IMG/VR virus record: IMGVR_UViG_3300028840_002847
Location: 1-64,000 of that record
Direction: 5' to 3' (one strand)
Length of the DNA: 64,000 nucleotides
DNA from: a virus
Shown: in pieces, positions 1 through 64,000 of the stretch
Numbering within the stretch: position 1 is the first letter of the stretch
Layout of the letters: every line of letters starts with the position of its first letter
Made by a program: the position numbers and the translations under genes
Notes under the pieces: model-generated
The model's database searches: none
What the model was told of the DNA's origin: nothing
The model's input: the letters and a program-made list of their open reading frames with translations, nothing else

Positions 1-82
1 CCCTCTCAGGGCATTGTAGAGCTATGGGTTGAGCACTACTAGGCGCTCAGCCCTAAGCTCTCCTTATGCTTTATTGCATATG

Positions 83-112
83 GGCGGCGCAGGCTTCGAC
101 ACCTGCGCTGCC
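83..112 (-). terminator. Hairpin with TGTCGAAG loop downstream of the small zinc protein gene
   Basis: An 11-bp stem (83-93 with 102-112, one G-T pair) closes an 8-nt loop at 94-101, read as TGTCGAAG on the minus strand. It lies directly 3' of the minus-strand gene ending at 122. No clear T-run follows, so Rho-independent termination is uncertain. The same loop tops hairpins at 61587-61616 and 63817-63834. Confidence 0.5.
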
Positions 113-121
113 TTAATATCC

Positions 122-364
122 TCAACCCTCATCATTTGGGGAGGCATACCACTTGCCATGCTCACCCTTAATAAACCAATAAGCGCCGCATATCTGACAC
201 TCCATTTCCATCCAAGCATCAAAGCCCACTTCCCTAAGCGGGCCTTCGCAATGCGGGCAAGAGGGCGCCACGCCTCTATCCTCAGCTACCAAAATGACGT
301 CCCTCTCGCTCCAAACTGCCCATTCACCATTGCATTCAATTGCCTTAATCTCGCTGCCTGTCAT
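122..364 (-). CDS. Small double-CxxC zinc-binding protein
   Basis: This 80-residue protein has two Cys pairs, CPHC near residue 36 and CQIC near residue 56, the spacing of a zinc ribbon. A good ribosome binding site (AAGGAG, 6 nt spacing) precedes the ATG at 364, and this supports the gene over the plus-strand frame covering the same bases. It resembles the many small zinc proteins of the minus-strand early region. Function is unknown; nucleic-acid or protein binding is the usual role of such domains. Confidence 0.75.
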   Translation of the reverse strand: MTGSEIKAIECNGEWAVWSERDVILVAEDRGVAPSCPHCEGPLREVGFDAWMEMECQICGAYWFIKGEHGKWYASPNDEG

Positions 365-502
365 ATTATTCTCCTTTCCCGCTATGCGGGGTCTTTAAAG
401 CGTGCGATCTGCACTTCTAACGTGTTATCTCAAGCTAGCCTATACCCTAATAAGCCAGCTTTACTGCTGAAACCCTGCTATTTCCAAGCGAAATAGCTAT
501 AA

Positions 503-574
503 AGCCTGCCGAGGATTCGAACCCCGCTCCTGCTTGCAATAAAGCAAGCAAGCGCCCCAAGTCCAGCGCAGGCT
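503..574 (-). tRNA. tRNA-like element, non-canonical anticodon arm
   Basis: The minus strand shows a 7-bp acceptor-type stem (503-509 with 568-574) and a convincing T-arm at 510-526: a 5-bp stem with one G-U pair and a TTCGAAT loop. The anticodon position is abnormal. GCTTGC/GCAAGC (532-537 with 544-549, extendable by one pair) closes a 6-nt loop, TTTATT, instead of a 5-bp stem with a 7-nt loop, so no anticodon can be assigned. The D-arm is also irregular and no CCA is encoded. It may be a degenerate tRNA or a tRNA mimic. It starts about 25 nt past the 3' side of the structured RNA candidate. Confidence 0.5.
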
Positions 575-599
575 ATTTGGAGGCTTCTCCCACAATTTA

Positions 600-1193
600 T
601 TAGGCTGCTTATTCAGCGAGGCTCGCATGGTTGACAATCCTCAAGCTAGGGCTCGCCCCTCAAGTGTTGGCTATGAGGGGGAGGGCTTTGGCTAGCGGGG
701 TAGGGCTCCCGCTTCGCTACTTCTCGCTCTGCTATTGCCAGCGCCCCTGTCGAGGGTGCGCTTGCCTATACCTAAATCTCAGGTTGCCCGCCCCAAATAT
801 TGGATGCGGTTTAATAGCCGGGTTCCACGCTTTGGCCCCACCGCAGGTTGCTCTTCCCATTGCTGGGCATCTTGGCAACCTGAGGACCGCTCGCCCCTTG
901 CGGGGGTCTTGGCTTGCCCGGGCTTCCACGCTTATGGTTAGCGCCCTGCCATCAGCAGGACTACCATTTGTATCCCCTAAGGATTTCACACCTTAAAGCT
1001 ATTGGCTAACCGTTAACCTCTTCTCCCTCCTCTAGCGTCTAGCGGGCCGCCCAACTCTTGCTTCGCGTGGTCTTATAGGGCTTGCGCCCCCGCCATCGGC
1101 CGGGCAATAAAGCAGCCGTTTTTCAGCTAACCCTCAACCTCCTGCTACCTCCTCCTTTGTCAAAGATCAAATAAAACTCCCTACCTAAACCAC
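600..1193 (-). ncRNA. Candidate large structured phage RNA (GOLLD/ROOL-like in kind, unassigned)
   Basis: No convincing protein is encoded here on either strand, but the minus strand folds into many helices. Examples are 936-942 with 1005-1011, 978-982 with 991-995, 945-949 with 955-959, 885-888 with 905-908, 844-851 with 875-882, 805-810 with 840-845, 740-748 with 753-762, and 694-699 with 708-713. Three hairpins end in GCAA (GNRA-type) loops on the minus strand only, at 860-863, 898-901 and 1082-1085, and this fixes the transcribed strand. The 10-nt string AAGCGTGGAA occurs twice. An extended -10 promoter lies at 1200-1208. Large phage RNAs such as GOLLD and ROOL are known near tRNAs and are about this long. 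No sequence match to those classes was tested, so family membership is inference. Confidence 0.5.
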
Positions 1194-1199
1194 TCCGCT

Positions 1200-1208
1200 A
1201 GTATAGCA
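1200..1208 (-). promoter_or_regulatory. Extended -10 promoter for the structured RNA
   Basis: The minus strand reads TGCTATACT, matching the extended -10 consensus TGnTATAAT in all but one base. No good -35 hexamer is seen, as is common for extended -10 promoters. The predicted start is near 1193, just before the structured region. Confidence 0.45.
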
Positions 1209-1288
1209 TGAGCAAAAAGATAATGGGCGCTCTGCCCTTAGGTTTGCATTATTACATATGTGCGGCTAAGGAAATATTATGAGGGGTG

Positions 1289-1320
1289 TGCGAACCCTAA
1301 GCTCTCCAATGGTTTTCGCA
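1289..1320. repeat. Dispersed repeat, copy with full inverted arms
   Basis: This 32-nt copy begins TGCGAA and ends TTCGCA, so its ends can pair. The interior carries CTAAGCTCTCCAATGG. It is the clearest member of the family together with 1621-1652. Confidence 0.75.
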
Positions 1321-1544
1321 CTTTTTCTTAGAGCTAGCTTGGTTCTGCTGAAAGCAACTTTGTTGAGAAAGATTTGACTTTTTCTTGACAGGTGCGCGAA
1401 GGGGGACCGCTTGCTCTTGTGCTAACCTATTGGAAATCAGCGGGTTATCAGCTGGGTTTGGGTAGAGCAAGCGTAAGTGGTTGGTTTTCAGCAGGACTAG
1501 CACAAATAAAATTGATCGAGGGGGTGAACGTCAATCATTTTGAA

Positions 1545-1570
1545 AGCTAAGGAGACCAATGGTTTTCGCA
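1545..1570. repeat. Dispersed repeat, GAGA-core copy
   Basis: The core reads CTAAGGAGACCAATGG followed by TTTTCGCA. The left arm is degenerate compared with the copy at 1289-1320. Confidence 0.7.
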
Positions 1571-1620
1571 CTTACCTCTTTTTCAACCCCGAATTCGAAA
1601 ATCAAATTGTGGCAAAACAG

Positions 1621-1652
1621 TGCGAAGCATAAGGTCTCCAGTGGTTTTCGCA
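1621..1652. repeat. Dispersed repeat, GTCT-core copy
   Basis: This copy has the same 32-nt length and the same TGCGAA/TTCGCA arms as 1289-1320, but the interior reads ATAAGGTCTCCAGTGG. The arms are conserved while the central tetramer differs. Confidence 0.75.
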
Positions 1653-1758
1653 GTTCAAAACTGGAAAATTCCGGGTAAGTTTGAAAAGCCCAGAAATGCC
1701 CGAGCGAAGCCCACTGGTCAGCTATGGTTTCAGGGCTGTTTTTGAAAATCATGGGGTG

Positions 1759-1780
1759 TGCGAAGCCTTAGGTCGTGGCG
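1759..1780. repeat. Dispersed repeat, degenerate copy
   Basis: TGCGAAGCCTTAGGTC is recognisable, but the right half has diverged. Confidence 0.5.
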
Positions 1781-1853
1781 TGATCAGGGCCCTCGTGCGT
1801 CGGGGTACCGCAAACGAACAAAGAAAGTGGGTCTAGCTGAAACCCATAGCCCT

Positions 1854-1884
1854 GAAGCCTAAGCTCTACAATGGGTTCGCACAC
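1854..1884. repeat. Dispersed repeat copy
   Basis: The core CCTAAGCTCTACAATGGG is followed by TTCGCAC. The left arm is shortened to GAAG. Confidence 0.65.
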
Positions 1885-2092
1885 CCCTGTTTCTGCGCTT
1901 CCAAACAAAAGGAGCAAGCCTTAGATGTGCGGAGACAGGCAAGCAAAGAAAAGCAGTCCTAGCAAGGAATTCACGCTAGATCTGCTAGTGGTTGATTTCC
2001 AATGGTTTGCGCAAGCCCAAGTGGGCTAGGAATGGCTTGGCGAAAGTGGGTGAAATGGGCTGATCTATGGGTATAAGGATATGCGTGCACCC

Positions 2093-2135
2093 GAGAAAAC
2101 CCGTTAGACGTGCTTCTCGCACGCTGGTTTTTCTC
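2093..2135. other. Strong two-tier hairpin
   Basis: GAGAAAACC (2093-2101) can pair with GGTTTTTCTC (2126-2135) with one bulge. Inside it, CGTGC (2109-2113) pairs with GCACG (2119-2123) around a TTCTC loop. On the plus strand the stem ends in a T-rich run, so it may terminate transcription towards queD. Confidence 0.45.
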
Positions 2136-2158
2136 TCCCTTTTCAACCCCTCACCCTA

Positions 2159-2185
2159 ACGAAGCATAAGGAGAGCAATGGGTTC
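2159..2185. repeat. Dispersed repeat copy
   Basis: The core is GCATAAGGAGAGCAATGGG. The flanks no longer form the TGCGAA/TTCGCA pair. Confidence 0.6.
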
Positions 2186-2200
2186 CTCCCCCTAAGGAAG

Positions 2201-2278
2201 CCTAAGGAGAACAATGGGTTGAGCGGGGTAGGTAAATAAAAGGAAAAAGGGGTGGCTCAGCCCACTGGAGAGCTTAGG
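2201..2278. repeat. Two repeat copies in inverted orientation
   Basis: The repeat at 2201-2224 and the copy at 2255-2278 are 24-nt arms that are imperfect reverse complements, separated by 30 nt. The mismatches fall mainly in the variable core tetramer. The element lies just before a TTGACA hexamer (2293-2298) and the queD-like gene. Confidence 0.65.
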
Positions 2279-2348
2279 GTTTCGCACTTTTTTGTTGACA
2301 GGTTTGGCAATAAGGTTTAGGTTGCACCTCTAACCTTTAAGGAGAAAT

Positions 2349-3044
2349 ATGACTAAGAGCCGCATAGGTATTTTGGCTGAGGAAATCTCGGCACTTTTCG
2401 CCAAAGCGCAAGCTAGCCATAAATCCTCTATTATTTTGGACCTCCTCATGCAGGGGGGCCGCATATACCAACCCACCATACCCGCTGAGGATTGGCGCTC
2501 CCAACCTGAGATTATGAGCTTGCTGCTTTATTGCGCAGGCTATAAAGAAGAAACGATAGGCTCATTTTCTTCACCCTCAACCTCAAGAGGGATTTCGCAG
2601 CAAGCTGTGAGCAAGCGCTTAATAAAGGCGGCCTTGCTTATGGACGAGCGCTTTGGCGGGGACCTCGCAGACTTGCGAGAAAGGAGAAATAAGGTGAAGC
2701 TATTATTCAAAACCCATTTTGACGCTGCTCATAATTTACCTAATTATGAGGGCGCTTGCGCTAATGTGCATGGGCATAGGTGGCTCGTAGATATTGAGCT
2801 AGAGGGCGAGGTAAATCCTGAGACAGGGATGGTAATGGACTTCAAAATCCTCAAGCGCTTAATAAACCCGCTATTGCCTGATCATTCTCAGGTAAATGAA
2901 ATAGTGGCTAATCCAACCGCTGAGAATATTGCGGGCTTCCTTTTCAATAAGATAACCAAAGCGCTTGCAAGCGCTGAGGTGAGGGCTAGGCTGCTGAGCC
3001 TCACGGTTTGGGAGACTCCAGAAACGGGGGCCAAATACCCTTAG
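2349..3044 (+). CDS. queD: QueD-like 6-carboxytetrahydropterin synthase with N-terminal extension
   Basis: The C-terminal part, from about residue 116, is a full QueD/6-PTPS T-fold domain. It has zinc ligands His128, His141 and His143 (AHNL and HGH), catalytic Cys137, an Asp178-His179 pair and the PTAENIA motif. QueD converts dihydroneopterin triphosphate to 6-carboxytetrahydropterin, the second step from GTP to preQ0. The first 115 residues are not part of QueD and include a helix-turn-helix-like segment (GISQQAVSKRLIKA). A GTG at 2694, preceded by AAGGAG with 7-8 nt spacing, sits exactly at the start of the QueD domain, so a 116-residue QueD may also be made from an internal start. The full ORF begins at an ATG behind AAGGAG. 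Confidence 0.88.
   Translation: MTKSRIGILAEEISALFAKAQASHKSSIILDLLMQGGRIYQPTIPAEDWRSQPEIMSLLLYCAGYKEETIGSFSSPSTSRGISQQAVSKRLIKAALLMDERFGGDLADLRERRNKVKLLFKTHFDAAHNLPNYEGACANVHGHRWLVDIELEGEVNPETGMVMDFKILKRLINPLLPDHSQVNEIVANPTAENIAGFLFNKITKALASAEVRARLLSLTVWETPETGAKYP
2694..2696 (+). promoter_or_regulatory. Probable internal start codon with its own ribosome binding site
   Basis: In-frame GTG after AAGGAGAAATAAG. The ribosome binding site is as good as those of the neighbouring genes, and the codon coincides with residue 1 of a normal-length QueD. Confidence 0.5.
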
Positions 3045-3259
3045 CGCTCTAGCTAGCTTGGAGCATACTTAACCCTCACCCCTACCCGCTTAATAACCTA
3101 GCTCAGATGAGCGTCTAGCACGCTTATGAAAAGCCTGAGAAGAGCCATGAGCCTTAATTCAACTATCAGCAGGAACACTAAGGAGACAGCAGGGCAGAGC
3201 CGGCCGCCCCTCTCAACCCTAAGGAGAAGGGGTAGGAGAGCCTTATAAGGAGATAAAGC
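3045..3259. other. Intergenic spacer between queD and queE
   Basis: No gene is seen. The spacer contains CTAGC-rich sequence and an AACCCTAAGGAGAAGGGG string related to the dispersed repeats. A TTATAAGGAGATAAAGC ribosome binding site leads into queE. Confidence 0.5.
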
Positions 3260-3868
3260 ATGAAGCTAAAGGTGGTAGAGCAATTTATGAGCGTGCAGGG
3301 GGAGGGCTTGCTAGCAGGACAGGGCGCTTGGTTTATTAGGCTCTTTGGTTGTAATTTGAACTGTCCTTTTTGCGATACCCGCTATGCGAAAGAGGGCAAG
3401 GGGTGGGAGCGAATAGAGGTGCATGAGCTAGCAAGAGCAGCCATTGCAAGCAAGCAAGCCCTAGTGGTAATAACAGGTGGCGAGCCAACTCAGCAAGCCC
3501 GAGGGCTATGCAGGCTCATTGAGCGCTTGCAGGGCGCAGGGCTTAAGGTGCAGGTTGAGACTAATGGAACGGGCAAGCTATCCAAGCCCGCTAGCCTAGC
3601 CCATATAACCCTAAGCCCAAAGCGCAAGGGGAGGGTGTGCAAGCAGATGTGGCGCATAGCGGATGAGGTAAAGATTGTGGTGGGCAATAAAGTGGACGTG
3701 GACTGGGCGCTAGCATTGGTGAGCAGGGCTGGCTATAAGGGTGCTGTGAGCTTGCAGGCTGAGAGTAATAGCAAGCAAGCGCTTAAGGCAGCTATTAAGG
3801 CAGTGCTGGAGAGTAGAGGTAAGCTGAGGTTAAGCGTGCAACTTCATAAATTGATTGAGGTGAAATAA
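3260..3868 (+). CDS. queE: 7-carboxy-7-deazaguanine synthase (radical SAM)
   Basis: The 202-residue protein carries the QueE start FMSVQGEG and a radical-SAM CxxxCxxC cluster motif at Cys31, Cys35 and Cys38 (CNLNCPFC). The TGGEP SAM-binding motif follows near residue 71. QueE rearranges 6-carboxytetrahydropterin into 7-carboxy-7-deazaguanine using SAM and a [4Fe-4S] cluster. Length is normal for short QueE proteins. It lies between queD and folE, consistent with a phage-encoded 7-deazaguanine pathway. A good ribosome binding site (AAGGAG) precedes the ATG. Confidence 0.93.
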   Translation: MKLKVVEQFMSVQGEGLLAGQGAWFIRLFGCNLNCPFCDTRYAKEGKGWERIEVHELARAAIASKQALVVITGGEPTQQARGLCRLIERLQGAGLKVQVETNGTGKLSKPASLAHITLSPKRKGRVCKQMWRIADEVKIVVGNKVDVDWALALVSRAGYKGAVSLQAESNSKQALKAAIKAVLESRGKLRLSVQLHKLIEVK

Positions 3869-3960
3869 CGCAAGCGGCGCAAGCGCTATAAAAGGCATTT
3901 GAAAAAGTAAATCGGGCAGGAGTGAGCGCCTAAGGTCTAGGCGTGCCTGCACGGGGTTAA

Positions 3961-3990
3961 GTGCGAAACCATAAGGAGATCAATAGGGAG
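3961..3990. repeat. Dispersed repeat copy upstream of folE
   Basis: GTGCGAAACCATAAGGAGAT matches the repeat family. It overlaps the extended folE reading frame and ends just before the folE ribosome binding site, so the longer GTG start at 3961 is probably not used. Confidence 0.6.
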
Positions 3991-3996
3991 AGAGGT

Positions 3997-4560
3997 ATGT
4001 ACGAAATAAAAGATGACATCGAGGCTATGCAATTTATTAAGAGCCTGCTGAGGTATATGGGAGAGGATCCCGAGCGGGAAGGATTAAAGCGGACGCCTGA
4101 GCGCATGGTGGCAGCAAGCAGGCAATTGTTTGCAGGCTATTCTCGATCCCCCGCTGAGGTGCTTAATAGAGTATTCACTTGCGCTTATGACGAGATGGTA
4201 GTGCTGAGAGATATTGAATTTTTCTCCACCTGTGAGCATCACCTCATGCCCTTTTTTGGGCGGGCTGCCATAGCATATATTCCTAATGGGAAAGTGGTAG
4301 GGATATCCAAGCTCGCCCGCTTGCTTGAGGTATATGCTAGGCGCTTACAAATCCAAGAGAAGCTCACAGCTCAAATAGCGGACGCCATTGAGAAGCACCT
4401 TGAGCCTAGGGGTACCGCAGTCTTTATCCAAGCTCAGCACCTTTGCATGACAGCGAGGGGAGTGGGCAAGCAGAATTCAATAATGGTAACGAGTACCCTG
4501 CGAGGCTGCTTCAAAGAGGGCGCCCCGAGAGCAGAGTTCCTAGCGCTTGCGAGGGCATAG
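3997..4560 (+). CDS. folE: GTP cyclohydrolase I
   Basis: The 187-residue protein has the FolE zinc and active-site motif TCEHH (Cys79, His81, His82), the second cysteine Cys150 in AQHLCM, and the [10 protein letters not shown]-type core ([17 protein letters not shown]). FolE opens GTP to dihydroneopterin triphosphate, the first step of the pathway continued by QueD and QueE. I chose ATG 3997, preceded by GGGAG at 8 nt, over the in-frame GTG at 3961 because the extra residues derive from a dispersed repeat. It is followed by about 550 nt without a gene. Confidence 0.93.
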
Positions 4561-4890
4561 CATAGCATTAGGCATTGGGCGCTGAGGACAGGGAAGAGGA
4601 CGGGACTCAATATTGAATACCCTAAGCCCTTGATCGCCTTATGTCTAGGGTGGGGAGAGCGGGGTAAGGGTGCGCAGGCATAAGGTCTGCTTAGGGCTCG
4701 CAGGGGTAAAGGGAACCACTTATGGGTTATAAGGGGAAGAGGCGCAGGTTGAATCTTGAGCTGCCTTATTTCTAGATTTGGTTTTGGCTAATCCTGATTC
4801 TCGATCCTGCTTGCGCTTGCTAGCTTGAGGGCTGCCTTATTTCTCGATCCTGCTGAGGGCAGCTCGTCCCATAATAATAATGAACGGGGT

Positions 4891-4920
4891 GTGCGAAGCA
4901 TAAGGAGACCAGTGGGCTGG
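4891..4920. repeat. Dispersed repeat copy
   Basis: GTGCGAAGCATAAGGAGACC followed by AGTGGG. The left arm is intact and the right arm diverged. Confidence 0.65.
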
Positions 4921-4936
4921 ACGGGGTGGCACCCCT

Positions 4937-4964
4937 CAGGGCTTAGGTCTCCAATGGTTTTCGC
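4937..4964. repeat. Dispersed repeat copy
   Basis: The core GGGCTTAGGTCTCCAATGG is followed by TTTTCGC. The right arm is intact and the left diverged. It lies 17 nt after the copy at 4891-4920. Confidence 0.65.
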
Positions 4965-4982
4965 GGGGTAGGGTGTCGCGAC

Positions 4983-5039
4983 TCAGGTGCCCCTTCCCTG
5001 ATTTTCGCTTCTCCGGGAACGAAGCGGCAGGTACCCTGA
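4983..5039 (+). promoter_or_regulatory. Structured leader upstream of the late operon
   Basis: CGCTTC (5006-5011) pairs with GAAGCG (5021-5026), and TCAGG (4983-4987) pairs with CCTGA (5035-5039), giving a nested structure about 80 nt before the first gene. It does not match a riboswitch class I can recognise. Confidence 0.3.
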
Positions 5040-5116
5040 CAATTTGACTGATCATGCGAAAAACTTAAAGTGGCATAATCGCCACCAACGGAAAGCAGTA
5101 AAGGGAGGACGGGATA

Positions 5117-5785
5117 ATGAGTGAGGAAAAAGAGGCATATATAGTGCGGGAAGCCTGCCACAGATGCGGGATAGTAGCGGAGCTGGGAGCGGACAAGCTC
5201 TGCAATGATTGCCGGGACGGGAAGCCACTCGTGGAGCAGTGCGCAAAGTGCGGGGCAAAGGGCAAAGTGGTACCGGAATCGGGATTGTGCGCTAAATGCG
5301 AAGCGGCACGCCTGAAAGAGGAAATGTTCCCGGAAAAACCGCCGCTCAGCGCGGGGCGGGTGCGGAAGACAGCGGGCGGGAAACGGAAAGCGCCTCAGGT
5401 GCGCTCTAAGGCTGTAAAAAAGGCAAAGTGTGCTAGGTGCGGGCGCAAAATGACGCTGATAAGCCGGAACCTCTGCGGGACCTGCTATACTATCGTCCGT
5501 AAAGCGGGTGACTTAGGAAACTTCCCTAAGGTATCACGGAGCAAAAAGGCCGCCCCGGCTAAAAAGGTCCAAGGGCTAGCGGTAATAGATATTCCGGTTT
5601 CCGAAAAGATCGATCTTCGTAGTCTAATTGCGGATATGCAGGAAAACATTGCCAAGGAATGCGAGGCAATGGTACTGTCTATTCGTCAACTCGCAGACCA
5701 GAAACGGGACGAAGCGGAAGCGCTCCGGGAAAAAGCTAACCAAGGCGAGGCAATCATAATCCGAATGAGGGAGCTAGCGTTATGA
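5117..5785 (+). CDS. Multi-zinc-ribbon protein with C-terminal coiled coil
   Basis: The 222-residue protein has three pairs of CxxC motifs: CHRC/CNDC (residues 14-33), CAKC/CAKC (about 42-60) and CARCGR/CGTC (about 108-125). A Lys/Arg/Ala-rich linker and a helical, Glu/Lys-rich C-terminus (about 165-222) follow. It resembles nucleic-acid-binding zinc proteins but belongs to no family I recognise. It opens the coupled operon that includes dpdA: its stop overlaps the next start (ATGA at 5782). Start chosen at the ATG behind GGGAGGACGGGATA. Confidence 0.8.
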   Translation: MSEEKEAYIVREACHRCGIVAELGADKLCNDCRDGKPLVEQCAKCGAKGKVVPESGLCAKCEAARLKEEMFPEKPPLSAGRVRKTAGGKRKAPQVRSKAVKKAKCARCGRKMTLISRNLCGTCYTIVRKAGDLGNFPKVSRSKKAAPAKKVQGLAVIDIPVSEKIDLRSLIADMQENIAKECEAMVLSIRQLADQKRDEAEALREKANQGEAIIIRMRELAL

Positions 5786-6168
5786 TAAATAATATTACCT
5801 TAAAGATTAATGAGGACGCGGTAATGTGCGCCATCCGTCCATATATCGTTGTCAACCTTCGCTGGGAAGGAGTCCATAATTGGCCCGGTTGCGACCTTCC
5901 GTCTGTCCTTTTCCTCCGGGATCCGCACCGCCACGTATTCCATATAGAAATCGGCAAACCAGTGAGCCACGGGGACCGGGATATAGAAATAATCATCTTT
6001 AAGCGTGCTGTCTTATCCTGTCTAGATGCTCACTTTCCAGACAGGGACATGGGAAGCCTATCCTGTGAACAGCTTGCAGAATTCCTGCTAAAAGAGTTCG
6101 GGGCAAAGTGGGTCAAAGTGCTTGAGGACGGGGAGAACGGGGCAGAAGTCCGAGCTGAGGTGCTATAA
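5782..6168 (+). CDS. T-fold (QueD/6-PTPS-like) family protein
   Basis: The 128-residue protein is not a standard enzyme, but its layout resembles 6-pyruvoyltetrahydropterin synthase-type T-fold proteins. There is a His cluster (PHRHVFHI, His49, His51, His54), a GSLSCEQLAEFL segment (91-102) like the PTAENLA helix of QueD, and a final VKVLED strand with Glu115 where QueD has VWET. A role in handling a pterin or deazaguanine is inferred from this and from its place two genes before dpdA. It overlaps both neighbours by 1-4 nt, so it is translationally coupled to them. Fold assignment is moderate confidence; function is unknown. Confidence 0.6.
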   Translation: MINNITLKINEDAVMCAIRPYIVVNLRWEGVHNWPGCDLPSVLFLRDPHRHVFHIEIGKPVSHGDRDIEIIIFKRAVLSCLDAHFPDRDMGSLSCEQLAEFLLKEFGAKWVKVLEDGENGAEVRAEVL

Positions 6169-7148
6169 TGAGCCGGTGGCGCAAAATATGGTATCTCCCC
6201 CTCGAATATAACGATATGCGGCCGACTTCCTGCTTTGACAGGGAGATTAGAGCTTACCTCGAAGGGTGCGGGTCAGACTTCTGCGTAATCAACTTCCCGG
6301 AGCTTGATAATGCCGGGATTAAAAAAGGCTCGTTCCTCGATGCCCCGACGACTATTCAGGTCAAGATGCAACAGCTTTCCGTTCTCGCCTACCGCTACGG
6401 GAGCGGGCAAATCACTGACGACGATCTGATATTCACTCAGGATATTTGGTTCCCGGGACTTACCGCTATTCCGTACCTTAATTATTTCTGCAAAGTGCGC
6501 CCTCAACTCCGCGGCTTACTCCATGCCGGGACCTTTACCGATACCGATTTCGTTCGGCAGCTTGAGCGCTGGGGCGCTATGTTTGAGAATTGTCTTTTCG
6601 ATATCGTCGATAAGGTTTTCGTGGCTAGCGATTTTATCAGGGACGACGTTCTCCAAAAGCGGTTGTGCAGCCCGGACAAGATTGAGGCAACCGGCTGGCC
6701 GAATGACTACTATGGAGTCGACCAGTATAAATCTCTCCGGGAAGAAAAAGAAGAACTCGTAGTTTTTTGCGCCCGCAACGTGGACGAAAAGCAGCCGTGG
6801 AAATTCGAGAAGCTAGCCGATAGGCTCCGCTTTTTTGGAGCTGAATTTATCAATACTCAAGCCCAGAACTTATCCCGGGAGCAGTATTACATGGTTCTCA
6901 ACCGCGCAAAGGTTATAGTCAGCTTCGCCCTGCAGGAAAACTTTGGTCATGCAATTATGGAAGCGGTCCATGCTGGCTGTATCCCGATAGTTCCCGACAG
7001 GTGCGCCTATCCCGAATTTTATCCCGACGAATACAGGTTCAGGGACTTCGACGAGTGTGTTGAAAAGGTGATGATGGCACTTTCCGGCACTCTACCCCGT
7101 ATTCCAGCCCCGGTTTTCCCGGATGCCGTCAAAAGGTGGTTCGAATGA
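6168..7148 (+). CDS. GT-B type glycosyltransferase (GT4-like)
   Basis: The 326-residue protein shows the C-terminal half of a GT-B glycosyltransferase: a VFCARNVDEKQ strand near residue 200, then the nucleotide-sugar motif ENFGHAIMEAVHAGCIPIVP near residues 262-283, the E-x7-E pattern of GT4 enzymes. The N-terminal acceptor half (about 1-190) is unfamiliar. Its stop overlaps the dpdA start (ATGA at 7145), the tightest coupling possible, so it may add sugar to the base that DpdA inserts. That is inference from context; modification of host glycans is the alternative. Confidence 0.75.
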   Translation: MSRWRKIWYLPLEYNDMRPTSCFDREIRAYLEGCGSDFCVINFPELDNAGIKKGSFLDAPTTIQVKMQQLSVLAYRYGSGQITDDDLIFTQDIWFPGLTAIPYLNYFCKVRPQLRGLLHAGTFTDTDFVRQLERWGAMFENCLFDIVDKVFVASDFIRDDVLQKRLCSPDKIEATGWPNDYYGVDQYKSLREEKEELVVFCARNVDEKQPWKFEKLADRLRFFGAEFINTQAQNLSREQYYMVLNRAKVIVSFALQENFGHAIMEAVHAGCIPIVPDRCAYPEFYPDEYRFRDFDECVEKVMMALSGTLPRIPAPVFPDAVKRWFE

Positions 7149-7960
7149 TATTATACGGAGCAGGGTGCGCTTTCGGGCAAGATCAGCTTCCCGCTTTTTG
7201 TGCCCGCCATAGGATAGCTAAGCTCTATTCCTATAATGGTCCTGGAGAAAGAAAGATTATTAATCGCTGGGCCGGCAAGATTAAGCTCATGGTTGATTCT
7301 GGTGCTCACTCATGGAATAAAATTCATACTGTCAAGGTCGGCGCTACTAAATCCCGACCTTGGCTCACCCCGGTGCGGAAGTATATTCCGCAGTATATAG
7401 AGTTCATCAAAGAGCACAAGGACAGAAAGCACTTGACATTCGTTGAGCTTGATGTCTATCGTTTCCTCCCGAAAGAGGAAATAGATGATATGTACAAGGA
7501 AGTGATAGCAATACCCGATAGGCAGTTCGAATACATTCGCGTGTACCACCCTGTTATGGACAACGGAACCCTGGAAGTGCTTGACGAATGGATTGCCGAG
7601 GGTCAAACTTACATAGGGATAGGGCGGGATAGCCAACCAATATTCCACAAGATTTTCAACAAGACCCGGGACAAGGTTCGCGTCCACGGCTTCGCTGTCC
7701 TCGGCAGGAAGATATTGGAAACCTATCCTTTTTACTCCGCTGACTCAACTACCCCGGTAACCCCTGCAATGTATGCCCTCCATATTGACCGCGACTTCAA
7801 ACTAAGGTCCAAGGTCAACCTGCGGGAGAATAAGCGCATGGAGGCGCTTCTGGACACGAAATACACGACTTTCAAGGCGTTCCTCGCCATGAAGTATATG
7901 CAGGACGAATTAACCCTGCTCTGGGAGAACCGGGGCGTAAAATGGCCTGTTGTTTATTAG
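7145..7960 (+). CDS. dpdA: DpdA-like 7-deazaguanine DNA transglycosylase
   Basis: This 271-residue protein has the layout of the TGT-related DpdA family. It has a VDSGAHSW motif (Asp51) at the position of the TGT DSGGFQ loop, ELDVYR (Asp103), GIGRDS (160-163), and HGFAVLG followed by PFYSADSTT (Asp200), the region of the DpdA/TGT nucleophile. DpdA exchanges guanine in DNA for a 7-deazaguanine base. It is shorter than bacterial DpdA, as phage forms often are. I chose ATG 7145, which overlaps the glycosyltransferase stop, over the GTG at 7136. The pathway genes queD, queE and folE lie 3 kb upstream. Family assignment is from motifs and context only. Confidence 0.8.
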   Translation: MILYGAGCAFGQDQLPAFCARHRIAKLYSYNGPGERKIINRWAGKIKLMVDSGAHSWNKIHTVKVGATKSRPWLTPVRKYIPQYIEFIKEHKDRKHLTFVELDVYRFLPKEEIDDMYKEVIAIPDRQFEYIRVYHPVMDNGTLEVLDEWIAEGQTYIGIGRDSQPIFHKIFNKTRDKVRVHGFAVLGRKILETYPFYSADSTTPVTPAMYALHIDRDFKLRSKVNLRENKRMEALLDTKYTTFKAFLAMKYMQDELTLLWENRGVKWPVVY

Positions 7961-7975
7961 GCTAAGGAGAAAGCT

Positions 7976-8815
7976 ATGGCTGCCATAGACAGATTTAAGA
8001 CTATCCCGATCGACAAGTTGGTCGCCGCCGATTGGAATTATAAAGAAGATAATGACCATACCCGGGAAACGCAGGAAGCTCTGGTCGAGAACCTCAAGCG
8101 CAACGGACAGATAGAAAATATCCTCGTCCGGGACCTGCCTAACGATATGCACGAAGTCATCAACGGGAACCATAGGCTCAAGGCTTTTAAGAAGGCGGGC
8201 ATCACCGAAGCCGTGGTCTTTGATTTCGGAGAAATACCGCTCAAGGCAGCCCAGAGGATAGCCATAGAGACCAATGAAACCAAGTTCCCGGCTAATGACA
8301 TTAAACTTGGTATGCTCATTGAATCTATCGCAGAGGAATACTCCCTCGACGACCTCAGGGAAACTATGCCTTACGATTTAGAAGAGCTTGAGGCGTATAA
8401 GAACATGAGCAATTTTGATTGGGACGCGATGCCGGCCGCAGGCGGAAAAGGTGACGGTGGCGGGGGGAAGATGGCTCGGTTCCGTGAAGGGTGGGTTGAG
8501 ATAGTTGAACTCCTCGCTCTGTTCGGTGTATTCCAGATTCCTGATGCCGTTGCGCAGGTGCTAGTCGAAGAGCTAGAGCGCATCGCTGAATCGCAAGGAC
8601 TTTCCGACGCTCAAAGGTGGAAAGCCTTAAAGGCAATCGCGATCAATTCCCGGAAAGCCGCGGGCTTACCTGAAATCGACATACCCGACCCTAAGAACCC
8701 GGACGCAGATTTACACCCGGCGCAGCCTGACGACCAGCGTCCTGCCAACGACAAAGCAGACAATGAAATATCTGAAACGGACAAGTCTGGAGAAGGTCTT
8801 CCTAAAGACGACTAG
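7976..8815 (+). CDS. ParB/Srx-type nuclease-fold protein
   Basis: The 279-residue protein begins with a ParB N-terminal domain: the segment IPIDKLVAADWN, then ETQEALVENLKRNGQIENILVRD, then the diagnostic VINGNHRLKAFKKAG (residues 61-75). The C-terminal part after about residue 145 is helical and ends in an acidic, Pro/Asp-rich tail without a recognised domain. Phage ParB-like proteins act as nucleases, CTP-dependent switches or regulators. Its position right after dpdA links it to the modification module. Ribosome binding site AAGGAG precedes the ATG. Confidence 0.82.
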   Translation: MAAIDRFKTIPIDKLVAADWNYKEDNDHTRETQEALVENLKRNGQIENILVRDLPNDMHEVINGNHRLKAFKKAGITEAVVFDFGEIPLKAAQRIAIETNETKFPANDIKLGMLIESIAEEYSLDDLRETMPYDLEELEAYKNMSNFDWDAMPAAGGKGDGGGGKMARFREGWVEIVELLALFGVFQIPDAVAQVLVEELERIAESQGLSDAQRWKALKAIAINSRKAAGLPEIDIPDPKNPDADLHPAQPDDQRPANDKADNEISETDKSGEGLPKDD

Positions 8816-9485
8816 GATAAGGCGGGATATCGTCTCGTCTGGCAATTATAAGACGGGCCTCTCTATCAATTTTCCGGTTATCACCTGCGCCCCGACTGAA
8901 GTGTGCAGGCGGTTATGCTACGGACTGAAGGGGCGGTTAGCTATGACTCCGGCGCTTAAATACGCCTGTCATACTTTCCGCACCTTCAAGACTTTACACC
9001 CTGAGGTATTAAAATACCTCGTCCTCAGAGATTTTGCTGATAACGGGTTTATCAGGTGGAACGGGATAGGCGATTTATTCCCTGAAAGTATTGCCGTCAT
9101 TAACCTGATTACCGAGATGCCGCAGATGGTCTTTTCCCGGAAACCTATTCTGCTGAATAAGGTCAATCATCACGTCCTGAGAATATTCTCAGCTGACCGC
9201 TCTAACTGGGACAAGGTCAATCTTTTAGACCCGGGTATAGTTGTATCATATCTGGTAAGTGAAGGCGATACTGTCAAAGACGTGATGGACAAAGGCGACC
9301 AGATAGATATTCTGTTCCTCGACAACCCGAAATACTATTTAGCCTTTAAGAGTTTGAAAAGTAAATGGTGCCGAGGGGATAGTTTCGCTAACAGCAAAGA
9401 AGGAGCCTGTAACAGGAGCTTTGCGGCAGCTACAGGGTGCTTTAAGGGGGCTAGAGCGCATGACACGCCCAAGATACGAGAATAG
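8763..9485 (+). CDS. GP88-like phage protein
   Basis: The 240-residue protein has a TGLSINFPVITCAPTEVC stretch continuing to RRLCYGLKG (Cys residues about 42, 48, 52), the pattern of the phage GP88 family with its conserved cysteines, followed by RWNGIGDLF. GP88 proteins are common in phages with modified DNA or large genomes but have no settled function; the cysteine pattern suggests metal or Fe-S binding. It overlaps the ParB-like gene by 53 nt and the next gene by 26 nt. The ATG at 8763 has a weak ribosome binding site, so the start is uncertain. Confidence 0.6.
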   Translation: MKYLKRTSLEKVFLKTTRIRRDIVSSGNYKTGLSINFPVITCAPTEVCRRLCYGLKGRLAMTPALKYACHTFRTFKTLHPEVLKYLVLRDFADNGFIRWNGIGDLFPESIAVINLITEMPQMVFSRKPILLNKVNHHVLRIFSADRSNWDKVNLLDPGIVVSYLVSEGDTVKDVMDKGDQIDILFLDNPKYYLAFKSLKSKWCRGDSFANSKEGACNRSFAAATGCFKGARAHDTPKIRE

Positions 9486-9933
9486 TAGTCATAGGATAGC
9501 GGAAAAAGAGTTTCAAAGCGATATCGAGGGCCTGACAGGTTGCGAGCTTCGTAAATTGGATTGGCGCAAGTACGGCTGGGACTTCGCAATGTTTGATGGC
9601 GACCACCTCGTCCGCTGGGTGGAGATGAAATGCCGGGCTTTCAAAATGGGGACGTTCCCCGACTACATGATTAGTTCTTATAAGTGGGCCAAAGGTGTAA
9701 ATCTCCTTCTCGCTACCTCAAGACCTATCTCCTTAGCCGTACGGTTGCTCGATAATGACTACTGGTTTCATTACGGCATTCCGGAGCATGGGCTGATGAC
9801 TCTTCGGCTTGGTTGGGGTGGGCGAACTGACCGCGGGGATCCGTTTGACATGGAGCCGATGATTTATATTCCCTTCGAGCATTTTGAACCTATGTATCCC
9901 GTAGAGAGCCGTTCAAGTTGTGATATCGGCTAA
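9460..9933 (+). CDS. Putative PD-(D/E)XK-type nuclease
   Basis: The 157-residue protein contains the WDFAMFDGDHLVRWVEMKCR stretch, an Asp...Glu-x-Lys arrangement like the core of PD-(D/E)XK nucleases. I chose ATG 9460, preceded by AAGGGGG at 8 nt, rather than the in-frame TTG at 9421. The gene closes the dpdA operon and sits just before terminase. A Holliday-junction or VSR-like role cannot be judged from sequence alone. Confidence 0.55.
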   Translation: MTRPRYENSSHRIAEKEFQSDIEGLTGCELRKLDWRKYGWDFAMFDGDHLVRWVEMKCRAFKMGTFPDYMISSYKWAKGVNLLLATSRPISLAVRLLDNDYWFHYGIPEHGLMTLRLGWGGRTDRGDPFDMEPMIYIPFEHFEPMYPVESRSSCDIG

Positions 9934-9950
9934 CTATTGAGAGGTGCTCC

Positions 9951-10490
9951 ATGACATCAGAAAATATTATAAAGAAACAGAATGACGCTATATTAGCCTC
10001 GATGGAAAAAGGTTCCTCGATGAATAAGGCGTGTCAGGCTGCTGGTATAAACCCTTCTACTTTCTGGCGGCGCAGGCAGGAAGATGAGCAGCTTGATGCA
10101 GCCTATGAGAGTGTCAGGGAATCGAGAATCCAAGTAGTTGAAGATGCTATGTTTGAATCCGCTATCGGTTCGGTAACGGTGACGGAGAAAAAGAAGCGGG
10201 TAAAGGTCGGGAAAGATAACAACGGTGAGGACACCTACGACCTCGTTCTTGTCGAGCGGGAGCGCAAGACAGCAAACGCCAGTGTTACGGCGCAGATATT
10301 CTTGCTCTGTAACTGGGCCAAGGAGCGCTACCGGAACGTTTACGACATTGAGCATAGCATGGGTGAAGGTCGCTCTTTTGCCGACTTCACTAAAAAGATT
10401 TCGACATTCCTGAAGGAGACTAAAAAAGATGGGAAGAAAGCAGAGAGCACTGGCTCGCACGGTAAAGAAGAAGCGAAAGTATCCGAGTGA
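9951..10490 (+). CDS. terS: Terminase small subunit
   Basis: The 179-residue protein starts with a helix-turn-helix (GSSMNKACQAAGINPSTFWR, about residues 22-41) and a downstream helical region, typical of small terminases that recognise packaging sites. It directly precedes the large terminase, which starts inside its 3' end. The charged C-terminus is rich in Lys and Glu. Confidence 0.82.
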   Translation: MTSENIIKKQNDAILASMEKGSSMNKACQAAGINPSTFWRRRQEDEQLDAAYESVRESRIQVVEDAMFESAIGSVTVTEKKKRVKVGKDNNGEDTYDLVLVERERKTANASVTAQIFLLCNWAKERYRNVYDIEHSMGEGRSFADFTKKISTFLKETKKDGKKAESTGSHGKEEAKVSE

Positions 10491-11916
10491 GTCGGAACTC
10501 TCTACCTTCCGGCGCTTCCGGGCAGAGCCTGAGTATTGGGCTCAAGAAGTCCTCGGCGTTACCCTCGACCCCTTCCAAACTCAAGTAGCCCGCTCCGTGA
10601 TAAATAACACGCAGACTGATGTTAAGTCAGGAAACGAAGTAGGCAAAACTTTTGTCTTTTCAACCATAGGACTATGGTTCCTCTATAACTTCGGGCCAAT
10701 GTGCTCCGTTATCGTTACCTCGTCAACTGACAGGCAGCTATGGCGCCAGTATTGGACGGAAGTTAAAAACCTCTGGTATAATGCGAAATATCCTCTCGGC
10801 GGCCGTATGCTCGAGAAGTACCTCGAAGTAGACCCTCAGGGTAAATGGTTCATGGTAGGGTTTGCTACTAAGGACGAGGAAAACTTCGAAGGTTGGCATA
10901 ATGAAAATATCCTGTTGATTTTTGATGAAGCTAAAGGTATTCCGGAGAATATCTGGAAAGGCGGGGAGCGCTTACTCCGTGGAAAAGGTGGAGTCAAACG
11001 ATGGCTCGTTGGAGGAACTCCGCCCCTCGCTCCCTTAGGTGAGTTTTGCCAAATTAGTCTAGATCCTGGCAAGGCTCAATTCTGGAACCACCTTCACCTC
11101 TCGGCTTGGAACTCTTCCCGGGTCGCAAAAGAAGCCTGTGAGCGCTCCCTTAAACAGCACGGTGAAAGGAGTCCTTTTTACGTCAGTATGGTATTGGGGC
11201 AGATACCCGAAGAGTCGGCGGGGTCATTGATCAGTATTGCTATGGTCGAGGCCGCGGCTGCCCGGAAAACAGAACCCGGGGCGAACATTGAGATGGGGAT
11301 AGACTCTGGACGGGGAGGGGAAGACGAATCAGTTATCATGGTCAGGCGGGGCTGGAAAGTGTATATGTATACCTTCGCCGGAAAGGATAGGACTACATGG
11401 TGTTGTGGACGGGCGAAAAGAATCCTCAAGGACGAGTTTGGGCTATCTTCCAAGGAAGCGAAAAATATCTCAATCAAAGTTGATGATACGGGAGTAGGCG
11501 GGGGAGTTACCGACAATTTATTGCTTGAGGATTATACAGCTATCCCGATCAACTTCGGCGGGAAAGCATCAGAGATAGGGGGAGAATATTATTATGATTG
11601 GGGCACTGAGATGTATGCGCGGTTAGGCGACTACATGAAATCAATGCCGATCGATATCCCTAATGATACGAAGTTAAAAGCTCAGTTATACCAGAGGACA
11701 AAGACATACTTCACCCGAAAAGGCGGGAAGATAGTCATGAAACTTTTGAGCAAGGACGAGCTCAAGAAGAAGAAGGAATTTCGTGGCTTCAAATCCCCGG
11801 ACCGGGCAGATGCCCTTGCTCTCTGTTTCAGCGGAATACCTAAGATAGATGTAAAGAACCCTAGACCGGTGCCGGCAGGTTCAATGATACTGGCGGCGAA
11901 AAACAAAGGCTGGTAG
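10429..11916 (+). CDS. terL: Terminase large subunit
   Basis: The 495-residue packaging motor has a Walker A-like SGNEVGKT (67-74), Walker B ILLIFDE (161-167), and an RNase H-type nuclease domain with Asp292 (GIDSGRGG), Asp352 (KVDDTG) and a final Asp in PDRADALAL. It pumps DNA into the prohead and cuts it. The start at 10429 overlaps the small-subunit gene by 62 nt and has a GGAG ribosome binding site. Length is normal for the family. Confidence 0.93.
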   Translation: MGRKQRALARTVKKKRKYPSESELSTFRRFRAEPEYWAQEVLGVTLDPFQTQVARSVINNTQTDVKSGNEVGKTFVFSTIGLWFLYNFGPMCSVIVTSSTDRQLWRQYWTEVKNLWYNAKYPLGGRMLEKYLEVDPQGKWFMVGFATKDEENFEGWHNENILLIFDEAKGIPENIWKGGERLLRGKGGVKRWLVGGTPPLAPLGEFCQISLDPGKAQFWNHLHLSAWNSSRVAKEACERSLKQHGERSPFYVSMVLGQIPEESAGSLISIAMVEAAAARKTEPGANIEMGIDSGRGGEDESVIMVRRGWKVYMYTFAGKDRTTWCCGRAKRILKDEFGLSSKEAKNISIKVDDTGVGGGVTDNLLLEDYTAIPINFGGKASEIGGEYYYDWGTEMYARLGDYMKSMPIDIPNDTKLKAQLYQRTKTYFTRKGGKIVMKLLSKDELKKKKEFRGFKSPDRADALALCFSGIPKIDVKNPRPVPAGSMILAAKNKGW

Positions 11917-11946
11917 CCGAAAGCTCGACCAGCAAGAGAGGTAATC

Positions 11947-13557
11947 ATGTGGCCTTTTAAGAAAAAAGTTGCCGACGGGAGAGAGTATTCTCCACCGGGG
12001 GCTTATAAGATTGAATCGGGTCAGTTGACAAAGCCCAGCATTACTATGTATGGGTCAATGGCTCCCGGCGATTCAAATATGAATATCGTTTCTCGTCGGA
12101 ACGTCATATTTGATGTCAATGTCGACAGACTGAAACGCTATAATGCAGATCAACTTCTGCGAAACCTTCCTGCGATCAATCCCGATGCCTCGATGGCTCT
12201 CTGGAATATGCTTCGGCTGTGCAGTGCCCCTGTGAAGTTTAAGGTAACAGACCTCAAGGGGCGGGCAACCGATCATGGCTATCAGCTTATATGGGAATAC
12301 GTCAACAGGATATACCGGGACCGGGGAGGCTTTGCGGCTTTCGAAGGTCAGCTCTTTAAGACGGTTTACACTTTGGGAGCGGCAAGCGGTGAGACTGTCT
12401 TAGGAAAAGACCTCAGAGAGTTACTAGATTTTGTAGCTGTCGATCCTACGACCATAGACTTCTTTGCCCAGAAGCTCAATGACGGGCAGATAAACTATGT
12501 TCCTAAACAGCTTCAAGGCGGGCAATACGTCTCAGTAGAAAAAGAGGGGTTCTATTACGTTCCGCTGGACGCAGATATAGGCGACCCCTACGGGTCTTCC
12601 CCCCTTCTCTCCCTCCTGCAGGTTATGTTTTTCCAGATGCAGGTAATGGCAGACCTTCAGCGCATTACCCATAACCAAGGCTGGCCGAGGCTCCACGTCA
12701 AGGTGCTGACTGAAATCCTCATGAAGAACGCACCTCCGGCTTTGCAGAGGAACGAAACTAAACTGCAGAACTTTATTAAAGACCAGTTAGCCGATATTCA
12801 GACTATCTATCAGAGCTTAGAGCCAGACGATACCTTCGTTACCACCGACGCTACCGATATAGAGGAAGTCGGCGGGAAGACGCGGGCATCAGCCTCAGCT
12901 AAGACCCTGATGGACGTTCTGGATATTCGCATGGCTAATGGCTTAAAGCAGTTGAGCATCTTCCTTAATAAGCACTCCGGGAAGACCGAGACCTACGGCA
13001 CGGTAGAGTGGAAAATCATGGTGGACGCGATTGAGAGCGTCCGGCAAGTAGTCAAGCAGGTTATAGACAATGGCTTGACTTTCGTCCTTAACCAGAACGG
13101 CATTCAGGGATATGTTGAGAGAGTGTATGAGCCTATCTCTACTGAGAACCTGCTGACGAAAGAAACAGCCGAGTGGCTCAAAACTAAGCGCTTAACCTTC
13201 GCCCGGGACGCCGGTCTTATCGGGCATGACCATACCGCCCAGATCCTCTTCGGGCTAGACGAAGCCGAAGGAGAAGAAGTTCCCCTCAACGTGCCAAAAG
13301 CGTTTAGCCCTATGGGGTCGGACGTAGGACAGGTTAAATCTCTGGTTGAGATGGGGTCTGAACTCTTATCCCGGAAATTGGGAGAGGGAGAGGACAGGGG
13401 AGTAGACGTAGACACTCATAAAGACGGCAAGCAGGGCATAAAGTTTGCGAAGATAGCCCAGATGGAAACCGCCTATAAGAGGGAACTAAATACGGCGTTC
13501 AAAGGCACCCGGCAGGAAGTCATTGACGCTATAATGCAGGACTTGGAGCTCGAATAA
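11947..13557 (+). CDS. Portal protein
   Basis: The 536-residue protein lies directly after terminase and has portal character. An N-terminal region sets up a VDPTTIDFFA segment, followed by GDPYGSSPLLSLLQ (a common portal motif before the stem helices), then long helical segments. It forms the dodecameric ring at the packaging vertex. Ribosome binding site GAGAGG precedes ATG 11947. Confidence 0.87.
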   Translation: MWPFKKKVADGREYSPPGAYKIESGQLTKPSITMYGSMAPGDSNMNIVSRRNVIFDVNVDRLKRYNADQLLRNLPAINPDASMALWNMLRLCSAPVKFKVTDLKGRATDHGYQLIWEYVNRIYRDRGGFAAFEGQLFKTVYTLGAASGETVLGKDLRELLDFVAVDPTTIDFFAQKLNDGQINYVPKQLQGGQYVSVEKEGFYYVPLDADIGDPYGSSPLLSLLQVMFFQMQVMADLQRITHNQGWPRLHVKVLTEILMKNAPPALQRNETKLQNFIKDQLADIQTIYQSLEPDDTFVTTDATDIEEVGGKTRASASAKTLMDVLDIRMANGLKQLSIFLNKHSGKTETYGTVEWKIMVDAIESVRQVVKQVIDNGLTFVLNQNGIQGYVERVYEPISTENLLTKETAEWLKTKRLTFARDAGLIGHDHTAQILFGLDEAEGEEVPLNVPKAFSPMGSDVGQVKSLVEMGSELLSRKLGEGEDRGVDVDTHKDGKQGIKFAKIAQMETAYKRELNTAFKGTRQEVIDAIMQDLELE

Positions 13558-13559
13558 TT

Positions 13560-13802
13560 ATGACGATGCATAAAGCAGACTGGGCGCAACTTCTAGCCCC
13601 ATTAATTACGGCGGTTGTAAAAGAAGTCTTTAAACTTATTTTCACCAAAGACACCGAGACAAACAACGGGGGCGAAGCGAGACAACGAATAATGTTTGCT
13701 ACCGCTTGTTTGAACCCTAGGATAGAAGGACCTTACAATGAGAATAAAGAATCCGAAAAACCGAGAGGCGATTCTTGCGGCAATTCTTCTGCAACTGCGT
13801 AA
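13560..13802 (+). CDS. Small hypothetical protein
   Basis: An 80-residue frame starts 2 nt after the portal stop and overlaps the next gene by 65 nt. The first 30 residues (WAQLLAPLITAVVKEVFKLIF) form an amphipathic or membrane-associated helix; the rest is low-complexity and may be only read-through into the following gene. No family is recognised. Confidence 0.45.
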   Translation: MTMHKADWAQLLAPLITAVVKEVFKLIFTKDTETNNGGEARQRIMFATACLNPRIEGPYNENKESEKPRGDSCGNSSATA

Positions 13803-14379
13803 CCGCATGAACGAACTCGCGGAGCAGTACTTTGCGGAGGTTTACGAGTTAGGCCTCCGGGCCGCGGATGCTATTGCAGCCAAAGCCCGGAATATGTCTT
13901 CGTCTGTGGCAGCCTATAAAGTAGGGGAACTGGTAAGTCAGGAAACCGACTATATCGCTGGATATCTCAACGACGTGGCTGCTGATATCCATGACGTGTT
14001 GTATAGAGATGATTATAAGGACGAGGACGAGGTTAGAGCAGCCGTAGGCGATGCTATGGATAAAAGGTATTGGAGGATAGGCTTATATGCTCTTGCCCTT
14101 CACTCCATAGCCCATAGGGCGTTCAAAGACGAGCTGATTGCTCAGAGTCCGGCAGTCAAAGCGGCGGGCTTTAGGCTTGTGGCTTTGTTTAGTGCGTTCC
14201 CTGAGTCTGATATTATCCTCACTTCCTGTGATGGTTGTATGGCTGCCGTAGGAGGCAATCCTTATACTCCTGATAATGTTCCTTCACCCGGCATGATGGA
14301 ATGTGGCACCCGGTGCAGGCATGATATTTTAATTCTCAAAGAAGCTATAAAGAGCGGAGAGGAGCCTGACGAGTATTAA
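13738..14379 (+). CDS. Head morphogenesis-like protein
   Basis: The 213-residue protein is helical at the N-terminus and ends with SCDGC and MECGTRCRHDI. Paired cysteines at the C-terminus are often seen in minor head proteins encoded just after the portal gene. Its position between portal and protease supports a head role. The start ATG 13738 has AGGAC upstream. The assignment rests on context and the C-terminal motif. Confidence 0.6.
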   Translation: MRIKNPKNREAILAAILLQLRNRMNELAEQYFAEVYELGLRAADAIAAKARNMSSSVAAYKVGELVSQETDYIAGYLNDVAADIHDVLYRDDYKDEDEVRAAVGDAMDKRYWRIGLYALALHSIAHRAFKDELIAQSPAVKAAGFRLVALFSAFPESDIILTSCDGCMAAVGGNPYTPDNVPSPGMMECGTRCRHDILILKEAIKSGEEPDEY

Positions 14380-14514
14380 ACTGCATAAAGATATATACTT
14401 AGCAGATATGAAGTCCTCAGTTTCAGATTATATGTAATAAGGCACGTTACAAGGGTTTATAAAGAAAAGAGAAAAAAAAAGAAAAGGGGCTTCCTAGGGG
14501 CTATACAGCCCCTA

Positions 14515-14733
14515 ATGGAAAAGGAAAAGGAAAAGGAAAAGGAAAAGGACATGGTAGGCAAAGAAAAGCGCCCCTTGTGGAAGGATATCGGGATGGCTAT
14601 GAAATTGATCTTTATCAGTTTCGTGGTCGTTCTGTTCATAATAGGGGGCATCTTCGCCATAGTATATTTTATCGCATGGGTGGTTTATCCCCCTTTACGT
14701 CCTGCGCAGGTTGTGGTATCCCTAATAGGGTGA
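14515..14733 (+). CDS. Small membrane protein
   Basis: Up to 72 residues, with one long hydrophobic segment (LIFISFVVVLFIIGGIFAIV, extended by YFIAWVVY). The first 12 residues are (EK)n, encoded by a GGAAAA hexanucleotide repeat. ATG 14551 is an alternative start, for which the repeat itself supplies AAGGA sites. Function is unknown. Confidence 0.55.
   Translation: MEKEKEKEKEKDMVGKEKRPLWKDIGMAMKLIFISFVVVLFIIGGIFAIVYFIAWVVYPPLRPAQVVVSLIG
14518..14547 (+). repeat. GGAAAA hexanucleotide tandem repeat
   Basis: About five units of GGAAAA in tandem, in frame (Glu-Lys). They also act as a purine-rich tract before ATG 14551. Confidence 0.8.
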
Positions 14734-14741
14734 GGAATGAT

Positions 14742-14903
14742 ATGACTTATTACCAACAGCAACCAGACTCAGAATCGGAAGTTTTATTTGGAGCCGATGG
14801 CGTGGGGCATGACGCAAAGAAAACAGCAAGGCTTGTGGTAGAAAAAGACGGCGAGCCAGTAATGCTTAAAACGGTCAACTTCCGTGATCGAGGAGAACGA
14901 TAA
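14742..14903 (+). CDS. Small hypothetical protein
   Basis: A 53-residue frame with a GAGGA ribosome binding site before ATG 14742; the longer upstream part of this frame is a shadow of the membrane protein gene. Its stop overlaps the protease start. No family is recognised. Confidence 0.6.
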   Translation: MTYYQQQPDSESEVLFGADGVGHDAKKTARLVVEKDGEPVMLKTVNFRDRGER

Positions 14904-16825
14904 TGGTTAAGAAGATAAAAGCCAAACTGCAGGATTGTCGCAGGATTATTGAGCCAGAGCCTCAGTGGTCGAGTATAGCCCACGAAAAATTGCCGTTGGT
15001 AGCCTTTGCCGATCCTTCTCTTAACTATCCCCATCACTGGGTAACAAAAGGGAAAGTGAGCGGAGAAACTGGGCGCTATGATGAGGGCAAGCTGTATATT
15101 CACAAAGGCGGCTTGATAGAGTCATATCTGCGGGCGCAGGAAAACGGAGCCTCAGCCCCGGTAATAAACCACCTTAAAGAACATATCGATTCACTCGGTA
15201 TTAAAGTAAGAGAACGGACCGCTCAGCAAGAAGCAGTAGCGCCACTAAAATTGGGAGAAATCAAGATGAATGAAGGTCGCCTTCCCGAAATCGGAGTATT
15301 TGATTTAGATAGAGTAACGACAGAGATAGACCATACCCTAGCCCGTTCCGGTATGGACATAGAAAACCGAGAGTTAGAAGTTATCAACTCTATCGCAAGA
15401 CGCGACCTGAAAAAGAGCGAGATATACACCTTCCCGATGTATATTTCCAATGACCTCCCCGACTCTTATTTTACCCGGATGGACCCTCAGTCAACCCTGC
15501 TTAATTTCGTTGCCGACCTGATCGAGACCAGAGGACTGATGCTGGCTCATGGCGGCGGGTTCCTTGGCGGCGCTGATGCTTCTAACCTTATGCCGATCGG
15601 CTCAAGCTACCATGGAGAATTGACGACGCGGGAAGGTTACTCAGGCAACTGGACCTTGGGGCATTATTTTATCCTCCATGGAATCAATATTGGCGGGGGA
15701 AGGTCAACTGATGATGTTATCAAGCAGATAGATGCAGGTGTTTACCGGCGTGGGTCTGTCGGCTTTACAATAGGCGCTATCGAGGGCGCTACCCGCGGCT
15801 GGTATAAGTGCGAGATATGCGGGAACAACCTAATGTCGGCTGATTGCGAGCACTTACCGGGCATTCTATATCCCGCCGAGAGCGGCGAAGCTAAAATCTG
15901 CGTTGCCCGAGTGATGGATGGACACATGAGGGAAAGCTCACTGGTGTATATGAATGCGGCTCAAGGAACGGTAGTTCAAAAAGCTCAGAGGATGGCAGAA
16001 GAAGGTCAACTCGACAAAAAGAAAATCCTCTCACTTGAGATGTTTTACGGAGTGAGATTTTTCGATAACAACTTTGCGGGCAATAGAGCTCCGGAATACG
16101 ACTGCGAGTGTGTAGATTGCGGTTATGAGACTAAGTCTGCGGAACATTGTAATACTTTGAAGTGTTCGGAATGCGGAGGCGAGATGAGAAGGAAATCTCG
16201 CCCCGGACCGGGACGTTCAATTACGGTGGGCGACGAAGAGCCCGGAATCAATAACAATGAGGAGAATGAGGACATGGATACCGCAAGAGCAATTCTGATT
16301 TCCTTCGTTGGCGGAATAAGAGAGGCTATCGCCCCTGAGGGCAAGCTCAAGAAGCGCTTTGGAGACCTTAATAAGTCTATCGAGGGAGCCGAAGAGCAGG
16401 CCGACCTAGACCCGTGTGTCGAAGAACTACGTGAAATCGTAGTTGAGGCTCATGAGTCAGGCATCGCCAACCGGGAAATCGTCGGAGCTCTGCCGGAAGA
16501 GCAGAGAACCGTCGAAGGCGTCGAAGCACTCATGGCGAAGGCCGCCGACGGCGACCAGTATCGGTCTGATCTATTGACCGAAGCTCTCGCCGAAGGTGTA
16601 CGAGCGGAAGGCAACGATTTTGATGCCGACCATTGGCGCACAGCTCTCGAAAACGAACCGCTGGACTTTATCAAGAAACAGCGGGACGTATGGACCAAGT
16701 CAGCCAAAGCCACCCCGGGACGAAAGACCGAGGATGGGGATGGCGACAAGACTTATGTAGTCGAGTCCAAGCCGGGAGTAAAATTACCCGAAAAAGCCTT
16801 TAAGACGGGTAAGGCCCACGTCTAA
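14903..16825 (+). CDS. Prohead protease fused to scaffold, with zinc-ribbon insertions
   Basis: The 640-residue protein has a middle region (about 170-350) like capsid maturation proteases (YISNDLPDSYF, then RRGSVGFTIG). Two cysteine clusters are inserted, CEICGNN...DCEH and CECVDCGY...CSECGG, a zinc-ribbon feature I do not know as standard. After an Asn/Glu-rich linker, residues from about 458 are helical and acidic like a scaffold. An internal ATG at 16274 with GAGGAG could give a separate scaffold protein. It lies just upstream of the decoration and capsid genes, as expected. Confidence 0.78.
   Translation: MVKKIKAKLQDCRRIIEPEPQWSSIAHEKLPLVAFADPSLNYPHHWVTKGKVSGETGRYDEGKLYIHKGGLIESYLRAQENGASAPVINHLKEHIDSLGIKVRERTAQQEAVAPLKLGEIKMNEGRLPEIGVFDLDRVTTEIDHTLARSGMDIENRELEVINSIARRDLKKSEIYTFPMYISNDLPDSYFTRMDPQSTLLNFVADLIETRGLMLAHGGGFLGGADASNLMPIGSSYHGELTTREGYSGNWTLGHYFILHGINIGGGRSTDDVIKQIDAGVYRRGSVGFTIGAIEGATRGWYKCEICGNNLMSADCEHLPGILYPAESGEAKICVARVMDGHMRESSLVYMNAAQGTVVQKAQRMAEEGQLDKKKILSLEMFYGVRFFDNNFAGNRAPEYDCECVDCGYETKSAEHCNTLKCSECGGEMRRKSRPGPGRSITVGDEEPGINNNEENEDMDTARAILISFVGGIREAIAPEGKLKKRFGDLNKSIEGAEEQADLDPCVEELREIVVEAHESGIANREIVGALPEEQRTVEGVEALMAKAADGDQYRSDLLTEALAEGVRAEGNDFDADHWRTALENEPLDFIKKQRDVWTKSAKATPGRKTEDGDGDKTYVVESKPGVKLPEKAFKTGKAHV
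16274..16825 (+). CDS. Nested scaffold protein from an internal start (putative)
   Basis: ATG 16274 is in frame with the protease gene and follows GAGGAG (16259-16264) at 9 nt. It begins where the protease domain ends, giving a 183-residue acidic helical protein. The arrangement copies the lambda C/Nu3 pair, in which the scaffold is the C-terminal part of the protease gene. Confidence 0.5.
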   Translation: MDTARAILISFVGGIREAIAPEGKLKKRFGDLNKSIEGAEEQADLDPCVEELREIVVEAHESGIANREIVGALPEEQRTVEGVEALMAKAADGDQYRSDLLTEALAEGVRAEGNDFDADHWRTALENEPLDFIKKQRDVWTKSAKATPGRKTEDGDGDKTYVVESKPGVKLPEKAFKTGKAHV

Positions 16826-16873
16826 GACTGGGTTTATTTTTAAGGCACAATCATTGAAAAGGAGTAATGCAGT

Positions 16874-17260
16874 ATGACGATTATCAACGCTGCTCCCTAT
16901 CCTAAAAACATGGATAGTCATGGAACCACCTTCAAGACCGCTCTGGCGGTTTCGGATATCGGAAAGGCTGTAAAGCCTGCGGCTGTTTGGAATGCCGCTA
17001 ACGGTATTACCGTTTCCGCTGTGGGTAACAACGATGCCGTCCTTGGGCGGCTCGCTGTTGTAGAGGGTGATGGCTTCTGTAATGTTCAGGACAGGGGTTA
17101 CATCGAATTCATCTCTGACGGTTCCACCCCGACGCTCGGACAGGGCGTTGTCGGCGGTGCCTCAGCAGGTGCGGTAAAAGGCGCGACTCAGGCTAATGGC
17201 GGTCGCGGAATCATTGTCAGTTACGATATGACAGCCCTTACGGTGCTGGCTCGCTTCTAG
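16874..17260 (+). CDS. Head decoration protein
   Basis: The 128-residue protein is Gly/Ala/Val-rich and beta-like, between protease and major capsid genes, the usual place and size of a gpD-type decoration protein that stabilises the shell. Assignment is by context and composition. Confidence 0.65.
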   Translation: MTIINAAPYPKNMDSHGTTFKTALAVSDIGKAVKPAAVWNAANGITVSAVGNNDAVLGRLAVVEGDGFCNVQDRGYIEFISDGSTPTLGQGVVGGASAGAVKGATQANGGRGIIVSYDMTALTVLARF

Positions 17261-17294
17261 AGCAATTCGATATCTGACTCAACAGGAGATTAAA

Positions 17295-18479
17295 ATGGAT
17301 CCTAAAGTAAAAGTTCAGTATGACGATGGCAGGGACTTCCAACTCCCCGATAACGTGAGGATAGTTCATATCGGCACGGGTGCGAATGACGTTAAATTGT
17401 CAAAGGACCTCTATGCCAGAGCGACTGCGGAAAATAAGACCTTTTCGCATATCCTTGAAGAAATCGATCCTTCGGTGCGTACCCCGGATGGAAAGGTTGT
17501 CGGGTTGGATGCTTACGAGCGTCAGTTACAGCGGTTCGGGATTATTACCCGGGCGTGTCCTGAGGAAGGAATCTACGCAAGTAGGGGTGAGCGCTTTTTT
17601 CAGCCGAACAACCCGACCAGCGCTGTCCTCTTTCCCGAGTTCATTAACCGGATCGCCCGTATGGCGAAGCTTGAGCCTGCAATCGTAGATCAGATTGTCG
17701 GCGTAACCCGTCCTATTACCGGCGACACCTTCAAATCCTTAAGGATTACGTGGGAAGCTGAGAACGTGAAGAAAAAGCGCACCGTGCAGGGAACTGAGTT
17801 TCCTCAGGTGGAGCTAACTTGGGCTGATGAAGCTCTGTCCGTCAAAAAGTATGGACGCTCGATCAAAGCATCTTACGAATTTGTCCGTCGGGTTTCCCTC
17901 GACCTGCTTGCGACTACAATTATGCTAGTCATGCAGCAGAGCCGGGTGAGTGAAGCCGATGATGCCGTAGCTATTGCCCGTTCGGGTATGGCTTCCGGTT
18001 ACCAGTATAATGCTAATGGGACTGCATCGGGTCTGGATAAGGGTTCGGCTACTGGCGCGACTCCGCGGAATTGCACCTACAAGGCATGGCTCAGGTTCGC
18101 CCTGAAGTTCTATCCTTACAAGGTCAATACGCTGATTGCTGGCGAAGATGCCCTGATTCAGTTCCTTACCATGACCAAGCCCGGAGCCGACCCGTTTGAG
18201 CTTCTGGCGGCCGTTAAGGAAGGACCGACTACCATCAACCTGCGGTTAGGTCAGGATATATGGGGACCTGTAAACGTTCTCTATAATACTACCGTGCCTC
18301 AATGGAAACTCTTGGGCTTGCAGAAAGAATATGCCCTTGAGCGGGTAGTTGAGATCGGTGCCGATATGGCCGAAACCCAGCGTTTAATCAACGCTCAGTT
18401 TGAGGAAATCGTTGTCTCGGAGTGTCAGAACTTCGGGAAGATTTATCCTCAGGTTATCCGCGAGCTTACTCTTAATTAA
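17295..18479 (+). CDS. Major capsid protein
   Basis: The 394-residue protein has HK97-fold capsid character: an N-terminal arm, a central FPEFINRIARMA segment, long helices (SIKASYEFVRRVSLDLLATTI), and a C-terminal P-domain with TLIAGEDALIQFLTMTKPG. Its size and its position after decoration protein and before a strong hairpin support the call. Ribosome binding site AGGAG precedes the ATG. Confidence 0.85.
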   Translation: MDPKVKVQYDDGRDFQLPDNVRIVHIGTGANDVKLSKDLYARATAENKTFSHILEEIDPSVRTPDGKVVGLDAYERQLQRFGIITRACPEEGIYASRGERFFQPNNPTSAVLFPEFINRIARMAKLEPAIVDQIVGVTRPITGDTFKSLRITWEAENVKKKRTVQGTEFPQVELTWADEALSVKKYGRSIKASYEFVRRVSLDLLATTIMLVMQQSRVSEADDAVAIARSGMASGYQYNANGTASGLDKGSATGATPRNCTYKAWLRFALKFYPYKVNTLIAGEDALIQFLTMTKPGADPFELLAAVKEGPTTINLRLGQDIWGPVNVLYNTTVPQWKLLGLQKEYALERVVEIGADMAETQRLINAQFEEIVVSECQNFGKIYPQVIRELTLN

Positions 18480-18499
18480 GCTCTAAGACCGAAGAAGAA

Positions 18500-18570
18500 G
18501 GGAAGGTGTCCTCCAGCCGGATCCCACGGTTGGGAGAGGTCGTTGTCTCGGCGGCCTCTCCCACCTTCCC
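18500..18570 (+). terminator. Two-tier hairpin after the capsid gene
   Basis: GGGAAGGTG (18500-18508) pairs with CACCTTCCC (18562-18570), and inside it GGGAGAGG (18532-18539) pairs with CCTCTCCC (18555-18562). The outer and inner stems share a base, so they fold as a long imperfect rod. There is no T-run, so it may stabilise mRNA rather than stop transcription. Confidence 0.5.
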
Positions 18571-18588
18571 GACTTTCCGGAGGTATCA

Positions 18589-18930
18589 ATGAAAAGATTA
18601 CTCATAGTGGCTATGGTAGCCCTCAGTTTAGCCGCTCTCCCCCTTGCAATGGCTCAAGTAGCTACCTCAGGGAAGATGCTAAACGTTACCATGACCTCAG
18701 CCGACACGGAGTATAATACTTCATTAGGCTGGGGAATTAAGTCTTTCACCGTCAGATGCCGGGGCGCTTATGATATGCGCCTCGCCTTTGCTTCGGGGGA
18801 GACTGCAACTAGATATATAACTATACCGTCGAATCAAACGTATTATTCTCCGCCTTGTAACTCGGCGATTACCCTATATTTTCGATGTGCAGAAGCTGGG
18901 CAGATCGTTGAAATCGACTATTGGAAATAA
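18589..18930 (+). CDS. Secreted small protein
   Basis: The 113-residue protein begins with a clear signal peptide (MKRLLIVAMVALSLAALPLA, then MAQ cleavage site). The mature part is beta-rich with three cysteines. It is unusual in the middle of a head operon and opens a block of four exported or membrane proteins. Ribosome binding site CGGAGG. Function is unknown. Confidence 0.75.
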   Translation: MKRLLIVAMVALSLAALPLAMAQVATSGKMLNVTMTSADTEYNTSLGWGIKSFTVRCRGAYDMRLAFASGETATRYITIPSNQTYYSPPCNSAITLYFRCAEAGQIVEIDYWK

Positions 18931-18934
18931 TATT

Positions 18935-19267
18935 ATGGTCGCTCAAGAATCCACTGCTTGGTATAGCTGGGCGCTTACGGGTATATTGGCGTTACTGAAT
19001 CTCTTTGTCGCCTATCTGATAGTACCGCTCCGCTCAGATGTCAAGGAGGTTAAAAAAGATATGGCTGACTGCCAGTTAAAACATGGCCCCAAAATGTTTC
19101 ACCTCGAAGCTGAAACTGCTAGGCAGGCCGCTGATTTGTTGGCTTTTACCGCCGACCTTACTGAAATTAAGGAGCGGACGGCACGGACTGAAACTGAGAT
19201 TAAGGGCATTGTTGCAACCAACCTTAGAATAGAAAGTAAGATAGATAAATTAAACGGCTCTAATTAA
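18935..19267 (+). CDS. Membrane-anchored coiled-coil protein
   Basis: The 110-residue protein has one transmembrane segment (residues 10-31, WALTGILALLNLFVAYLIVPL) and a long helical tail with heptad-like pattern. The arrangement resembles XhlA-type or holin-partner proteins. ATG 18935 is preferred over the longer frame, which overlaps the previous gene. Confidence 0.6.
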   Translation: MVAQESTAWYSWALTGILALLNLFVAYLIVPLRSDVKEVKKDMADCQLKHGPKMFHLEAETARQAADLLAFTADLTEIKERTARTETEIKGIVATNLRIESKIDKLNGSN

Positions 19268-19290
19268 AGACGCAGAAGGAGGACACTGCC

Positions 19291-19698
19291 ATGAAAGGTT
19301 TTCATTGGGTATTGACATTATTGCTTATTTTCCTGATCGGAGCTTGCGCTACCGGGAATATCCTTGAACCAGTAAATGATGTAGCTTACCGGATGTTGGG
19401 CCGTCGGGTAGGGTACCATTTTGCCGGAACCTGCCCGGCAGCGGCCGAAGCAACTCGCCCGGCGGCTAATGAAATTCTTTTAGCAGAAAATATCCAGACC
19501 GCGGCTATTGCCTTTGGCGAAGTTTTAAACAACTCCCTCAGCTATATTGACGATCCCCTCCTTCTTGCTGATGTCGCAGACCTTGCTGATTTGTTTCTTT
19601 CAGCCGATGCCGGAGAAGAGTATTTAGACTGTCTTAAACAGGCGGTAACAGGTTATCTCTTTGGTTTAGACCTCGGATTAAAACCGCCTGCGCCGTAG
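19291..19698 (+). CDS. Small lipoprotein
   Basis: The 135-residue protein has a signal sequence ending in a lipobox (LIGAC, Cys at about residue 19), so signal peptidase II should process it and it should be membrane-anchored. The rest is Ala/Leu-rich helix with two more cysteines. Ribosome binding site AAGGAGG. No family is recognised. Confidence 0.72.
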
Positions 19699-19711
19699 GG
19701 GAGATAATAGT

Positions 19712-22408
19712 ATGAAATCGAAGCACCCTAGATTTACTATCGGCATGGGTTTAATTCTTTTAGCGGCTGTCGTCTTAATAGTCGGTTCCTGTAACGAAGC
19801 TTTCGGAGAGATAAACGAGGGCTTTAATGCCTTTACTGACGGAACACGTCCTGCAGGCTGGGTATTTACTGGTTGCGACCAGAATGACGATACTTATATT
19901 ACCGAATCTAACTCCGGCCTGCTTCCTCCCTCAATTAAGCTAGACGAAACCGACGATCAAATTGTGTCCGAAGAATTTATCGGATATGATTCTCTTGCTT
20001 TTTGGTTAAAAGGACAGGCAACAGATATAAGTAGCGGATTGCTAGTTGAATTATTCGATTCACCTGATTGGACTGAACTAACGGACCTCTACTCGTTGCC
20101 TACTTCTGGGACAACCTTAGGTCCTTTTCCTTTAGCCTCTAATCCATCGAGTTCACAGGTACGATTTACTTATACTAAGAGCGCGGGGAACCTCGCCTTT
20201 GACGATGTCCATATCTATAATCTAACCCCGACCCCTTCGGTAACACCTACACCTTCTATTACACCTACGCCAACTCTTACCCCGGAACCTACGGCTACAC
20301 CTACTCCTTCAATCACTCCGACGCCGACACCAAGCCCTAGCCCCTCTCCTACACCGACCCCTTCTATTACACCAAGCCCAACACCGCTTAGTGTTATGAT
20401 ATACGGTAGCGGTACTCTAGAGGTTAATGGAATATATTGCCCCGAAGGATATTATGAGAGTTGTATCTATTATGTTCATAGGGTGAATGATAATTATAAG
20501 TTAATCCGAAGCACTCCCCCTTCTTCGGAAACATGGAATCTTCTTAGCGGGACAGAAGTTCAATATATGAACCTCGACGATTGCGACGTTGATTTTGATA
20601 CCGCTTCATGGATGAAAGTATTAGGAGATGATCCGGCTCCTTCTTCAATGTATAGTAATTGTGATGTTACAACGCCGACGGTGACGCCGACGCCGATCCC
20701 GACAGCCACACCTTCTATGACCCCGCCTACCCCTTCCCCGACAGCATCGGCTACACCATGGTCATGGGGAGGCCAGATAAAGATAGCTACTTCTAATTTA
20801 TCTCAAGGCTTCGCCCCGGTATATTATGGGGAGCCTGCCCTCCATTTATTTCAAGGCCTAAAACCCGATATCGTTTTTATGCAAGAATGGATGGCGCAAT
20901 CTACTTCAAACCGCAGGGAGTTCGTAGATACAGCTTTTGGAGAGGATTTTTATTATTATGTAATCCCGGGCGGCTCAATGCCAACGGGCTTTATTTCGAG
21001 ATGGGAATTTCAAACTATGGGAACATGGGCTCAGGAAACAGTAGCGCTAAGGGACTTTGCTTGGGCTACTATGACCCTGCCTCATGGTGAACTTCTCCAG
21101 TTGACTTCGGCTCACCTGAAATCGGGAAGCACCGCAGAAGACCTTGCAAAAAGGACCTATGATGCTGAGATATTAAAAGGCTATATCCAAGCTAACTTTG
21201 ATGATGAGTATTATATTATTGTAGGCGCAGATACAAATGCTCAAAACGACGAAGAAGCTCAGTTCGCAATATGGACGTCTTTCTTATCTGCAGACGAAAA
21301 CCGCCCTGCAGATCAGAATGGTGATAAGGACACAAATGCGAACCGGGATAAACCTTTTGATTGGATAATGCCTAATGCGAACGCCGCGGCTAAAGAAGTA
21401 AGTTTCAATGTAGGGACTTGGGAGTTTGAACAGGGGATTGTTTTTGACAGCGAAGTGTACACTCCTTTGACCGATGTAGCCCCTATTGAATATGAAGATT
21501 CTCACGCCGAAGGACTAGCTCATATGTTAGTTCTTAAGACGTTCCAGTTTGGGGCTTCTCCTTCTCCTTCGGTACCACCGACCCCGACGCCCAGTATTAC
21601 ACCGACTCCAAGCATTACCCCGACGCCGACTGTTACACCCACTCCGAGCGTTACCCCGACTCCCACTCCGACTCCGAGTGTTCCCCCGACACGGACACCG
21701 ACACCTTCGATAACCCCGACTCCATCAGTTACTCCGACTCCATCAGTTACCCCGACTCCTTCGGTTACGCCTACGCCAACACCGACGCTGACTCCTTCTC
21801 CTTCGCCATCGCCGACTTTAACCCCGGAGCCGACAGCCAGTGTAACTCCAACCCCGATACCTACTCCCTCTCCGATCGCCACCCCGACTCCTGCTATATG
21901 CACTCGGCTCGATGAAAGGTTTAATGGATTTGATACAGGTACCAGACCGACAGGCTGGACTTTTACTGGCTGCGACGCAAACTCTGATACATATACTGCT
22001 GTTGGGAGTTATGGTTATCAGTCGCCATCTATAAAATTAGACGCTACTGCGGACAGGATAGAAACACCTGTCTTTTTATCTGGCGAATGGTTACAGTTTT
22101 GGGTTAAAGGGCAGGGAACAAATACCGAAAGTAGTCTGTTGGTTGAAGAATATTATTCTTCTTCTTGGGTCGAGTTGACAAATCTCCTACCCGTAGGTGG
22201 TTCTGCTAGGTATATCCAAGGCTTAGATTTAAACTCTCATTCAACTAAAATGCGCATGACTTATACTAAGTCTGTCGGGAATGTAGCCCTAGATGATTTG
22301 ATGATTAAATGCGATATTACTCCGACGCCATCTCCGACGCCCCAGCCCAGAGAAAAAGGGGCGGTCATGATGCGGCGCAGAAGTATCCCCGTCCAATGGA
22401 GAGAATAA
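19712..22408 (+). CDS. Large lipoprotein with EEP-type phosphoesterase domain and Thr-Pro linkers
   Basis: The 898-residue protein starts with a signal sequence and lipobox (IVGSC, about residue 27). Residues about 30-170 and 740-880 are copies of one beta-sandwich-like domain (both contain RPxGW-FTGCD and LKGQ/VKGQ). In the middle (about 350-610) is an endonuclease/exonuclease/phosphatase-like domain: [50 protein letters not shown] and a final [11 protein letters not shown], matching the order of EEP active-site motifs. (TP/SP)n linkers join the parts. It should be a surface-anchored nuclease or phosphatase. It is not a typical virion protein and looks like cargo. Confidence 0.75.
20235..21895 (+). 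repeat. Thr-Pro-Ser repeat-coding tracts
   Basis: Three low-complexity tracts, roughly 20227-20393, 20671-20760 and 21557-21895, encode PTPS/ITPTP repeats. The last is longest. They are interdomain linkers and create long minus-strand open frames that are artefacts. Confidence 0.85.
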
Positions 22409-22409
22409 T

Positions 22410-22859
22410 ATGAGTTATACCCCGAGAATATTGACAGCTTCTGACGACCTGCAAGGTGTCCGCCATGCTGCCCAGATGAACAATAAGACATTGCCCGACA
22501 GCAGGATACTTTCGACTGCTTATCTCCCCTCTACCGAGGCAAAGGTTATTAAGTTAATCCCGGGTTATGCGACCCTAGGGACAGATGATACTCTGCTCTT
22601 AAAATCAGGGGTAACAAATCTAGTTGCCGCCCGTGCTATCAGGGTAGCTATGGAGATAGAGAAGTCCTTAGAGTATGAGTATAAGCGTACCCGGGAAAAG
22701 ATGGCGCAGGCTCTAGAAGACCAAGCCGCCGAAGACCTCGGAGGCATCTCGGTACTCTCAGACGAGATTACCCCTGCCGATATTCTCAGAGTGTCTGGCC
22801 CGACGAGAGCCGCTAAGGAAAACTCTACCTTTTTATATGAAACTTCGGTGATCCGGTGA
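22410..22859 (+). CDS. Head-tail connector protein
   Basis: The 149-residue protein, helical with Lys/Glu-rich segments, follows the cargo block and precedes tail genes, the place of gp6-like connectors. It begins 2 nt after the previous stop. Assignment by context. Confidence 0.5.
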   Translation: MSYTPRILTASDDLQGVRHAAQMNNKTLPDSRILSTAYLPSTEAKVIKLIPGYATLGTDDTLLLKSGVTNLVAARAIRVAMEIEKSLEYEYKRTREKMAQALEDQAAEDLGGISVLSDEITPADILRVSGPTRAAKENSTFLYETSVIR

Positions 22860-23443
22860 TAGAAGATACCTATACCAAAACCATTACCCTGACTCGCCTA
22901 ACCGCCGAGGTGCTCGCGGCGGCTACCCCTACAGCTAGCATGACTCCCAATTATCAGCCAGCGGGAGCGGCTAATATGATGGTACGCTTGCGGGGCGGTT
23001 CCTCAGGCGGGAATATAACCGTCATAGGACAAGTCGGCGGGGCGCCCGATACCGAAGTTATCTCATTGGCTTCCGGCGACACGGGACAGCAGGGAACAAA
23101 ACTCTTTACCACAGTCGGCAGCTTTACCCTGTCTGGAATATCAGACGGGACAGTTGAGGTGACGGCTGTAAGAAGCTCAGGGGAACCCTATACCCGGGAA
23201 CTTATAGTTAGCACTATCATGGGGCGTATAAAAGCCCGGAAAGGGTATCTCAGAATGATAGCTACGGGGCGCGACCCCGTTTCAGATTATGTCATGGCCT
23301 GCATGGGCGCTGACGAAATCAAAGAGGAAAGATTTGTCTATACAGACGGGAAAAAGTATGAGATAACTTTTGTTTCACCAGTAGCCCAGCTCGGAAATGT
23401 AAATTGCGATCTGCACTACGTCGAAACTTCAGAAGGCCCTTGA
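22856..23443 (+). CDS. Putative head-tail joining or stopper protein
   Basis: The 195-residue, beta-rich protein starts at a GTG overlapping the previous stop by 4 nt. It is Gly/Thr-rich with no recognised motif. Position suggests head completion, not proven. Confidence 0.5.
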   Translation: MIEDTYTKTITLTRLTAEVLAAATPTASMTPNYQPAGAANMMVRLRGGSSGGNITVIGQVGGAPDTEVISLASGDTGQQGTKLFTTVGSFTLSGISDGTVEVTAVRSSGEPYTRELIVSTIMGRIKARKGYLRMIATGRDPVSDYVMACMGADEIKEERFVYTDGKKYEITFVSPVAQLGNVNCDLHYVETSEGP

Positions 23444-23462
23444 GGCCTATAAGGAGGACGTC

Positions 23463-26048
23463 ATGGATTTAGCTCTTAAAAGAGAAGGCGACAAGACTGA
23501 CGTGTCGGTTTCTATTGTAATTCTCACCCTCAACAACCTCCCTTGCACTATCAATTGCTTGGACTCTATAGTAGAGACCCAGCCCGAAGGGATGGACCTC
23601 GAACTTATCATTATCGATAACGGCTCTACCGATGGAACAGTCCAATATCTCGAATATTTTGAAAATAAGATGATCGAGATAGACGGTCCTAAGGTTGAGC
23701 TTTCCTTTAATACCAAGAATCACGGCTTTGCAGGCGGCTGTAACCTAGGGTATAAACTCTCGACTAAGGACATTGTCGTATTCCTCAACAACGACACTAT
23801 CGTAACTCCTAACTGGCTTGAGGAATTGATTATCCCCTTAATGTACTGTCCGGAAGCTGCCTTTGTCGCCTCCGTCAGTAACTTCGCCGGCGGAGCTCAA
23901 CAGATCAATACTAATTATAATGGTCGAGCTGAGATGCTCGCCTTTGCCGCGAAGCACCTCCAAGAGTACAACCGCCAGACTATCTCCGTGGGAATGGTTA
24001 CCGGCTTGAGCATGGCGGCCCGGCGTGATGTCCTCGACAGGCTCGTAGGCTTCCACGTTCCAGAAGGGCAACTGTTTGACGAGCGCTTCTTCCCGGGTAT
24101 GTGGGAGGATAACGATATATGCTTGAGAGCTACACTATTAAACTACAGGTGTCTGGTATCTCTCGGCTCTTTCGTTCATCACGAAGGGTCACAGAGCTTT
24201 AAGTCTTTAGGGGCGAACGTACCCTCAGAAACCTTTAAGGTTAACCGACAGCGCTTCTATGACAAATGGCAAGAGCAGTTCCCTAGAGAGAATAAAGTTG
24301 TCGCAATGCTCCGGGTCAAGGACGGGATAATCCATATCGAGCGTTGCCTGTCCGGGCTTGAGAAGTGGGTTGACGAAATCGTTGTCCTCGATACCGGCAG
24401 CACGGACGGGACAAAAGGAATAATCGGCAACCACTTCCCAGAGCATGGCGGGAAAGTTGTAGACTTCGATTTTACCACGTTCAAAGACACTCCCCTGCAA
24501 GAGTTTGAAGAGCGTCAATTCCTCCTTGAGATGGCGCAAGAAAGAAACCCTACTTGGATTCTCCGCATTGATGTTGACGAGGTATTTGAAGACCGTATTA
24601 TTGAGAAACTCCCTCTCCTTCTCAATCCGATTAACCCTGAAATCCTCTGCTGGCAGTTCCCTATGAAAACTCTCTGGCGGGGAGAGGAAAAGTATCGCGC
24701 TGACGGGAACTGGGGGCAAATGTGCCCCTATGCTCTGTTCCGTCATATCCCGGGAAACGAGCTTCTAAATAATGAGCACCCTCAAGGCTTCCATATCCCC
24801 TCTATCCCTATCTTTGTAGCCCGGCATATAGGCTTCTGTAATGTTAATATGGTTCATTGGGGCTACTATCAATGGGAGGAAGTCAACCGGAAGTTTGCAT
24901 GGTACGGTGAAGTCGATACCGAGAAGCGTCAGGAAGATATAGGAGGGCGGGGAGACTATTCTCATCTCGTCGATGAACGGGCCTTGCGCTTGTATCCATA
25001 CCGGGAAAAGAACGGCATTAGCCTGCTCATGATGATGAAAGACGAGGAAGCGGCTGTCCTTGAGATTATAGAGTCGCTCCATATGATTGTGGACGAGATT
25101 GTGATTGTCCATACCGGGGAGGATATAAGCCGGGAGACTAAGGCTAAGTTTGAGCTTTATAACGTCTGGGTCTGTCCGTATAAATGGCAGGACAACTATG
25201 CCGTTGCCCGGAATTATGGAATAGTAAATTGCACCAAGCGCTGGATACTTCACCTCGACCCAGACGAAAGGATAGGGGAAAAACACAAGGGGATGATAAC
25301 AGGTCTAGTCGAGCAGGAAGCTAGCGGATTTATTTTTACGATCCTCAATTACATGGAAGACCCTAACGTAGTTCCTAAGCCGAAATGCCACGCTCAGGAC
25401 GCGGTAAGGTTGTTCTTGAATGACAGTAAACTGTATTATGCGAACATGGTCCATGAGACCCTCGATGATTCTATCCGGGCGCTTCCGGAATCCGACCCGG
25501 GAATAAAAAGAGCGCCTGTTATAATCCACCATTATGGCTATCTGCAGGACAAAGCCGCACTGGGTACCAAGTTAGAATATTACGCTAATCTTAATCGGAA
25601 GTGGATAAAAGAAACCCCAGAAGACCCGCGGCCCTACTACAACCTAGCTATCCATTACCTTGAGATAGGGAAGGAAGACGAAGCCCTCAATTATCTAGAG
25701 ATAGCCCGGGACCTCAACAATGAAAAAGAGTACGGACTCTGGCAAGTTAGCGCGGCCCTTAGCGCCGAGTACGGGAAAGCCTTTATAGGACATACCCTCG
25801 CAACGATAAAGGCGATCCCGCCTGACCACCCGTACCGAAAAGAGCTGATCGCGATTGTGAATTTCCTTAAAGGTAAGGTCAATGCGCCTATAAAGGTATT
25901 GGAGGAAAAAAATGGCTCAGGTAAGAGTAGAAGTTCACAATGCGAGGTGGTTCAAAGCCCTCCACACAGCGAGCAAGAAGGCGGTGGAGAAGGCGACGAA
26001 GCAAGCAAACAGGGAGTTCAAGAGGAACATAAATCTGAGGGACCATAG
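23463..26048 (+). CDS. Three-domain GT2-family glycosyltransferase
   Basis: The 861-residue protein contains three GT-A modules. The first (1-270) has IVILTLNN, IIDNGSTDGT, FLNNDT and MWEDNDICLR, like rhamnosyltransferases. The second (about 280-500) has VAMLRVKDG, VVLDTGSTDGT and ILRIDVDE. The third (about 515-740) has LLMMMKDEE, VHTGE and ILHLDPDERI. A TPR-like stretch (RPYYNLAIHYLEIG) follows. It probably builds or decorates a surface glycan on host or virion. It sits inside the head-tail gene order, so it looks inserted. The last about 45 residues overlap the next gene in another frame and are low-complexity. Confidence 0.85.
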   Translation: MDLALKREGDKTDVSVSIVILTLNNLPCTINCLDSIVETQPEGMDLELIIIDNGSTDGTVQYLEYFENKMIEIDGPKVELSFNTKNHGFAGGCNLGYKLSTKDIVVFLNNDTIVTPNWLEELIIPLMYCPEAAFVASVSNFAGGAQQINTNYNGRAEMLAFAAKHLQEYNRQTISVGMVTGLSMAARRDVLDRLVGFHVPEGQLFDERFFPGMWEDNDICLRATLLNYRCLVSLGSFVHHEGSQSFKSLGANVPSETFKVNRQRFYDKWQEQFPRENKVVAMLRVKDGIIHIERCLSGLEKWVDEIVVLDTGSTDGTKGIIGNHFPEHGGKVVDFDFTTFKDTPLQEFEERQFLLEMAQERNPTWILRIDVDEVFEDRIIEKLPLLLNPINPEILCWQFPMKTLWRGEEKYRADGNWGQMCPYALFRHIPGNELLNNEHPQGFHIPSIPIFVARHIGFCNVNMVHWGYYQWEEVNRKFAWYGEVDTEKRQEDIGGRGDYSHLVDERALRLYPYREKNGISLLMMMKDEEAAVLEIIESLHMIVDEIVIVHTGEDISRETKAKFELYNVWVCPYKWQDNYAVARNYGIVNCTKRWILHLDPDERIGEKHKGMITGLVEQEASGFIFTILNYMEDPNVVPKPKCHAQDAVRLFLNDSKLYYANMVHETLDDSIRALPESDPGIKRAPVIIHHYGYLQDKAALGTKLEYYANLNRKWIKETPEDPRPYYNLAIHYLEIGKEDEALNYLEIARDLNNEKEYGLWQVSAALSAEYGKAFIGHTLATIKAIPPDHPYRKELIAIVNFLKGKVNAPIKVLEEKNGSGKSRSSQCEVVQSPPHSEQEGGGEGDEASKQGVQEEHKSEGP

Positions 26049-26376
26049 TCCTGATGATTTGAGGGCAATGGGTCACCCTTATGCCGCCCGGAACCCGCAA
26101 AATATCCATGAGCCTCCTTGGCTCGTTCATCGGCAATCCGGGGACCTCCAAAAAGACATGATAAAAGTGGAAGTCTATGAGAACCCCGACGGCTATATTG
26201 GCAACTACGGATTTAGGGCTACCGAGAGGGCTATTTATATTGTAGGAGGAACAACTAAGATGGTGCCGAGAGATGTAGTTAGAGGGACTCTCGGCCAGCA
26301 CCGGGAAGCTCTATTAGATACAATGAGGGAAGTGCTTAAAGACCGGTTTGGCGGTTTAATATCATTGGGGGTATAA
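25912..26376 (+). CDS. Tail completion protein (HK97 gp10-like)
   Basis: The 154-residue protein, Lys/Arg-rich at the N-terminus, starts behind TTGGAGG inside the end of the glycosyltransferase gene (137-nt overlap). Size, charge and position before the tail terminator fit the gp10-like family. The strong ribosome binding site makes this start credible. Confidence 0.62.
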   Translation: MAQVRVEVHNARWFKALHTASKKAVEKATKQANREFKRNINLRDHSPDDLRAMGHPYAARNPQNIHEPPWLVHRQSGDLQKDMIKVEVYENPDGYIGNYGFRATERAIYIVGGTTKMVPRDVVRGTLGQHREALLDTMREVLKDRFGGLISLGV

Positions 26377-26377
26377 G

Positions 26378-26773
26378 ATGGCAGACTATAAAAATCTATG
26401 GAGGCGCACCTGCATCAACGATGCTCAGTTAAACGCTATCATCAAAGGGAGGGCTTACCCTCAGCACGTCTCGGCAGTTGATGGCCCGAAGTATCCCTGC
26501 GTATCCCTTCATGCGATTAATCGGGAGCCGGATAATAGTGCAAAGGGTATCAAGGATGGGGATTACCAGATGGATGCTTGGGCACCGATTGAAGACGATG
26601 CCGACGAAATCCAAGATTGCCTAGAGCGCTTATTCCACGAAGAAGTTATAACCGGCGAAGGTGTCCGGGTAAACTTTTGCCGTTCCCGGTCTCGCCATGA
26701 CGGGCTTTATCAGAGAGAGGATAATGTATTCCACAAGGTGAGTATGTGGATTGTAAAATGGAGCGAAACATGA
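26378..26773 (+). CDS. Tail terminator-like protein
   Basis: The 131-residue protein has a MDAWAPIEDDADEIQDCLERLF segment, typical of DUF3168-like tail terminator proteins. It follows the gp10-like gene as expected. Assignment is by size, order and this segment. Confidence 0.6.
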   Translation: MADYKNLWRRTCINDAQLNAIIKGRAYPQHVSAVDGPKYPCVSLHAINREPDNSAKGIKDGDYQMDAWAPIEDDADEIQDCLERLFHEEVITGEGVRVNFCRSRSRHDGLYQREDNVFHKVSMWIVKWSET

Positions 26774-27042
26774 AAAACAAACCCTTAAAGTTACCGGGAA
26801 GTCAAACAGAGTGGCTTTGCCCTTTTTGTCAGGCAGCGGGAAAGAATACTGTCCTCGGAATCCATTGCGGAGATACCCTCAGAATTAAATATAAAGAGTT
26901 GTATGTAGAGTTCGAGGGCGAGGGCCGTGTAGCTACTAATTGTAGGGCCTGCGCGGCACGGGTAGAAGCCTATAGTCAGAATTTTCAGTTGTATCAATCC
27001 TTTAAAGATGAGAGGCTGAAACAAAAGCAGAAAGACTCTTAA
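26770..27042 (+). CDS. Small zinc-finger protein in the tail cluster
   Basis: The 90-residue protein has CPFC (about residue 19), a distant HC, and CRAC (about 70). ATG 26770 overlaps the previous stop (ATGA). It resembles the small Com-type zinc proteins of some phages. Function is unknown. Confidence 0.65.
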   Translation: MKNKPLKLPGSQTEWLCPFCQAAGKNTVLGIHCGDTLRIKYKELYVEFEGEGRVATNCRACAARVEAYSQNFQLYQSFKDERLKQKQKDS

Positions 27043-27046
27043 CCGG

Positions 27047-27099
27047 ACGGAATCGCGTCCCTCCGGGCAGTATCAATTTTTTTAACCAGCTTGCAGACG
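27047..27099 (+). promoter_or_regulatory. Weak hairpin, T-run and possible promoter before the tail tube gene
   Basis: Inverted GGAC/GTCC and CCGG/CCGG segments are followed by seven T residues, and a TATGAT hexamer lies near 27099. The signals are modest, and either a terminator or a promoter is possible. Confidence 0.25.
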
Positions 27100-27156
27100 G
27101 TATGATGTCCGAGAGACACACGACACCGCGACAAGCACTGAAGGAGGTGAAGTGCC

Positions 27157-27729
27157 ATGGCTTGGAATATGCCGACTTATGACACTGATAACTATACCTT
27201 TGGTCCGTGTGTCGTGTATATCGGGAGTTGCGGAGTTACTCCGTCAACCGATTTGGGCGCGGTCAGAGGTAACACAGAAGTGGTGGTTTCTAAGGAAGTC
27301 CTTGAAATTAAGCAGGGCTCTCCGCAGGTAGTCACCAAACAGTATATTACGGCGCAGGGCGCACGTATCAGTTTTACCAGCCTTGAGGCTCTCGGTAAGT
27401 TGCAGAACTTGCTTTGGGGTCTTGGGCAGGGTGTTCAGACTGGTACCCCCGGCACCGGAACCGAAACCCTTGGCTATGGTGGAAGCGTCAACCTCGACGA
27501 GGTTGCGGTTATGCTCGTTCATGAGCTGCCGACTGGCACTACCCTTAAGCTCTGCTTCTGGCGCTGTCAGGGCAAGGCTGACCTTACTATGGCCTTTAAC
27601 GAAACCGGTGAAACCGGAATACCGATGGAGTTTGAAGCTCTCGACGGGACCACAGACTTTTATGGTCAGGCGATTGCTACCAGTTCCACGGAGCGGATTT
27701 TCCGCATTATCAAGATCAATGCTCCTTAA
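27157..27729 (+). CDS. Major tail tube protein
   Basis: The 190-residue protein is beta-rich with TLGYGGSVNLDEVAVMLVH, and comes just before the chaperone pair and tape measure, the standard position. Ribosome binding site GGAGGTGA. It polymerises around the tape measure to form the tail tube. Confidence 0.75.
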   Translation: MAWNMPTYDTDNYTFGPCVVYIGSCGVTPSTDLGAVRGNTEVVVSKEVLEIKQGSPQVVTKQYITAQGARISFTSLEALGKLQNLLWGLGQGVQTGTPGTGTETLGYGGSVNLDEVAVMLVHELPTGTTLKLCFWRCQGKADLTMAFNETGETGIPMEFEALDGTTDFYGQAIATSSTERIFRIIKINAP

Positions 27730-27756
27730 TCGGGGCTAACTGTCAGGAGGGACGCG

Positions 27757-28281
27757 ATGACGGACAAAAAGAAAGAACCTGAGGCTACTACCGGTGGCCC
27801 GGGAGTAGAGATGCAGGTAGAAAAGAAGCCGGTTGCCTTTGATGCTAAGGCAGTACAAGCGGCTCAGAAAGCCAAAGCCGAAGAGAGAGAAAAGACTCTA
27901 GAAGAACTGAGAGCCTTGCTCAATGTCGGCTACACGTTTACCACCGCCCGGGGACTAGAGGTAAAAGTTCCGCCGTTTACCGGGAAACACGAAAAGCTAG
28001 CTATCAAGGCTATGCTTGAATTCTTCGTAACCAACCCGGATATCCTCGACAAGATCGTTGCAGAGGCAACCGCAGGGAAGGTTACAGGTTCGTCTTTGGC
28101 CCGTCTGCTGTTTACTAATATAGATAAGGCTCATACCACGGCTCAGGAAGTTACAGCGGCCCTGCTTGATAAAGACCTCAAATGGGTTAATGACAACCTG
28201 ATGATTTCCGACCTCATAAAGGTAGCTAAGCCTTTTTTCGCCGTAGAGGTAGACGTGATCAAGGGACTGAAAAATCTGTAG
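27757..28281 (+). CDS. Tail assembly chaperone (gpG-like)
   Basis: The 174-residue protein is placed between tail tube and tape measure. Its helical core (KHEKLAIKAMLEFFVTNPDIL) fits gpG-type chaperones. An A5 run near its stop (28270-28274) probably allows a -1 frameshift into the next frame. Confidence 0.72.
   Translation: MTDKKKEPEATTGGPGVEMQVEKKPVAFDAKAVQAAQKAKAEEREKTLEELRALLNVGYTFTTARGLEVKVPPFTGKHEKLAIKAMLEFFVTNPDILDKIVAEATAGKVTGSSLARLLFTNIDKAHTTAQEVTAALLDKDLKWVNDNLMISDLIKVAKPFFAVEVDVIKGLKNL
28269..28275 (+). promoter_or_regulatory. Probable -1 frameshift site
   Basis: GAAAAAT lies four codons before the gpG-like stop. After a -1 slip the frame is open straight into the next gene, with no stop between. 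It is not a perfect XXXYYYZ heptamer. This is the conserved place for frameshifting in tail chaperone genes. Confidence 0.55.
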
Positions 28282-28301
28282 AGTCAGGCCCTCGAAAGGA
28301 C

Positions 28302-28598
28302 GTGTCCTTGTTTGACATTCAGGACAAGCTCATGTCTACCTATGGTTTATCGCTGGAAGAATCAATTAAGATTACTAATGAGCAAGCGGCAAGATTGCTA
28401 AAATCTGCCGAGTTTAGAGGATTTGATGAAATAGAGTTTCAGGCATCATTTATTGCTATAAAAGTAGGAGAGATGTTCACAGGTAAGAAAGCGAAATACG
28501 AGAAGCCGAAGTCAGTTAAAAAGATAGAAAAGCCGAAGGCTTTAACTGAAGGTGCTGTTTCGCGATTAGAGCAACTCTCAAAAGGGATGGTAATATGA
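28302..28598 (+). CDS. Tail assembly chaperone, T part of the frameshift fusion
   Basis: This frame can start at GTG 28302, but is more likely translated as the C-terminal part of a fused product reached by -1 slippage at 28270-28274. The encoded 98 residues are helical, then Lys-rich. Its end overlaps the next start (ATGA). Confidence 0.6.
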   Translation: MSLFDIQDKLMSTYGLSLEESIKITNEQAARLLKSAEFRGFDEIEFQASFIAIKVGEMFTGKKAKYEKPKSVKKIEKPKALTEGAVSRLEQLSKGMVI

Positions 28599-29008
28599 GA
28601 AATGAGATCGATTTAACGGCTCATGATTTTCTTATTACAGCTAAAGTGGAGGACTCCGAAGCACTAATAAAAGAAGCTAAGGAGTTGACCGAAAAGTATT
28701 TGAAGGCAGGCCCTAAAAGGCGCTGGCTTCTATCTACTCCAACCTACCGGGGACTGTATAGGCTCCCAGACTTTGTTAAAGCCTGTAAGGATTTCGGAAA
28801 GGTCCGTGATATAAATATTGAAGATATCCATATCACGTCCGGGGTATTGGTAGATGCTACTGTCATCATTACTGTCGACGGCACGTTAGCGAGGTTCAAG
28901 ATGAGCCTTGTGAAAGAAAAGGGAATGAGAGAGCCGGACTTAAAGGCACCCTTAAGGGTAAACGCTAAAACCGCTCCTCCTTTTATGTTTGTAAATGCCA
29001 GAGAATAG
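28595..29008 (+). CDS. Hypothetical tail-cluster protein
   Basis: The 137-residue alpha/beta protein lies between chaperones and tape measure and overlaps the previous stop. No family is recognised. It has two VDATVIITVDGTL-type beta strands. Confidence 0.6.
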   Translation: MRNEIDLTAHDFLITAKVEDSEALIKEAKELTEKYLKAGPKRRWLLSTPTYRGLYRLPDFVKACKDFGKVRDINIEDIHITSGVLVDATVIITVDGTLARFKMSLVKEKGMREPDLKAPLRVNAKTAPPFMFVNARE

Positions 29009-29030
29009 GTGACTCCGCAAGGAGTTCCTT

Positions 29031-32000
29031 ATGGCAGGCGACGATGTATTCGCAAAACTAATTGCTGTAATCGGTATCGAGGGTCTCGATGCCGTAGGCA
29101 AAGCCCTTAATAAATACGTTAAGGACCTCAAGGCTACCGGGAAAACTGCTGGGGACGAATTGGGAAAGCAGGAATCCCGCTACCAGAAATGGTCTAAAAA
29201 CGTTGCTAAGAGCGTCAATAGTAACGTAATGGCTTTCCGGACCGCGGGGAGATACCTCACGGTTATGGGGGGAGCCCTTACGGCTTTCTTCGCTAAGGGC
29301 GCAAAGGAATTTATAGCGTACGAAAAGGGTCTTGCCGAAGTCAGTACCATGCTTGCGGGTACTGGCGAACAGGTAGCCGGACAGATGGCTATCTATGATG
29401 AAGGGATAAGAAAGCTCTCCGTTTCCTTCAACCAATCTACCCAAACCCTCACCCGGGGATTGTATGATATCCTCTCTGCGTCCGTAGCCCCTGCGGAGGC
29501 CCTCGATGTATTAGCGACTTCCTCAATGGCAGCCACAGCGGGTTTAACTGATGTAAGGACCGCCGCCGATGCCGCAACCACAGTAATGAACTCCTACGCC
29601 ATGGCCGCGGATAATTCCGGCAAGGTGCAGGACACGCTCTGGGGAATTGTGCGGAGAGGGAAAGTAACCTACGAGCAGATAGCGACTACCATAGGAAAAG
29701 TAGCGTCTATTGGTGCCGTAGCAGGACTGTCTTTTGAAGAGATGGCGGCTTCTATCGCAACGGCAACCCGTGCCGGGGTGAGATATCGGATAGCTACAAC
29801 CGCCCTTAATGCTACTATCCTCTCTTTCCTCAAGGGATCCGACGAGTCAAAAGCTAAGGCCCGGGAGTTCGGGTTTGAGCTTGATGCGAATACCCTTAAG
29901 ACGATCGGTCTGTCCGGGGTTATCGAAAGACTTGCCGGAGCCAATGATGCTCACCGGAAAGCTACCGCCGCAGATATAGCGGTCCTTTTCCAGAACCGCC
30001 GGGCACTTAGGTTAGTCAATCCCCTGTTACAGCAGATGGAAGGTTTCCTCTACGACGTGACCTATATGAGTCACGCCGCCGGCAACTCTCTGGTCGCCTT
30101 CAATAAAATCGCCAAGACTATGGACTTTCAGTTAGGGCAGTTAAACAAAGCTCTAAACCTGTTGATGATAGAAGCTTTTGAGCCCCTCGCTCCGATCGTC
30201 GGCGGGATTGCTGATATATTGTTCAAGTTCATTGAGATGATGCGGCAGATACCTGAACCTATCAGGGCGGCTATCGTTATCTTTACAGCGCTGACAGGTG
30301 TTCTTTTAACCCTCTCTGGTCTAATCCTTTTAATGATTCCCGGCATAGCGATTCTGTTGCCTAAGCTCGCAGCCATAGGGATAGTAGTAGGTTCTATTGT
30401 GGGCGCCGCTACCATTATCACCGGGATAGCTGTTGCTATAAAAGGCTCGGGAGACGAAGCTCGAGATGCCGTTCCCGCGATAGAGAAGTATTCAGACACC
30501 CTCGACGACATTCAGGAAAAGTTTACCAACTATTTAGACTTTAAGACTTCGGTAACAGAGCTTATTGAGCGAATTAAGAGCCTCATGGCTACGGAATCAG
30601 AGCTAACCGCTCAAGGGAAAGATGCTACTTCTATATCCAGAAAATTAGAACAAGCTCTTGCCGAACTCGCCGATATTGCTCCAAATGTTGCCGAGGCTTT
30701 TGACGGGACTGCCGGCAGTATAGATGATATGGAAGCCGCGGCTGCCGATGCGATTGCTACTATCGAAAGACTGACTGAGGTGCAGGTAGAAGCCCAGCTA
30801 AACGCCGCCGAAGCGGAGAGAATTGCCGCAGGGAAAGAAGCTGAGGAAGCGGCTGCTAGGCTCTTAAAAGTAGAGCAAGACAAACTCCAAGCTTCTAAGA
30901 ATTGGCTTCGGTTTCAAAAAGAATCCGCGGGCATGATAGAAGAGTCTGAGTTTATCGTAAAGGGGATGGCTACCTCCTTGTCTAACGGGCTGACGATAGT
31001 TGAAGACCTTACCTATAATGCCGCCGAAGCCGCTGCTCATGCCAAGAAAGATTACGGGGAACTGTCTGCTTTAGAAGACGAGTTAACCGCAAAAAAAGAT
31101 ATTTATAATAAAGCCATAGCGAGGGAAGAGGCTTTACGGAAGAAGCTCGGGGAGTTGCGGGACGGGGAGTTGACAGACGCTCGCACCGCGGTTGATATTG
31201 CCGCCCAAGAGGTATTCTATAAGAAGGCTCTTATCGATTTTGAAAACGGAGTCGCTCAAGCTCGCGGTGAGACTATCCATACCCTCGACGAGTTACAGAA
31301 GAAGTATGAGGAAGCCCATGCTAAGGCAAAAGAAGTTTTCCTCGACGAGATGAAGGATAACGACGCCCGGCAGTCGGCTATGACGGCTCTAGGTGCCGCA
31401 TGGGAAGAATACAAGGAATCTTATGATGCTGCCTATGAAGCAGAAGAAGACCTCTTAGACGAAACAGTAGACCGGGAGATTGAACACTTTGGATTGCGGT
31501 TAGAAAATGCTGTAACCTACCTAAAGAAGAAGCTCGCCGCCGAAGAACTTAATGCCGCTCAGACTATGGCTATCCTTGACCGTATCTCTGTTTATGAGCA
31601 GGAAATTGCCGTCCAGCACGCCCAGATATGGATGGACGTAAATAATACGATTAAAGATTCCTATACCGACCTGCTTGTAGACTTGATGGATTTTAGCGGG
31701 GACGCTAGCGATATTTTTGACAACTTTGCGGATAAGATCGGGAATGCCTTTAAGGAAGGGTTTGCTAAGGCGTTGGTTGAGAAGTCGGGCTTTGACGATA
31801 TTTTTAAGGGCAACCTTCTGGATCTCGGTAGCTTTGTAGGCAATCTTGGAACGACTATCACAACTGTATTCAGCAATGTTTTTAATACGGCGGGCACCGC
31901 AGTCGAGAGTTTCGCTTCCTTGTTCACAGGTTCCAGTGTGGGCGGGGGAGGACTCTTTTCAGGCTTTGCGGGCGCGGGGGCAGATGCGGCTGTTAGCTTA

Positions 32001-34247
32001 GACGGAGTAACAGGAGCTTCTACAGGGTTAGCTACTGCCATTACGAATACCTCCGGCGCAATATCGATGACTACCGGGGACCTTGCTCTAATGGGCGGGG
32101 AACTAGAGATAGTCACCAATACCGCAGGCGAAGTAATAAATGAAGTCTGGGTCCTCAAGGAGGGAATGTTTGGATTAGGGGAAGAGGTAGCCTTGACAAC
32201 GGGGCAGATGGCAGACCTCGGAATAGTTGTAACCGAAGGGGGCGTCCAAGCCAGCGCCTCTGCCGCAGCCTTTGCGGAGATAGGAGCGGTAATCAATGCC
32301 GTTGCCGGTCCTATTGCTATGGGAACACTCGTAATCAACGGGTTGACCCAAGGTTTGTCTAAGATGGATGCCGCCTTAGAAGGTGGGGAAGACTCAGTAA
32401 TGCTCTTTGGTGCGGGGCTAGGAAATCTAGTTGCCCCGATAACTTCCGTATTGCCGGACATGGGCGACTTCGACGATATGCTCAGTTCTATTGCCGCAGG
32501 AGTAGCTATCTTAGGACCGGGCCTCGGCACGCTAGCGGGTAGTTTTCTCGCTTTTGGAGAGAGTTTAGGAATTATCAGCCACGGGAAATCATGGGAAGAA
32601 AACCTAGCTGACCATATTGAGAGCGCTCTGGAAAGCGGCCGTACTCAGGAAGTAATAGAGTTCTATTTTCAGACCTTATTTGAAGATGCCCTTATGGGAG
32701 ACGGAGGTTTTACTGAACTGATAGACATAACCGACGGTATTTTATCAGAAAACCTTGAGGCACGTTGGGCGTGGTATAGGAAGTATGTTGAGGGGCTGGG
32801 GATATTTACAGAGGAACAGCTTCAACAAATGCGGGACGCCTTGCAGTTATACGAAGATGCGGAGGACAGGCAGGAGGCTGCTCAACGGACTGCTCTTGAT
32901 ATAGCTAAACAGCAGATGGAGCGGTTTACTTGGCAGATGATGAACGAGGTTCCTTATCTCGCAGATGCCCTAGCAGGGGCTAGTGGACTTTTAGAAGACG
33001 CATGGAACCAAGCTATTGAAAACGGGGTTACTTCTGTTGAGGGTCTGCGGGATATATTTGAACAGTTAATGATCGATTCCGGCGAATACTCCCAAGAGGT
33101 CATAGACAGGATGCTTACGGTATTCGACCAGAGTTCCTCCGCTTTTGACCTCACCCAAGATTTGGCTACTGCCGCCGGACACTTCTGGGAAGAATTCGCG
33201 GGGGATATAAAGAACGCCTTGGATGAAGCCGGGGTATCTATAACCGACTTCGAGACTAACCTTGAGCGTACTATGCAGTTTGCTATTGAGAAATTCGCCG
33301 ATTTGAATTCTATCGAAATGTTCTTTGAAGGGGGCTGGGCGCAGATCGAGGAATGGCTTAAAACTATCCCGGGCATGACGGACGACCTCGTCGACAAGTT
33401 CATGGAAAGCATAATGGAGAACTGGGATTCAATCAGAGAGTTTGGATTTGAATTAGGAGATAACTTCGCGGAATTAGTAGAAGAAGGAATCAATAATGTT
33501 GAACCTGAAACAAGCATATTCGATAATATATTCCAAAACGCTGATGATGCTACTGACGAAGTAGACGATTTAGCTGATGCTCTCCAGCGCACTTTCCAGC
33601 AAGCCGAAGATGGAGCCGATAATGCGACAGTATCCCTAGACCAGTTTAACCAAGCCCTAGAGGACGCTCAGAAAGAGTCTAAAAAGACGGGGCAGAGCCT
33701 GAGAGAAAGCCTTGAGGGCACCCTGCGGCAGTTACCGGAAGTCACCGAGGAAATGATTCAGCAGATGCTCGACATGTTCGATGCTGGAGATTGGAGTATA
33801 GAATATCTAATCTCCGAAGAAGGTTACTCCGAACTAATAGATTTATTAAATGCTATCCCCACGGAGATAACCACGACTGTAAATGTTTCAGAGAATAATG
33901 AAAACGATACAGAGAGCGTCTTAGACAATATCTTAAATGGAGCGAAGGGAACTGCTGGCGGCCGTCGCGGTTCTTCTCCTGTCCTTGATGCGGTTGACAG
34001 TATTGTAAACGGGTTGACTGATCTAGGTGTAAGCCCTCAGATTATCTCACCCACTCCCGTAGGGTTTAAGGGCGGAGTAGCTGACATCTTGCCATCTTCG
34101 ACAGAACCGCTTATTATAAATAATAAGTTCGTAATCGAAGGGGGAATGATAGACGACCCTATTTATTGGCAAAAAGTAGTTAGGGACAAAGTAATCCCTA
34201 ATATAGACGATGAACTCTCTCGATACGGCAAAAGATTAAGAGGTTAG
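29031..34247 (+). CDS. Tape measure protein
   Basis: The 1,738-residue protein is the longest in the window. It has a TP901-type N-terminal region (AKEFIAYEKGLAEVSTM, near 95-111), a hydrophobic stretch around 410-480, long coiled-coil regions, and a Gly/Ala-rich segment near 960-1090. It sets tail length; with the usual rule of about 0.15 nm per residue, the tail would be near 260 nm. No peptidase or lysozyme motif is seen. Ribosome binding site AAGGAG. Confidence 0.93.
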   Translation: MAGDDVFAKLIAVIGIEGLDAVGKALNKYVKDLKATGKTAGDELGKQESRYQKWSKNVAKSVNSNVMAFRTAGRYLTVMGGALTAFFAKGAKEFIAYEKGLAEVSTMLAGTGEQVAGQMAIYDEGIRKLSVSFNQSTQTLTRGLYDILSASVAPAEALDVLATSSMAATAGLTDVRTAADAATTVMNSYAMAADNSGKVQDTLWGIVRRGKVTYEQIATTIGKVASIGAVAGLSFEEMAASIATATRAGVRYRIATTALNATILSFLKGSDESKAKAREFGFELDANTLKTIGLSGVIERLAGANDAHRKATAADIAVLFQNRRALRLVNPLLQQMEGFLYDVTYMSHAAGNSLVAFNKIAKTMDFQLGQLNKALNLLMIEAFEPLAPIVGGIADILFKFIEMMRQIPEPIRAAIVIFTALTGVLLTLSGLILLMIPGIAILLPKLAAIGIVVGSIVGAATIITGIAVAIKGSGDEARDAVPAIEKYSDTLDDIQEKFTNYLDFKTSVTELIERIKSLMATESELTAQGKDATSISRKLEQALAELADIAPNVAEAFDGTAGSIDDMEAAAADAIATIERLTEVQVEAQLNAAEAERIAAGKEAEEAAARLLKVEQDKLQASKNWLRFQKESAGMIEESEFIVKGMATSLSNGLTIVEDLTYNAAEAAAHAKKDYGELSALEDELTAKKDIYNKAIAREEALRKKLGELRDGELTDARTAVDIAAQEVFYKKALIDFENGVAQARGETIHTLDELQKKYEEAHAKAKEVFLDEMKDNDARQSAMTALGAAWEEYKESYDAAYEAEEDLLDETVDREIEHFGLRLENAVTYLKKKLAAEELNAAQTMAILDRISVYEQEIAVQHAQIWMDVNNTIKDSYTDLLVDLMDFSGDASDIFDNFADKIGNAFKEGFAKALVEKSGFDDIFKGNLLDLGSFVGNLGTTITTVFSNVFNTAGTAVESFASLFTGSSVGGGGLFSGFAGAGADAAVSLDGVTGASTGLATAITNTSGAISMTTGDLALMGGELEIVTNTAGEVINEVWVLKEGMFGLGEEVALTTGQMADLGIVVTEGGVQASASAAAFAEIGAVINAVAGPIAMGTLVINGLTQGLSKMDAALEGGEDSVMLFGAGLGNLVAPITSVLPDMGDFDDMLSSIAAGVAILGPGLGTLAGSFLAFGESLGIISHGKSWEENLADHIESALESGRTQEVIEFYFQTLFEDALMGDGGFTELIDITDGILSENLEARWAWYRKYVEGLGIFTEEQLQQMRDALQLYEDAEDRQEAAQRTALDIAKQQMERFTWQMMNEVPYLADALAGASGLLEDAWNQAIENGVTSVEGLRDIFEQLMIDSGEYSQEVIDRMLTVFDQSSSAFDLTQDLATAAGHFWEEFAGDIKNALDEAGVSITDFETNLERTMQFAIEKFADLNSIEMFFEGGWAQIEEWLKTIPGMTDDLVDKFMESIMENWDSIREFGFELGDNFAELVEEGINNVEPETSIFDNIFQNADDATDEVDDLADALQRTFQQAEDGADNATVSLDQFNQALEDAQKESKKTGQSLRESLEGTLRQLPEVTEEMIQQMLDMFDAGDWSIEYLISEEGYSELIDLLNAIPTEITTTVNVSENNENDTESVLDNILNGAKGTAGGRRGSSPVLDAVDSIVNGLTDLGVSPQIISPTPVGFKGGVADILPSSTEPLIINNKFVIEGGMIDDPIYWQKVVRDKVIPNIDDELSRYGKRLRG

Positions 34248-34249
34248 AA

Positions 34250-34747
34250 ATGAGTGGATCACGAAGAAAAATGTTAGACGGACCAGTGTTTAGGTTCACT
34301 TATTATTGGAGCGGGCTTTACCCTGTGATATACGACCTTGATTTATCGGGGACAGGTTGTGATCAGAAAATAAACTGGGACAGGATAGCGACGGAACACA
34401 CTCTTGACAGGGGTAATTATAAGCGATACCTTAAAGGTTTTCAACTCAACGCCACCTTAACTTGGGGAGACAATGCTCTCCTTGAGGCAACGATGTTGGA
34501 CACTGACAGTTACACCGGGAGGACGGAACAGTTAGTGAACCTCATGTTTAATACTACTTGTAACGATGATATATTCTATTGGCCTTTCCCGGGAGCACAC
34601 CCTACGGTATACTTTAAGGTAATCTGGAAAGGTAACTATAATTTTAATTATGTAACCGGATTAGTAGGAACAGGTTTTCAAGGTGTGATAAATCTAATTG
34701 GCGCCGATGTCCTAGAAAAGAGTCCTACATTTCAGTCGGGGGTATAA
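34250..34747 (+). CDS. Minor tail protein
   Basis: The 165-residue, aromatic-rich, beta-type protein begins 2 nt after the tape measure. Position suggests a distal tail or tail-tip component. No diagnostic motif is seen. Confidence 0.5.
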   Translation: MSGSRRKMLDGPVFRFTYYWSGLYPVIYDLDLSGTGCDQKINWDRIATEHTLDRGNYKRYLKGFQLNATLTWGDNALLEATMLDTDSYTGRTEQLVNLMFNTTCNDDIFYWPFPGAHPTVYFKVIWKGNYNFNYVTGLVGTGFQGVINLIGADVLEKSPTFQSGV

Positions 34748-34748
34748 A

Positions 34749-34943
34749 ATGAGAAGTTCAATGAGGCTGGCCTTTGAGTGTCCGTGGTGTAAACGCCCGT
34801 GTGGGTATGCTATGGACCGCAACGGCATGGTGCATAATAATGAAACTATAGGTCGGGCAAACGGCGATTTTATTCCATGCCCTGTCTGCAAAGGACCGAT
34901 AGAAGTAATGGTCAACGTTCAATTTCACAAGAAGGAGAAATAG
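34749..34943 (+). CDS. Small zinc-ribbon protein
   Basis: The 64-residue protein has CPWCKRPCGY near the N-terminus and CPVC near residue 47. It is tightly packed between tail genes. Virion or chaperone role unknown. Confidence 0.65.
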   Translation: MRSSMRLAFECPWCKRPCGYAMDRNGMVHNNETIGRANGDFIPCPVCKGPIEVMVNVQFHKKEK

Positions 34944-34944
34944 C

Positions 34945-36021
34945 ATGAGTATTCCTATCATGGAAGGATTTTCAGGTTCAATTCCTACCTCAGCTAATAA
35001 ATTCGCCGATTCAGATGTTGCGGCCTTCCGTCTGCCCGTAGTAGAGCCGGGAGGGGAATCGATAAACGAAAATAGTTGGTGGTATAATCTAGGTTATGCC
35101 AACCTGTATAATGCTCAACTCTCCCTCGTTGAGGGAGGGACTATGGATACGGGGGCCGATGCCGACACTATTGATGTAATGGCAATAAAGCAGAGCGGCG
35201 GTTATATTCTTGCTCAAGCTACCCCGGCGACAGTAGCGAATACTTCTGGCTGGGCAATACCGATAGACGCTACATTTCAGCCCTTCGTTTCATATTTTAG
35301 GGCAGGTATAAAATGGAATCCTCCCCTCGGCGCAACCGTAGGAGTAATAAGAAAATGCTTTCAATGGGACGGGTCTTATTATCCTAATACGTGGGATTTC
35401 GTTTATTACCCTATGGCAAATGAATACTATCCCGATTCCACTTTTTATTCTGACCCAATGAGTGTGTTTACTAGCGGAGGTTCTGTAAATATAAGAGCTA
35501 AAGCGGGCTGTTCAACTGGGTATTGTTTAACGTTAGTTGCTGATAAACCCTTTCTCTCAGACACATATCAACTGTATGAACATAGCACTGCCGGTGACCC
35601 ATGGGTAGATGGTGTAAACAACGCTACTGGTTATGTAATAGAGTTTCGGATAGAGGACTGGGGGTTTGGACTTCTCTCTCCCGAGCTTAATAACTTTTCG
35701 ATAGAGATAAGGGACGGAACTTATTCCTATGAAATTTATATCACAGGCGAAGGAGTGATTGACGCTTCGGGTTTCGCAACTCCGATTTCTGATGACTTTA
35801 GTACCGATGAACTCAACACTTATCAAATTAAGGTTCAAGGTTCTTCTTTTGAGATATATCGTAATGGTGTTTTACGAGCAAGCTCAACATTAAATGTAGC
35901 ATCTCCGTTAAAGAAATTTGGGTTTAAGGTTACATCTTTAACAGGGGCCTCCAATGGAGCAAAATGGTATTTAGACTATATTAAGTATTTTCTTGGTGGA
36001 ACCACCCCTCCGATTTTCTAA
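34945..36021 (+). CDS. Tail protein with C-terminal lectin/LamG-like domain
   Basis: The 358-residue protein has a beta-rich N-terminal half and a concanavalin/LamG-like region from about 180 to 350 (VEFRIEDWGF, FSIEIRDG, SFEIYRNGVL, KWYLDYIKYF). Such domains bind carbohydrate, so it may touch the host surface. Ribosome binding site AAGGAG. Confidence 0.65.
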   Translation: MSIPIMEGFSGSIPTSANKFADSDVAAFRLPVVEPGGESINENSWWYNLGYANLYNAQLSLVEGGTMDTGADADTIDVMAIKQSGGYILAQATPATVANTSGWAIPIDATFQPFVSYFRAGIKWNPPLGATVGVIRKCFQWDGSYYPNTWDFVYYPMANEYYPDSTFYSDPMSVFTSGGSVNIRAKAGCSTGYCLTLVADKPFLSDTYQLYEHSTAGDPWVDGVNNATGYVIEFRIEDWGFGLLSPELNNFSIEIRDGTYSYEIYITGEGVIDASGFATPISDDFSTDELNTYQIKVQGSSFEIYRNGVLRASSTLNVASPLKKFGFKVTSLTGASNGAKWYLDYIKYFLGGTTPPIF

Positions 36022-36032
36022 AAGGAGCCGAG

Positions 36033-39000
36033 ATGGCTAATATCCTCCTTAACCGCAGTTTCGAGACGGGGAATATTGATAACTGGAACCTCTACCCTAT
36101 CGGGACTTCTCAATCCTCAGACCAAGCCTTTGATGGAACATACTCCTGCAAGATAGAAAACCCGACAACCGACTATTCTCACAGGGGAGTTGAGTCCGAT
36201 CAGGTTCCCGCAGGAGCCGGGTTATCTTATACCGTAGGGGCGTGGTTTTATATTGAAGATACTGGCTCGGGGATACCTGCTTCTTCTACTGCTACTCATG
36301 TCAGAATGCGGCTAGCTTTCTATGATTCAGCTCATACACTTATCAGCTATGGAGTTTATAATCCCTCTTACCCTGATTGGGGTTATACAAATATCAATAT
36401 CTGGGACTCATGGTTTTATAAGTTTTTTTCGTTTACTGCCCCGGCTTATACTCAATATGTTTCAGTAATTCTTGAAGCTAGAGAAGAAAATAACCCTTCG
36501 CCTCCTCCTACCGGGCAACCCGATAATAACGTATATTTCGACTATGCAATCATAGAAGAAACCTACCCGGATTATTCAGCGGATAACCAACGTATCTTGA
36601 GTTGTATTGGTGCCCATTACGATGAAGACGACCAAAGAATTCTTAGTGCGATAGGGGCGGCTCATAGCGCAGATAACCAGAGAATCTGGGGGTATATTAT
36701 GGACGACCTTCCCTCAGACGACAGTTATAGGATATGGGGTTTAATTGCAGAACATTGTATTCACACTAATTTTCTAATAGTAGGTGAAATAACAAGGCGA
36801 ACGGAGTGGCTTGATGAACCCGATACGGGCTTCCTTGCCGAAGAAGCGAAAGCCTGTAATTTTCCTCAGCGCCGTGTCCTTTATTTCCATGACCTACTTC
36901 CTGTTAATCCAGTACCCGGCCCCGGTGGAGCTACTAGATATATTGACCTTACCGAGAAGGTAATGCAGATCGGTTCCATTAATCGAGATATCCCTGTCTC
37001 CCCTACCGATAGTCCAGAGTTAATCGTATCAGACTTAAAGCTCTCAGTAAGTAATAGAGATTACTATTTCTCAGACCGTTCGGCTGACAGCCCTTTTTAC
37101 GGCATTCTATCTGCAGGAGGGAATTATATTGGTTGGAAAGACGGGGGAAGGATAGAGATATGGTGCGGGTTTAATTATCCTCCTAATGTTACCAAGCTCA
37201 TCAAGAAAGCTAAGATGGTAATTGTAAGTATCGAAACCCAAAGCGATACAGGGACAGCATCAATCTCGCTCAGGGATTATGTAAGCAATATCCTTGATAT
37301 TCAAGTTGGTTTGCCGGATGCCTTAACCGGGGCTGAGCGTCCATTAGAATACCCTGTTCAGAATATAATAGCAGGGACTAACGGGGCTCTAAACTTTTAC
37401 ACTAATCTAGCTGGTTGGGTCACGGTCACTTTGCCGACGGGGTCTTACGGCAAGCATACCCGAGCGATAATAATGACCGAGCTTATGAATGCCAGTGCAT
37501 TGGTTACGCTGACGGGTGATGATATGGAAGAGTTCAAGGTTGAGTTTGACGAAGAAACTCAGCGATATACTTTTTCATTTTCGGGTGGTGGTACTTCTCC
37601 CGGTATCACAACCTTTAAGGTGTCTACCCAAGTTGCCGGGGCGGCGTATGTTCCTTTTGCCCTTGGCGGCTGGACGATCTATGATGCGGACATTGCAAAC
37701 AACAACCCTGATATTTTATCCCCCAATGACCTTACTGCTACCGTAATCAATTTCACTACTTTGTTAGAAAATCTGCTTGAGGACGACGGAGGAATGCTCG
37801 CGGTAGATGTTGATATTGAAACTATCGCCGGAATCAATTTCATGAATGTTAGGTGGGATAGTTCTTCTCTCCTAAGTTGCATATCGGAAGTTGCTCAATG
37901 CGGCATGGGCGCGATGTGGATGACAGACGACGGCGTTGTATATTTTAAGACCTTTAATAATCTTGTCGGGACAGTGTCTAAGGCGTTGGAAGTAGAAACA
38001 GATTATAGAAGGATAAAATATATCGGGCAAGACGCAGATAATAAGATAAGGAAAGTAACCGTTACCGGGAAATTCGAGGCAGCCTATGCGGAGGTAGATT
38101 CCGGCAGCGAGATTGGAACAGAATATAATATCACGAATAATCTTGTAGAGACCGAGGCGCTGGCTACTTCTATGGCGGAAGCCTATTTTTCGCGATACAA
38201 TGTTGTCCCTGTCTCGTTAAAAATCGAGGGAGAGTATCTACCCTCTTTAGAGTTAACGGACAGAGTATCAGTAGTTGACCCTTCGTCTCCGAACGCCATG
38301 TTAGGGCAAGTCACGAAGCTAAATCTTAATCCGAGTAGCTTTACTTCCCAGATAGAATTACACCCCTTTGTGCTTTCTCATACGTGGAAGGGTAGAGCAG
38401 ATTGGGAGAGTTATGTTTCGCCTGACGGCGGTCTTTATGTTCCCCACGATAGGGATTATCTGCAAACAAAATTGCTTGCCTTAACAGGAGACCGGTCTTA
38501 TGTCTTTGATTCGGGATCGGTTGGAACTCGCTGGGTAAACCTCGTCTATGAAGCAGACCTTAGTCATAAAGTATTCTTTTTAGACCATGCCGACGAAAGT
38601 TGGATAGGGCGATATACTTTTGGTACCCTCGGTTCCCAGAATATAAATCTAGGGGCTTACAGTTACGATGCTACAAATTACCGAATGATAATTCAGGCGT
38701 CAGCAGATAACACTTCGGTCTTTGCGGTTGTAGATGGGCTGTTAGACGAAGTAGGGGGCGGACATTATAGCGACTATACTATTTCTAATGCTTGGCTCAT
38801 GACGGGAATATTAGGCAATCCGGTTGACCCCGCTGATTGGACATTACAGAATCAAGGGCATTACTTTGGTCAAGTTATTAGACACCTTAACTCTCAAAAC
38901 TATCTCTTAGCCTTTGTAAAATGCTTAGGGGGTTCATCTTCCCCCCGGCTAGCCGCATTTATGGGCGGCAGCCTAGTCGAATACCTTAATCAGTCCTATT

Positions 39001-39407
39001 ACGATGCCGGGGGAGGCTATGCTTATCTATCCCTTGATTCAGTTTATAGCCAGCAGGTAGGATTTTATGGAACAACGGGCCATCAAGCTATACCTAATCA
39101 TATCGATCAAGGTGAATTTCCTTTAACCAGTTCGCTCCCAGTAGGTCCGACATTAGCCGGGGTAGGGTTCGCACGGTGCTCAGGATATATTTATAATACT
39201 GAGATGTGGACCTATTTAGCTCCTGACGCTTTAGATCCTACGTTTGAATATTATACCTCTCCTGATGGTATCGTGTGGGCGGGACCATATTCATCTATAT
39301 CAGGATTGTCGGGGCGTTATATAAAGATCAAAGTAACTCTTTCCAGAGCCACTAAGTATGATACAATTCCTTTTCTTAAATCTATGACTGTCAGTTATTC
39401 ATCTTAA
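36033..39407 (+). CDS. Large tail-tip protein with N-terminal carbohydrate-binding-like domain
   Basis: The 1,124-residue protein begins with a CBM-like beta-sandwich (NRSFETGNIDNWNLYPIG, ending with VYFDYAIIEE, about 1-180). Next come four short repeats of the type DNQRIL-IGAxH (about 183-245). A central hub-like region contains NRDYYFSDRSADSPFYG and later VTVTGKFEAAYAEVDSG and ELTDRVSVVDPSS, typical of tail hub proteins that form the tube end. Length and position after the tape measure and tail genes agree. Confidence 0.72.
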   Translation: MANILLNRSFETGNIDNWNLYPIGTSQSSDQAFDGTYSCKIENPTTDYSHRGVESDQVPAGAGLSYTVGAWFYIEDTGSGIPASSTATHVRMRLAFYDSAHTLISYGVYNPSYPDWGYTNINIWDSWFYKFFSFTAPAYTQYVSVILEAREENNPSPPPTGQPDNNVYFDYAIIEETYPDYSADNQRILSCIGAHYDEDDQRILSAIGAAHSADNQRIWGYIMDDLPSDDSYRIWGLIAEHCIHTNFLIVGEITRRTEWLDEPDTGFLAEEAKACNFPQRRVLYFHDLLPVNPVPGPGGATRYIDLTEKVMQIGSINRDIPVSPTDSPELIVSDLKLSVSNRDYYFSDRSADSPFYGILSAGGNYIGWKDGGRIEIWCGFNYPPNVTKLIKKAKMVIVSIETQSDTGTASISLRDYVSNILDIQVGLPDALTGAERPLEYPVQNIIAGTNGALNFYTNLAGWVTVTLPTGSYGKHTRAIIMTELMNASALVTLTGDDMEEFKVEFDEETQRYTFSFSGGGTSPGITTFKVSTQVAGAAYVPFALGGWTIYDADIANNNPDILSPNDLTATVINFTTLLENLLEDDGGMLAVDVDIETIAGINFMNVRWDSSSLLSCISEVAQCGMGAMWMTDDGVVYFKTFNNLVGTVSKALEVETDYRRIKYIGQDADNKIRKVTVTGKFEAAYAEVDSGSEIGTEYNITNNLVETEALATSMAEAYFSRYNVVPVSLKIEGEYLPSLELTDRVSVVDPSSPNAMLGQVTKLNLNPSSFTSQIELHPFVLSHTWKGRADWESYVSPDGGLYVPHDRDYLQTKLLALTGDRSYVFDSGSVGTRWVNLVYEADLSHKVFFLDHADESWIGRYTFGTLGSQNINLGAYSYDATNYRMIIQASADNTSVFAVVDGLLDEVGGGHYSDYTISNAWLMTGILGNPVDPADWTLQNQGHYFGQVIRHLNSQNYLLAFVKCLGGSSSPRLAAFMGGSLVEYLNQSYYDAGGGYAYLSLDSVYSQQVGFYGTTGHQAIPNHIDQGEFPLTSSLPVGPTLAGVGFARCSGYIYNTEMWTYLAPDALDPTFEYYTSPDGIVWAGPYSSISGLSGRYIKIKVTLSRATKYDTIPFLKSMTVSYSS

Positions 39408-39426
39408 CCGTGGGAGGATAAATATA

Positions 39427-39960
39427 ATGCCAGCCGCAATATCACCACTTCTGTCTTTTGTCGAGTCCGGCATGGTCTGCGCTGAGATCGGTGTGCAGGA
39501 AGCGAAAAGCAGCGTGCTACTTCTTGAGCAAGATATAAAACTGCTCTATGCTATCGACCCTTGGGCACCCTCGCCCTACTATTTAGAAGGAAAATTCTGT
39601 TTAGGCGACTTTCCGGTCTGGGAAGCCCGCGCAATGGCACGATTAAAGCCGTATATCAACGCAGGACGGGTTATTGTGCTTAAAATGGGTTCAACCCAAG
39701 GGGCGGGGGAGATAGCCGCTCAGAGCTTAGATTTCGCGTTTATTGACGGCAATCACACCTTCTCGTATGTAACTACTGATATTCAGAATTATTGGATAAG
39801 AGTAAAGCCGGGTGGGATATTAAGCGGACACGATTACGTTCCCAGTGCTGGGCGGGAACATATACAGGTAAAAGAGGCGGTAGACACATGGATAAAGACA
39901 CGGCCCAACTTAAAACTAGAAAAGCACGGGGACTGCTGGATGATCAGAAAGCCATTGTAA
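39427..39960 (+). CDS. Class I SAM-dependent methyltransferase
   Basis: The 177-residue protein has the motif I strand CAEIGVQEAKSS, an acidic LYAIDPW strand end, LDFAFIDGNHTFSYVTTDI and KPGGILSGHDY, the pattern of Methyltransf_24-type enzymes. These often act on sugars or small molecules. It starts a four-gene set with phosphatase-fold and glycosyltransferase genes, and this suggests glycan modification. Confidence 0.8.
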   Translation: MPAAISPLLSFVESGMVCAEIGVQEAKSSVLLLEQDIKLLYAIDPWAPSPYYLEGKFCLGDFPVWEARAMARLKPYINAGRVIVLKMGSTQGAGEIAAQSLDFAFIDGNHTFSYVTTDIQNYWIRVKPGGILSGHDYVPSAGREHIQVKEAVDTWIKTRPNLKLEKHGDCWMIRKPL

Positions 39961-40652
39961 AGCGTATGGTCATTATTCTAGATGCCGTCCGTTGGGATGT
40001 AGCAATCGAATACCTATGGCCCGCTGTATGTGGTAAACTGATCAGAGTTAGGACACCTATCGATTGGACGCTCGCTTTCTACGAGATGGCAAAGCCTTGG
40101 ATAGAGTCTTTCCCGGGAACGGTAAGCCTTATGACCTGTGGTTGGGGGCAAAAGGCAGAAGTAAAATGCGATCGTGGTCCATGGGGTCATATGTTCCCTC
40201 TCCGGGATAACCTATACGAAATTATCAGGGAGCTCATCAAATTATCGAGGACAGACGGGAATAGCCTCCTAGTCGTCCACGATTTTTTTATCCACAATTA
40301 TTTTGATGATATCGGGGGCTTAAAGAGTCTCACTCCTGCTAATCAGAATCAGGCGTGGGGAGCCTATCTGTATCGAGTAGAATCTATCCTCCCGAGTATT
40401 GTCGAAGCAATTAAGGCTGGACAGACTCATGGCTTTGAGGTTTTCCTTACAGCCGATCACGGCGAGGCTTTTTGGGAAAAAGGGAGCCAATGCCACCATG
40501 GGAATTGTTGCCGGGACGCAGACGGAATTTCAGCGAAAGAGGTGCAGGATATTTTCCTCCTCAAGGTAGGAGAAGAATTTACGGGGATAAAAGCAGATCC
40601 CCAAGATGCCCGGATAATTCAAAAGAGTTTATTTGAAGGGGGACCGATATGA
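39888..40652 (+). CDS. Alkaline phosphatase/sulfatase-superfamily protein
   Basis: The protein (254 residues from ATG 39888) has VIILDAVRWDVA, like the first metal-binding motif and nucleophile region of sulfatases and phosphoglycerol transferases, and VFLTADHGEAFWE followed by QCHHGN, like the second metal site (DHG...H). The usual Ser/Cys/Thr nucleophile site is not obvious; Arg-Trp-Asp follows. ATG 39966 is an alternative start. It overlaps the methyltransferase gene. Confidence 0.68.
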   Translation: MDKDTAQLKTRKARGLLDDQKAIVKRMVIILDAVRWDVAIEYLWPAVCGKLIRVRTPIDWTLAFYEMAKPWIESFPGTVSLMTCGWGQKAEVKCDRGPWGHMFPLRDNLYEIIRELIKLSRTDGNSLLVVHDFFIHNYFDDIGGLKSLTPANQNQAWGAYLYRVESILPSIVEAIKAGQTHGFEVFLTADHGEAFWEKGSQCHHGNCCRDADGISAKEVQDIFLLKVGEEFTGIKADPQDARIIQKSLFEGGPI

Positions 40653-41332
40653 AACTCGTCGGAATAGTCAGAGCTAGGAACGCGAAACAGTATATAGGAC
40701 CGCTCGTTGACCAGATGAAGTCCTTCTGCGATGAGGTGATTGTTCTCGACGATCAATCGACAGACGGGACCGATAATATAGCAAAAGGATATGGCGCAGT
40801 CTTATACCGGGTCAATACCGGGGCGCCGCATCACGAAGGACGGGACAGGCGGCGTCTCCACGAGCTAGCGGGGCGGCATAAAGCAGACTGGGTATGGGGT
40901 CCGGATGCCGACGACCTGCTGGCAGAAGGTTGTTCTGCACGTATCAGAGGCTTGGCTGAGAGTGGTTGCGGCATGGAAGGTTTCCAGTTCCCCTATCTCT
41001 ATTGTTGGGGAGACACGAAGCACTACAGAGTTGACGGCTCTTACCGGAATACAACCGCATTGAAGCTCTTTAAGTACTCCCCTGACGAAAAGCCTATGAA
41101 TCGAGAAGTGCACTCCATGGCGGTACCGCGAGAAGTCCTCGAGAGAGGTATGTTCTGCTTGGTCCCTGACGTGCTGCTACTTCACCTAGGCTACATGACC
41201 CCGGCGCAGCGCCTAGAAAAATATCTGTATTATTCAGAAAAATACCCTCCGGGGTCTCAAGGTTTTAAGGACGGCGGTAGCAACGGGTGGGAACATATCT
41301 TAGGAAGGGAGGCTCAAATTGAGACAATCTAG
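40649..41332 (+). CDS. GT2-family glycosyltransferase
   Basis: The 227-residue GT-A protein has GIVRARNAKQYI, VIVLDDQSTDGT, and WVWGPDADDLL, the last being the DxD-type metal site. It overlaps the previous stop by 4 nt. It is related in style to the second module of the large glycosyltransferase at 23463. Confidence 0.83.
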   Translation: MKLVGIVRARNAKQYIGPLVDQMKSFCDEVIVLDDQSTDGTDNIAKGYGAVLYRVNTGAPHHEGRDRRRLHELAGRHKADWVWGPDADDLLAEGCSARIRGLAESGCGMEGFQFPYLYCWGDTKHYRVDGSYRNTTALKLFKYSPDEKPMNREVHSMAVPREVLERGMFCLVPDVLLLHLGYMTPAQRLEKYLYYSEKYPPGSQGFKDGGSNGWEHILGREAQIETI

Positions 41333-42290
41333 TCTTACAGACTACAAGAAGAAAAAAAGAAAGCGCCACGCCTTTGACCCGCACGGGAACGTCAACGGGT
41401 ACCGCCGCCGGATCGATCATACTGTCTGGGAGCCGATATATTATCCTTTAACCTTTGAGGACTTCCGGCCCTTCGATATTCTAGGGGTGGAAAGCAAATC
41501 TGAGATTGGTGTAGGAATTAGAACCGCGTCCTTGGTTGACGGCAAGCCCGCTTTTCTGAACCACGTAGGGCAAGTAATTCTCAAGGACGGAAAGCTAGTT
41601 GTCAGCGAAGCTAACTTCCCGGTCCATGCCTACACCCCGGTAGAAGATTATCTCAGGGCGCAGGCGGAAGGGAAGTGCAGGCTTACCCTTATGAGGATAG
41701 ACACTAGGGTGTATGGTGGCGATATGCCTGAGTCTAAGAAGATGGTAGCCGAAGCAGCCTGTCTTGAATATCACCTATCCTTAGAAGGTTACAAATATAC
41801 TGCTGGGATATTCTTTCCCCTCGCCGCTTTCAGTATCCTGAGAAATTTCACCCCGCTTATCAGAGGGAGGTATTATAATCTGCCTGTCGAGGATATGTTT
41901 AAGATATTCATCTGCTCAAATATCGTTGACTTAGGCTGGAAAACAGGGCAGGAGATAACGGGGAAAGATTGGTTCTTGTCTAGCCTCCATAAGTATATAA
42001 CCACCCCTCAAGATATATTTGAAGGGCCCTACACTCTGTTTATATGCGGCTGGACTAGGGAGCCGAAACAACTCAATAGGGAGAGGCGAATAAATGAAGA
42101 TAGAAAGCGCACGAAAGTACGCTACAGTCCTCATGGTAACCGCATGGGCGCTCTGCTTTACGGCGATTACCGGGGCTGTAGTCTACCTGATGGTAGTAGG
42201 GAAAGACCCGGATACAAAACTTTATATGGCTATATTGACCGCCTTCATATCCTCAGTGCAGTCGATAATCGGCTTCTACTTCCTTGCTAA
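41319..42290 (+). CDS. Permuted NlpC/P60 (YiiX-like papain-fold) protein
   Basis: The protein has PAFLNHVGQVI (candidate catalytic His near 88), an EANFPVHAYTPVEDYL segment, LTLMRID, and later FKIFICSNIVDLGW (candidate catalytic Cys near 209). This His-first, Cys-later order is that of permuted NlpC/P60 peptidases and lipid-acting relatives. Being next to a holin-like gene it might act in lysis. The C-terminal about 65 residues overlap the holin-like gene in another frame and are probably not conserved. It overlaps the glycosyltransferase by 14 nt. Confidence 0.58.
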   Translation: MRQSSLTDYKKKKRKRHAFDPHGNVNGYRRRIDHTVWEPIYYPLTFEDFRPFDILGVESKSEIGVGIRTASLVDGKPAFLNHVGQVILKDGKLVVSEANFPVHAYTPVEDYLRAQAEGKCRLTLMRIDTRVYGGDMPESKKMVAEAACLEYHLSLEGYKYTAGIFFPLAAFSILRNFTPLIRGRYYNLPVEDMFKIFICSNIVDLGWKTGQEITGKDWFLSSLHKYITTPQDIFEGPYTLFICGWTREPKQLNRERRINEDRKRTKVRYSPHGNRMGALLYGDYRGCSLPDGSRERPGYKTLYGYIDRLHILSAVDNRLLLPC

Positions 42291-42324
42291 GAAACGAAAC
42301 GGGGAAGATGCCCCGCCGGAATAG
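42094..42324 (+). CDS. Holin-like membrane protein
   Basis: The 76-residue protein has two transmembrane segments (ATVLMVTAWALCFTAITGAV and YMAILTAFISSVQSIIGFYF) and a charged tail, like small holins. The GGGAGAGG ribosome binding site is strong although it lies inside the preceding gene. It is the last plus-strand gene before the terminator. Confidence 0.68.
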   Translation: MKIESARKYATVLMVTAWALCFTAITGAVVYLMVVGKDPDTKLYMAILTAFISSVQSIIGFYFLAKKRNGEDAPPE

Positions 42325-42342
42325 TACTGCTAAACAGTAAGA

Positions 42343-42377
42343 AGCACCGACCCCTTATCAGGGCCGGTGCTTTTTGT
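42343..42377 (+). terminator. Rho-independent terminator between convergent operons
   Basis: AGCACCG (42343-42349) pairs with CGGTGCT (42365-42371), and CCC/GGG extend the stem after one mismatch, followed by TTTTTGTTT. It ends the late operon exactly where minus-strand genes end. Confidence 0.88.
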
Positions 42378-42746
42378 TTAAGCTGAGTGCTTCCTCACAA
42401 ATAGCCTGAATAAGAATAGCCTTATCCTCCGAAACAGCCCGGGCGGGGGTAAGGTTACCGCCGGCTCGTTCTTAGGCGGTGTGTAAACCCTCATCTTATA
42501 AAAGCACTTCGGGCATACGATCGGGATCCGCGCCGCAAAAGGAGTATTGTCCGACTCCCGGTTAAGCGTGCAGTCAGCCCAACCCCACCACCCTGAGCCA
42601 TGACACCGCTTACAGCTAGACTTGGCTTTAGTAAAGTCAAAGTCTTGCGCCCCGCGAACTACCCACGTTCCCTTCCTCTGGTCCCAGCCTACGCAGACAA
42701 TCGCGGTAAAAGTTTCTCTAATCAATAAAGGTTGCTTCTTCGTCAT
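42378..42746 (-). CDS. Zinc-binding protein with DnaJ-like CxxCxGxG motif
   Basis: The 122-residue protein has CKRCHGSGWWG and CPKC. The start is ATG 42746, behind AGGAGG. It ends beside the terminator, so it is the last gene of the minus-strand operon. Confidence 0.75.
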   Translation of the reverse strand: MTKKQPLLIRETFTAIVCVGWDQRKGTWVVRGAQDFDFTKAKSSCKRCHGSGWWGWADCTLNRESDNTPFAARIPIVCPKCFYKMRVYTPPKNEPAVTLPPPGLFRRIRLFLFRLFVRKHSA

Positions 42747-42943
42747 TAAGGCCTCCTGTCCCACGCCTCGTCCGCAGCCTTAAGCCACGGGGCGCCGGGT
42801 TCCATGTTTCCGTGTGTTAATACCTTAGGTCCTGTTGCCCCACAATTAGGGCATCTATCACAACCGTGAGTACTTGCTGTATTGACCGAAAAGTATAGCA
42901 CGCCTGTGTACCCGCAGAACGGGCAGGCTTCTGTTGTTGCCAT
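42746..42943 (-). CDS. Lar-like zinc-ribbon protein
   Basis: The 65-residue protein has CPFCGYTG, CPNCGATGP and a C-terminal AWDRRP. This is the layout of Lar family restriction-alleviation proteins (CPFCG...C..CG..GP...WNRR). Rac-prophage Lar modulates type I restriction; whether this one does is unknown. Start ATG 42943 behind GGGGAGG. Confidence 0.6.
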   Translation of the reverse strand: MATTEACPFCGYTGVLYFSVNTASTHGCDRCPNCGATGPKVLTHGNMEPGAPWLKAADEAWDRRP

Positions 42944-42945
42944 CT

Positions 42946-43125
42946 TCAACCTCCCCTCAGAGTTTGTAGCCGGGTTTCAAGCGCTTGCTTCTCCCCGGCG
43001 GTTAAATCGTTTTTATAATCTGCGAGCGCCATCTCTATTCCTTGCGCTTCCTGCTCTTTTGACATGGGGCAATGACAGGCTGCTGGGTAGCATTTATCGC
43101 AGAATTCAAAGCCTGTTTTCCTCAT
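42946..43125 (-). CDS. Very small Cys-rich protein
   Basis: A 59-residue frame starting at ATG 43125 behind GGAGGG, with FCDKCYPAACHCP near the N-terminus and a helical remainder. It overlaps the upstream stop (ATGA). Coupling, ribosome binding site and cysteine pattern support it. Confidence 0.7.
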   Translation of the reverse strand: MRKTGFEFCDKCYPAACHCPMSKEQEAQGIEMALADYKNDLTAGEKQALETRLQTLRGG

Positions 43126-43373
43126 ACGCCCTCCTTGAAGTAATAGGTGTTATATCCCTGCGCCCCGTGGGCGAAGATATAATTACCCTCTAATACTTTG
43201 GCGTAGCACTTAGGGCATAGATCTACCCTTTGCGAACATATATGATTCCGGGTTGAGCGCCCCTCGGTCTGCTCGGTAGTAAATATAATGCCCAGTTCTT
43301 TTGTAATCCCGGTATCAATATCTAAAGGTGCTCCGCAACCCTCTATATCACAGGTAATAGTTGTCGTCCTCAT
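43122..43373 (-). CDS. Small zinc-binding protein
   Basis: The 83-residue protein has CDIEGC, a distant CSQRVDLCPKC, and starts behind AGGAG. Function is unknown. Confidence 0.7.
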   Translation of the reverse strand: MRTTTITCDIEGCGAPLDIDTGITKELGIIFTTEQTEGRSTRNHICSQRVDLCPKCYAKVLEGNYIFAHGAQGYNTYYFKEGV

Positions 43374-43376
43374 GTT

Positions 43377-43634
43377 CTATATCTCCTGTTCTAAATTCTC
43401 TACTCGTTCTTTCCAATAAGCAAGTTCATCTTCTGCCTTTACAGGACTTTCTAACATCTCGGTAGGCCATAAAGTAGTCTGGCCGTCATTGAACTTCATA
43501 AGAGCGACTTTGTATCCGGCCCGATAATCTATAAGTTGGGCGACTACGAAATGCTCAAATACTGTATAAGGAACATCTGCCTCTAGTGCCGGGAGTAACA
43601 AACGGCATAAGGCCCCTTTTTCTATATTACTCAT
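43377..43634 (-). CDS. Hypothetical early protein
   Basis: An 85-residue protein from ATG 43634 (GGGGAGG). It ends with a helical ELAYWKERVENLEQEI segment. No family is recognised. Confidence 0.65.
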   Translation of the reverse strand: MSNIEKGALCRLLLPALEADVPYTVFEHFVVAQLIDYRAGYKVALMKFNDGQTTLWPTEMLESPVKAEDELAYWKERVENLEQEI

Positions 43635-43894
43635 AATCTGCGCCTCCCCGTTGCCCGGGCTATATGAACCCCGAGATTTATCAGCGAGTATTCGGGCCAA
43701 GGCTTTTTATTGTAAGCCCGCGTCCACCCTAAAGGGTCTAATGCTTCGGTCATATAATCCCGGTATTTTATTACCTCAATCAAATGAGCCTTCCGGGCTT
43801 TAATATCACGCCGTATCTTGAGTATAAAATAAATAACAAATCCAAGAACTACGGGCATGATGTATATTAAGATAAAGTCTGCAAAGTTATTCAT
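43631..43894 (-). CDS. Single-pass membrane protein
   Basis: The 87-residue protein has one N-terminal transmembrane helix (FILIYIMPVVLGFVIYFILK) and a basic tail. Start ATG 43894 behind AAGGAGG. Confidence 0.68.
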   Translation of the reverse strand: MNNFADFILIYIMPVVLGFVIYFILKIRRDIKARKAHLIEVIKYRDYMTEALDPLGWTRAYNKKPWPEYSLINLGVHIARATGRRRL

Positions 43895-44105
43895 TATTTC
43901 GCCTCCTTCTGCTCTGGGCTTCTTCATAAGCCCGGGCAATTTTACTGTTCCACTCGTCGGTGTCTGCAAGTACTCTTACCTCGTCGAAATATCTCCCCAT
44001 CTGTTTTTCCCTAAAGATAGCTTCGACATTGATTTGATTGCGGTGTGTCTTGCAGTACCTTAAATACCTTTGGTGGGTAGGGGATATTACGGCAACGGTT
44101 TTCAT
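43887..44105 (-). CDS. Hypothetical early protein
   Basis: A 72-residue protein with AAGGAG ribosome binding site. The N-terminal VAVISPTHQRYLRYCK resembles a Rossmann-like first strand, but the protein is too short to judge. The C-terminus is Arg-rich. Confidence 0.65.
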   Translation of the reverse strand: MKTVAVISPTHQRYLRYCKTHRNQINVEAIFREKQMGRYFDEVRVLADTDEWNSKIARAYEEAQSRRRRNNE

Positions 44106-44323
44106 TGGTCGTACTCCTTTTGGTTAACAATTACGAAGCGGTCACTACATTTGTTTTTATCGGTAATGACCCCTATCCCATCATTAAAGGTAGAAAAAAA
44201 ACAATACTGTTTCCCCTTTGATGTTTCTGATATCCTCCCTTGGTCTATAACGTATTTTACATGACCTAATATCTCTGAAATCTCAAAGCGGGAGCGGTTC
44301 TCGATTATTATTTTTTCAGCCAT
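44102..44323 (-). CDS. Hypothetical early protein
   Basis: A 73-residue protein behind AGGAGGAG, overlapping the next gene by 4 nt. No motif is seen. Confidence 0.65.
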   Translation of the reverse strand: MAEKIIIENRSRFEISEILGHVKYVIDQGRISETSKGKQYCFFSTFNDGIGVITDKNKCSDRFVIVNQKEYDQ

Positions 44324-44336
44324 ATCTCCTCCTTAA

Positions 44337-44633
44337 TTATTCTTCCCGGCTTTCAAAAATCACGTAGCCTTCCCATAAGACCTCGCACATAAAATCCCAG
44401 AAATCTTTTGTCAATCCCAGCCCGCTAGCGCCGCCTTCGATATATCCGGCTTCACGCCACGTCTGCAGGGTTTTCCGTTCTTCCCCGTTAATATGCCGGG
44501 GTTCAATCTTCTGGGAGTTAACCATCACGTATTGGATATACGGAATAAGCCGGAGCTCGGTCTTTGATATATCCCTGCCGAGTCGCTTATTGGCTATCTC
44601 CTGAATCTTCTTTGATAATTGTCCTCGGTTCAT
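44337..44633 (-). CDS. Hypothetical early protein
   Basis: A 98-residue helical protein behind AGGAGG; the GEERKTLQTWREAGYIEGG segment looks like a winged-helix recognition region, unproven. Confidence 0.65.
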   Translation of the reverse strand: MNRGQLSKKIQEIANKRLGRDISKTELRLIPYIQYVMVNSQKIEPRHINGEERKTLQTWREAGYIEGGASGLGLTKDFWDFMCEVLWEGYVIFESREE

Positions 44634-44642
44634 AGTGGCCTC

Positions 44643-44981
44643 CTATACATAACCAGCGGTTTCGTTATCGGCAGCGGCATAACTCTGCTCATCTTCGTCC
44701 TCATATGGGTAGGGCAATATAAACCTCTCCGCTCCCTGCCAATCCCGGGGCCGCCCGTCCGGATAGGTTGCTACCGAGGGCCGCACCTTATTAAATAATA
44801 TTCCCCCTTCAATTTCCTCGGCCTCAATACCGAAGTCCTCCAGCGGCGTAGAGCCGTGCCGCTTTGTCATCTTCCCGAAGTTCTCTAGGCTCCGGTGTAA
44901 GTAGAACAGGTAATCCCCGTCGGCATAGGTTACGTGCCGAGGGGAGGGTCTGTCGCAATCGTTAACGATAAAGAATTGCAT
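44643..44981 (-). CDS. Hypothetical early protein
   Basis: A 112-residue acidic protein behind AGGAGG. No family is recognised. Confidence 0.65.
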   Translation of the reverse strand: MQFFIVNDCDRPSPRHVTYADGDYLFYLHRSLENFGKMTKRHGSTPLEDFGIEAEEIEGGILFNKVRPSVATYPDGRPRDWQGAERFILPYPYEDEDEQSYAAADNETAGYV

Positions 44982-44990
44982 AGTGTCCTC

Positions 44991-45269
44991 CTATTGGTAT
45001 GGCAGTAACAACTGCCCCGCTAGTGTAGCGGCTGGTTTTGCCGAGCCTATCTCGACGGCTTCGTCTAATTCTTTAATCCTCCCCCGGAGCTCAGCAACTT
45101 CAACTAAACTTATAATCTCCACCGGAAGCACCTCTATCAGCCCATGGTTCTTTATATGTTCTAGAACGTCGTTGAAGTATTCCTCCTTCTCCCTCCAGCC
45201 GCAATCGCCATCCTGATTGTTAAAGGCTTCCCGGGTCAAGTAGTAGAGGCATTCCTTAAAGCCCTTCAT
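44991..45269 (-). CDS. Hypothetical early protein
   Basis: A 92-residue helical, acidic protein with AAAGGAC ribosome binding site; overlaps the upstream gene by 14 nt. No motif is seen. Confidence 0.62.
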   Translation of the reverse strand: MKGFKECLYYLTREAFNNQDGDCGWREKEEYFNDVLEHIKNHGLIEVLPVEIISLVEVAELRGRIKELDEAVEIGSAKPAATLAGQLLLPYQ

Positions 45270-45441
45270 GACTGCCCGTCCTTTCTCTAACGTAAACCCA
45301 CTTCCTATATCCTAGAGGCATTATATCTCTAGAGTTTGGGGGTTCATTAAGCCACTCTTTAGTAGAGCATTCTTCCCACCAAACCTTGCCGCCGGTTACC
45401 TTTTCAGCGAACCACTTGCGGCGCTCTTTTTTCTTAACCAT
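45256..45441 (-). CDS. Small basic protein
   Basis: A 61-residue Lys/Arg/Trp-rich protein behind AAGGAAGG. Unknown. Confidence 0.6.
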   Translation of the reverse strand: MVKKKERRKWFAEKVTGGKVWWEECSTKEWLNEPPNSRDIMPLGYRKWVYVRERTGSHEGL

Positions 45442-45466
45442 GCTACCTTCCTTTTTTTGGGTTCCC

Positions 45467-45631
45467 TTATCTGTTTAGTAATATTATTATTCCTGCTACC
45501 GCCGCTATAATTCCTATTACAATCCCAATAAGCCCGGGCCACGGGGAGTTATTTATTTCTCCCTTGGTATATCCCACCACAGCTATAATGTTGGCTACTA
45601 AAAGCAATATTATTCCTGCTAAAGTTTTCAT
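45467..45631 (-). CDS. Small two-pass membrane protein
   Basis: A 54-residue protein from ATG 45631 with two hydrophobic helices (LAGIILLLVANIIAVVGY and LIGIVIGIIAAVAGIIILL). Ribosome binding site weak. Possibly holin-like or superinfection-related; unknown. Confidence 0.55.
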   Translation of the reverse strand: MKTLAGIILLLVANIIAVVGYTKGEINNSPWPGLIGIVIGIIAAVAGIIILLNR

Positions 45632-45636
45632 GATAT

Positions 45637-45852
45637 TTACGCCGTTAAGAGAGCTATTGCAGGGTTGCGCCCGGTGCCGCCGCAGGTCGTGCAGAGCCGG
45701 AACATTGAATAAAATTCGTTCCCTGTCCCGTCGCAACGTTTGCATAAGTCAACCCTCGCGAGCAGGTTTTGATTCCGGGTTTCATAATCCATCCTCATGT
45801 GGCCCGGGAGTGTATTTAAGGCTACTATCTCAAAGTGTTTGAATTCGCTCAT
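45637..45852 (-). CDS. DnaJ-type zinc-finger protein
   Basis: A 71-residue protein with CKRCDGTG and CTTCGGTGR, the CxxCxGxG pair of the DnaJ cysteine-rich domain. ATG 45852 preferred to GTG 45864. Confidence 0.68.
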   Translation of the reverse strand: MSEFKHFEIVALNTLPGHMRMDYETRNQNLLARVDLCKRCDGTGNEFYSMFRLCTTCGGTGRNPAIALLTA

Positions 45853-45854
45853 AA

Positions 45855-46469
45855 TTAATCCCACCTTATAAAGCCTCGTTTACCTCCCCCGGGAGAGAGG
45901 ACAGCCTGCCGTTCTACGTCCTCCTTTGGAACCTCAGACAATGCCCGGGCAATGTCATGGATTGTTCCAATGCAGGGGCGAAACCCTTTAGCCGCATACT
46001 TAAAAGCCCGGCGCAGGGAGTCAACTTCAAAGCCCCGGAGGAACTTGTTTACCGATAAGTGCTTACGCTCTACTGCTAAGAGCGCTTCAATAGTTGTGAG
46101 TACCGCCTCACCGTCATAGGCAAACTGACAGAGGTAGTAGTCGAACTTATCGAAGCACTCCCTTATTGTGGACGAGTAGACTTTGATAAGCTGAACAGGT
46201 GTCCCGGCTACATTGTACTCGTCCATTCTCTCGGTACTGCGGGAGAGGTTTTGGGAGAGGTTGTTTTCTTTGACGAAATTAGCAAGGTGTCCGTCGTTTA
46301 TTGCGAATACGTCTATATCCCGGGAAGTCTCTTTCCCGGTAAACCACGCCCTCACCGCCCCGCCTGCTATCCAGCAGTTAGGCGGGATAATGAAATCGTG
46401 AATAGGCGTACCCATGAGCAGGTGCTCAGGGATTACTATAAGCCAGTCAAGGTCTATGATAGTTGCCAT
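45855..46469 (-). CDS. Nucleotidyltransferase-fold protein
   Basis: A 204-residue protein with CWIAGGAVRAWFTG followed by SRDIDVFAI, the GG...DxD signature of the polymerase-beta nucleotidyltransferase superfamily (CCA-adding and related). The C-terminal part is helical. Start ATG 46469 behind AAGGAGG. It may modify a tRNA, a nucleotide or a protein; substrate unknown. Confidence 0.65.
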   Translation of the reverse strand: MATIIDLDWLIVIPEHLLMGTPIHDFIIPPNCWIAGGAVRAWFTGKETSRDIDVFAINDGHLANFVKENNLSQNLSRSTERMDEYNVAGTPVQLIKVYSSTIRECFDKFDYYLCQFAYDGEAVLTTIEALLAVERKHLSVNKFLRGFEVDSLRRAFKYAAKGFRPCIGTIHDIARALSEVPKEDVERQAVLSPGGGKRGFIRWD

Positions 46470-46479
46470 ATTGTCCTCC

Positions 46480-46905
46480 TTATTCAGTGCCACTTCCCCA
46501 TTTATCAATGGTATAATCGTGGCACCGTTCTTTGAATATTCTTTCTGCAGTCCCGAAACTTACCCCGCAGAGTTGGGCGCAGGCGTTGAGGCTCTGTTTG
46601 TCCTCGAAGTAGTAGAACATTATCCGTTCCTCGAGGGCGCCCCGGGTTTTGAAACGACCTGTTGTTTTTTTCCTCCCTCTCTTTTTCCGGGTCCGGACTC
46701 CTTTAAGTTGGATATTTACTGTAATAGAATTATCCCACTTGTACCCGGCTATCCCAAAACGATCGGGGAGACGATCTAATCCCCTTGATTGGGTTATAGT
46801 CGCTTCCTTTGACCTGTCTACTAAGAGGATAAGCCCGCGCAGGAACTCTTTTACCTTAGCCTTGTCGTGCTTATTCATCTCAGCCTTTTTCGCTTGAGGC
46901 TTCAT
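46480..46905 (-). CDS. Helix-turn-helix protein
   Basis: A 141-residue basic protein (RTRKKRGRKKTTGR in the middle) with a C-terminal HTH (QSLNACAQLCGVSFGTAERIF). Likely DNA binding. Ribosome binding site GGGAGG; overlaps the clamp-like gene by 26 nt. Confidence 0.65.
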   Translation of the reverse strand: MKPQAKKAEMNKHDKAKVKEFLRGLILLVDRSKEATITQSRGLDRLPDRFGIAGYKWDNSITVNIQLKGVRTRKKRGRKKTTGRFKTRGALEERIMFYYFEDKQSLNACAQLCGVSFGTAERIFKERCHDYTIDKWGSGTE

Positions 46906-47671
46906 TAGCGCTCCCTCCCTCTTTGATAGCCTTAGCCTTTTTTAAGGCTGCCTCAGTAGCGGGAGTAATAGGCTCTTGCTCCCTCAAGGCATAGTCTTGC
47001 ACTATGTCAGCTAACTCTATAATCAGATTTTTAGCCGCAGCCTCAGCCATGCCTGCTTCGTGCCGGGCACGGTATTCGGCTGCTTCCTTAGCTTCGGCAA
47101 TGGTTTGGACTTCTTTGTCCCGCATAGGCATTATTACCCCGATAAAGTCCTGTCCTGTTTCAGCCGAGGACGCTCTGATTACTATAGGGTCATTGTAAGA
47201 CCAAGCCTCAATCCGTATCTGAGGCACACCTTTATCTCCACGGTGAAAGGCTGTAGCCATGGAGCATATCTCCCCCAATAGATAAGGGCTAAAGGATAAT
47301 GTAAGCTCAGGCGGGTCTTTGGGAAACACGTGTTGCCAAGCAGGGTACCGCCCCTCAAGAGGCTTGCACTGCAAGTCTACTTTGTCCTTTTCCCGGGTGA
47401 GGGTGAGGGTGCAACTATCCTTCTCTCCGGCAAGGCTTAAGACGGATTTCTTATCGAAGAGCTTGTCTATCTCAATGACCTGTTTCTTAGAGATAATAAC
47501 CGGGTAGAGCTTATCCATACCCGGTTCCTCCCCGTTGGGGTAGGTGACAGCGGCAAGCATTCGGCCGCTAGTCGCTACGGTGTGGTCTTTGTCGAAGCAA
47601 ACGCCGTTGAGAATATAACGGGTCTCGTCTTTGCTTACGGCTTTGACCACACACAGATTTTTCTTATTCAT
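46880..47671 (-). CDS. Sliding-clamp-like protein
   Basis: A 263-residue protein with features of beta clamps: YILNGVCFDKDHTVATSGRMLAA (the D-hTVATDGhRLA-like strand) and FIGVIMPMR near residue 190, like the clamp C-terminal VIMPMRL. It is shorter than bacterial DnaN, then carries a helical Ala/Glu-rich tail. It would tether a DNA polymerase, which is not in this window. Start ATG 47671 behind AAGGAGG. Confidence 0.62.
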   Translation of the reverse strand: MNKKNLCVVKAVSKDETRYILNGVCFDKDHTVATSGRMLAAVTYPNGEEPGMDKLYPVIISKKQVIEIDKLFDKKSVLSLAGEKDSCTLTLTREKDKVDLQCKPLEGRYPAWQHVFPKDPPELTLSFSPYLLGEICSMATAFHRGDKGVPQIRIEAWSYNDPIVIRASSAETGQDFIGVIMPMRDKEVQTIAEAKEAAEYRARHEAGMAEAAAKNLIIELADIVQDYALREQEPITPATEAALKKAKAIKEGGSANEASSEKG

Positions 47672-47832
47672 TGTGTCCTCCTTTTTAATTGATCGCACCA
47701 AAGGACGAGTCTTTCCTTAAACGTCCCGTGCGCCTTTGCCATATGGATAGTTAATCCACGATAGGAAAAGGTCCCATAATTGCAATACCGACACCTGTAT
47801 AGGTGCCGGGTCTCGTTATTGCTTGCTACCAT
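47668..47832 (-). CDS. Tiny C2H2 zinc-finger protein
   Basis: A 54-residue frame from ATG 47832 behind TAGGAGG, overlapping the clamp-like start by 4 nt (ATGA). It reads CRYCNYGTFSYRGLTIHMAKAH, a C-x2-C-x12-H-x4-H classical zinc finger given here in two parts (CRYCNY, then TIHMAKAH). Such fingers are uncommon in bacteria and phages. Coupling and ribosome binding site support it. Confidence 0.75.
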   Translation of the reverse strand: MVASNNETRHLYRCRYCNYGTFSYRGLTIHMAKAHGTFKERLVLWCDQLKRRTQ

Positions 47833-47855
47833 AAATTCCTCCTAGGTTAAAACTT

Positions 47856-48062
47856 CTAGTAGATATAAGCGCACCAAGTAAACTTAAAGCAGGCACACTT
47901 GGTACACTTCCCCATGCCTTTGTTAGCCGGGGTATTCGCCCCAACGTGATATTCATGCTCACTCTTAAGATGGCCGCAATAGCACATCTCGTCTTTAATC
48001 TTGGGCATCTTTTCTTTTTTCGGCTTCTTAGCCGCGGTCACTTTCTTTTTCTTTGCAGGCAT
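47856..48062 (-). CDS. Small Lys-rich Cys/His protein
   Basis: A 68-residue protein with a Lys-rich N-terminus and CYCGHLKSEHEYH...CTKCACFKF. Start ATG 48062 (GGAGGG). Possible metal-dependent nucleic-acid binder. Confidence 0.65.
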   Translation of the reverse strand: MPAKKKKVTAAKKPKKEKMPKIKDEMCYCGHLKSEHEYHVGANTPANKGMGKCTKCACFKFTWCAYIY

Positions 48063-48237
48063 CACAACCCTCCTTTACATTTTCCTGAATCCATCGGACG
48101 AGAAACTTAGTCCACTTCCACCCGTCAAGCGGGCAGAGCTCGGCCAATGAATCGAGTTCATCTTCTGAGCATTCGGCTATATCGAAACTGCCGAACTTAC
48201 CATTGCGTCTTGCTCTGACATACGCTCCTGTTATCAT
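48028..48237 (-). CDS. Hypothetical early protein
   Basis: A 69-residue acidic protein behind AAGGAGG; C-terminus CDACKEKESDRG. Overlaps the next gene by 35 nt. Confidence 0.6.
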   Translation of the reverse strand: MITGAYVRARRNGKFGSFDIAECSEDELDSLAELCPLDGWKWTKFLVRWIQENVKEGCDACKEKESDRG

Positions 48238-48246
48238 AGCGCCTCC

Positions 48247-48519
48247 TTAGAATGCAGGGGTATCTTCATCGCCGAAGGGCGGGGGCGCATCATCATCGCC
48301 GACTTCCTGCAGAGCTTCGCCGAAGCCCTTCTCGCCCGCAAGCCACTCCGGGATTACTACCTTCCCGGTGTCGCCCTCGTTGCTGATATCTGTTCCCGGG
48401 AGTAGCTGAGATTTAGGCAGCCACACGTCGTTACTCCAGCCCGGTACCGAGACGAGCAGAGCCTTTGGAGTTGTCTTTACTACTTTAAGCCTATAAACTG
48501 TTACGTCGTTATTCGCCAT
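48247..48519 (-). CDS. Small OB-like protein with acidic C-terminal tail
   Basis: A 90-residue protein: five predicted strands (VTVYRLKVVKTTPKALLVSV, then VWLPKSQLL) and a tail DDDAPPPFGDEDTPAF. The acidic, aromatic-ending tail resembles SSB tips (DDDIPF). An ssDNA-binding role is inference. Confidence 0.6.
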   Translation of the reverse strand: MANNDVTVYRLKVVKTTPKALLVSVPGWSNDVWLPKSQLLPGTDISNEGDTGKVVIPEWLAGEKGFGEALQEVGDDDAPPPFGDEDTPAF

Positions 48520-48679
48520 TTTGGTCCTCCTTTAGGACATAGCCTGATTGATTTAACGCCTTATAGATTTGCCGCTTTACCGAAAGGTAGGCGTCTTCCC
48601 TCTCAGGGCATTTTGACCATTGTGTCCATACCCTCTTTATAACCATATCGAGGGCATTAAGTTGTTGATCTATCGCCAT
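48509..48679 (-). CDS. Very small hypothetical protein
   Basis: A 56-residue helical frame from ATG 48679, overlapping the next gene by 11 nt. Supported by packing and AAAGGA upstream. Confidence 0.6.
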   Translation of the reverse strand: MAIDQQLNALDMVIKRVWTQWSKCPEREDAYLSVKRQIYKALNQSGYVLKEDQNGE

Positions 48680-48685
48680 AAATTA

Positions 48686-48853
48686 TTATCCTTTTCCGGA
48701 GTTTCTCAGCCGGATAAAGTATTCGCCTGTTATCGGATCCTCCTTAATCCATTTCTCAGACAAGTTTTTAGATTTGCAGAAAATCTTGAGGCACCGCTTG
48801 CTATTAGAGCGCACTATGCCTCCCTTAACTGGTAACGGGTATTTTGCTCCCAT
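48686..48853 (-). CDS. Very small basic protein
   Basis: A 55-residue Lys-rich frame from ATG 48853 behind GGAGG, with KRCLKIFCKSKNLSEKW. Overlaps the upstream gene by 29 nt. Confidence 0.62.
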   Translation of the reverse strand: MGAKYPLPVKGGIVRSNSKRCLKIFCKSKNLSEKWIKEDPITGEYFIRLRNSGKG

Positions 48854-49250
48854 TTTCGTCCTCCGTTATTACATGGCTAAGAGGTATTAAAACCTCTGTG
48901 GTTCTTTCGGCGTTGGAAGTTCGCAGGATATTCTTCCCGTTCTTTATGCTGTATAATCCTGCCATTTTTATGCCGGGATAATACTGGTTAAAGTTTTTCC
49001 ATTCAGATTTGAGCAGGTTCCATATTAAATAAAGCTCAAGGTCTTTGTGCAGGTTTATAGAGTATAGTCCCGTGGCAGAAACGGGGATTTTTACTTCCTC
49101 CGTCCTGACTAAGTTGGCATCTTCAAGGACAGCATTCGCCTGTGTCCTATCGTAAGTCCCTGCGGCTCGTATATCCGTGGCATAACCAGCCCAGCCCGCC
49201 TTCCACCACGCCTGATTTTCTATGCTCCAAATATAATATTCATCTTCCAT
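48825..49250 (-). CDS. Hypothetical early protein
   Basis: A 141-residue protein from ATG 49250 (AAGGAG). Two similar segments, AGLYSIKNG and TGLYSINLH, suggest a duplicated fold. No family is recognised. Confidence 0.65.
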   Translation of the reverse strand: MEDEYYIWSIENQAWWKAGWAGYATDIRAAGTYDRTQANAVLEDANLVRTEEVKIPVSATGLYSINLHKDLELYLIWNLLKSEWKNFNQYYPGIKMAGLYSIKNGKNILRTSNAERTTEVLIPLSHVITEDENGSKIPVTS

Positions 49251-49260
49251 TATCTGCTCC

Positions 49261-49734
49261 TTAGAAGGGCCACACTTTCGGGCAATCTTTTTTAACGTGG
49301 TCGAGGCTCCCGCAATGCTCGCAGGGGTCAATTTTATTCCTCATGAACCTCGTTATTTTATTCGCCGCCCTCTGGGTATAGGTTAAAGTTACTGGCTTAC
49401 CGTCAGGCGGGTAGTCAACCGTAACGGGTTTATTGAGGTCTATGATATAGAACCGCTTGCCCCGCTTGGGCCTAACCTTTATTCGGCCTGCCGCTGTCGA
49501 GTGAACTTCCCACGACATCTGATCCCAAGGGTCGTAACCACCGGGATAAAATTCATGGATTTGGATAATTACTTCATCTCCTATGTCGTATAATTTTCCA
49601 TAGTCAGGGCAGGTAATACGGGCCGTCAGCTTAACTCCCTTTACCGGGGCAAGGTCAGCCTTCAATCGTTGCCTGAAGGCGCAGTTCTGGCCCTGCAACG
49701 GGCAATCCTTACAGGTTGGTATGGTTATCCTCAT
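49261..49734 (-). CDS. Protein with N-terminal Cys cluster and C-terminal CCHC zinc knuckle
   Basis: A 157-residue protein. The C-terminus CEHCGSLDHVKKDC is an exact C-x2-C-x4-H-x4-C zinc knuckle, as in retroviral nucleocapsid and RNA-binding proteins; the N-terminus has CKDCPLQGQNC. The middle is beta-rich. Likely nucleic-acid binding. Overlaps the upstream stop by 4 nt. Confidence 0.7.
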   Translation of the reverse strand: MRITIPTCKDCPLQGQNCAFRQRLKADLAPVKGVKLTARITCPDYGKLYDIGDEVIIQIHEFYPGGYDPWDQMSWEVHSTAAGRIKVRPKRGKRFYIIDLNKPVTVDYPPDGKPVTLTYTQRAANKITRFMRNKIDPCEHCGSLDHVKKDCPKVWPF

Positions 49735-50090
49735 GCAGGTACGCTTTCCCTCTGCAGGTTCTCTTCCCGGATGGCGTCTAATAGCGCCCGCCTTTCTTCC
49801 TCGACTTTTTTAAGGTCGATCTCAAAGAACTCGGCCAGCAGTTCGTTTATGGTATAGAAGAAGGGCATAAGCGAACCGTTCTCGTAACCGCATAGCGGCA
49901 ACGGCTCCATCTGCTCATTGCCGTCGTCGTCGTGCCCTAAATAGCAACCGTCGTCATGGGTATGCCGCAGGCAGAGGGCCACCTTCTTTTTGCTTTCGAG
50001 CCAATCCAAAAACTCGCCTATCTTCTGGCTCTCATTCTTAACTGCACTCATTTTTTCAAGCTCCGGTGTCTCGACTTCCGATGCTTTCAT
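49731..50090 (-). CDS. Hypothetical early protein
   Basis: A 119-residue protein with LCLRHTHDDGCYLGHDDDG and a long acidic helix; behind AAGGAGG. Unknown. Confidence 0.65.
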   Translation of the reverse strand: MKASEVETPELEKMSAVKNESQKIGEFLDWLESKKKVALCLRHTHDDGCYLGHDDDGNEQMEPLPLCGYENGSLMPFFYTINELLAEFFEIDLKKVEEERRALLDAIREENLQRESVPA

Positions 50091-50093
50091 TTT

Positions 50094-50303
50094 CTAATCC
50101 TCCTTCTTTTTGCGGAAAGAATCTGCCGCCGGGCAAGTTGCCCAATGTGGTGTATATGCCGTCACCATCATTCCATGAGGGCTATCTTCGCTTGATACTG
50201 CGACGATTGCCTTCGTCCCGGGCAAGTCAACAGGCATATTCTTTCCAGTTTTAACCATCTTAAACCATATTATTTCAGCCCCGCAAGATTTACACTTCGC
50301 CAT
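50094..50303 (-). CDS. Small zinc-ribbon protein
   Basis: A 69-residue protein starting MAKCKSCGAEIIWFKM with later HWATCP; this pattern is widespread among phage proteins of unknown function. Good ribosome binding site. Confidence 0.7.
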   Translation of the reverse strand: MAKCKSCGAEIIWFKMVKTGKNMPVDLPGTKAIVAVSSEDSPHGMMVTAYTPHWATCPAADSFRKKKED

Positions 50304-50721
50304 AATTGATACCTCCTAAGATTTTCTTATCAGCGAGAGCGGCTATTACTTGCTCTGCCTTTTTGGCAACGATGCAGGTCCAGCCCCAATGGGTCGCAAG
50401 CTCAGCCCAATCCTTCTGGTCTTGAGAGGCGTACCCTTTAGGCTGTTTTAGCTCTATTGCCAGCTTATGGGAGTAGATAATGCAGTCGAATACCCCGGCT
50501 TTAACTCCTAGCTTCTTACCGAGGGCACCCGCCCGCATAGCCTTAACCCTATTAGCTTGCAAGGCACGCCGGTAGACGTTAGGTGAGGCGTGAAACCAAG
50601 CAAGCAGATTATATGCCGCTAGTGCATCAAGCACTTTAGCCGTAGCCATTTGAAAGTGGTCCTCCTTCGCCCACGTTGAGGCTTCAATATAACCGTCTAT
50701 AAGCGCTTCCAGTAACGTCAT
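50290..50721 (-). CDS. VRR-NUC nuclease
   Basis: A 143-residue protein with GALGKKLGVKAGVFDCIIY, then LAIELKQPKG and DQKDWAELATHWGW, matching the VRR-NUC core (G...G.pD, E-x-K, Q). Such nucleases act on branched or flap DNA. The Asp-Cys replaces the usual Asp-Leu. Overlaps both neighbours slightly. Confidence 0.75.
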   Translation of the reverse strand: MTLLEALIDGYIEASTWAKEDHFQMATAKVLDALAAYNLLAWFHASPNVYRRALQANRVKAMRAGALGKKLGVKAGVFDCIIYSHKLAIELKQPKGYASQDQKDWAELATHWGWTCIVAKKAEQVIAALADKKILGGINYGEV

Positions 50722-50900
50722 TTAAGACCCCCTTCAACTCTCAAGCAAACCTCCCCGCCCTCATCCTTGAAATAGGCAGCGCACTTTTCCTTTATACAGT
50801 CCTGAAACTCTGTAGTGTGGGAGCCAAACCTGATGGTATGAATTTCCCTCCCGGTTTCTTCAACGTTAATAATAACTTTAGGCATCCACGGACATTTCAT
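50718..50900 (-). CDS. Hypothetical early protein
   Basis: A 60-residue protein with CIKEKCAAYF, behind AAGGAGGG. Unknown. Confidence 0.62.
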   Translation of the reverse strand: MKCPWMPKVIINVEETGREIHTIRFGSHTTEFQDCIKEKCAAYFKDEGGEVCLRVEGGLK

Positions 50901-51088
50901 ATCTTGCCCTCCTTGGTTTTGGTCTGGTAAGTATCTTTAACCGCCTCAATAATAAACTTTATAGGCACTCCGACTCTGGTAGCTTGGGCGGCTTCAAGCA
51001 GTAAGTCGTGAGCATCTTCAATCGTCATGCAGCCTATGATTACCCCTCGCATAACCTCAAGCCGGAGAGCGTCCTCTTCAGTCCTCAT
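50897..51088 (-). CDS. Hypothetical early protein
   Basis: A 63-residue helical protein from ATG 51088, AAGGAG at 9 nt. The longer frame upstream is a shadow. Confidence 0.62.
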   Translation of the reverse strand: MRTEEDALRLEVMRGVIIGCMTIEDAHDLLLEAAQATRVGVPIKFIIEAVKDTYQTKTKEGKI

Positions 51089-51248
51089 TATCTTCATCTC
51101 CTTCGATTGGCTCAGGGGCGATAGACATATAAGACCCACAGCAGCCACAGCGCTTGAGAGTCTTATAGACAGGTTCGGCGGGATAATCATACGCCTCGTT
51201 CCCGCACTGGTTGCAGACGAATAACTTCTTAAAGAGTCCGGTAAACAT
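51078..51248 (-). CDS. Tiny zinc-ribbon protein
   Basis: A 56-residue frame from ATG 51248 behind GGGGAGG, with VCNQCGNEAYDYP and RCGCCGSYM, and an acidic end. Cysteine spacing, ribosome binding site and packing support it. Confidence 0.72.
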   Translation of the reverse strand: MFTGLFKKLFVCNQCGNEAYDYPAEPVYKTLKRCGCCGSYMSIAPEPIEGDEDNED

Positions 51249-51250
51249 AT

Positions 51251-51439
51251 TTATCTCACCTCCCCGTATTTATTGAATAGTTTAGTAACAATGAGTTTCT
51301 GCTTAGGAGAAAACCTTATATTTTCGCACGTGTCTCGGACGAACTTTTTCTCCCAAGCATTGAGTTTGACGTCCTTAGCTTTGGACGCCGCGAATAATGC
51401 TCTGAGGTAAGAGCTTCTATCTATGTCATATGAAAGCAT
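51251..51439 (-). CDS. Hypothetical early protein
   Basis: A 62-residue helical protein from ATG 51439 (AGGAGG). Unknown. Confidence 0.62.
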   Translation of the reverse strand: MLSYDIDRSSYLRALFAASKAKDVKLNAWEKKFVRDTCENIRFSPKQKLIVTKLFNKYGEVR

Positions 51440-51448
51440 AGACACCTC

Positions 51449-52546
51449 CTAGATATTAACTGCTCCGGCTAACGGTCTTTTACCGAGAGCCTTGCGCTCT
51501 TTATTCATAAAATATATTGCGACTCCTTTTTCGCATTCCATCTTCTTCATCCATTCCTCTATGTCCTTCTTGTCGCAATTCTTTCGCGCCCACTTACGGA
51601 ACTCGATAGCTTCTTTCCTCACTCTCTCGTCCCGTTCGGCTTCCTCCTTAGCCGCTTGGCGCTTGCGGGCCTCGATGCTTTTCCGAGTCCGCTGTTCCTG
51701 TTGCTTTTCCTGATCGTTGACCCACTCCCAATGCTTCTTTTTCTCTCCCCGCTCCTTCCCTATCCTGTCCCTGACTACAAACCAATTGCGGAGTTGCAGC
51801 CGAGGATTGTTCTTCTTCTTAATCGGGTTATCGATCCACCAAGTTATCTTCTGCTTTATAGTCTCAACGAACTGGACAGGGCCGAAGTCTGCCATAATAT
51901 CTAGCAGGAGCTTGGTATCGACTTCCTTCTCAAAAGGATAGTTCTTAACTGATTGGAGCAGGCGCAAGCAGTACCGAATGCCGGTAGGCAATTCTCTCTC
52001 GAATAACTCTGCCTGTTGGGGCATGGGTGCCTGTAGGTCTTTATTGGCTTGAAGTATTTCGTCGAGCTTCTTCATCAAGCCCCTCAACGCCGCCGCTGTC
52101 GGCTTACCGCTCCCGCCTATCTCTGCCTCCCGTGTCTTAGCGTCATCTAGCATCTTAGAGAAGTTTGCCGGAAGGTGCTCCATGCACTCAGGGAAGGACG
52201 GAAACATTGACAGGAGCCGCTTAATAGCCCCTATATGGGCGGCATTCCTAATAGTTAACCCGTTAGGGTCTTGCACTAATATATGGTCGTGCAGGTAAAC
52301 TACTTCTCGCCGGAAAAAGACTTTATTATACTCCCCATCTTTTAAGGTGATAAGTTGGTCGAGCGCTTGCTCGGCTTCGGCCGGCGTTATTTTTATCTTG
52401 CTTGCTACAAACTCCGCGTCCCATTTATAAAAACCAGCCATATCACAAGAGCAATGAAGAAAGTCTTTGACGAGCTTCGCTAAAGGGGGGAGTTTCCAAT
52501 GCCACGGGTCGTTCCACTTGTCGGCATCGACAAATCTTATTCGCAT
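51449..52546 (-). CDS. Replication initiator/organizer-like protein
   Basis: The 365-residue protein starts with a DnaD/phage-replisome-organizer style winged-helix region (MRIRFVDADKWNDPWHW, then FKWDAEF-type and ITPAEAEQALDQLI). A middle helical domain (about 200-275) and a long Arg/Glu-rich helix follow. Such proteins open the origin or load helicase. Start ATG 52546 behind AGGAGG. Confidence 0.58.
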   Translation of the reverse strand: MRIRFVDADKWNDPWHWKLPPLAKLVKDFLHCSCDMAGFYKWDAEFVASKIKITPAEAEQALDQLITLKDGEYNKVFFRREVVYLHDHILVQDPNGLTIRNAAHIGAIKRLLSMFPSFPECMEHLPANFSKMLDDAKTREAEIGGSGKPTAAALRGLMKKLDEILQANKDLQAPMPQQAELFERELPTGIRYCLRLLQSVKNYPFEKEVDTKLLLDIMADFGPVQFVETIKQKITWWIDNPIKKKNNPRLQLRNWFVVRDRIGKERGEKKKHWEWVNDQEKQQEQRTRKSIEARKRQAAKEEAERDERVRKEAIEFRKWARKNCDKKDIEEWMKKMECEKGVAIYFMNKERKALGKRPLAGAVNI

Positions 52547-52618
52547 AAGTTCCTCCTTTGAAGGGCTGAGGGGCTTTCGCAAGTTTGAGCGGCCACCCCT
52601 CGCCCTGATTTTCAATTG

Positions 52619-52876
52619 TTAAAAGGGTAATACACACTGCCCTCCAAAGGTCATACGGTACTGTGCGACGTGGCAATCGTTTCCGAATCGGTCCCTCACC
52701 GTTACAGTGGGCGCTTGGATATCGAAGTCGGCAGGGTACTGTTTTCCCCTTTTATCCTTTATGCGGTAGATAACCGCGGACAGCCTACTCGCTCCGAACA
52801 TCTCCTTTGCCTTGTCTTGGGTGAGGGCTTTACCTTTTCGGAGGTACTCATAGATCATTCTTTCCTTCGTTGCCAT
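52619..52876 (-). CDS. Small winged-helix protein
   Basis: An 85-residue protein with RMIYEYLRKGKALTQDKAKEMFGASRLSAVIYRI, an HTH followed by beta strands, given here only as a pattern. It resembles phage helix-turn-helix regulators. Good ribosome binding site. Confidence 0.65.
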   Translation of the reverse strand: MATKERMIYEYLRKGKALTQDKAKEMFGASRLSAVIYRIKDKRGKQYPADFDIQAPTVTVRDRFGNDCHVAQYRMTFGGQCVLPF

Positions 52877-53219
52877 TGGCGGCCTCCTGCTCTGCGATAA
52901 AGTCGGTTATCTCTTGAGGGATAAACAGCCCTCCCATGTCGGCAAGCTCAACTACTAGGCTTGCTAGCGGCAAGAGGACAGGGCTTACCTTGGGTGTGCG
53001 CTTCCGGTAGAACCTCTTGCGGGCTGTAAACTTCACTCCCGCATACCGCAAGACCCCCTTCACGTTGCTCGGCGAAATCTTAAAGCCGAGTTCCTTGCTC
53101 ATTGTCTTAGCAAGGTCTTCGCTATGAGGACGGGTAGCACATAGGTGCTCCTTGCGGTCTTTAACGTATTGGTCGCACGTTACCTTCTGCTCAAAATTGA
53201 GCGTGTTTCTTTTTGTCAT
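52848..53219 (-). CDS. Putative DNA-binding early protein
   Basis: A 123-residue protein from ATG 53219 (GGAGG), with SEDLAKTMSKELGFKISPSN resembling HTH and a basic ARKRFYRKRT segment. Confidence 0.6.
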   Translation of the reverse strand: MTKRNTLNFEQKVTCDQYVKDRKEHLCATRPHSEDLAKTMSKELGFKISPSNVKGVLRYAGVKFTARKRFYRKRTPKVSPVLLPLASLVVELADMGGLFIPQEITDFIAEQEAANGNEGKNDL

Positions 53220-53248
53220 TATGTCCTCCAATTGTTATAGACTTGTTG

Positions 53249-53434
53249 TTACAAGCCTAAATTACGTCCCCAATGAAATATATATCCGCAGCCGCTCCGG
53301 CATATAGGAACTGTTTCAGCAACGGCTTGTTTTTCGGGAGTAGCATAAGAGCACCCGCAAACGGGGCACTCCCAAACCCGAGCCTCGTCTGAGTCGATAT
53401 TATAATCGACGTTAATTTTTCGGTAATGCGGCAT
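53249..53434 (-). CDS. Small zinc-ribbon protein
   Basis: A 61-residue protein from ATG 53434 (AAAGGAGGG), with CPVCGCSY and CRSGCGYIFHW. Rubredoxin-like spacing. Confidence 0.68.
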   Translation of the reverse strand: MPHYRKINVDYNIDSDEARVWECPVCGCSYATPEKQAVAETVPICRSGCGYIFHWGRNLGL

Positions 53435-53596
53435 ATTGCCCTCCTTTAGGTTATTGATATAGCTGTACCGGATTCCCCTACTCCGGCTCCCTTCTACTCG
53501 TCCCGTGATAGCTTGTGCTTTAGTAGAGCACACCGCAATGGAAACGATAACTGCGGCATCTAACCCCGGCGCTACTAACGCCGATCAGCTATAATT

Positions 53597-54742
53597 TTAT
53601 TTAGGTAATTTTTCCTTAATGATGGTACTCGAAAGCCTAGTGGTTAACTTCTTTTCTCCTTCCCTGTTAAGGATATTAAGGACCTGTTCATTCTCAAGGG
53701 CAAGGCCCCTCAGAGCCGCCATGTCCGGTTTGAAGAACCGCATAGGCTCAATACCCAAAGTCTCAAGCGCCTCAAAGAGCGCCTTGGAATTGAGCTTCTT
53801 CCATGACACCGTTGAGGACCATCTATAAGACCTGCCAATGCTATTGAAGTCGCCTACGGCATCAGCATAGTCCCTGATAGCGCTGTTAGCGTCTTCCGCT
53901 ATTGTCTTGGCTACCGAATAGTCCTCGACTACTTTATCTATCTCCTTTTGGTTTCTTGGAAAGGGATACCGCACCGGCTTCGCTCCTTTTTTCATAGCAG
54001 GGCAGTAATTCCTCACCCCACACCGCCGGCAATGGTCTCCAATCCTCGGTTTCCATTTTTTGTCCTCAGCTATCTGCGCCACCCGCGACATGATTTTATC
54101 ATGCAGCATGGGTAGTTGGTCCCGGGTGTAAACTACCGGGTCGGTAATATGCTCAAACCTTATAAAGTCAAAGTCGCAATATACCTCCTGCACCTGAGGA
54201 TACTGGATAAGAACGGCCCACGAATAACACTCTATCTGGAACACGTCAGCTTTCATTTCATTGCTGGTCTTAACGTCCCGGATAAGGGCCATGTGTTTGT
54301 TAATCCACAGCCTGTCGAGTATCAGCCTAAACCATGCGTCGTCTGCAACCCAACCCGTCTCATCGAGGGAACTATTAAGGGCTATCCGCTCCTCAATACC
54401 GATAAGGCCTTTGAGGTCGAGTTCGTGGTAGGATACGTAAGACTCCATTAGCTGATAGACTTCTTCTTCAAGCTCTGAGGTTAAAGGAGGACTAGACAGG
54501 CCTATCGCTTTCTTTGCGCAAGCCTTCCAATCCCCTAGGGAGTGAGTTACTTTCTGCTTCCAGCAAACCGTGTCATAGAATGCTGTTGCTTCGTGAACGA
54601 CACCGCCGAGCAGTAGCGGAGGTGCCATTACCTGCGGGCGCTTTTGGATATAGATGATATACCACGCCCGCGGGCACTCGTTATATTTCCTCAGCTTGCT
54701 ATAAGAATAAGCTAAGGGTGGGTCTTTTTTCTTCTTTGCCAT
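53597..54742 (-). CDS. RecB/Cas4-type PD-(D/E)XK exonuclease
   Basis: The 381-residue protein has SYSKLRKYNECPRAWY, GGVVHE (His in motif I), the nuclease core LDRLW...IRDVKTS and HCRRCGVRNYCPA, where cysteines could bind an Fe-S cluster with Cys23 (NECP). Such enzymes resect DNA ends. It lies next to a putative annealing protein, the usual phage recombination pair. Confidence 0.8.
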   Translation of the reverse strand: MAKKKKDPPLAYSYSKLRKYNECPRAWYIIYIQKRPQVMAPPLLLGGVVHEATAFYDTVCWKQKVTHSLGDWKACAKKAIGLSSPPLTSELEEEVYQLMESYVSYHELDLKGLIGIEERIALNSSLDETGWVADDAWFRLILDRLWINKHMALIRDVKTSNEMKADVFQIECYSWAVLIQYPQVQEVYCDFDFIRFEHITDPVVYTRDQLPMLHDKIMSRVAQIAEDKKWKPRIGDHCRRCGVRNYCPAMKKGAKPVRYPFPRNQKEIDKVVEDYSVAKTIAEDANSAIRDYADAVGDFNSIGRSYRWSSTVSWKKLNSKALFEALETLGIEPMRFFKPDMAALRGLALENEQVLNILNREGEKKLTTRLSSTIIKEKLPK

Positions 54743-54752
54743 TATAGCCTCC

Positions 54753-55859
54753 CTAGTTGTCCAATTGCCGGCGGTCGATCTCTTCGTTGATCGCCTTAAC
54801 CATCTTCTCGACAGCTACTACCGGGTCTTTCTGTTTCTGGATCCATGCAGTCCAATGTTGGACCTGCTTCGCCTGAGAGTAGCCGAGGATAGCGTAACCC
54901 TCCCTTACTTCTTCCGGGATATCCTCATAGGCGACAGCCTTGGTCTCAATCTGCATCAACTCCGCTTTAAGCTGATCGAAGTCGCCGACTTTGACCTCGT
55001 TAAGGCTCTTATACCCTAACTTATCAACCACTATCTGATGTAAGCCCTTGTGGTAGATACCCTTCTCGGCCGCTGTCGCTTCGAGGAAGCGCTTTTGACC
55101 GTCGGTGAGGAAGCGCACCTCTCTGTCATTGAGTTGCTTGACGTGGCTACCGCCGTCTAAGCGCTTAAACATCTCAATAATCTCAAGCTGTAAGGGGTAA
55201 GGGATAAGGGAGAGCCGAGCGTTGCGCTGGGCCTTGCTGACAGCCTTCTCAAACGCAAACGGATCATCAACTACTATCCGCTTCGCATTGGCACCCTTGC
55301 CCTTCCATATGCTCTGCTTTTTCCATTGGCGCTTAGAACCGATAGCGCTGTCGAGCATCACCTCACCGCCACCGTTGCCGTTCCTGCAACCGCGCAGGTC
55401 GAACCTCCCAACCTGAACTACGGCCCGGATATATTCGGCGTCCTCTATAATGGTAGGAGTGCTGAGGACCCGGTAGGCAATGTCATACTTGGTAAGCAGA
55501 TGCTGGCAAGCCATCTCCACTCCCACCTTAGACAGCCCGAAGAGCTCTTTGCCCTTCGTCTTGAAGTGGTAGACATACTTATCAGCGAGTTGCCCTGCCA
55601 TTGACAGAGCAATTTGGTGATCGTCTTCGGAGTCAAATACGAGGAAGGGTGTCGCATCTCCCCCGGAGGCTTTGACAATCTCCGTAGTCGAGGCCGCCTC
55701 AATAGCCTCCCATATTTTATCTTTGGCCCAAGACTTATTGACCGCAATGCCGGTTTCCGTGGCATATTCCAATAAGTCAGCCTTCTTTGAGTTCTTATTC
55801 ACAGGCAGAACCGCACCTGTTTCTTCCTTTCCCTCGGCGGGGGCTTTCTTTTTAGTCAT
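54753..55859 (-). CDS. Putative single-strand annealing/recombination protein
   Basis: The 368-residue protein has a basic N-terminal linker, a central domain with FAFEKAVSKAQRNARLSLIP (about residues 213-232), a motif also found in phage and archaeal annealing-type proteins, and a helical C-terminal part with DGQKRFLEA. Together with the adjacent exonuclease it would form a recombination module. Family not confirmed. Confidence 0.55.
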   Translation of the reverse strand: MTKKKAPAEGKEETGAVLPVNKNSKKADLLEYATETGIAVNKSWAKDKIWEAIEAASTTEIVKASGGDATPFLVFDSEDDHQIALSMAGQLADKYVYHFKTKGKELFGLSKVGVEMACQHLLTKYDIAYRVLSTPTIIEDAEYIRAVVQVGRFDLRGCRNGNGGGEVMLDSAIGSKRQWKKQSIWKGKGANAKRIVVDDPFAFEKAVSKAQRNARLSLIPYPLQLEIIEMFKRLDGGSHVKQLNDREVRFLTDGQKRFLEATAAEKGIYHKGLHQIVVDKLGYKSLNEVKVGDFDQLKAELMQIETKAVAYEDIPEEVREGYAILGYSQAKQVQHWTAWIQKQKDPVVAVEKMVKAINEEIDRRQLDN

Positions 55860-55892
55860 GACCTGTCCTCCTTTTGGTCATTAGATTTAGGG

Positions 55893-56273
55893 TCAGTCAT
55901 AAAAGTATGACGGTTTGACCCCCATTACTGCCGCTACCTTGCTTAAGGTTTGCGGAGAGACTCTACAGCCGTCGGAAAGTCTCGTTATGATTCCGGCGGC
56001 ATTATTTTCGGTCGTCCCTAGATGAATAGCAAGGTCCCTTACTTCCCACCCTAGCTGGACGAGTTTAGCTACGGGTTTTGGCACCCCTAGATACTTAGGA
56101 GTAACATTGAGAGCCTTACAAACTTGTCGCACCGTCGCATTAGATGGCCTTGAGCACATCTTAATCTGAACTGCTCGGTAAGGGCTCACTTTCAAAGCCT
56201 TAGCAAAGCCCTTATCGTCCAATCCAAGTTCTTCTAGGCGGCGCTCAATAGCACCTACCCAATTGACATTCAT
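55893..56273 (-). CDS. Tandem helix-turn-helix regulator
   Basis: A 126-residue protein with two Cro/CI-like HTH units: DDKGFAKALKVSPYRAVQIK and RDLAIHLGTTENNAAGIITR, followed by LSKVAAVMGVKPSYF. It has its own promoter, so it may be the regulator of early genes. A good ribosome binding site (AAGGAGG) precedes ATG 56273. Confidence 0.75.
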   Translation of the reverse strand: MNVNWVGAIERRLEELGLDDKGFAKALKVSPYRAVQIKMCSRPSNATVRQVCKALNVTPKYLGVPKPVAKLVQLGWEVRDLAIHLGTTENNAAGIITRLSDGCRVSPQTLSKVAAVMGVKPSYFYD

Positions 56274-56307
56274 ATAATCACCTCCTTAGTGGTGTGTGGG
56301 CGAGCAT

Positions 56308-56337
56308 TATAAGAAGATATGTCCATAAAAGGCAAGA
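56308..56337 (-). promoter_or_regulatory. Sigma-70-type promoter for the HTH regulator
   Basis: On the minus strand TTGCCT (56332-56337) and a perfect TATAAT (56308-56313) are 18 bp apart. This is the best promoter match in the window and lies 35 nt upstream of the regulator gene. Confidence 0.75.
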
Positions 56338-56374
56338 ACTTTTTCTCCTTTTTTTGGTTTTAGTTGCAGGGCAA

Positions 56375-56433
56375 CCTCGGTTCTCAATTAAACTTGATTC
56401 GTTACCTTGGTCCTAGGCGTGCCTTGATCTAGG
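56375..56433. promoter_or_regulatory. Operator-like repeat cluster A
   Basis: CCTCGGTTCTC (56375-56385), the near-palindrome CCTTGGTCCTAGG (56405-56417) and CCTTGATCTAGG (56422-56433) precede the promoter. The same arrangement recurs at 63745-63814. Confidence 0.5.
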
Positions 56434-57121
56434 CTTCTTCTATTTCTTGATTCTCTTCCGGGGACCAACCGTCGGGCAGATCGTCGCCGTAGGCTTTAAG
56501 CATGAACGTCATTGCCATTTCCCTGTCGCCCTTAGCTACTTTGACATACTCTTCAAAGGTAGCGTTATACTCAGCTACTCTTTGAGCTTCTGCCCGAGCA
56601 GCCTGAACCCTATTCCATACCACGTCGGATATCTTCTCCTTCTGGGAAGCAACCTTATCGTTGAAGGATTTAACGGCGTCATACTCTTCCCTTTTCTTCT
56701 TATGCAAGGTAAGAGTTTCGCTGAACCGGGTGAGGGGTTCGAGTTTATAGAGCACTTTATTTTCAATACTAAAGTCTCCGTCGATAGGCTGAGCATATTT
56801 ATACTTATAGCCCAGTTTATAATCGTAGTCGGTCCCTATCGGGGTCATGCCCGTCAGGAACTTAACTACCTTTTCGGCGTCCGCCCGATCAGCAAGCAGG
56901 ATAATGTCGTGCCCTCCATGCTTGACCTGAAAGAGGGTCTCTCTCTCAAGCTCTTTATCAATCGAGTCCTCCGGGCGGGGCGGTAATTCCTTAGGGAGTT
57001 TAATCCCTTCCTGAGCGCACCGAAAGTCTATGACTTCCTGTATCTCAGCGTCGGTTAATCTCAGGATGTCGCTGTCCTCAAGGTCGTCGAACCTCATTGC
57101 CAAAATTGCTTCCTCGTTCAT
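56429..57121 (-). CDS. Hypothetical early protein
   Basis: A 230-residue acidic, helical protein from ATG 57121 (AAGGAGG). A predicted coiled-coil region lies around 140-205. No family is recognised. Confidence 0.68.
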   Translation of the reverse strand: MNEEAILAMRFDDLEDSDILRLTDAEIQEVIDFRCAQEGIKLPKELPPRPEDSIDKELERETLFQVKHGGHDIILLADRADAEKVVKFLTGMTPIGTDYDYKLGYKYKYAQPIDGDFSIENKVLYKLEPLTRFSETLTLHKKKREEYDAVKSFNDKVASQKEKISDVVWNRVQAARAEAQRVAEYNATFEEYVKVAKGDREMAMTFMLKAYGDDLPDGWSPEENQEIEEA

Positions 57122-57127
57122 TATGTC

Positions 57128-57160
57128 CTCCTTTTTGCGGGGTATGGTCGCCCCGCGGTT
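57128..57160 (-). promoter_or_regulatory. Leader hairpin before the 57121 start
   Basis: GCGGGG and CCCCGC flank TATGGTCG immediately upstream of the AAGGAGG ribosome binding site, so a hairpin may control translation or attenuate transcription. Confidence 0.35.
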
Positions 57161-57244
57161 GTTTAGGTTATTCTGACTCAACTTCTGTTTTGTAGAGCAC
57201 CTCCTTTCTTCTTTTTGAAGAAGTGTGAAGAATTTATAAAAACC

Positions 57245-57293
57245 AGCCCCTTACCCTTCGGCAATATTTTATAAAAGTTTGGGGTAAGGGGCT
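57245..57293 (-). terminator. Strong Rho-independent terminator
   Basis: A perfect 12-bp stem (57245-57256 with 57282-57293) with a 25-nt AT-rich loop is followed on the minus strand by GGTTTTTAT. It ends the transcript of the 57372 gene and upstream genes. Confidence 0.85.
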
Positions 57294-57301
57294 CGGCACC
57301 T

Positions 57302-57355
57302 ATCAGATCTGATGGGTTCGTCGCCAGTTCCGCCAGACCAGATCTGATCTGATTC
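57302..57355. promoter_or_regulatory. CAGATCTG palindromes
   Basis: ATCAGATCTGAT (57302-57313) is a perfect 12-nt palindrome, and CAGATCTGATCTGATTCTGA follows about 25 nt later. The pair looks like a binding site for a dimeric protein, but could be part of the terminator region structure. Confidence 0.45.
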
Positions 57356-57371
57356 TGACCCGATCAGTGTC

Positions 57372-57563
57372 CTACCGGGCCGTAGTCAACTGGTTGAACC
57401 GAAGCGTGCGCTTCTTTGTGGACTTCCTCCGGGAGTAGGTCCGCCGTCCCGCTTGCCGTGCTACTGGGAAACAGGGCTTGAAGGAACCATAGCCGTTGCC
57501 ATAGTCCTTCAAGAATAGATAGGCGTCCGTCCCAAAGTAAACCCGCTGTCCTTTTGTCAGCAT
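57372..57563 (-). CDS. Small basic protein
   Basis: A 63-residue Arg/Lys-rich protein behind AAGGAGG, RQAGRRTYSRRKSTKKRT in its C-terminal half. Possibly nucleic-acid binding. Confidence 0.65.
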   Translation of the reverse strand: MLTKGQRVYFGTDAYLFLKDYGNGYGSFKPCFPVARQAGRRTYSRRKSTKKRTLRFNQLTTAR

Positions 57564-57601
57564 CCTAGCCTCCTTGGTTAGGGTTGAGGGTTAGCTATTA
57601 T

Positions 57602-58339
57602 TCAAACCTCGTCGTCTTCGTTCTCCAAAGCATTGCCGAAGTTGGACTCTAATACCGGGGCGCTGAATACAAATCCTTGATTGCCCCGGTACACTTCTAC
57701 GATGACCTTCACCAGTGGTCTCTGTCTAAGCTCTTTATCTGGTATCCGGTCTTTAGGATTGTGCGCATGGAGATATCTCAAGAGCGCCTTGCCAGCGATA
57801 AGCTGACAGTTTTGGCTCTTGACCTTGTCCACAGATTCGTTGTTCGCCGTCATAATTCTTCGGGCGTTCAACTTCTCCTTATAGTCTGTGAACATCTCCC
57901 TCAGCGCTGTTTTAGTTAAGCCCGGCAGGAACGGTTTGAAATACTGGAAAAGGTTTGCCACCCCTTCAATATCAAGCCGCATAGCCGTTGTAGAATCGCC
58001 TAATAGTTCTAGGCGATCTAGGGCGCTCTTAGGAGCTTCTTTTGTCACCTCAATAGCAAGGAGCACCGCACCTCGGACTCTCAAGACGTCGGCTATCTTA
58101 TACCCTCCCTTAGGAGCGGGTTTGTTTGCCGGCTGCCGGGTCTGGATGCCTACGGGCATCTTACCGCCGTAGGATTCCGGGTCCATCATCACCTGCTCTA
58201 TGTGCCTGCAGGTTCGATTTCTCCGCCACGCCCAACATGAGCAGCCATAGCGCCCTTGCCTATCTACTGAGACGACATACTCCTTAGTGTGGTCCGTCCC
58301 GCTAGGCACGAGCCACCTATAGACCCATCTGTCTCCCAT
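57602..58339 (-). CDS. SWIM zinc-finger protein
   Basis: A 245-residue protein from ATG 58339 with YGCSCWAWRRNRTCRH, an exact SWIM-type C-x-C-x8-C-x-H motif near residues 32-46. A helical domain follows, ending in an acidic tail. SWIM domains bind DNA or protein partners in recombination proteins. Confidence 0.72.
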   Translation of the reverse strand: MGDRWVYRWLVPSGTDHTKEYVVSVDRQGRYGCSCWAWRRNRTCRHIEQVMMDPESYGGKMPVGIQTRQPANKPAPKGGYKIADVLRVRGAVLLAIEVTKEAPKSALDRLELLGDSTTAMRLDIEGVANLFQYFKPFLPGLTKTALREMFTDYKEKLNARRIMTANNESVDKVKSQNCQLIAGKALLRYLHAHNPKDRIPDKELRQRPLVKVIVEVYRGNQGFVFSAPVLESNFGNALENEDDEV

Positions 58340-58349
58340 TGTGTCCTCC

Positions 58350-58742
58350 TTATTCTTTGAACACCGCTCTGACATTAGTGTCCTTTTTGATTCTTCTAAG
58401 CCGGGAATCAATCGCCTTCTGTCTCCCCTTGAGGGTCTTGGTATAAATCTTCCCTAGGGTCGTACTAAAGCTCTTGTTCCTGACATATACAGGCCAGCCT
58501 AAGAATACTAGGTGCCCATGCTCACATCGCGGGCAAGGGCCTTTGTAACTCTTCCGGAGCGTTTCCCTTCGGTAGGTAATGATTTCAACCTTCCCGTTAT
58601 CCATCTCCTTCTTCCAGAGCAGGTACTTAATCTTGTTCCCTGTCTGGAACTTGCGCTTACATAAGGCGCATTCAAACATCGCCTTACTGTCATAATAGAC
58701 AAACCAATCTGGGTGGTCTGTCTTATAGGCGTATAAAGCCAT
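58350..58742 (-). CDS. Zinc-binding early protein
   Basis: A 130-residue protein with FECALCKRKF and CPRCEHGH plus a Lys/Arg-rich C-terminus; behind GGAGGGG. Unknown. Confidence 0.7.
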   Translation of the reverse strand: MALYAYKTDHPDWFVYYDSKAMFECALCKRKFQTGNKIKYLLWKKEMDNGKVEIITYRRETLRKSYKGPCPRCEHGHLVFLGWPVYVRNKSFSTTLGKIYTKTLKGRQKAIDSRLRRIKKDTNVRAVFKE

Positions 58743-58763
58743 TCTCCCCTCCTTTGTTATTGG

Positions 58764-59402
58764 TTATTTCCAGTTTATATTTGGGTGCCAGTGTTGCCAT
58801 TTTCTAGGGTTAGCCACTTCCCTTACCTCAGCGCCACAGCCTTTACAATAAGATGCCGTGTCATACCCTCTCCCTGTCTCAAGGTTGCGCAAGTCTTCCA
58901 TCTTTACCTTCTGATACATCGCTATTTCGCGACCATCCTCAGCTAACCGATACCAAAGCCTTTGGTAGACTATATAAGGGTCACCTTTATGGGTGAGGAT
59001 TTCGGGAGATTCTACGTCCATCGCATGGACAACCTCCTGCCAGCCATATTGAGGACAGCGGACGTGAGTCTTTTGAATTAGGCGGTAGGCTTCGGCATAC
59101 TTATCCTCAGCCTTGGCGGCTTCACCTTGCAAGCGCTCAAGCTCGTCCTCGGCATTGGCTACTGTGATTTCAATATCTCGGATCGTTGCCGTAGCATCTT
59201 GGAAGGGCGCCATGCTCAGTCCTTCAATCTTGCTAGGGATCGATCGGGCATAGGCTCTAATATCCTTTAGGCGGCGGGTGATGAAATCCATATGCTCTTC
59301 CATCATCTCTTCAGGGGGCCTTAGTCTCATAGCTTCCACAAGATCGAATGGGCGCTTTGTAGGGCCTAGCCACTTCTTTATCTGATCTTTAACTGTCGGC
59401 AT
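58764..59402 (-). CDS. Coiled-coil protein with C-terminal Cys/His motif
   Basis: A 212-residue protein. Residues about 70-115 are coiled coil (VANAEDELERLQGEAAKAED), and the C-terminus has YCKGCGAEVREV and later HWHPNINW. Unknown. Confidence 0.68.
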   Translation of the reverse strand: MPTVKDQIKKWLGPTKRPFDLVEAMRLRPPEEMMEEHMDFITRRLKDIRAYARSIPSKIEGLSMAPFQDATATIRDIEITVANAEDELERLQGEAAKAEDKYAEAYRLIQKTHVRCPQYGWQEVVHAMDVESPEILTHKGDPYIVYQRLWYRLAEDGREIAMYQKVKMEDLRNLETGRGYDTASYCKGCGAEVREVANPRKWQHWHPNINWK

Positions 59403-59441
59403 TAGACACCTCCTGTCATCTATAGTGATTATTCTTAATAC

Positions 59442-59507
59442 CTAGGGTAAGGGTTACCCTAGTAAACCCGTCAGGCGGGCACTGAGAGGGCGGTTTTCTA
59501 GCCCTCT
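59442..59507 (-). other. Cluster of three hairpins in an intergenic gap
   Basis: CTAGGGTAA/TTACCCTAG (59442-59462), CCCG/CGGG (about 59467-59480) and AGAGGGC/GCCCTCT (59485-59491 with 59501-59507) follow each other in the 170-nt gap between genes. None has a strong T-run on the minus strand. Confidence 0.5.
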
Positions 59508-59571
59508 TTATACCCTCCTGCAGTAAGAGGCGAAAGCGCTTTGATACGCTCCCGCCCCGCCTCCTGTCTCC

Positions 59572-59784
59572 TCAAGGCTCTATCCTCTTGCGCTCCCACT
59601 CCCGCTCTACTTCCCCGGGGAGGGGATCCATAATCCGCTTGCCACAAAAAGGACAACGGTCCGCAATAAAGGCACCTTCGCTGTCGCTCCACCTCACCAC
59701 CTCAGCGGTGATAGTATTGCAGGACTCGCAAAGGACTTCCTCCTCCCTAACCACCACTCTTACTCTGTCCGCTATCCGGCTCAT
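59572..59784 (-). CDS. Small zinc-ribbon protein
   Basis: A 70-residue protein from ATG 59784 (AAGGAGG) with CESCNTI and CPFCGKR. Overlaps the upstream gene by 38 nt. Confidence 0.7.
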   Translation of the reverse strand: MSRIADRVRVVVREEEVLCESCNTITAEVVRWSDSEGAFIADRCPFCGKRIMDPLPGEVEREWERKRIEP

Positions 59785-60040
59785 CGGGTCCTCCTTGTTC
59801 GGGTTCATTGCTTGCTTGCGCCTCAGCCTCGCTGATATACTTCTGGGTAAGGTATTGATCAAGCCTGCTAGCGGCTCGCCTTATCCTCGGGTTCCGGTTA
59901 AGGGTGTCATCAAGCTCATGGTTGGCGCTGTGGACTTCTTCTATCAGCCTATGGAAAAGATAGTTCTGTCTCTCATCTTTTTCATTGGCCGCATAGCATT
60001 GTAAGAACGCCCTCGCCATTACATCAAAACTAAAGCTCAT
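59747..60040 (-). CDS. Hypothetical early protein
   Basis: A 97-residue helical protein from ATG 60040 (AGGAGG) with an acidic Pro/Gly-rich tail. Unknown. Confidence 0.65.
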   Translation of the reverse strand: MSFSFDVMARAFLQCYAANEKDERQNYLFHRLIEEVHSANHELDDTLNRNPRIRRAASRLDQYLTQKYISEAEAQASNEPEQGGPDEPDSGQSKSGG

Positions 60041-60057
60041 AGGTCCTCCTTCTTTGC

Positions 60058-60113
60058 CCTTGCTTAATTGCAAGGTAATGGTGGGCGGCGCTGTGACACG
60101 TCGCCCACCTAGC
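60058..60113 (-). terminator. Two hairpins after the VWA gene
   Basis: CCTTGC/GCAAGG with a TTAATT loop and, next to it, GGTGGGCG/CGCCCACC (8 bp) lie in the 84-nt gap after the VWA-type gene. They may end or process the transcript. Confidence 0.5.
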
Positions 60114-60124
60114 CCCTCATTAGA

Positions 60125-61546
60125 CTATTTGATTATCTTTACAACCTCACCATAGGGTACCTCCTTCTGGAATTGATCCGTCTTTTTCCCGTCGCTTGTC
60201 AGGACCCAGAGGACGGGATAATCTGGTTCCTTAGCATACTTATTCGCATAGCCGTCAGTCATATAAAGCAGACCGCTCGGCTCTATGTCATGCTCCTCGA
60301 CATACTCAAAGGCGATATCAAAAGTAGTACCGCCCCTGCCCTGTATCTCAAACTGCTCCGGCTTGAGGGGAAGGTCGTCGCTACTAAATGACTGCGGTTT
60401 ATGGACTTGGGTATCAGCCCACAGCAGGAGCACCTCAACCTCAAACTGCTCCATAAAACCGATCGTCTCAGACACGACCTCGCACAGCGCTTCCTTATCC
60501 ATTGACCCGCTTGAGTCGCAGACTACTACTATCGGGCCAAGCTCTGGGCTCTGCAGGCTAGGAGCGTAAAGCCCTCGCCGTTTCGCGTCCTCGTCACCTT
60601 CGGTCCAATCGTACTCGTTGGCTCCTATCTCATCTAGCCAATCAATGATATAGGTTGTGAAATTGATCGTTGGTTGAAATATTTCGCTGAGGATTGCCTC
60701 TATGCCTGCCGTACCAAAACCGGCCTGCTTGGCAACCGCCGCCGCTGTCTGAACCTTCTGCCGCCAGCGCTGTAACTCCGTCCTTTTCTCCTGCTCGCTT
60801 GCGGCCCGTCCGGTAACCGGACTCTTATAATCTTCAACTCCACCGCAGCCGCCCGGGTCTGGCGCAGCCTGCGAACCTTTCCCGCCTGCTTGCCCGGGTT
60901 GAGGGGTGCCTTGCCCCTGCCCCTGCCCTTTGCCTTGCGGCTTCTGGTTAGGAGCCTGCCCGCTCTGCGGCTGGGTAGGTTTCCCTTGCGCTTGCGGTTG
61001 CCCCTGCCCTTGCCCTTGCTTAGGCGGGCTCTGAGGGCTTTGACTCTGCCCCTGTCCCTGCCCCTGTCCTCCTTGGGGAGAGGAACCGTCTTGCTTGGGG
61101 GGAGGATTCTCCTTGCTGTGCCCTGCCGCTACTAGCAAGCCATATACCTGCTCCGCTGACTTCCCTTTAAAGCGCTCTTCGCAATAGCACCAATCCGGAA
61201 TGATAAACAACGGGTTACGCTGTCTGTCCGTCATATATTTCATGATGAGGTTAACGGCATGGTCGCAAGCTATATTCCAAAGGTACGGATCCCGGTTGCC
61301 TCGCCTGAGGTGATGCCCTAAAGCACAATGGGCAACCTCATGGCAGAGGACGAACTTAACCAAGTCCATCGTCAGCTTGAGGACGAAGTCCGGGTTATAC
61401 CTTATCCGGCTACCGTCGGTTGACATCGTTTCAATGGAGCCGTCCTCAACCATCGGCATACCTAGCAACATACCTGCGAACCAAACTAAGCGCAGGACAA
61501 TCACGGACCGGGCCTTACTTAAAACAACACTCGCCTTACTTTTCAT
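60125..61546 (-). CDS. VWA-domain metallopeptidase-like protein
   Basis: The 473-residue protein from ATG 61546 has HEVAHCALGHH (H69-E70-H73-H78) in an N-terminal metallopeptidase-like domain, a Gln/Gly/Pro-rich linker (about 150-235), and a C-terminal VWA domain with MIDAS motif DSSGSM, GGTTFD and MTDGYA. This matches the DUF2201-type architecture. Such proteins pair with MoxR AAA+ ATPases; the partner is encoded two genes upstream. Together they likely remodel or load a target complex. Confidence 0.85.
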   Translation of the reverse strand: MKSKASVVLSKARSVIVLRLVWFAGMLLGMPMVEDGSIETMSTDGSRIRYNPDFVLKLTMDLVKFVLCHEVAHCALGHHLRRGNRDPYLWNIACDHAVNLIMKYMTDRQRNPLFIIPDWCYCEERFKGKSAEQVYGLLVAAGHSKENPPPKQDGSSPQGGQGQGQGQSQSPQSPPKQGQGQGQPQAQGKPTQPQSGQAPNQKPQGKGQGQGQGTPQPGQAGGKGSQAAPDPGGCGGVEDYKSPVTGRAASEQEKRTELQRWRQKVQTAAAVAKQAGFGTAGIEAILSEIFQPTINFTTYIIDWLDEIGANEYDWTEGDEDAKRRGLYAPSLQSPELGPIVVVCDSSGSMDKEALCEVVSETIGFMEQFEVEVLLLWADTQVHKPQSFSSDDLPLKPEQFEIQGRGGTTFDIAFEYVEEHDIEPSGLLYMTDGYANKYAKEPDYPVLWVLTSDGKKTDQFQKEVPYGEVVKIIK

Positions 61547-61586
61547 ACACACCTCCTTGTGGTGGGTTTTGGTTTATACTGCTAGG

Positions 61587-61616
61587 GCGGGGAAGGGCTT
61601 CGACACCCTCCCCCGC
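61587..61616 (-). terminator. Hairpin with TGTCGAAG loop downstream of the DUF3150-like gene
   Basis: GCGGGG and GGG segments (61587-61597) pair with CCC and CCCCGC (61606-61616), with one mismatch, around a loop read TGTCGAAG on the minus strand. It is 3' of the gene ending at 61639. Confidence 0.5.
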
Positions 61617-61638
61617 TATTACCTCCTTGGGCGGGGTC

Positions 61639-62517
61639 TTAAATCACGCCCTTGAGTTTCTTGAGGATCGCCTCAGCGTCTTTGGCGACCTGATTCCGGG
61701 TTTTAGGATCGTCGGCAAGCGTGTCCCGATCGATCTTAGTGAGCTTCTCCTCTACCTGCTTCCGGACGGCCTCAAGGTCGGGGTCGTCAAATATATTGAG
61801 CTTCGGTATGAGGGTAACCAAGTCAACGAGATTGCCAACGAGGCTCTCCCGGATAACCGGCTTCTCTTTCTTCACCGTCGCTATCAGGTGAGTCAGCGCC
61901 TCAGCTATCCGGCGGTAGGGGTCCTTGAGAGCCTCAGCAAGACGTTCGCTGACTGCCTGCTCCGTGCTAGCCTGTATCCGGGCAAGCTCTTTCTTACTGA
62001 GGTCGACTCGAAAGTCACCCTTATCCGGGACGGGAGAGAACTCAATCCGCACGCCGAACTTTCCGCGGATATCGGAAGTGGACGGATAATCGTTCTCGTC
62101 ATACAGCCCGTTGAGTTGGCTTGCCCACTCCCGCTTCGCTCCCTCAAACTGCGCCGCAACCTTATCCGCAACCGCCTCAGCCCTACCCTGTATCTCGGTA
62201 AGGACTTCGAGGTATTGAAAATAGTTTGCGGACGGGAGCAGGCGATAACCACCGTCTTCCCACGGGAGCGTATTAAGGGTGTGGTACTTCCGCACCTCTT
62301 CCTTAATCGCCCGGAACTCTTTCAGGAAATCGGGGTGGACGAGGAACTTATTGTAGCGCCCCGGCTCAACCTTGACGCTGTGAAGCTCTGCAACCTCAGC
62401 GCCGATTTTCTTGTCTATCTTCTGCCCGGACCACATCGAGACTCTCAGCTGAACAATCAGCGCTTTCTCGGTTATGGTCGCTCCAGCCTTACGGGTTACA
62501 TCTTTTTTCTTTGTCAT
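61639..62517 (-). CDS. DUF3150-like protein
   Basis: The 292-residue helical protein lies between MoxR-type ATPase and VWA genes. Features such as ALIVQLRVSMWSGQKIDKKI and a long C-terminal helical region fit DUF3150, a family often encoded with these partners. It may be an adaptor or substrate of the ATPase. Function is unknown. Confidence 0.68.
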   Translation of the reverse strand: MTKKKDVTRKAGATITEKALIVQLRVSMWSGQKIDKKIGAEVAELHSVKVEPGRYNKFLVHPDFLKEFRAIKEEVRKYHTLNTLPWEDGGYRLLPSANYFQYLEVLTEIQGRAEAVADKVAAQFEGAKREWASQLNGLYDENDYPSTSDIRGKFGVRIEFSPVPDKGDFRVDLSKKELARIQASTEQAVSERLAEALKDPYRRIAEALTHLIATVKKEKPVIRESLVGNLVDLVTLIPKLNIFDDPDLEAVRKQVEEKLTKIDRDTLADDPKTRNQVAKDAEAILKKLKGVI

Positions 62518-62544
62518 GATTCTTATCTCCTATCTTGCTATTGT

Positions 62545-62638
62545 GAGCAGCCTTATGACCGCTCGTTTTAGGTTAGTCTTTCTACTGCACCGCTAGCGCT
62601 CCTCCTAGCACTAGCGGGTTAGGGTTACGGCTGCTCAA
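62545..62638 (-). other. Structured intergenic region
   Basis: GAGCAGCC (62545-62552) can pair with GGCTGCTC (62631-62638), enclosing a second hairpin CCGCTAG/CTAGCGG (62592-62598 with 62613-62619). It spans the gap between the ATPase and DUF3150-like genes. Confidence 0.5.
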
Positions 62639-63645
62639 CTGCTGTGGATACTGCTATGCTGAACGGCCCAACTTTGAAAAGCACTGCAAGCCGCCGTCTC
62701 CGGCAAGCGCTCTACGCAATCCATAACCAGCATGGTGGAAAATTCATGCGGTAACCGGTTAGCATAGGCAATGATTGAATCAATGGTATCGTCTGCCGCC
62801 CGGGCCGCAAGCGCTACGCAGGTCGCATACAAAATATCGGTCTGCGAAGTCTCGTCCGGTATGGGAGCCGAGTCCGGCTTGAGGATAATGAGGTCCGGAT
62901 TAGGCATCTCTTTGTGCTTGCGGTGAAAGTCATAAAACTTAGCGCCCGCCTGCTCTCCTACTAGCCCTGAGAATAGCTCTGGCAGGACCTCTTCCGGATA
63001 TTCATCCCAAAGAACGTCGCTCACCTTTTCCCACGTCCTCGGGCAAGGATAGTTGCTCATATCCCGGGTGGCTTTGAAATTGACGAAATTATCCTGATCA
63101 AATCTTACATAGGCTATTACCTCAGGGTTGATATTGTTTGCCAGCGCCCACTTACTCCACCCGTCTATGTCGGGGTCAAGCTCAAGCATCCAAGCCGCCG
63201 CCGATTTCATTATCGGCATAAGACCCCGGACCCCGCTCTTGTCCTCCTTGCGGTTGGTGGCGATTATGATTACCACCTCGTCCGAGATTTTCTTCCCGGC
63301 TAGCTCGCCGCCGTGAAAGAGTTGACGGAAAGGCGCTTGCACCGAGTCCAAAGCCTGCCCGAAGTCATCAGCGAAATAAACCGTCCGCTTGGTGACATTC
63401 ATCAGCTTATACAAATCGCCGTAGGGCTTGTGCTCCGCATGGTCCCCGGCATCAAAGCCGTAACCCTGATAGGTTGTCGGGTTCGCAACGGACGGGTGAC
63501 CGAGGATCAAGTCGGCTTCCTCTAACTGCGCCGCCAAGTTGACCAGCGACGTCTTCCCCGTGCCGGGTAGGCTGTGGATAATCACGTTCCTTTTCTGACG
63601 GATCGCGATTCTCACGCACTCCAATACTGTCTGGGTTGTTGCCAT
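62635..63645 (-). CDS. MoxR-type AAA+ ATPase
   Basis: The 336-residue protein has Walker A SLPGTGKT (25-32), Walker B-like VYFADDFGQ (near 90), and sensor-1 region VVIIIATNRKEDKSGVRG. MoxR-type ATPases work with VWA proteins to activate or remodel complexes. It is the first gene of the minus-strand operon, with AGGAGG before ATG 63645. Confidence 0.85.
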   Translation of the reverse strand: MATTQTVLECVRIAIRQKRNVIIHSLPGTGKTSLVNLAAQLEEADLILGHPSVANPTTYQGYGFDAGDHAEHKPYGDLYKLMNVTKRTVYFADDFGQALDSVQAPFRQLFHGGELAGKKISDEVVIIIATNRKEDKSGVRGLMPIMKSAAAWMLELDPDIDGWSKWALANNINPEVIAYVRFDQDNFVNFKATRDMSNYPCPRTWEKVSDVLWDEYPEEVLPELFSGLVGEQAGAKFYDFHRKHKEMPNPDLIILKPDSAPIPDETSQTDILYATCVALAARAADDTIDSIIAYANRLPHEFSTMLVMDCVERLPETAACSAFQSWAVQHSSIHSS

Positions 63646-63744
63646 TTTACTTACCTCCTATGGTTAGGTTTTACTGCACTATTAAGCTAGGTTAGTCTGC
63701 CCTCAGTCCTCAGCCGGGGCAGGGCTCTTTTGGTTTATGATAAA

Positions 63745-63814
63745 TCTTGGTTCCTGTTTAGTCTCGGTTCTGTATGACCACCCACCTTGGTTCTAGGGTA
63801 GCCTTGTATCTCGG
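63745..63814. promoter_or_regulatory. Operator-like repeat cluster B
   Basis: TCTTGGTTCCTG (63745-63756), TCTCGGTTCTG (63762-63772), the near-palindrome CCTTGGTTCTAGG (63785-63797) and CCTTGTATCTCGG (63802-63814). They match cluster A at 56375-56433. Confidence 0.5.
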
Positions 63815-63816
63815 AC

Positions 63817-63834
63817 CGGGGCTTCGACACCTCG
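63817..63834 (-). other. Hairpin with TGTCGAAG loop
   Basis: CGGGG/CCTCG (one G-T pair) closes the same 8-nt loop as the hairpins at 83-112 and 61587-61616. Confidence 0.5.
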
Positions 63835-63952
63835 ATCCGATAGCCTCAAACTACATCTCTCATCTTGCGGCACTCAGCCCTCGTCAACCTATCTATATGA
63901 TAGTGGGTTACGCAATTGGCTATATCTATATCCGGCCTGATTATTATTACCT

Positions 63953-63977
63953 CATTAGGCTCTAGCAATGGGTCACG
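63953..63977. repeat. Dispersed repeat copy at the right end
   Basis: CATTAGGCTCTAGCAATGGG matches the family of the 1-5 kb region, which suggests this end joins the same non-coding hub. Confidence 0.55.
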
Positions 63978-64000
63978 ATTCAAACTGCTGACGGCTGCGG

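What the first reader, a model, noticed from the sequence alone, without database searches (positions are those of the whole stretch)
503..1208. Large structured RNA candidate with GNRA loops, own promoter and a tRNA-like 3' neighbour
Seen: no protein-like frame; at least eight helices; three GCAA-capped hairpins that are GNRA only on the minus strand; an extended -10 promoter exactly at the start; a tRNA-like element about 25 nt past the end. Known: large ornate RNAs of phages (GOLLD, ROOL) are about 0.6-0.8 kb and lie near tRNAs. Inference: this is a member or a new class of such RNA.
Basis: partly seen in the sequence, partly recalled or inferred. Interest (0 to 1): 0.87.

Follow-up and report, generated by a model that had tools for sequence, protein, structure and literature searches.

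The report
Orphan phage noncoding RNA candidate, GCAA-rich
Next to the leftward genes of an uncultured phage lies about 700 bases of non-protein-coding DNA whose minus strand carries an unusual cluster of four GCAA-capped hairpins, which suggests a structured RNA; it is not one of the known giant phage RNAs, no relatives were found, and its predicted folding is no better than chance, so it remains a candidate.

Summary
The window is 64 kb of a 66,187-bp IMG/VR phage record. Region 503-1208 lies in the divergent gap between leftward and rightward genes and is noncoding.

The GNRA observation holds and is stronger than stated. The minus strand carries four (not three) GCAA-capped hairpins with different stems within about 350 nt; shuffles give 0.08 (0 of 3000 reach 4), and no other such cluster occurs in 5.1 Mb of phage strand-sequence. 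An extended -10 lies at 1208(-). A pseudo-tRNA cloverleaf lies at 574-502(-), just above its shuffle control.

Against a GOLLD/ROOL-like RNA: no Rfam match, with the ROOL model shown to work. Body fold z is about -0.8, against -3.2 to -5.8 for four true ROOLs. Long hairpins are not in excess. No homologue was found in phages, plasmids, terminase-related loci or IMG/VR seed scans, so covariation cannot be tested.

Verdict: a plausible minus-strand structured RNA or long leader, unclassified and orphan. It is not a GOLLD or ROOL as Rfam defines them. Function and transcript ends are unproven.

The parts
575..1200 (-). candidate structured RNA body, transcribed leftward (ends inferred, not measured)
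   Evidence: noncoding; GCAA cluster on this strand only; fold z only -0.75
1200..1208 (-). extended -10 promoter-like site TGCTATACT
   Evidence: no -35; 13 such sites in the genome
1078..1089 (-). GCAA hairpin GGGC-GCAA-GCCC
   Evidence: pair probability 0.02 unconstrained
894..905 (-). GCAA hairpin CCCC-GCAA-GGGG
   Evidence: pair probability 0.5
844..882 (-). hairpin CAGGUUGC/GCAACCUG enclosing an internal loop and CCCA-GCAA-UGGG (867-856)
   Evidence: pair probabilities 0.89 and 0.97
731..742 (-). GCAA hairpin GCUG-GCAA-UAGC
   Evidence: pair probability about 0; the weakest of the four
936..1011 (-). three-way junction GGUUAGC/GCUAACC with two inner hairpins (998-975, 961-943)
   Evidence: pair probabilities 0.81-0.96
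924..933 (-). AAGCGUGGAA motif, copy 1 (copy 2 starts at 832)
   Evidence: repeated motif; seed scans found no RNA homologue
778..884 (-). possible switch: CUCAGGUUGCC (from 884) can pair with GCAACCUG (from 851) or with GGCAACCUGAG (from 788)
   Evidence: sequence positions; inference only
502..574 (-). tRNA-like element: AGCCUGC/GCAGGCU acceptor, CGGGG-UUCGAAU-CCUCG T-arm, hairpin with UUUAUU loop
   Evidence: competing long helix with 654-615
365..501 (-). structured leader between the candidate and the first leftward gene
   Evidence: fold z -3.2 for 365-502; no intrinsic terminator found here
122..364 (-). 80-aa ORF, first gene downstream of the RNA, with ribosome site
   Evidence: coding score 0.211, AAAGGAGAATAATATG

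Best explanation
The minus strand from about 1200 to about 500 most likely encodes an unclassified structured noncoding RNA made at the head of the leftward gene block, as a long leader or as an RNA released from it. Transcription would start at the extended -10 near 1200 and run through GCAA-capped hairpins, a three-way junction and the tRNA-like fold at 574-502, and, with no recognised terminator, on into the 364-122 gene. The GCAA loops would act as docking points that hold a compact fold together; the tRNA-like fold would either cap the 3' end or be the processing point. Shown here: noncoding, strand-specific GCAA cluster, promoter-like site, tRNA-like pattern, adjacency to the leftward genes. 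Inferred: transcription, tertiary docking, processing, and any role in early gene control or as a free RNA.
For: Noncoding. Four GCAA hairpins with different stems, one strand only: 0 of 3000 shuffles and the only such cluster in 5.1 Mb of strand-bases. True ROOLs show the same strand asymmetry of GNRA hairpins, 1-4 sense and 0-1 antisense. G>C and A>T on this strand as in ROOL, although leftward genes share that bias. Extended -10. tRNA-like element just above its shuffle control. Stable folding of the 3' part: 370-1208 z -3.5, 365-502 z -3.2.
Against: Body fold z about -0.8, where four ROOLs give -3.2 to -5.8. Long hairpins not in excess. Two or three of the GCAA hairpins are not favoured thermodynamically. 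No homologue, so no covariation. No RNA data.
Confidence: 0.45

Rival explanations
1. It is mainly a DNA control region (promoters, operators, perhaps a replication origin) between divergent gene blocks, transcribed at most as an unstructured leader. Its hairpins are by-products of G+C-rich, repeat-rich sequence.
For: The neighbouring 1288-2287 stretch is full of a dispersed inverted-repeat motif also found near other genes; the body folds no better than shuffles; long hairpins are not in excess.
Against: The dispersed repeats stop at 1288 and are absent from 575-1208; GCAA hairpins are confined to one strand and exceed all controls.
Confidence: 0.4
2. A divergent GOLLD or ROOL RNA that acts as a cage-forming phage RNA near a tRNA.
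For: Size about 0.6-0.7 kb, noncoding, GNRA loops, tRNA-like neighbour, phage origin; GOLLD and ROOL often lie near tRNAs (PMC12286853).
Against: No covariance-model match, ROOL model validated on real examples; fold stability far lower than ROOL.
Confidence: 0.05
3. A decayed region: a pseudo-tRNA and remnants of lost genes, with no present function.
For: tRNA-like element with defective anticodon loop and D arm and no CCA; no tRNA in the window; no conservation detectable.
Against: Phage genomes rarely keep 0.7 kb of junk (general knowledge); no trace of a coding frame; GCAA cluster.
Confidence: 0.1

Closest known systems
ROOL RNA (Rfam RF03087)
   Same: about 0.58 kb, phage or prophage, noncoding, GNRA hairpins on the sense strand, often near tRNAs
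   Different: no model match; body fold z about -0.8 against -3.2 to -5.8; G+C 0.56 against 0.39-0.44
GOLLD RNA (Rfam RF02032)
   Same: large phage RNA, tRNA neighbourhood (PMC12286853)
   Different: no model match; no positive control for this model obtained here
Unclassified long noncoding RNAs of phages ICP1 and K
   Same: noncoding stretch of about 0.8-1 kb without an assigned family (PMC7567579, PMC9241854)
   Different: those are seen by RNA-seq, this one is not; the ICP1 gap has no GNRA excess and a fold z of about -1.9 to -2.6
tRNA
   Same: 7-bp acceptor stem and a consensus T-arm at 574-502
   Different: 8-nt anticodon loop, hardly any D stem, no CCA, rejected by default ARAGORN and not matched by the Rfam models at E up to 10

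Membership tests
ROOL | match to the RF03087 covariance model | tested here: not met
   model shown to work
ROOL | highly stable elaborate secondary structure | tested here: not met
   z -0.89 (body) against -3.2 to -5.75 for four ROOLs
ROOL | forms a homo-oligomeric nanocage | not testable with these tools
   needs cryo-EM or mass measurement
GOLLD | match to the RF02032 covariance model (conserved 3' region) | tested here: not met
   no positive control rang
GOLLD | location near or with tRNA genes | tested here: inconclusive
   no tRNA gene in the window; only a pseudo-tRNA at 574-502
GOLLD / ROOL | compensatory base changes among homologues | not testable with these tools
   no homologue found
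tRNA | complete cloverleaf with 7-nt anticodon loop | tested here: not met
tmRNA, group I or II intron, other Rfam classes | match to the Rfam model, or to ARAGORN for tmRNA | tested here: not met

The most novel reading that the evidence does not exclude
A new class of large phage RNA, rich in GCAA tetraloops, whose 3' end is a tRNA mimic cut by the host's tRNA-processing enzymes (RNase P or RNase Z), so that the RNA is released from the early transcript without a terminator, comparable in logic to the tRNA-like 3' end of mammalian MALAT1 (own knowledge).
Probability: 0.1. Interest if true: 0.75.

Novelty: new member of a known kind. Interest (0 to 1): 0.4.

Why it matters
Large noncoding RNAs are among the most abundant transcripts of some phages and their functions are unknown. 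An orphan outside GOLLD and ROOL would show that such RNAs are more diverse than the catalogued families. The work also gives a calibrated yardstick: true ROOLs pass a fold-stability test that this candidate fails, while both show strand-specific GNRA hairpins.

Tried and rejected
Terminase alignment: 80 viral loci and 80 genome loci, best identity 33-34%, no RNA match. The one small match, L099, lies in a coding exon.

tRNA 3'-end 20-mer in 257 Gb of bacterial genomes: none, so no evidence that the T-arm is an attachment site copied from a sequenced host tRNA.

Interrupted tRNA-Arg 1133-501 with a 537-nt intron: no hit in 200 shuffles, but its acceptor stem is poor (G-T pairs and a mismatch) compared with the contiguous 7-bp stem, and no intron family matches; rejected.

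tmRNA: only relaxed 'possible' calls that occur all over the region.

preQ1-II riboswitch at 432-362(-): 20.7 bits against a cut-off of 47, E = 3; rejected.

Two searches for control genomes failed for technical reasons. No metagenome scan was available.

Full report
Setting. The window is bases 1-64000 of a 66,187-bp IMG/VR virus record, a tailed phage with portal, capsid and tape-measure genes and QueD-, QueE-, FolE- and tRNA-guanine-transglycosylase-like genes at 2349-7960. Rightward genes fill 2349 to about 42,300 and mostly leftward genes the rest; the GC skew changes sign accordingly. Its terminase is at best 33-34% identical to anything in IMG/VR or GTDB genomes, so the phage is an orphan; most GTDB relatives of the terminase are in Firmicutes. 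The finding lies in the divergent gap 365-2348, on the side of the leftward genes.

Coding. A codon model trained on this phage scores genes at 0.23 per codon on average (minimum 0.11). The two chance frames inside the finding score -0.04 and -0.08 and lack ribosome sites, whereas the 80-aa gene 364-122(-) scores 0.21 behind AAAGGAG. The region is noncoding, and any leftward transcript would lead into that gene. No intrinsic terminator was found between the candidate and that gene.

GNRA hairpins. Shuffles preserving dinucleotides expect 0.08, and none of 3000 reaches four. In 5.1 Mb of phage strand-bases, this is the only place with four hairpins sharing one GNRA loop but differing in stem within 360 nt. 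Different stems under one loop is what a selected tetraloop would look like. The caveat is that the loop was noticed first and tested afterwards on the same sequence.

Fold stability. As a whole the region does not fold better than shuffled sequence: z -0.88 for 495-1215(-) and -0.75 for 575-1208(-); long hairpins are not in excess. To learn whether that matters, four true ROOL RNAs were fetched from Lactobacillales genomes and tested the same way: z -3.2 to -5.75. The candidate body gives -0.89 in that run. So a ROOL-grade structure is not supported, although single-sequence energy is not decisive. Adding the 3' part raises the signal (370-1208: z -3.5), because the stretch at about 365-600 is strongly foldable on both strands. 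The most reliable local elements are the 882-844 hairpin with its GCAA cap and the three-way junction 1011-936. Three of the four GCAA hairpins are not firmly in the ensemble; enforcing all four costs 6.4 of 281 kcal/mol, a penalty that tertiary contacts could pay, which is inference.

tRNA-like element. It lies at 574-502(-), inside the coordinates. Acceptor stem 7 of 7, T-arm GGTTCGAATCC, but an 8-nt anticodon loop, hardly any D stem and no CCA. ARAGORN rejects it by default; its relaxed score of 96.7 just exceeds the best of 200 shuffles, and another relaxed hit at 2245-2341 is as high. Its T-arm strand can instead pair with 654-615 in a long helix favoured in the ensemble. A pseudo-tRNA, a tRNA mimic and part of a long hairpin all remain possible. 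The 20-nt 3' end does not occur in 257 Gb of bacterial genomes.

Families and homologues. No Rfam family matches at gathering level, nor credibly at E up to 10; GOLLD and ROOL models find nothing in the record. ROOL absence is a validated negative; for GOLLD no positive control was obtained. No homologue was found by any search listed under 'tried and rejected', so covariation, the decisive test, could not be run.

Mechanism. The best-supported reading is a leftward RNA at the head of the leftward gene block, either a structured leader or an RNA released from it, with the GCAA loops as docking points. The closest parallels in kind are the unclassified long noncoding RNAs of ICP1 and phage K (PMC7567579, PMC9241854), whose functions are unknown. 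A DNA control region with incidental hairpins is nearly as likely.

Verdict. Real and stronger than chance in one feature (GCAA cluster), ordinary in another (folding energy), outside the named families, and without relatives. An orphan candidate, worth a covariation test when relatives are found.

Noticed in passing
window 1288-2287, 4891-4964; record position 66021-65985(-): Dispersed repeat GTGCGAA-CC-TAAG-NNNNCC-ARTGG-TTCGCAC, about ten copies outside genes. Its variable centres form mutually complementary sets (GCTCTCC with GGAGAGC, GGTCTCC with GGAGACC), as kissing loops or inverted operators would.
   Followed up: partly
window 1-106 and record 65983-66087 (partial copies at 65280-65380, 64929-65001): An element of about 110 nt duplicated at 84% identity, very stable on both strands (z about -6 on plus, -5.5 on minus), followed in one copy directly by the ribosome site of a leftward gene. 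The copy at 1-106 contains an exact 11-nt tetraloop-receptor pairing TATGG/CCTAAG.
   Followed up: partly
window 93, 61597, 63821; record 65359, 66074: Hairpin core GCTTCGACACC in five copies, several of them between leftward genes.
   Followed up: no
window 431-399(-), 2093-2125(+); record about 64833-64788(-): Shared motif GAGAWAACMCGTTAGAMGTGC...GCACG near the start of both gene blocks, a possible common promoter or leader element.
   Followed up: no
window 68, 2525, 536-545(-), 1104-1113(-), 35182(-); record 66050: The 10-mer GCTTTATTGC occurs six times where about 0.1 is expected by chance; some copies form hairpin loops.
   Followed up: no
window 2349-7960: QueD-, QueE-, FolE- and tRNA-guanine-transglycosylase-like genes, suggesting 7-deazaguanine modification of the phage DNA.
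   Followed up: partly
L099 18300-18420: Sequence with a group-I-intron-like 3' end (GAAGATATAGTCC) just upstream of a capsid-like coding stretch in an unrelated phage contig.
   Followed up: no
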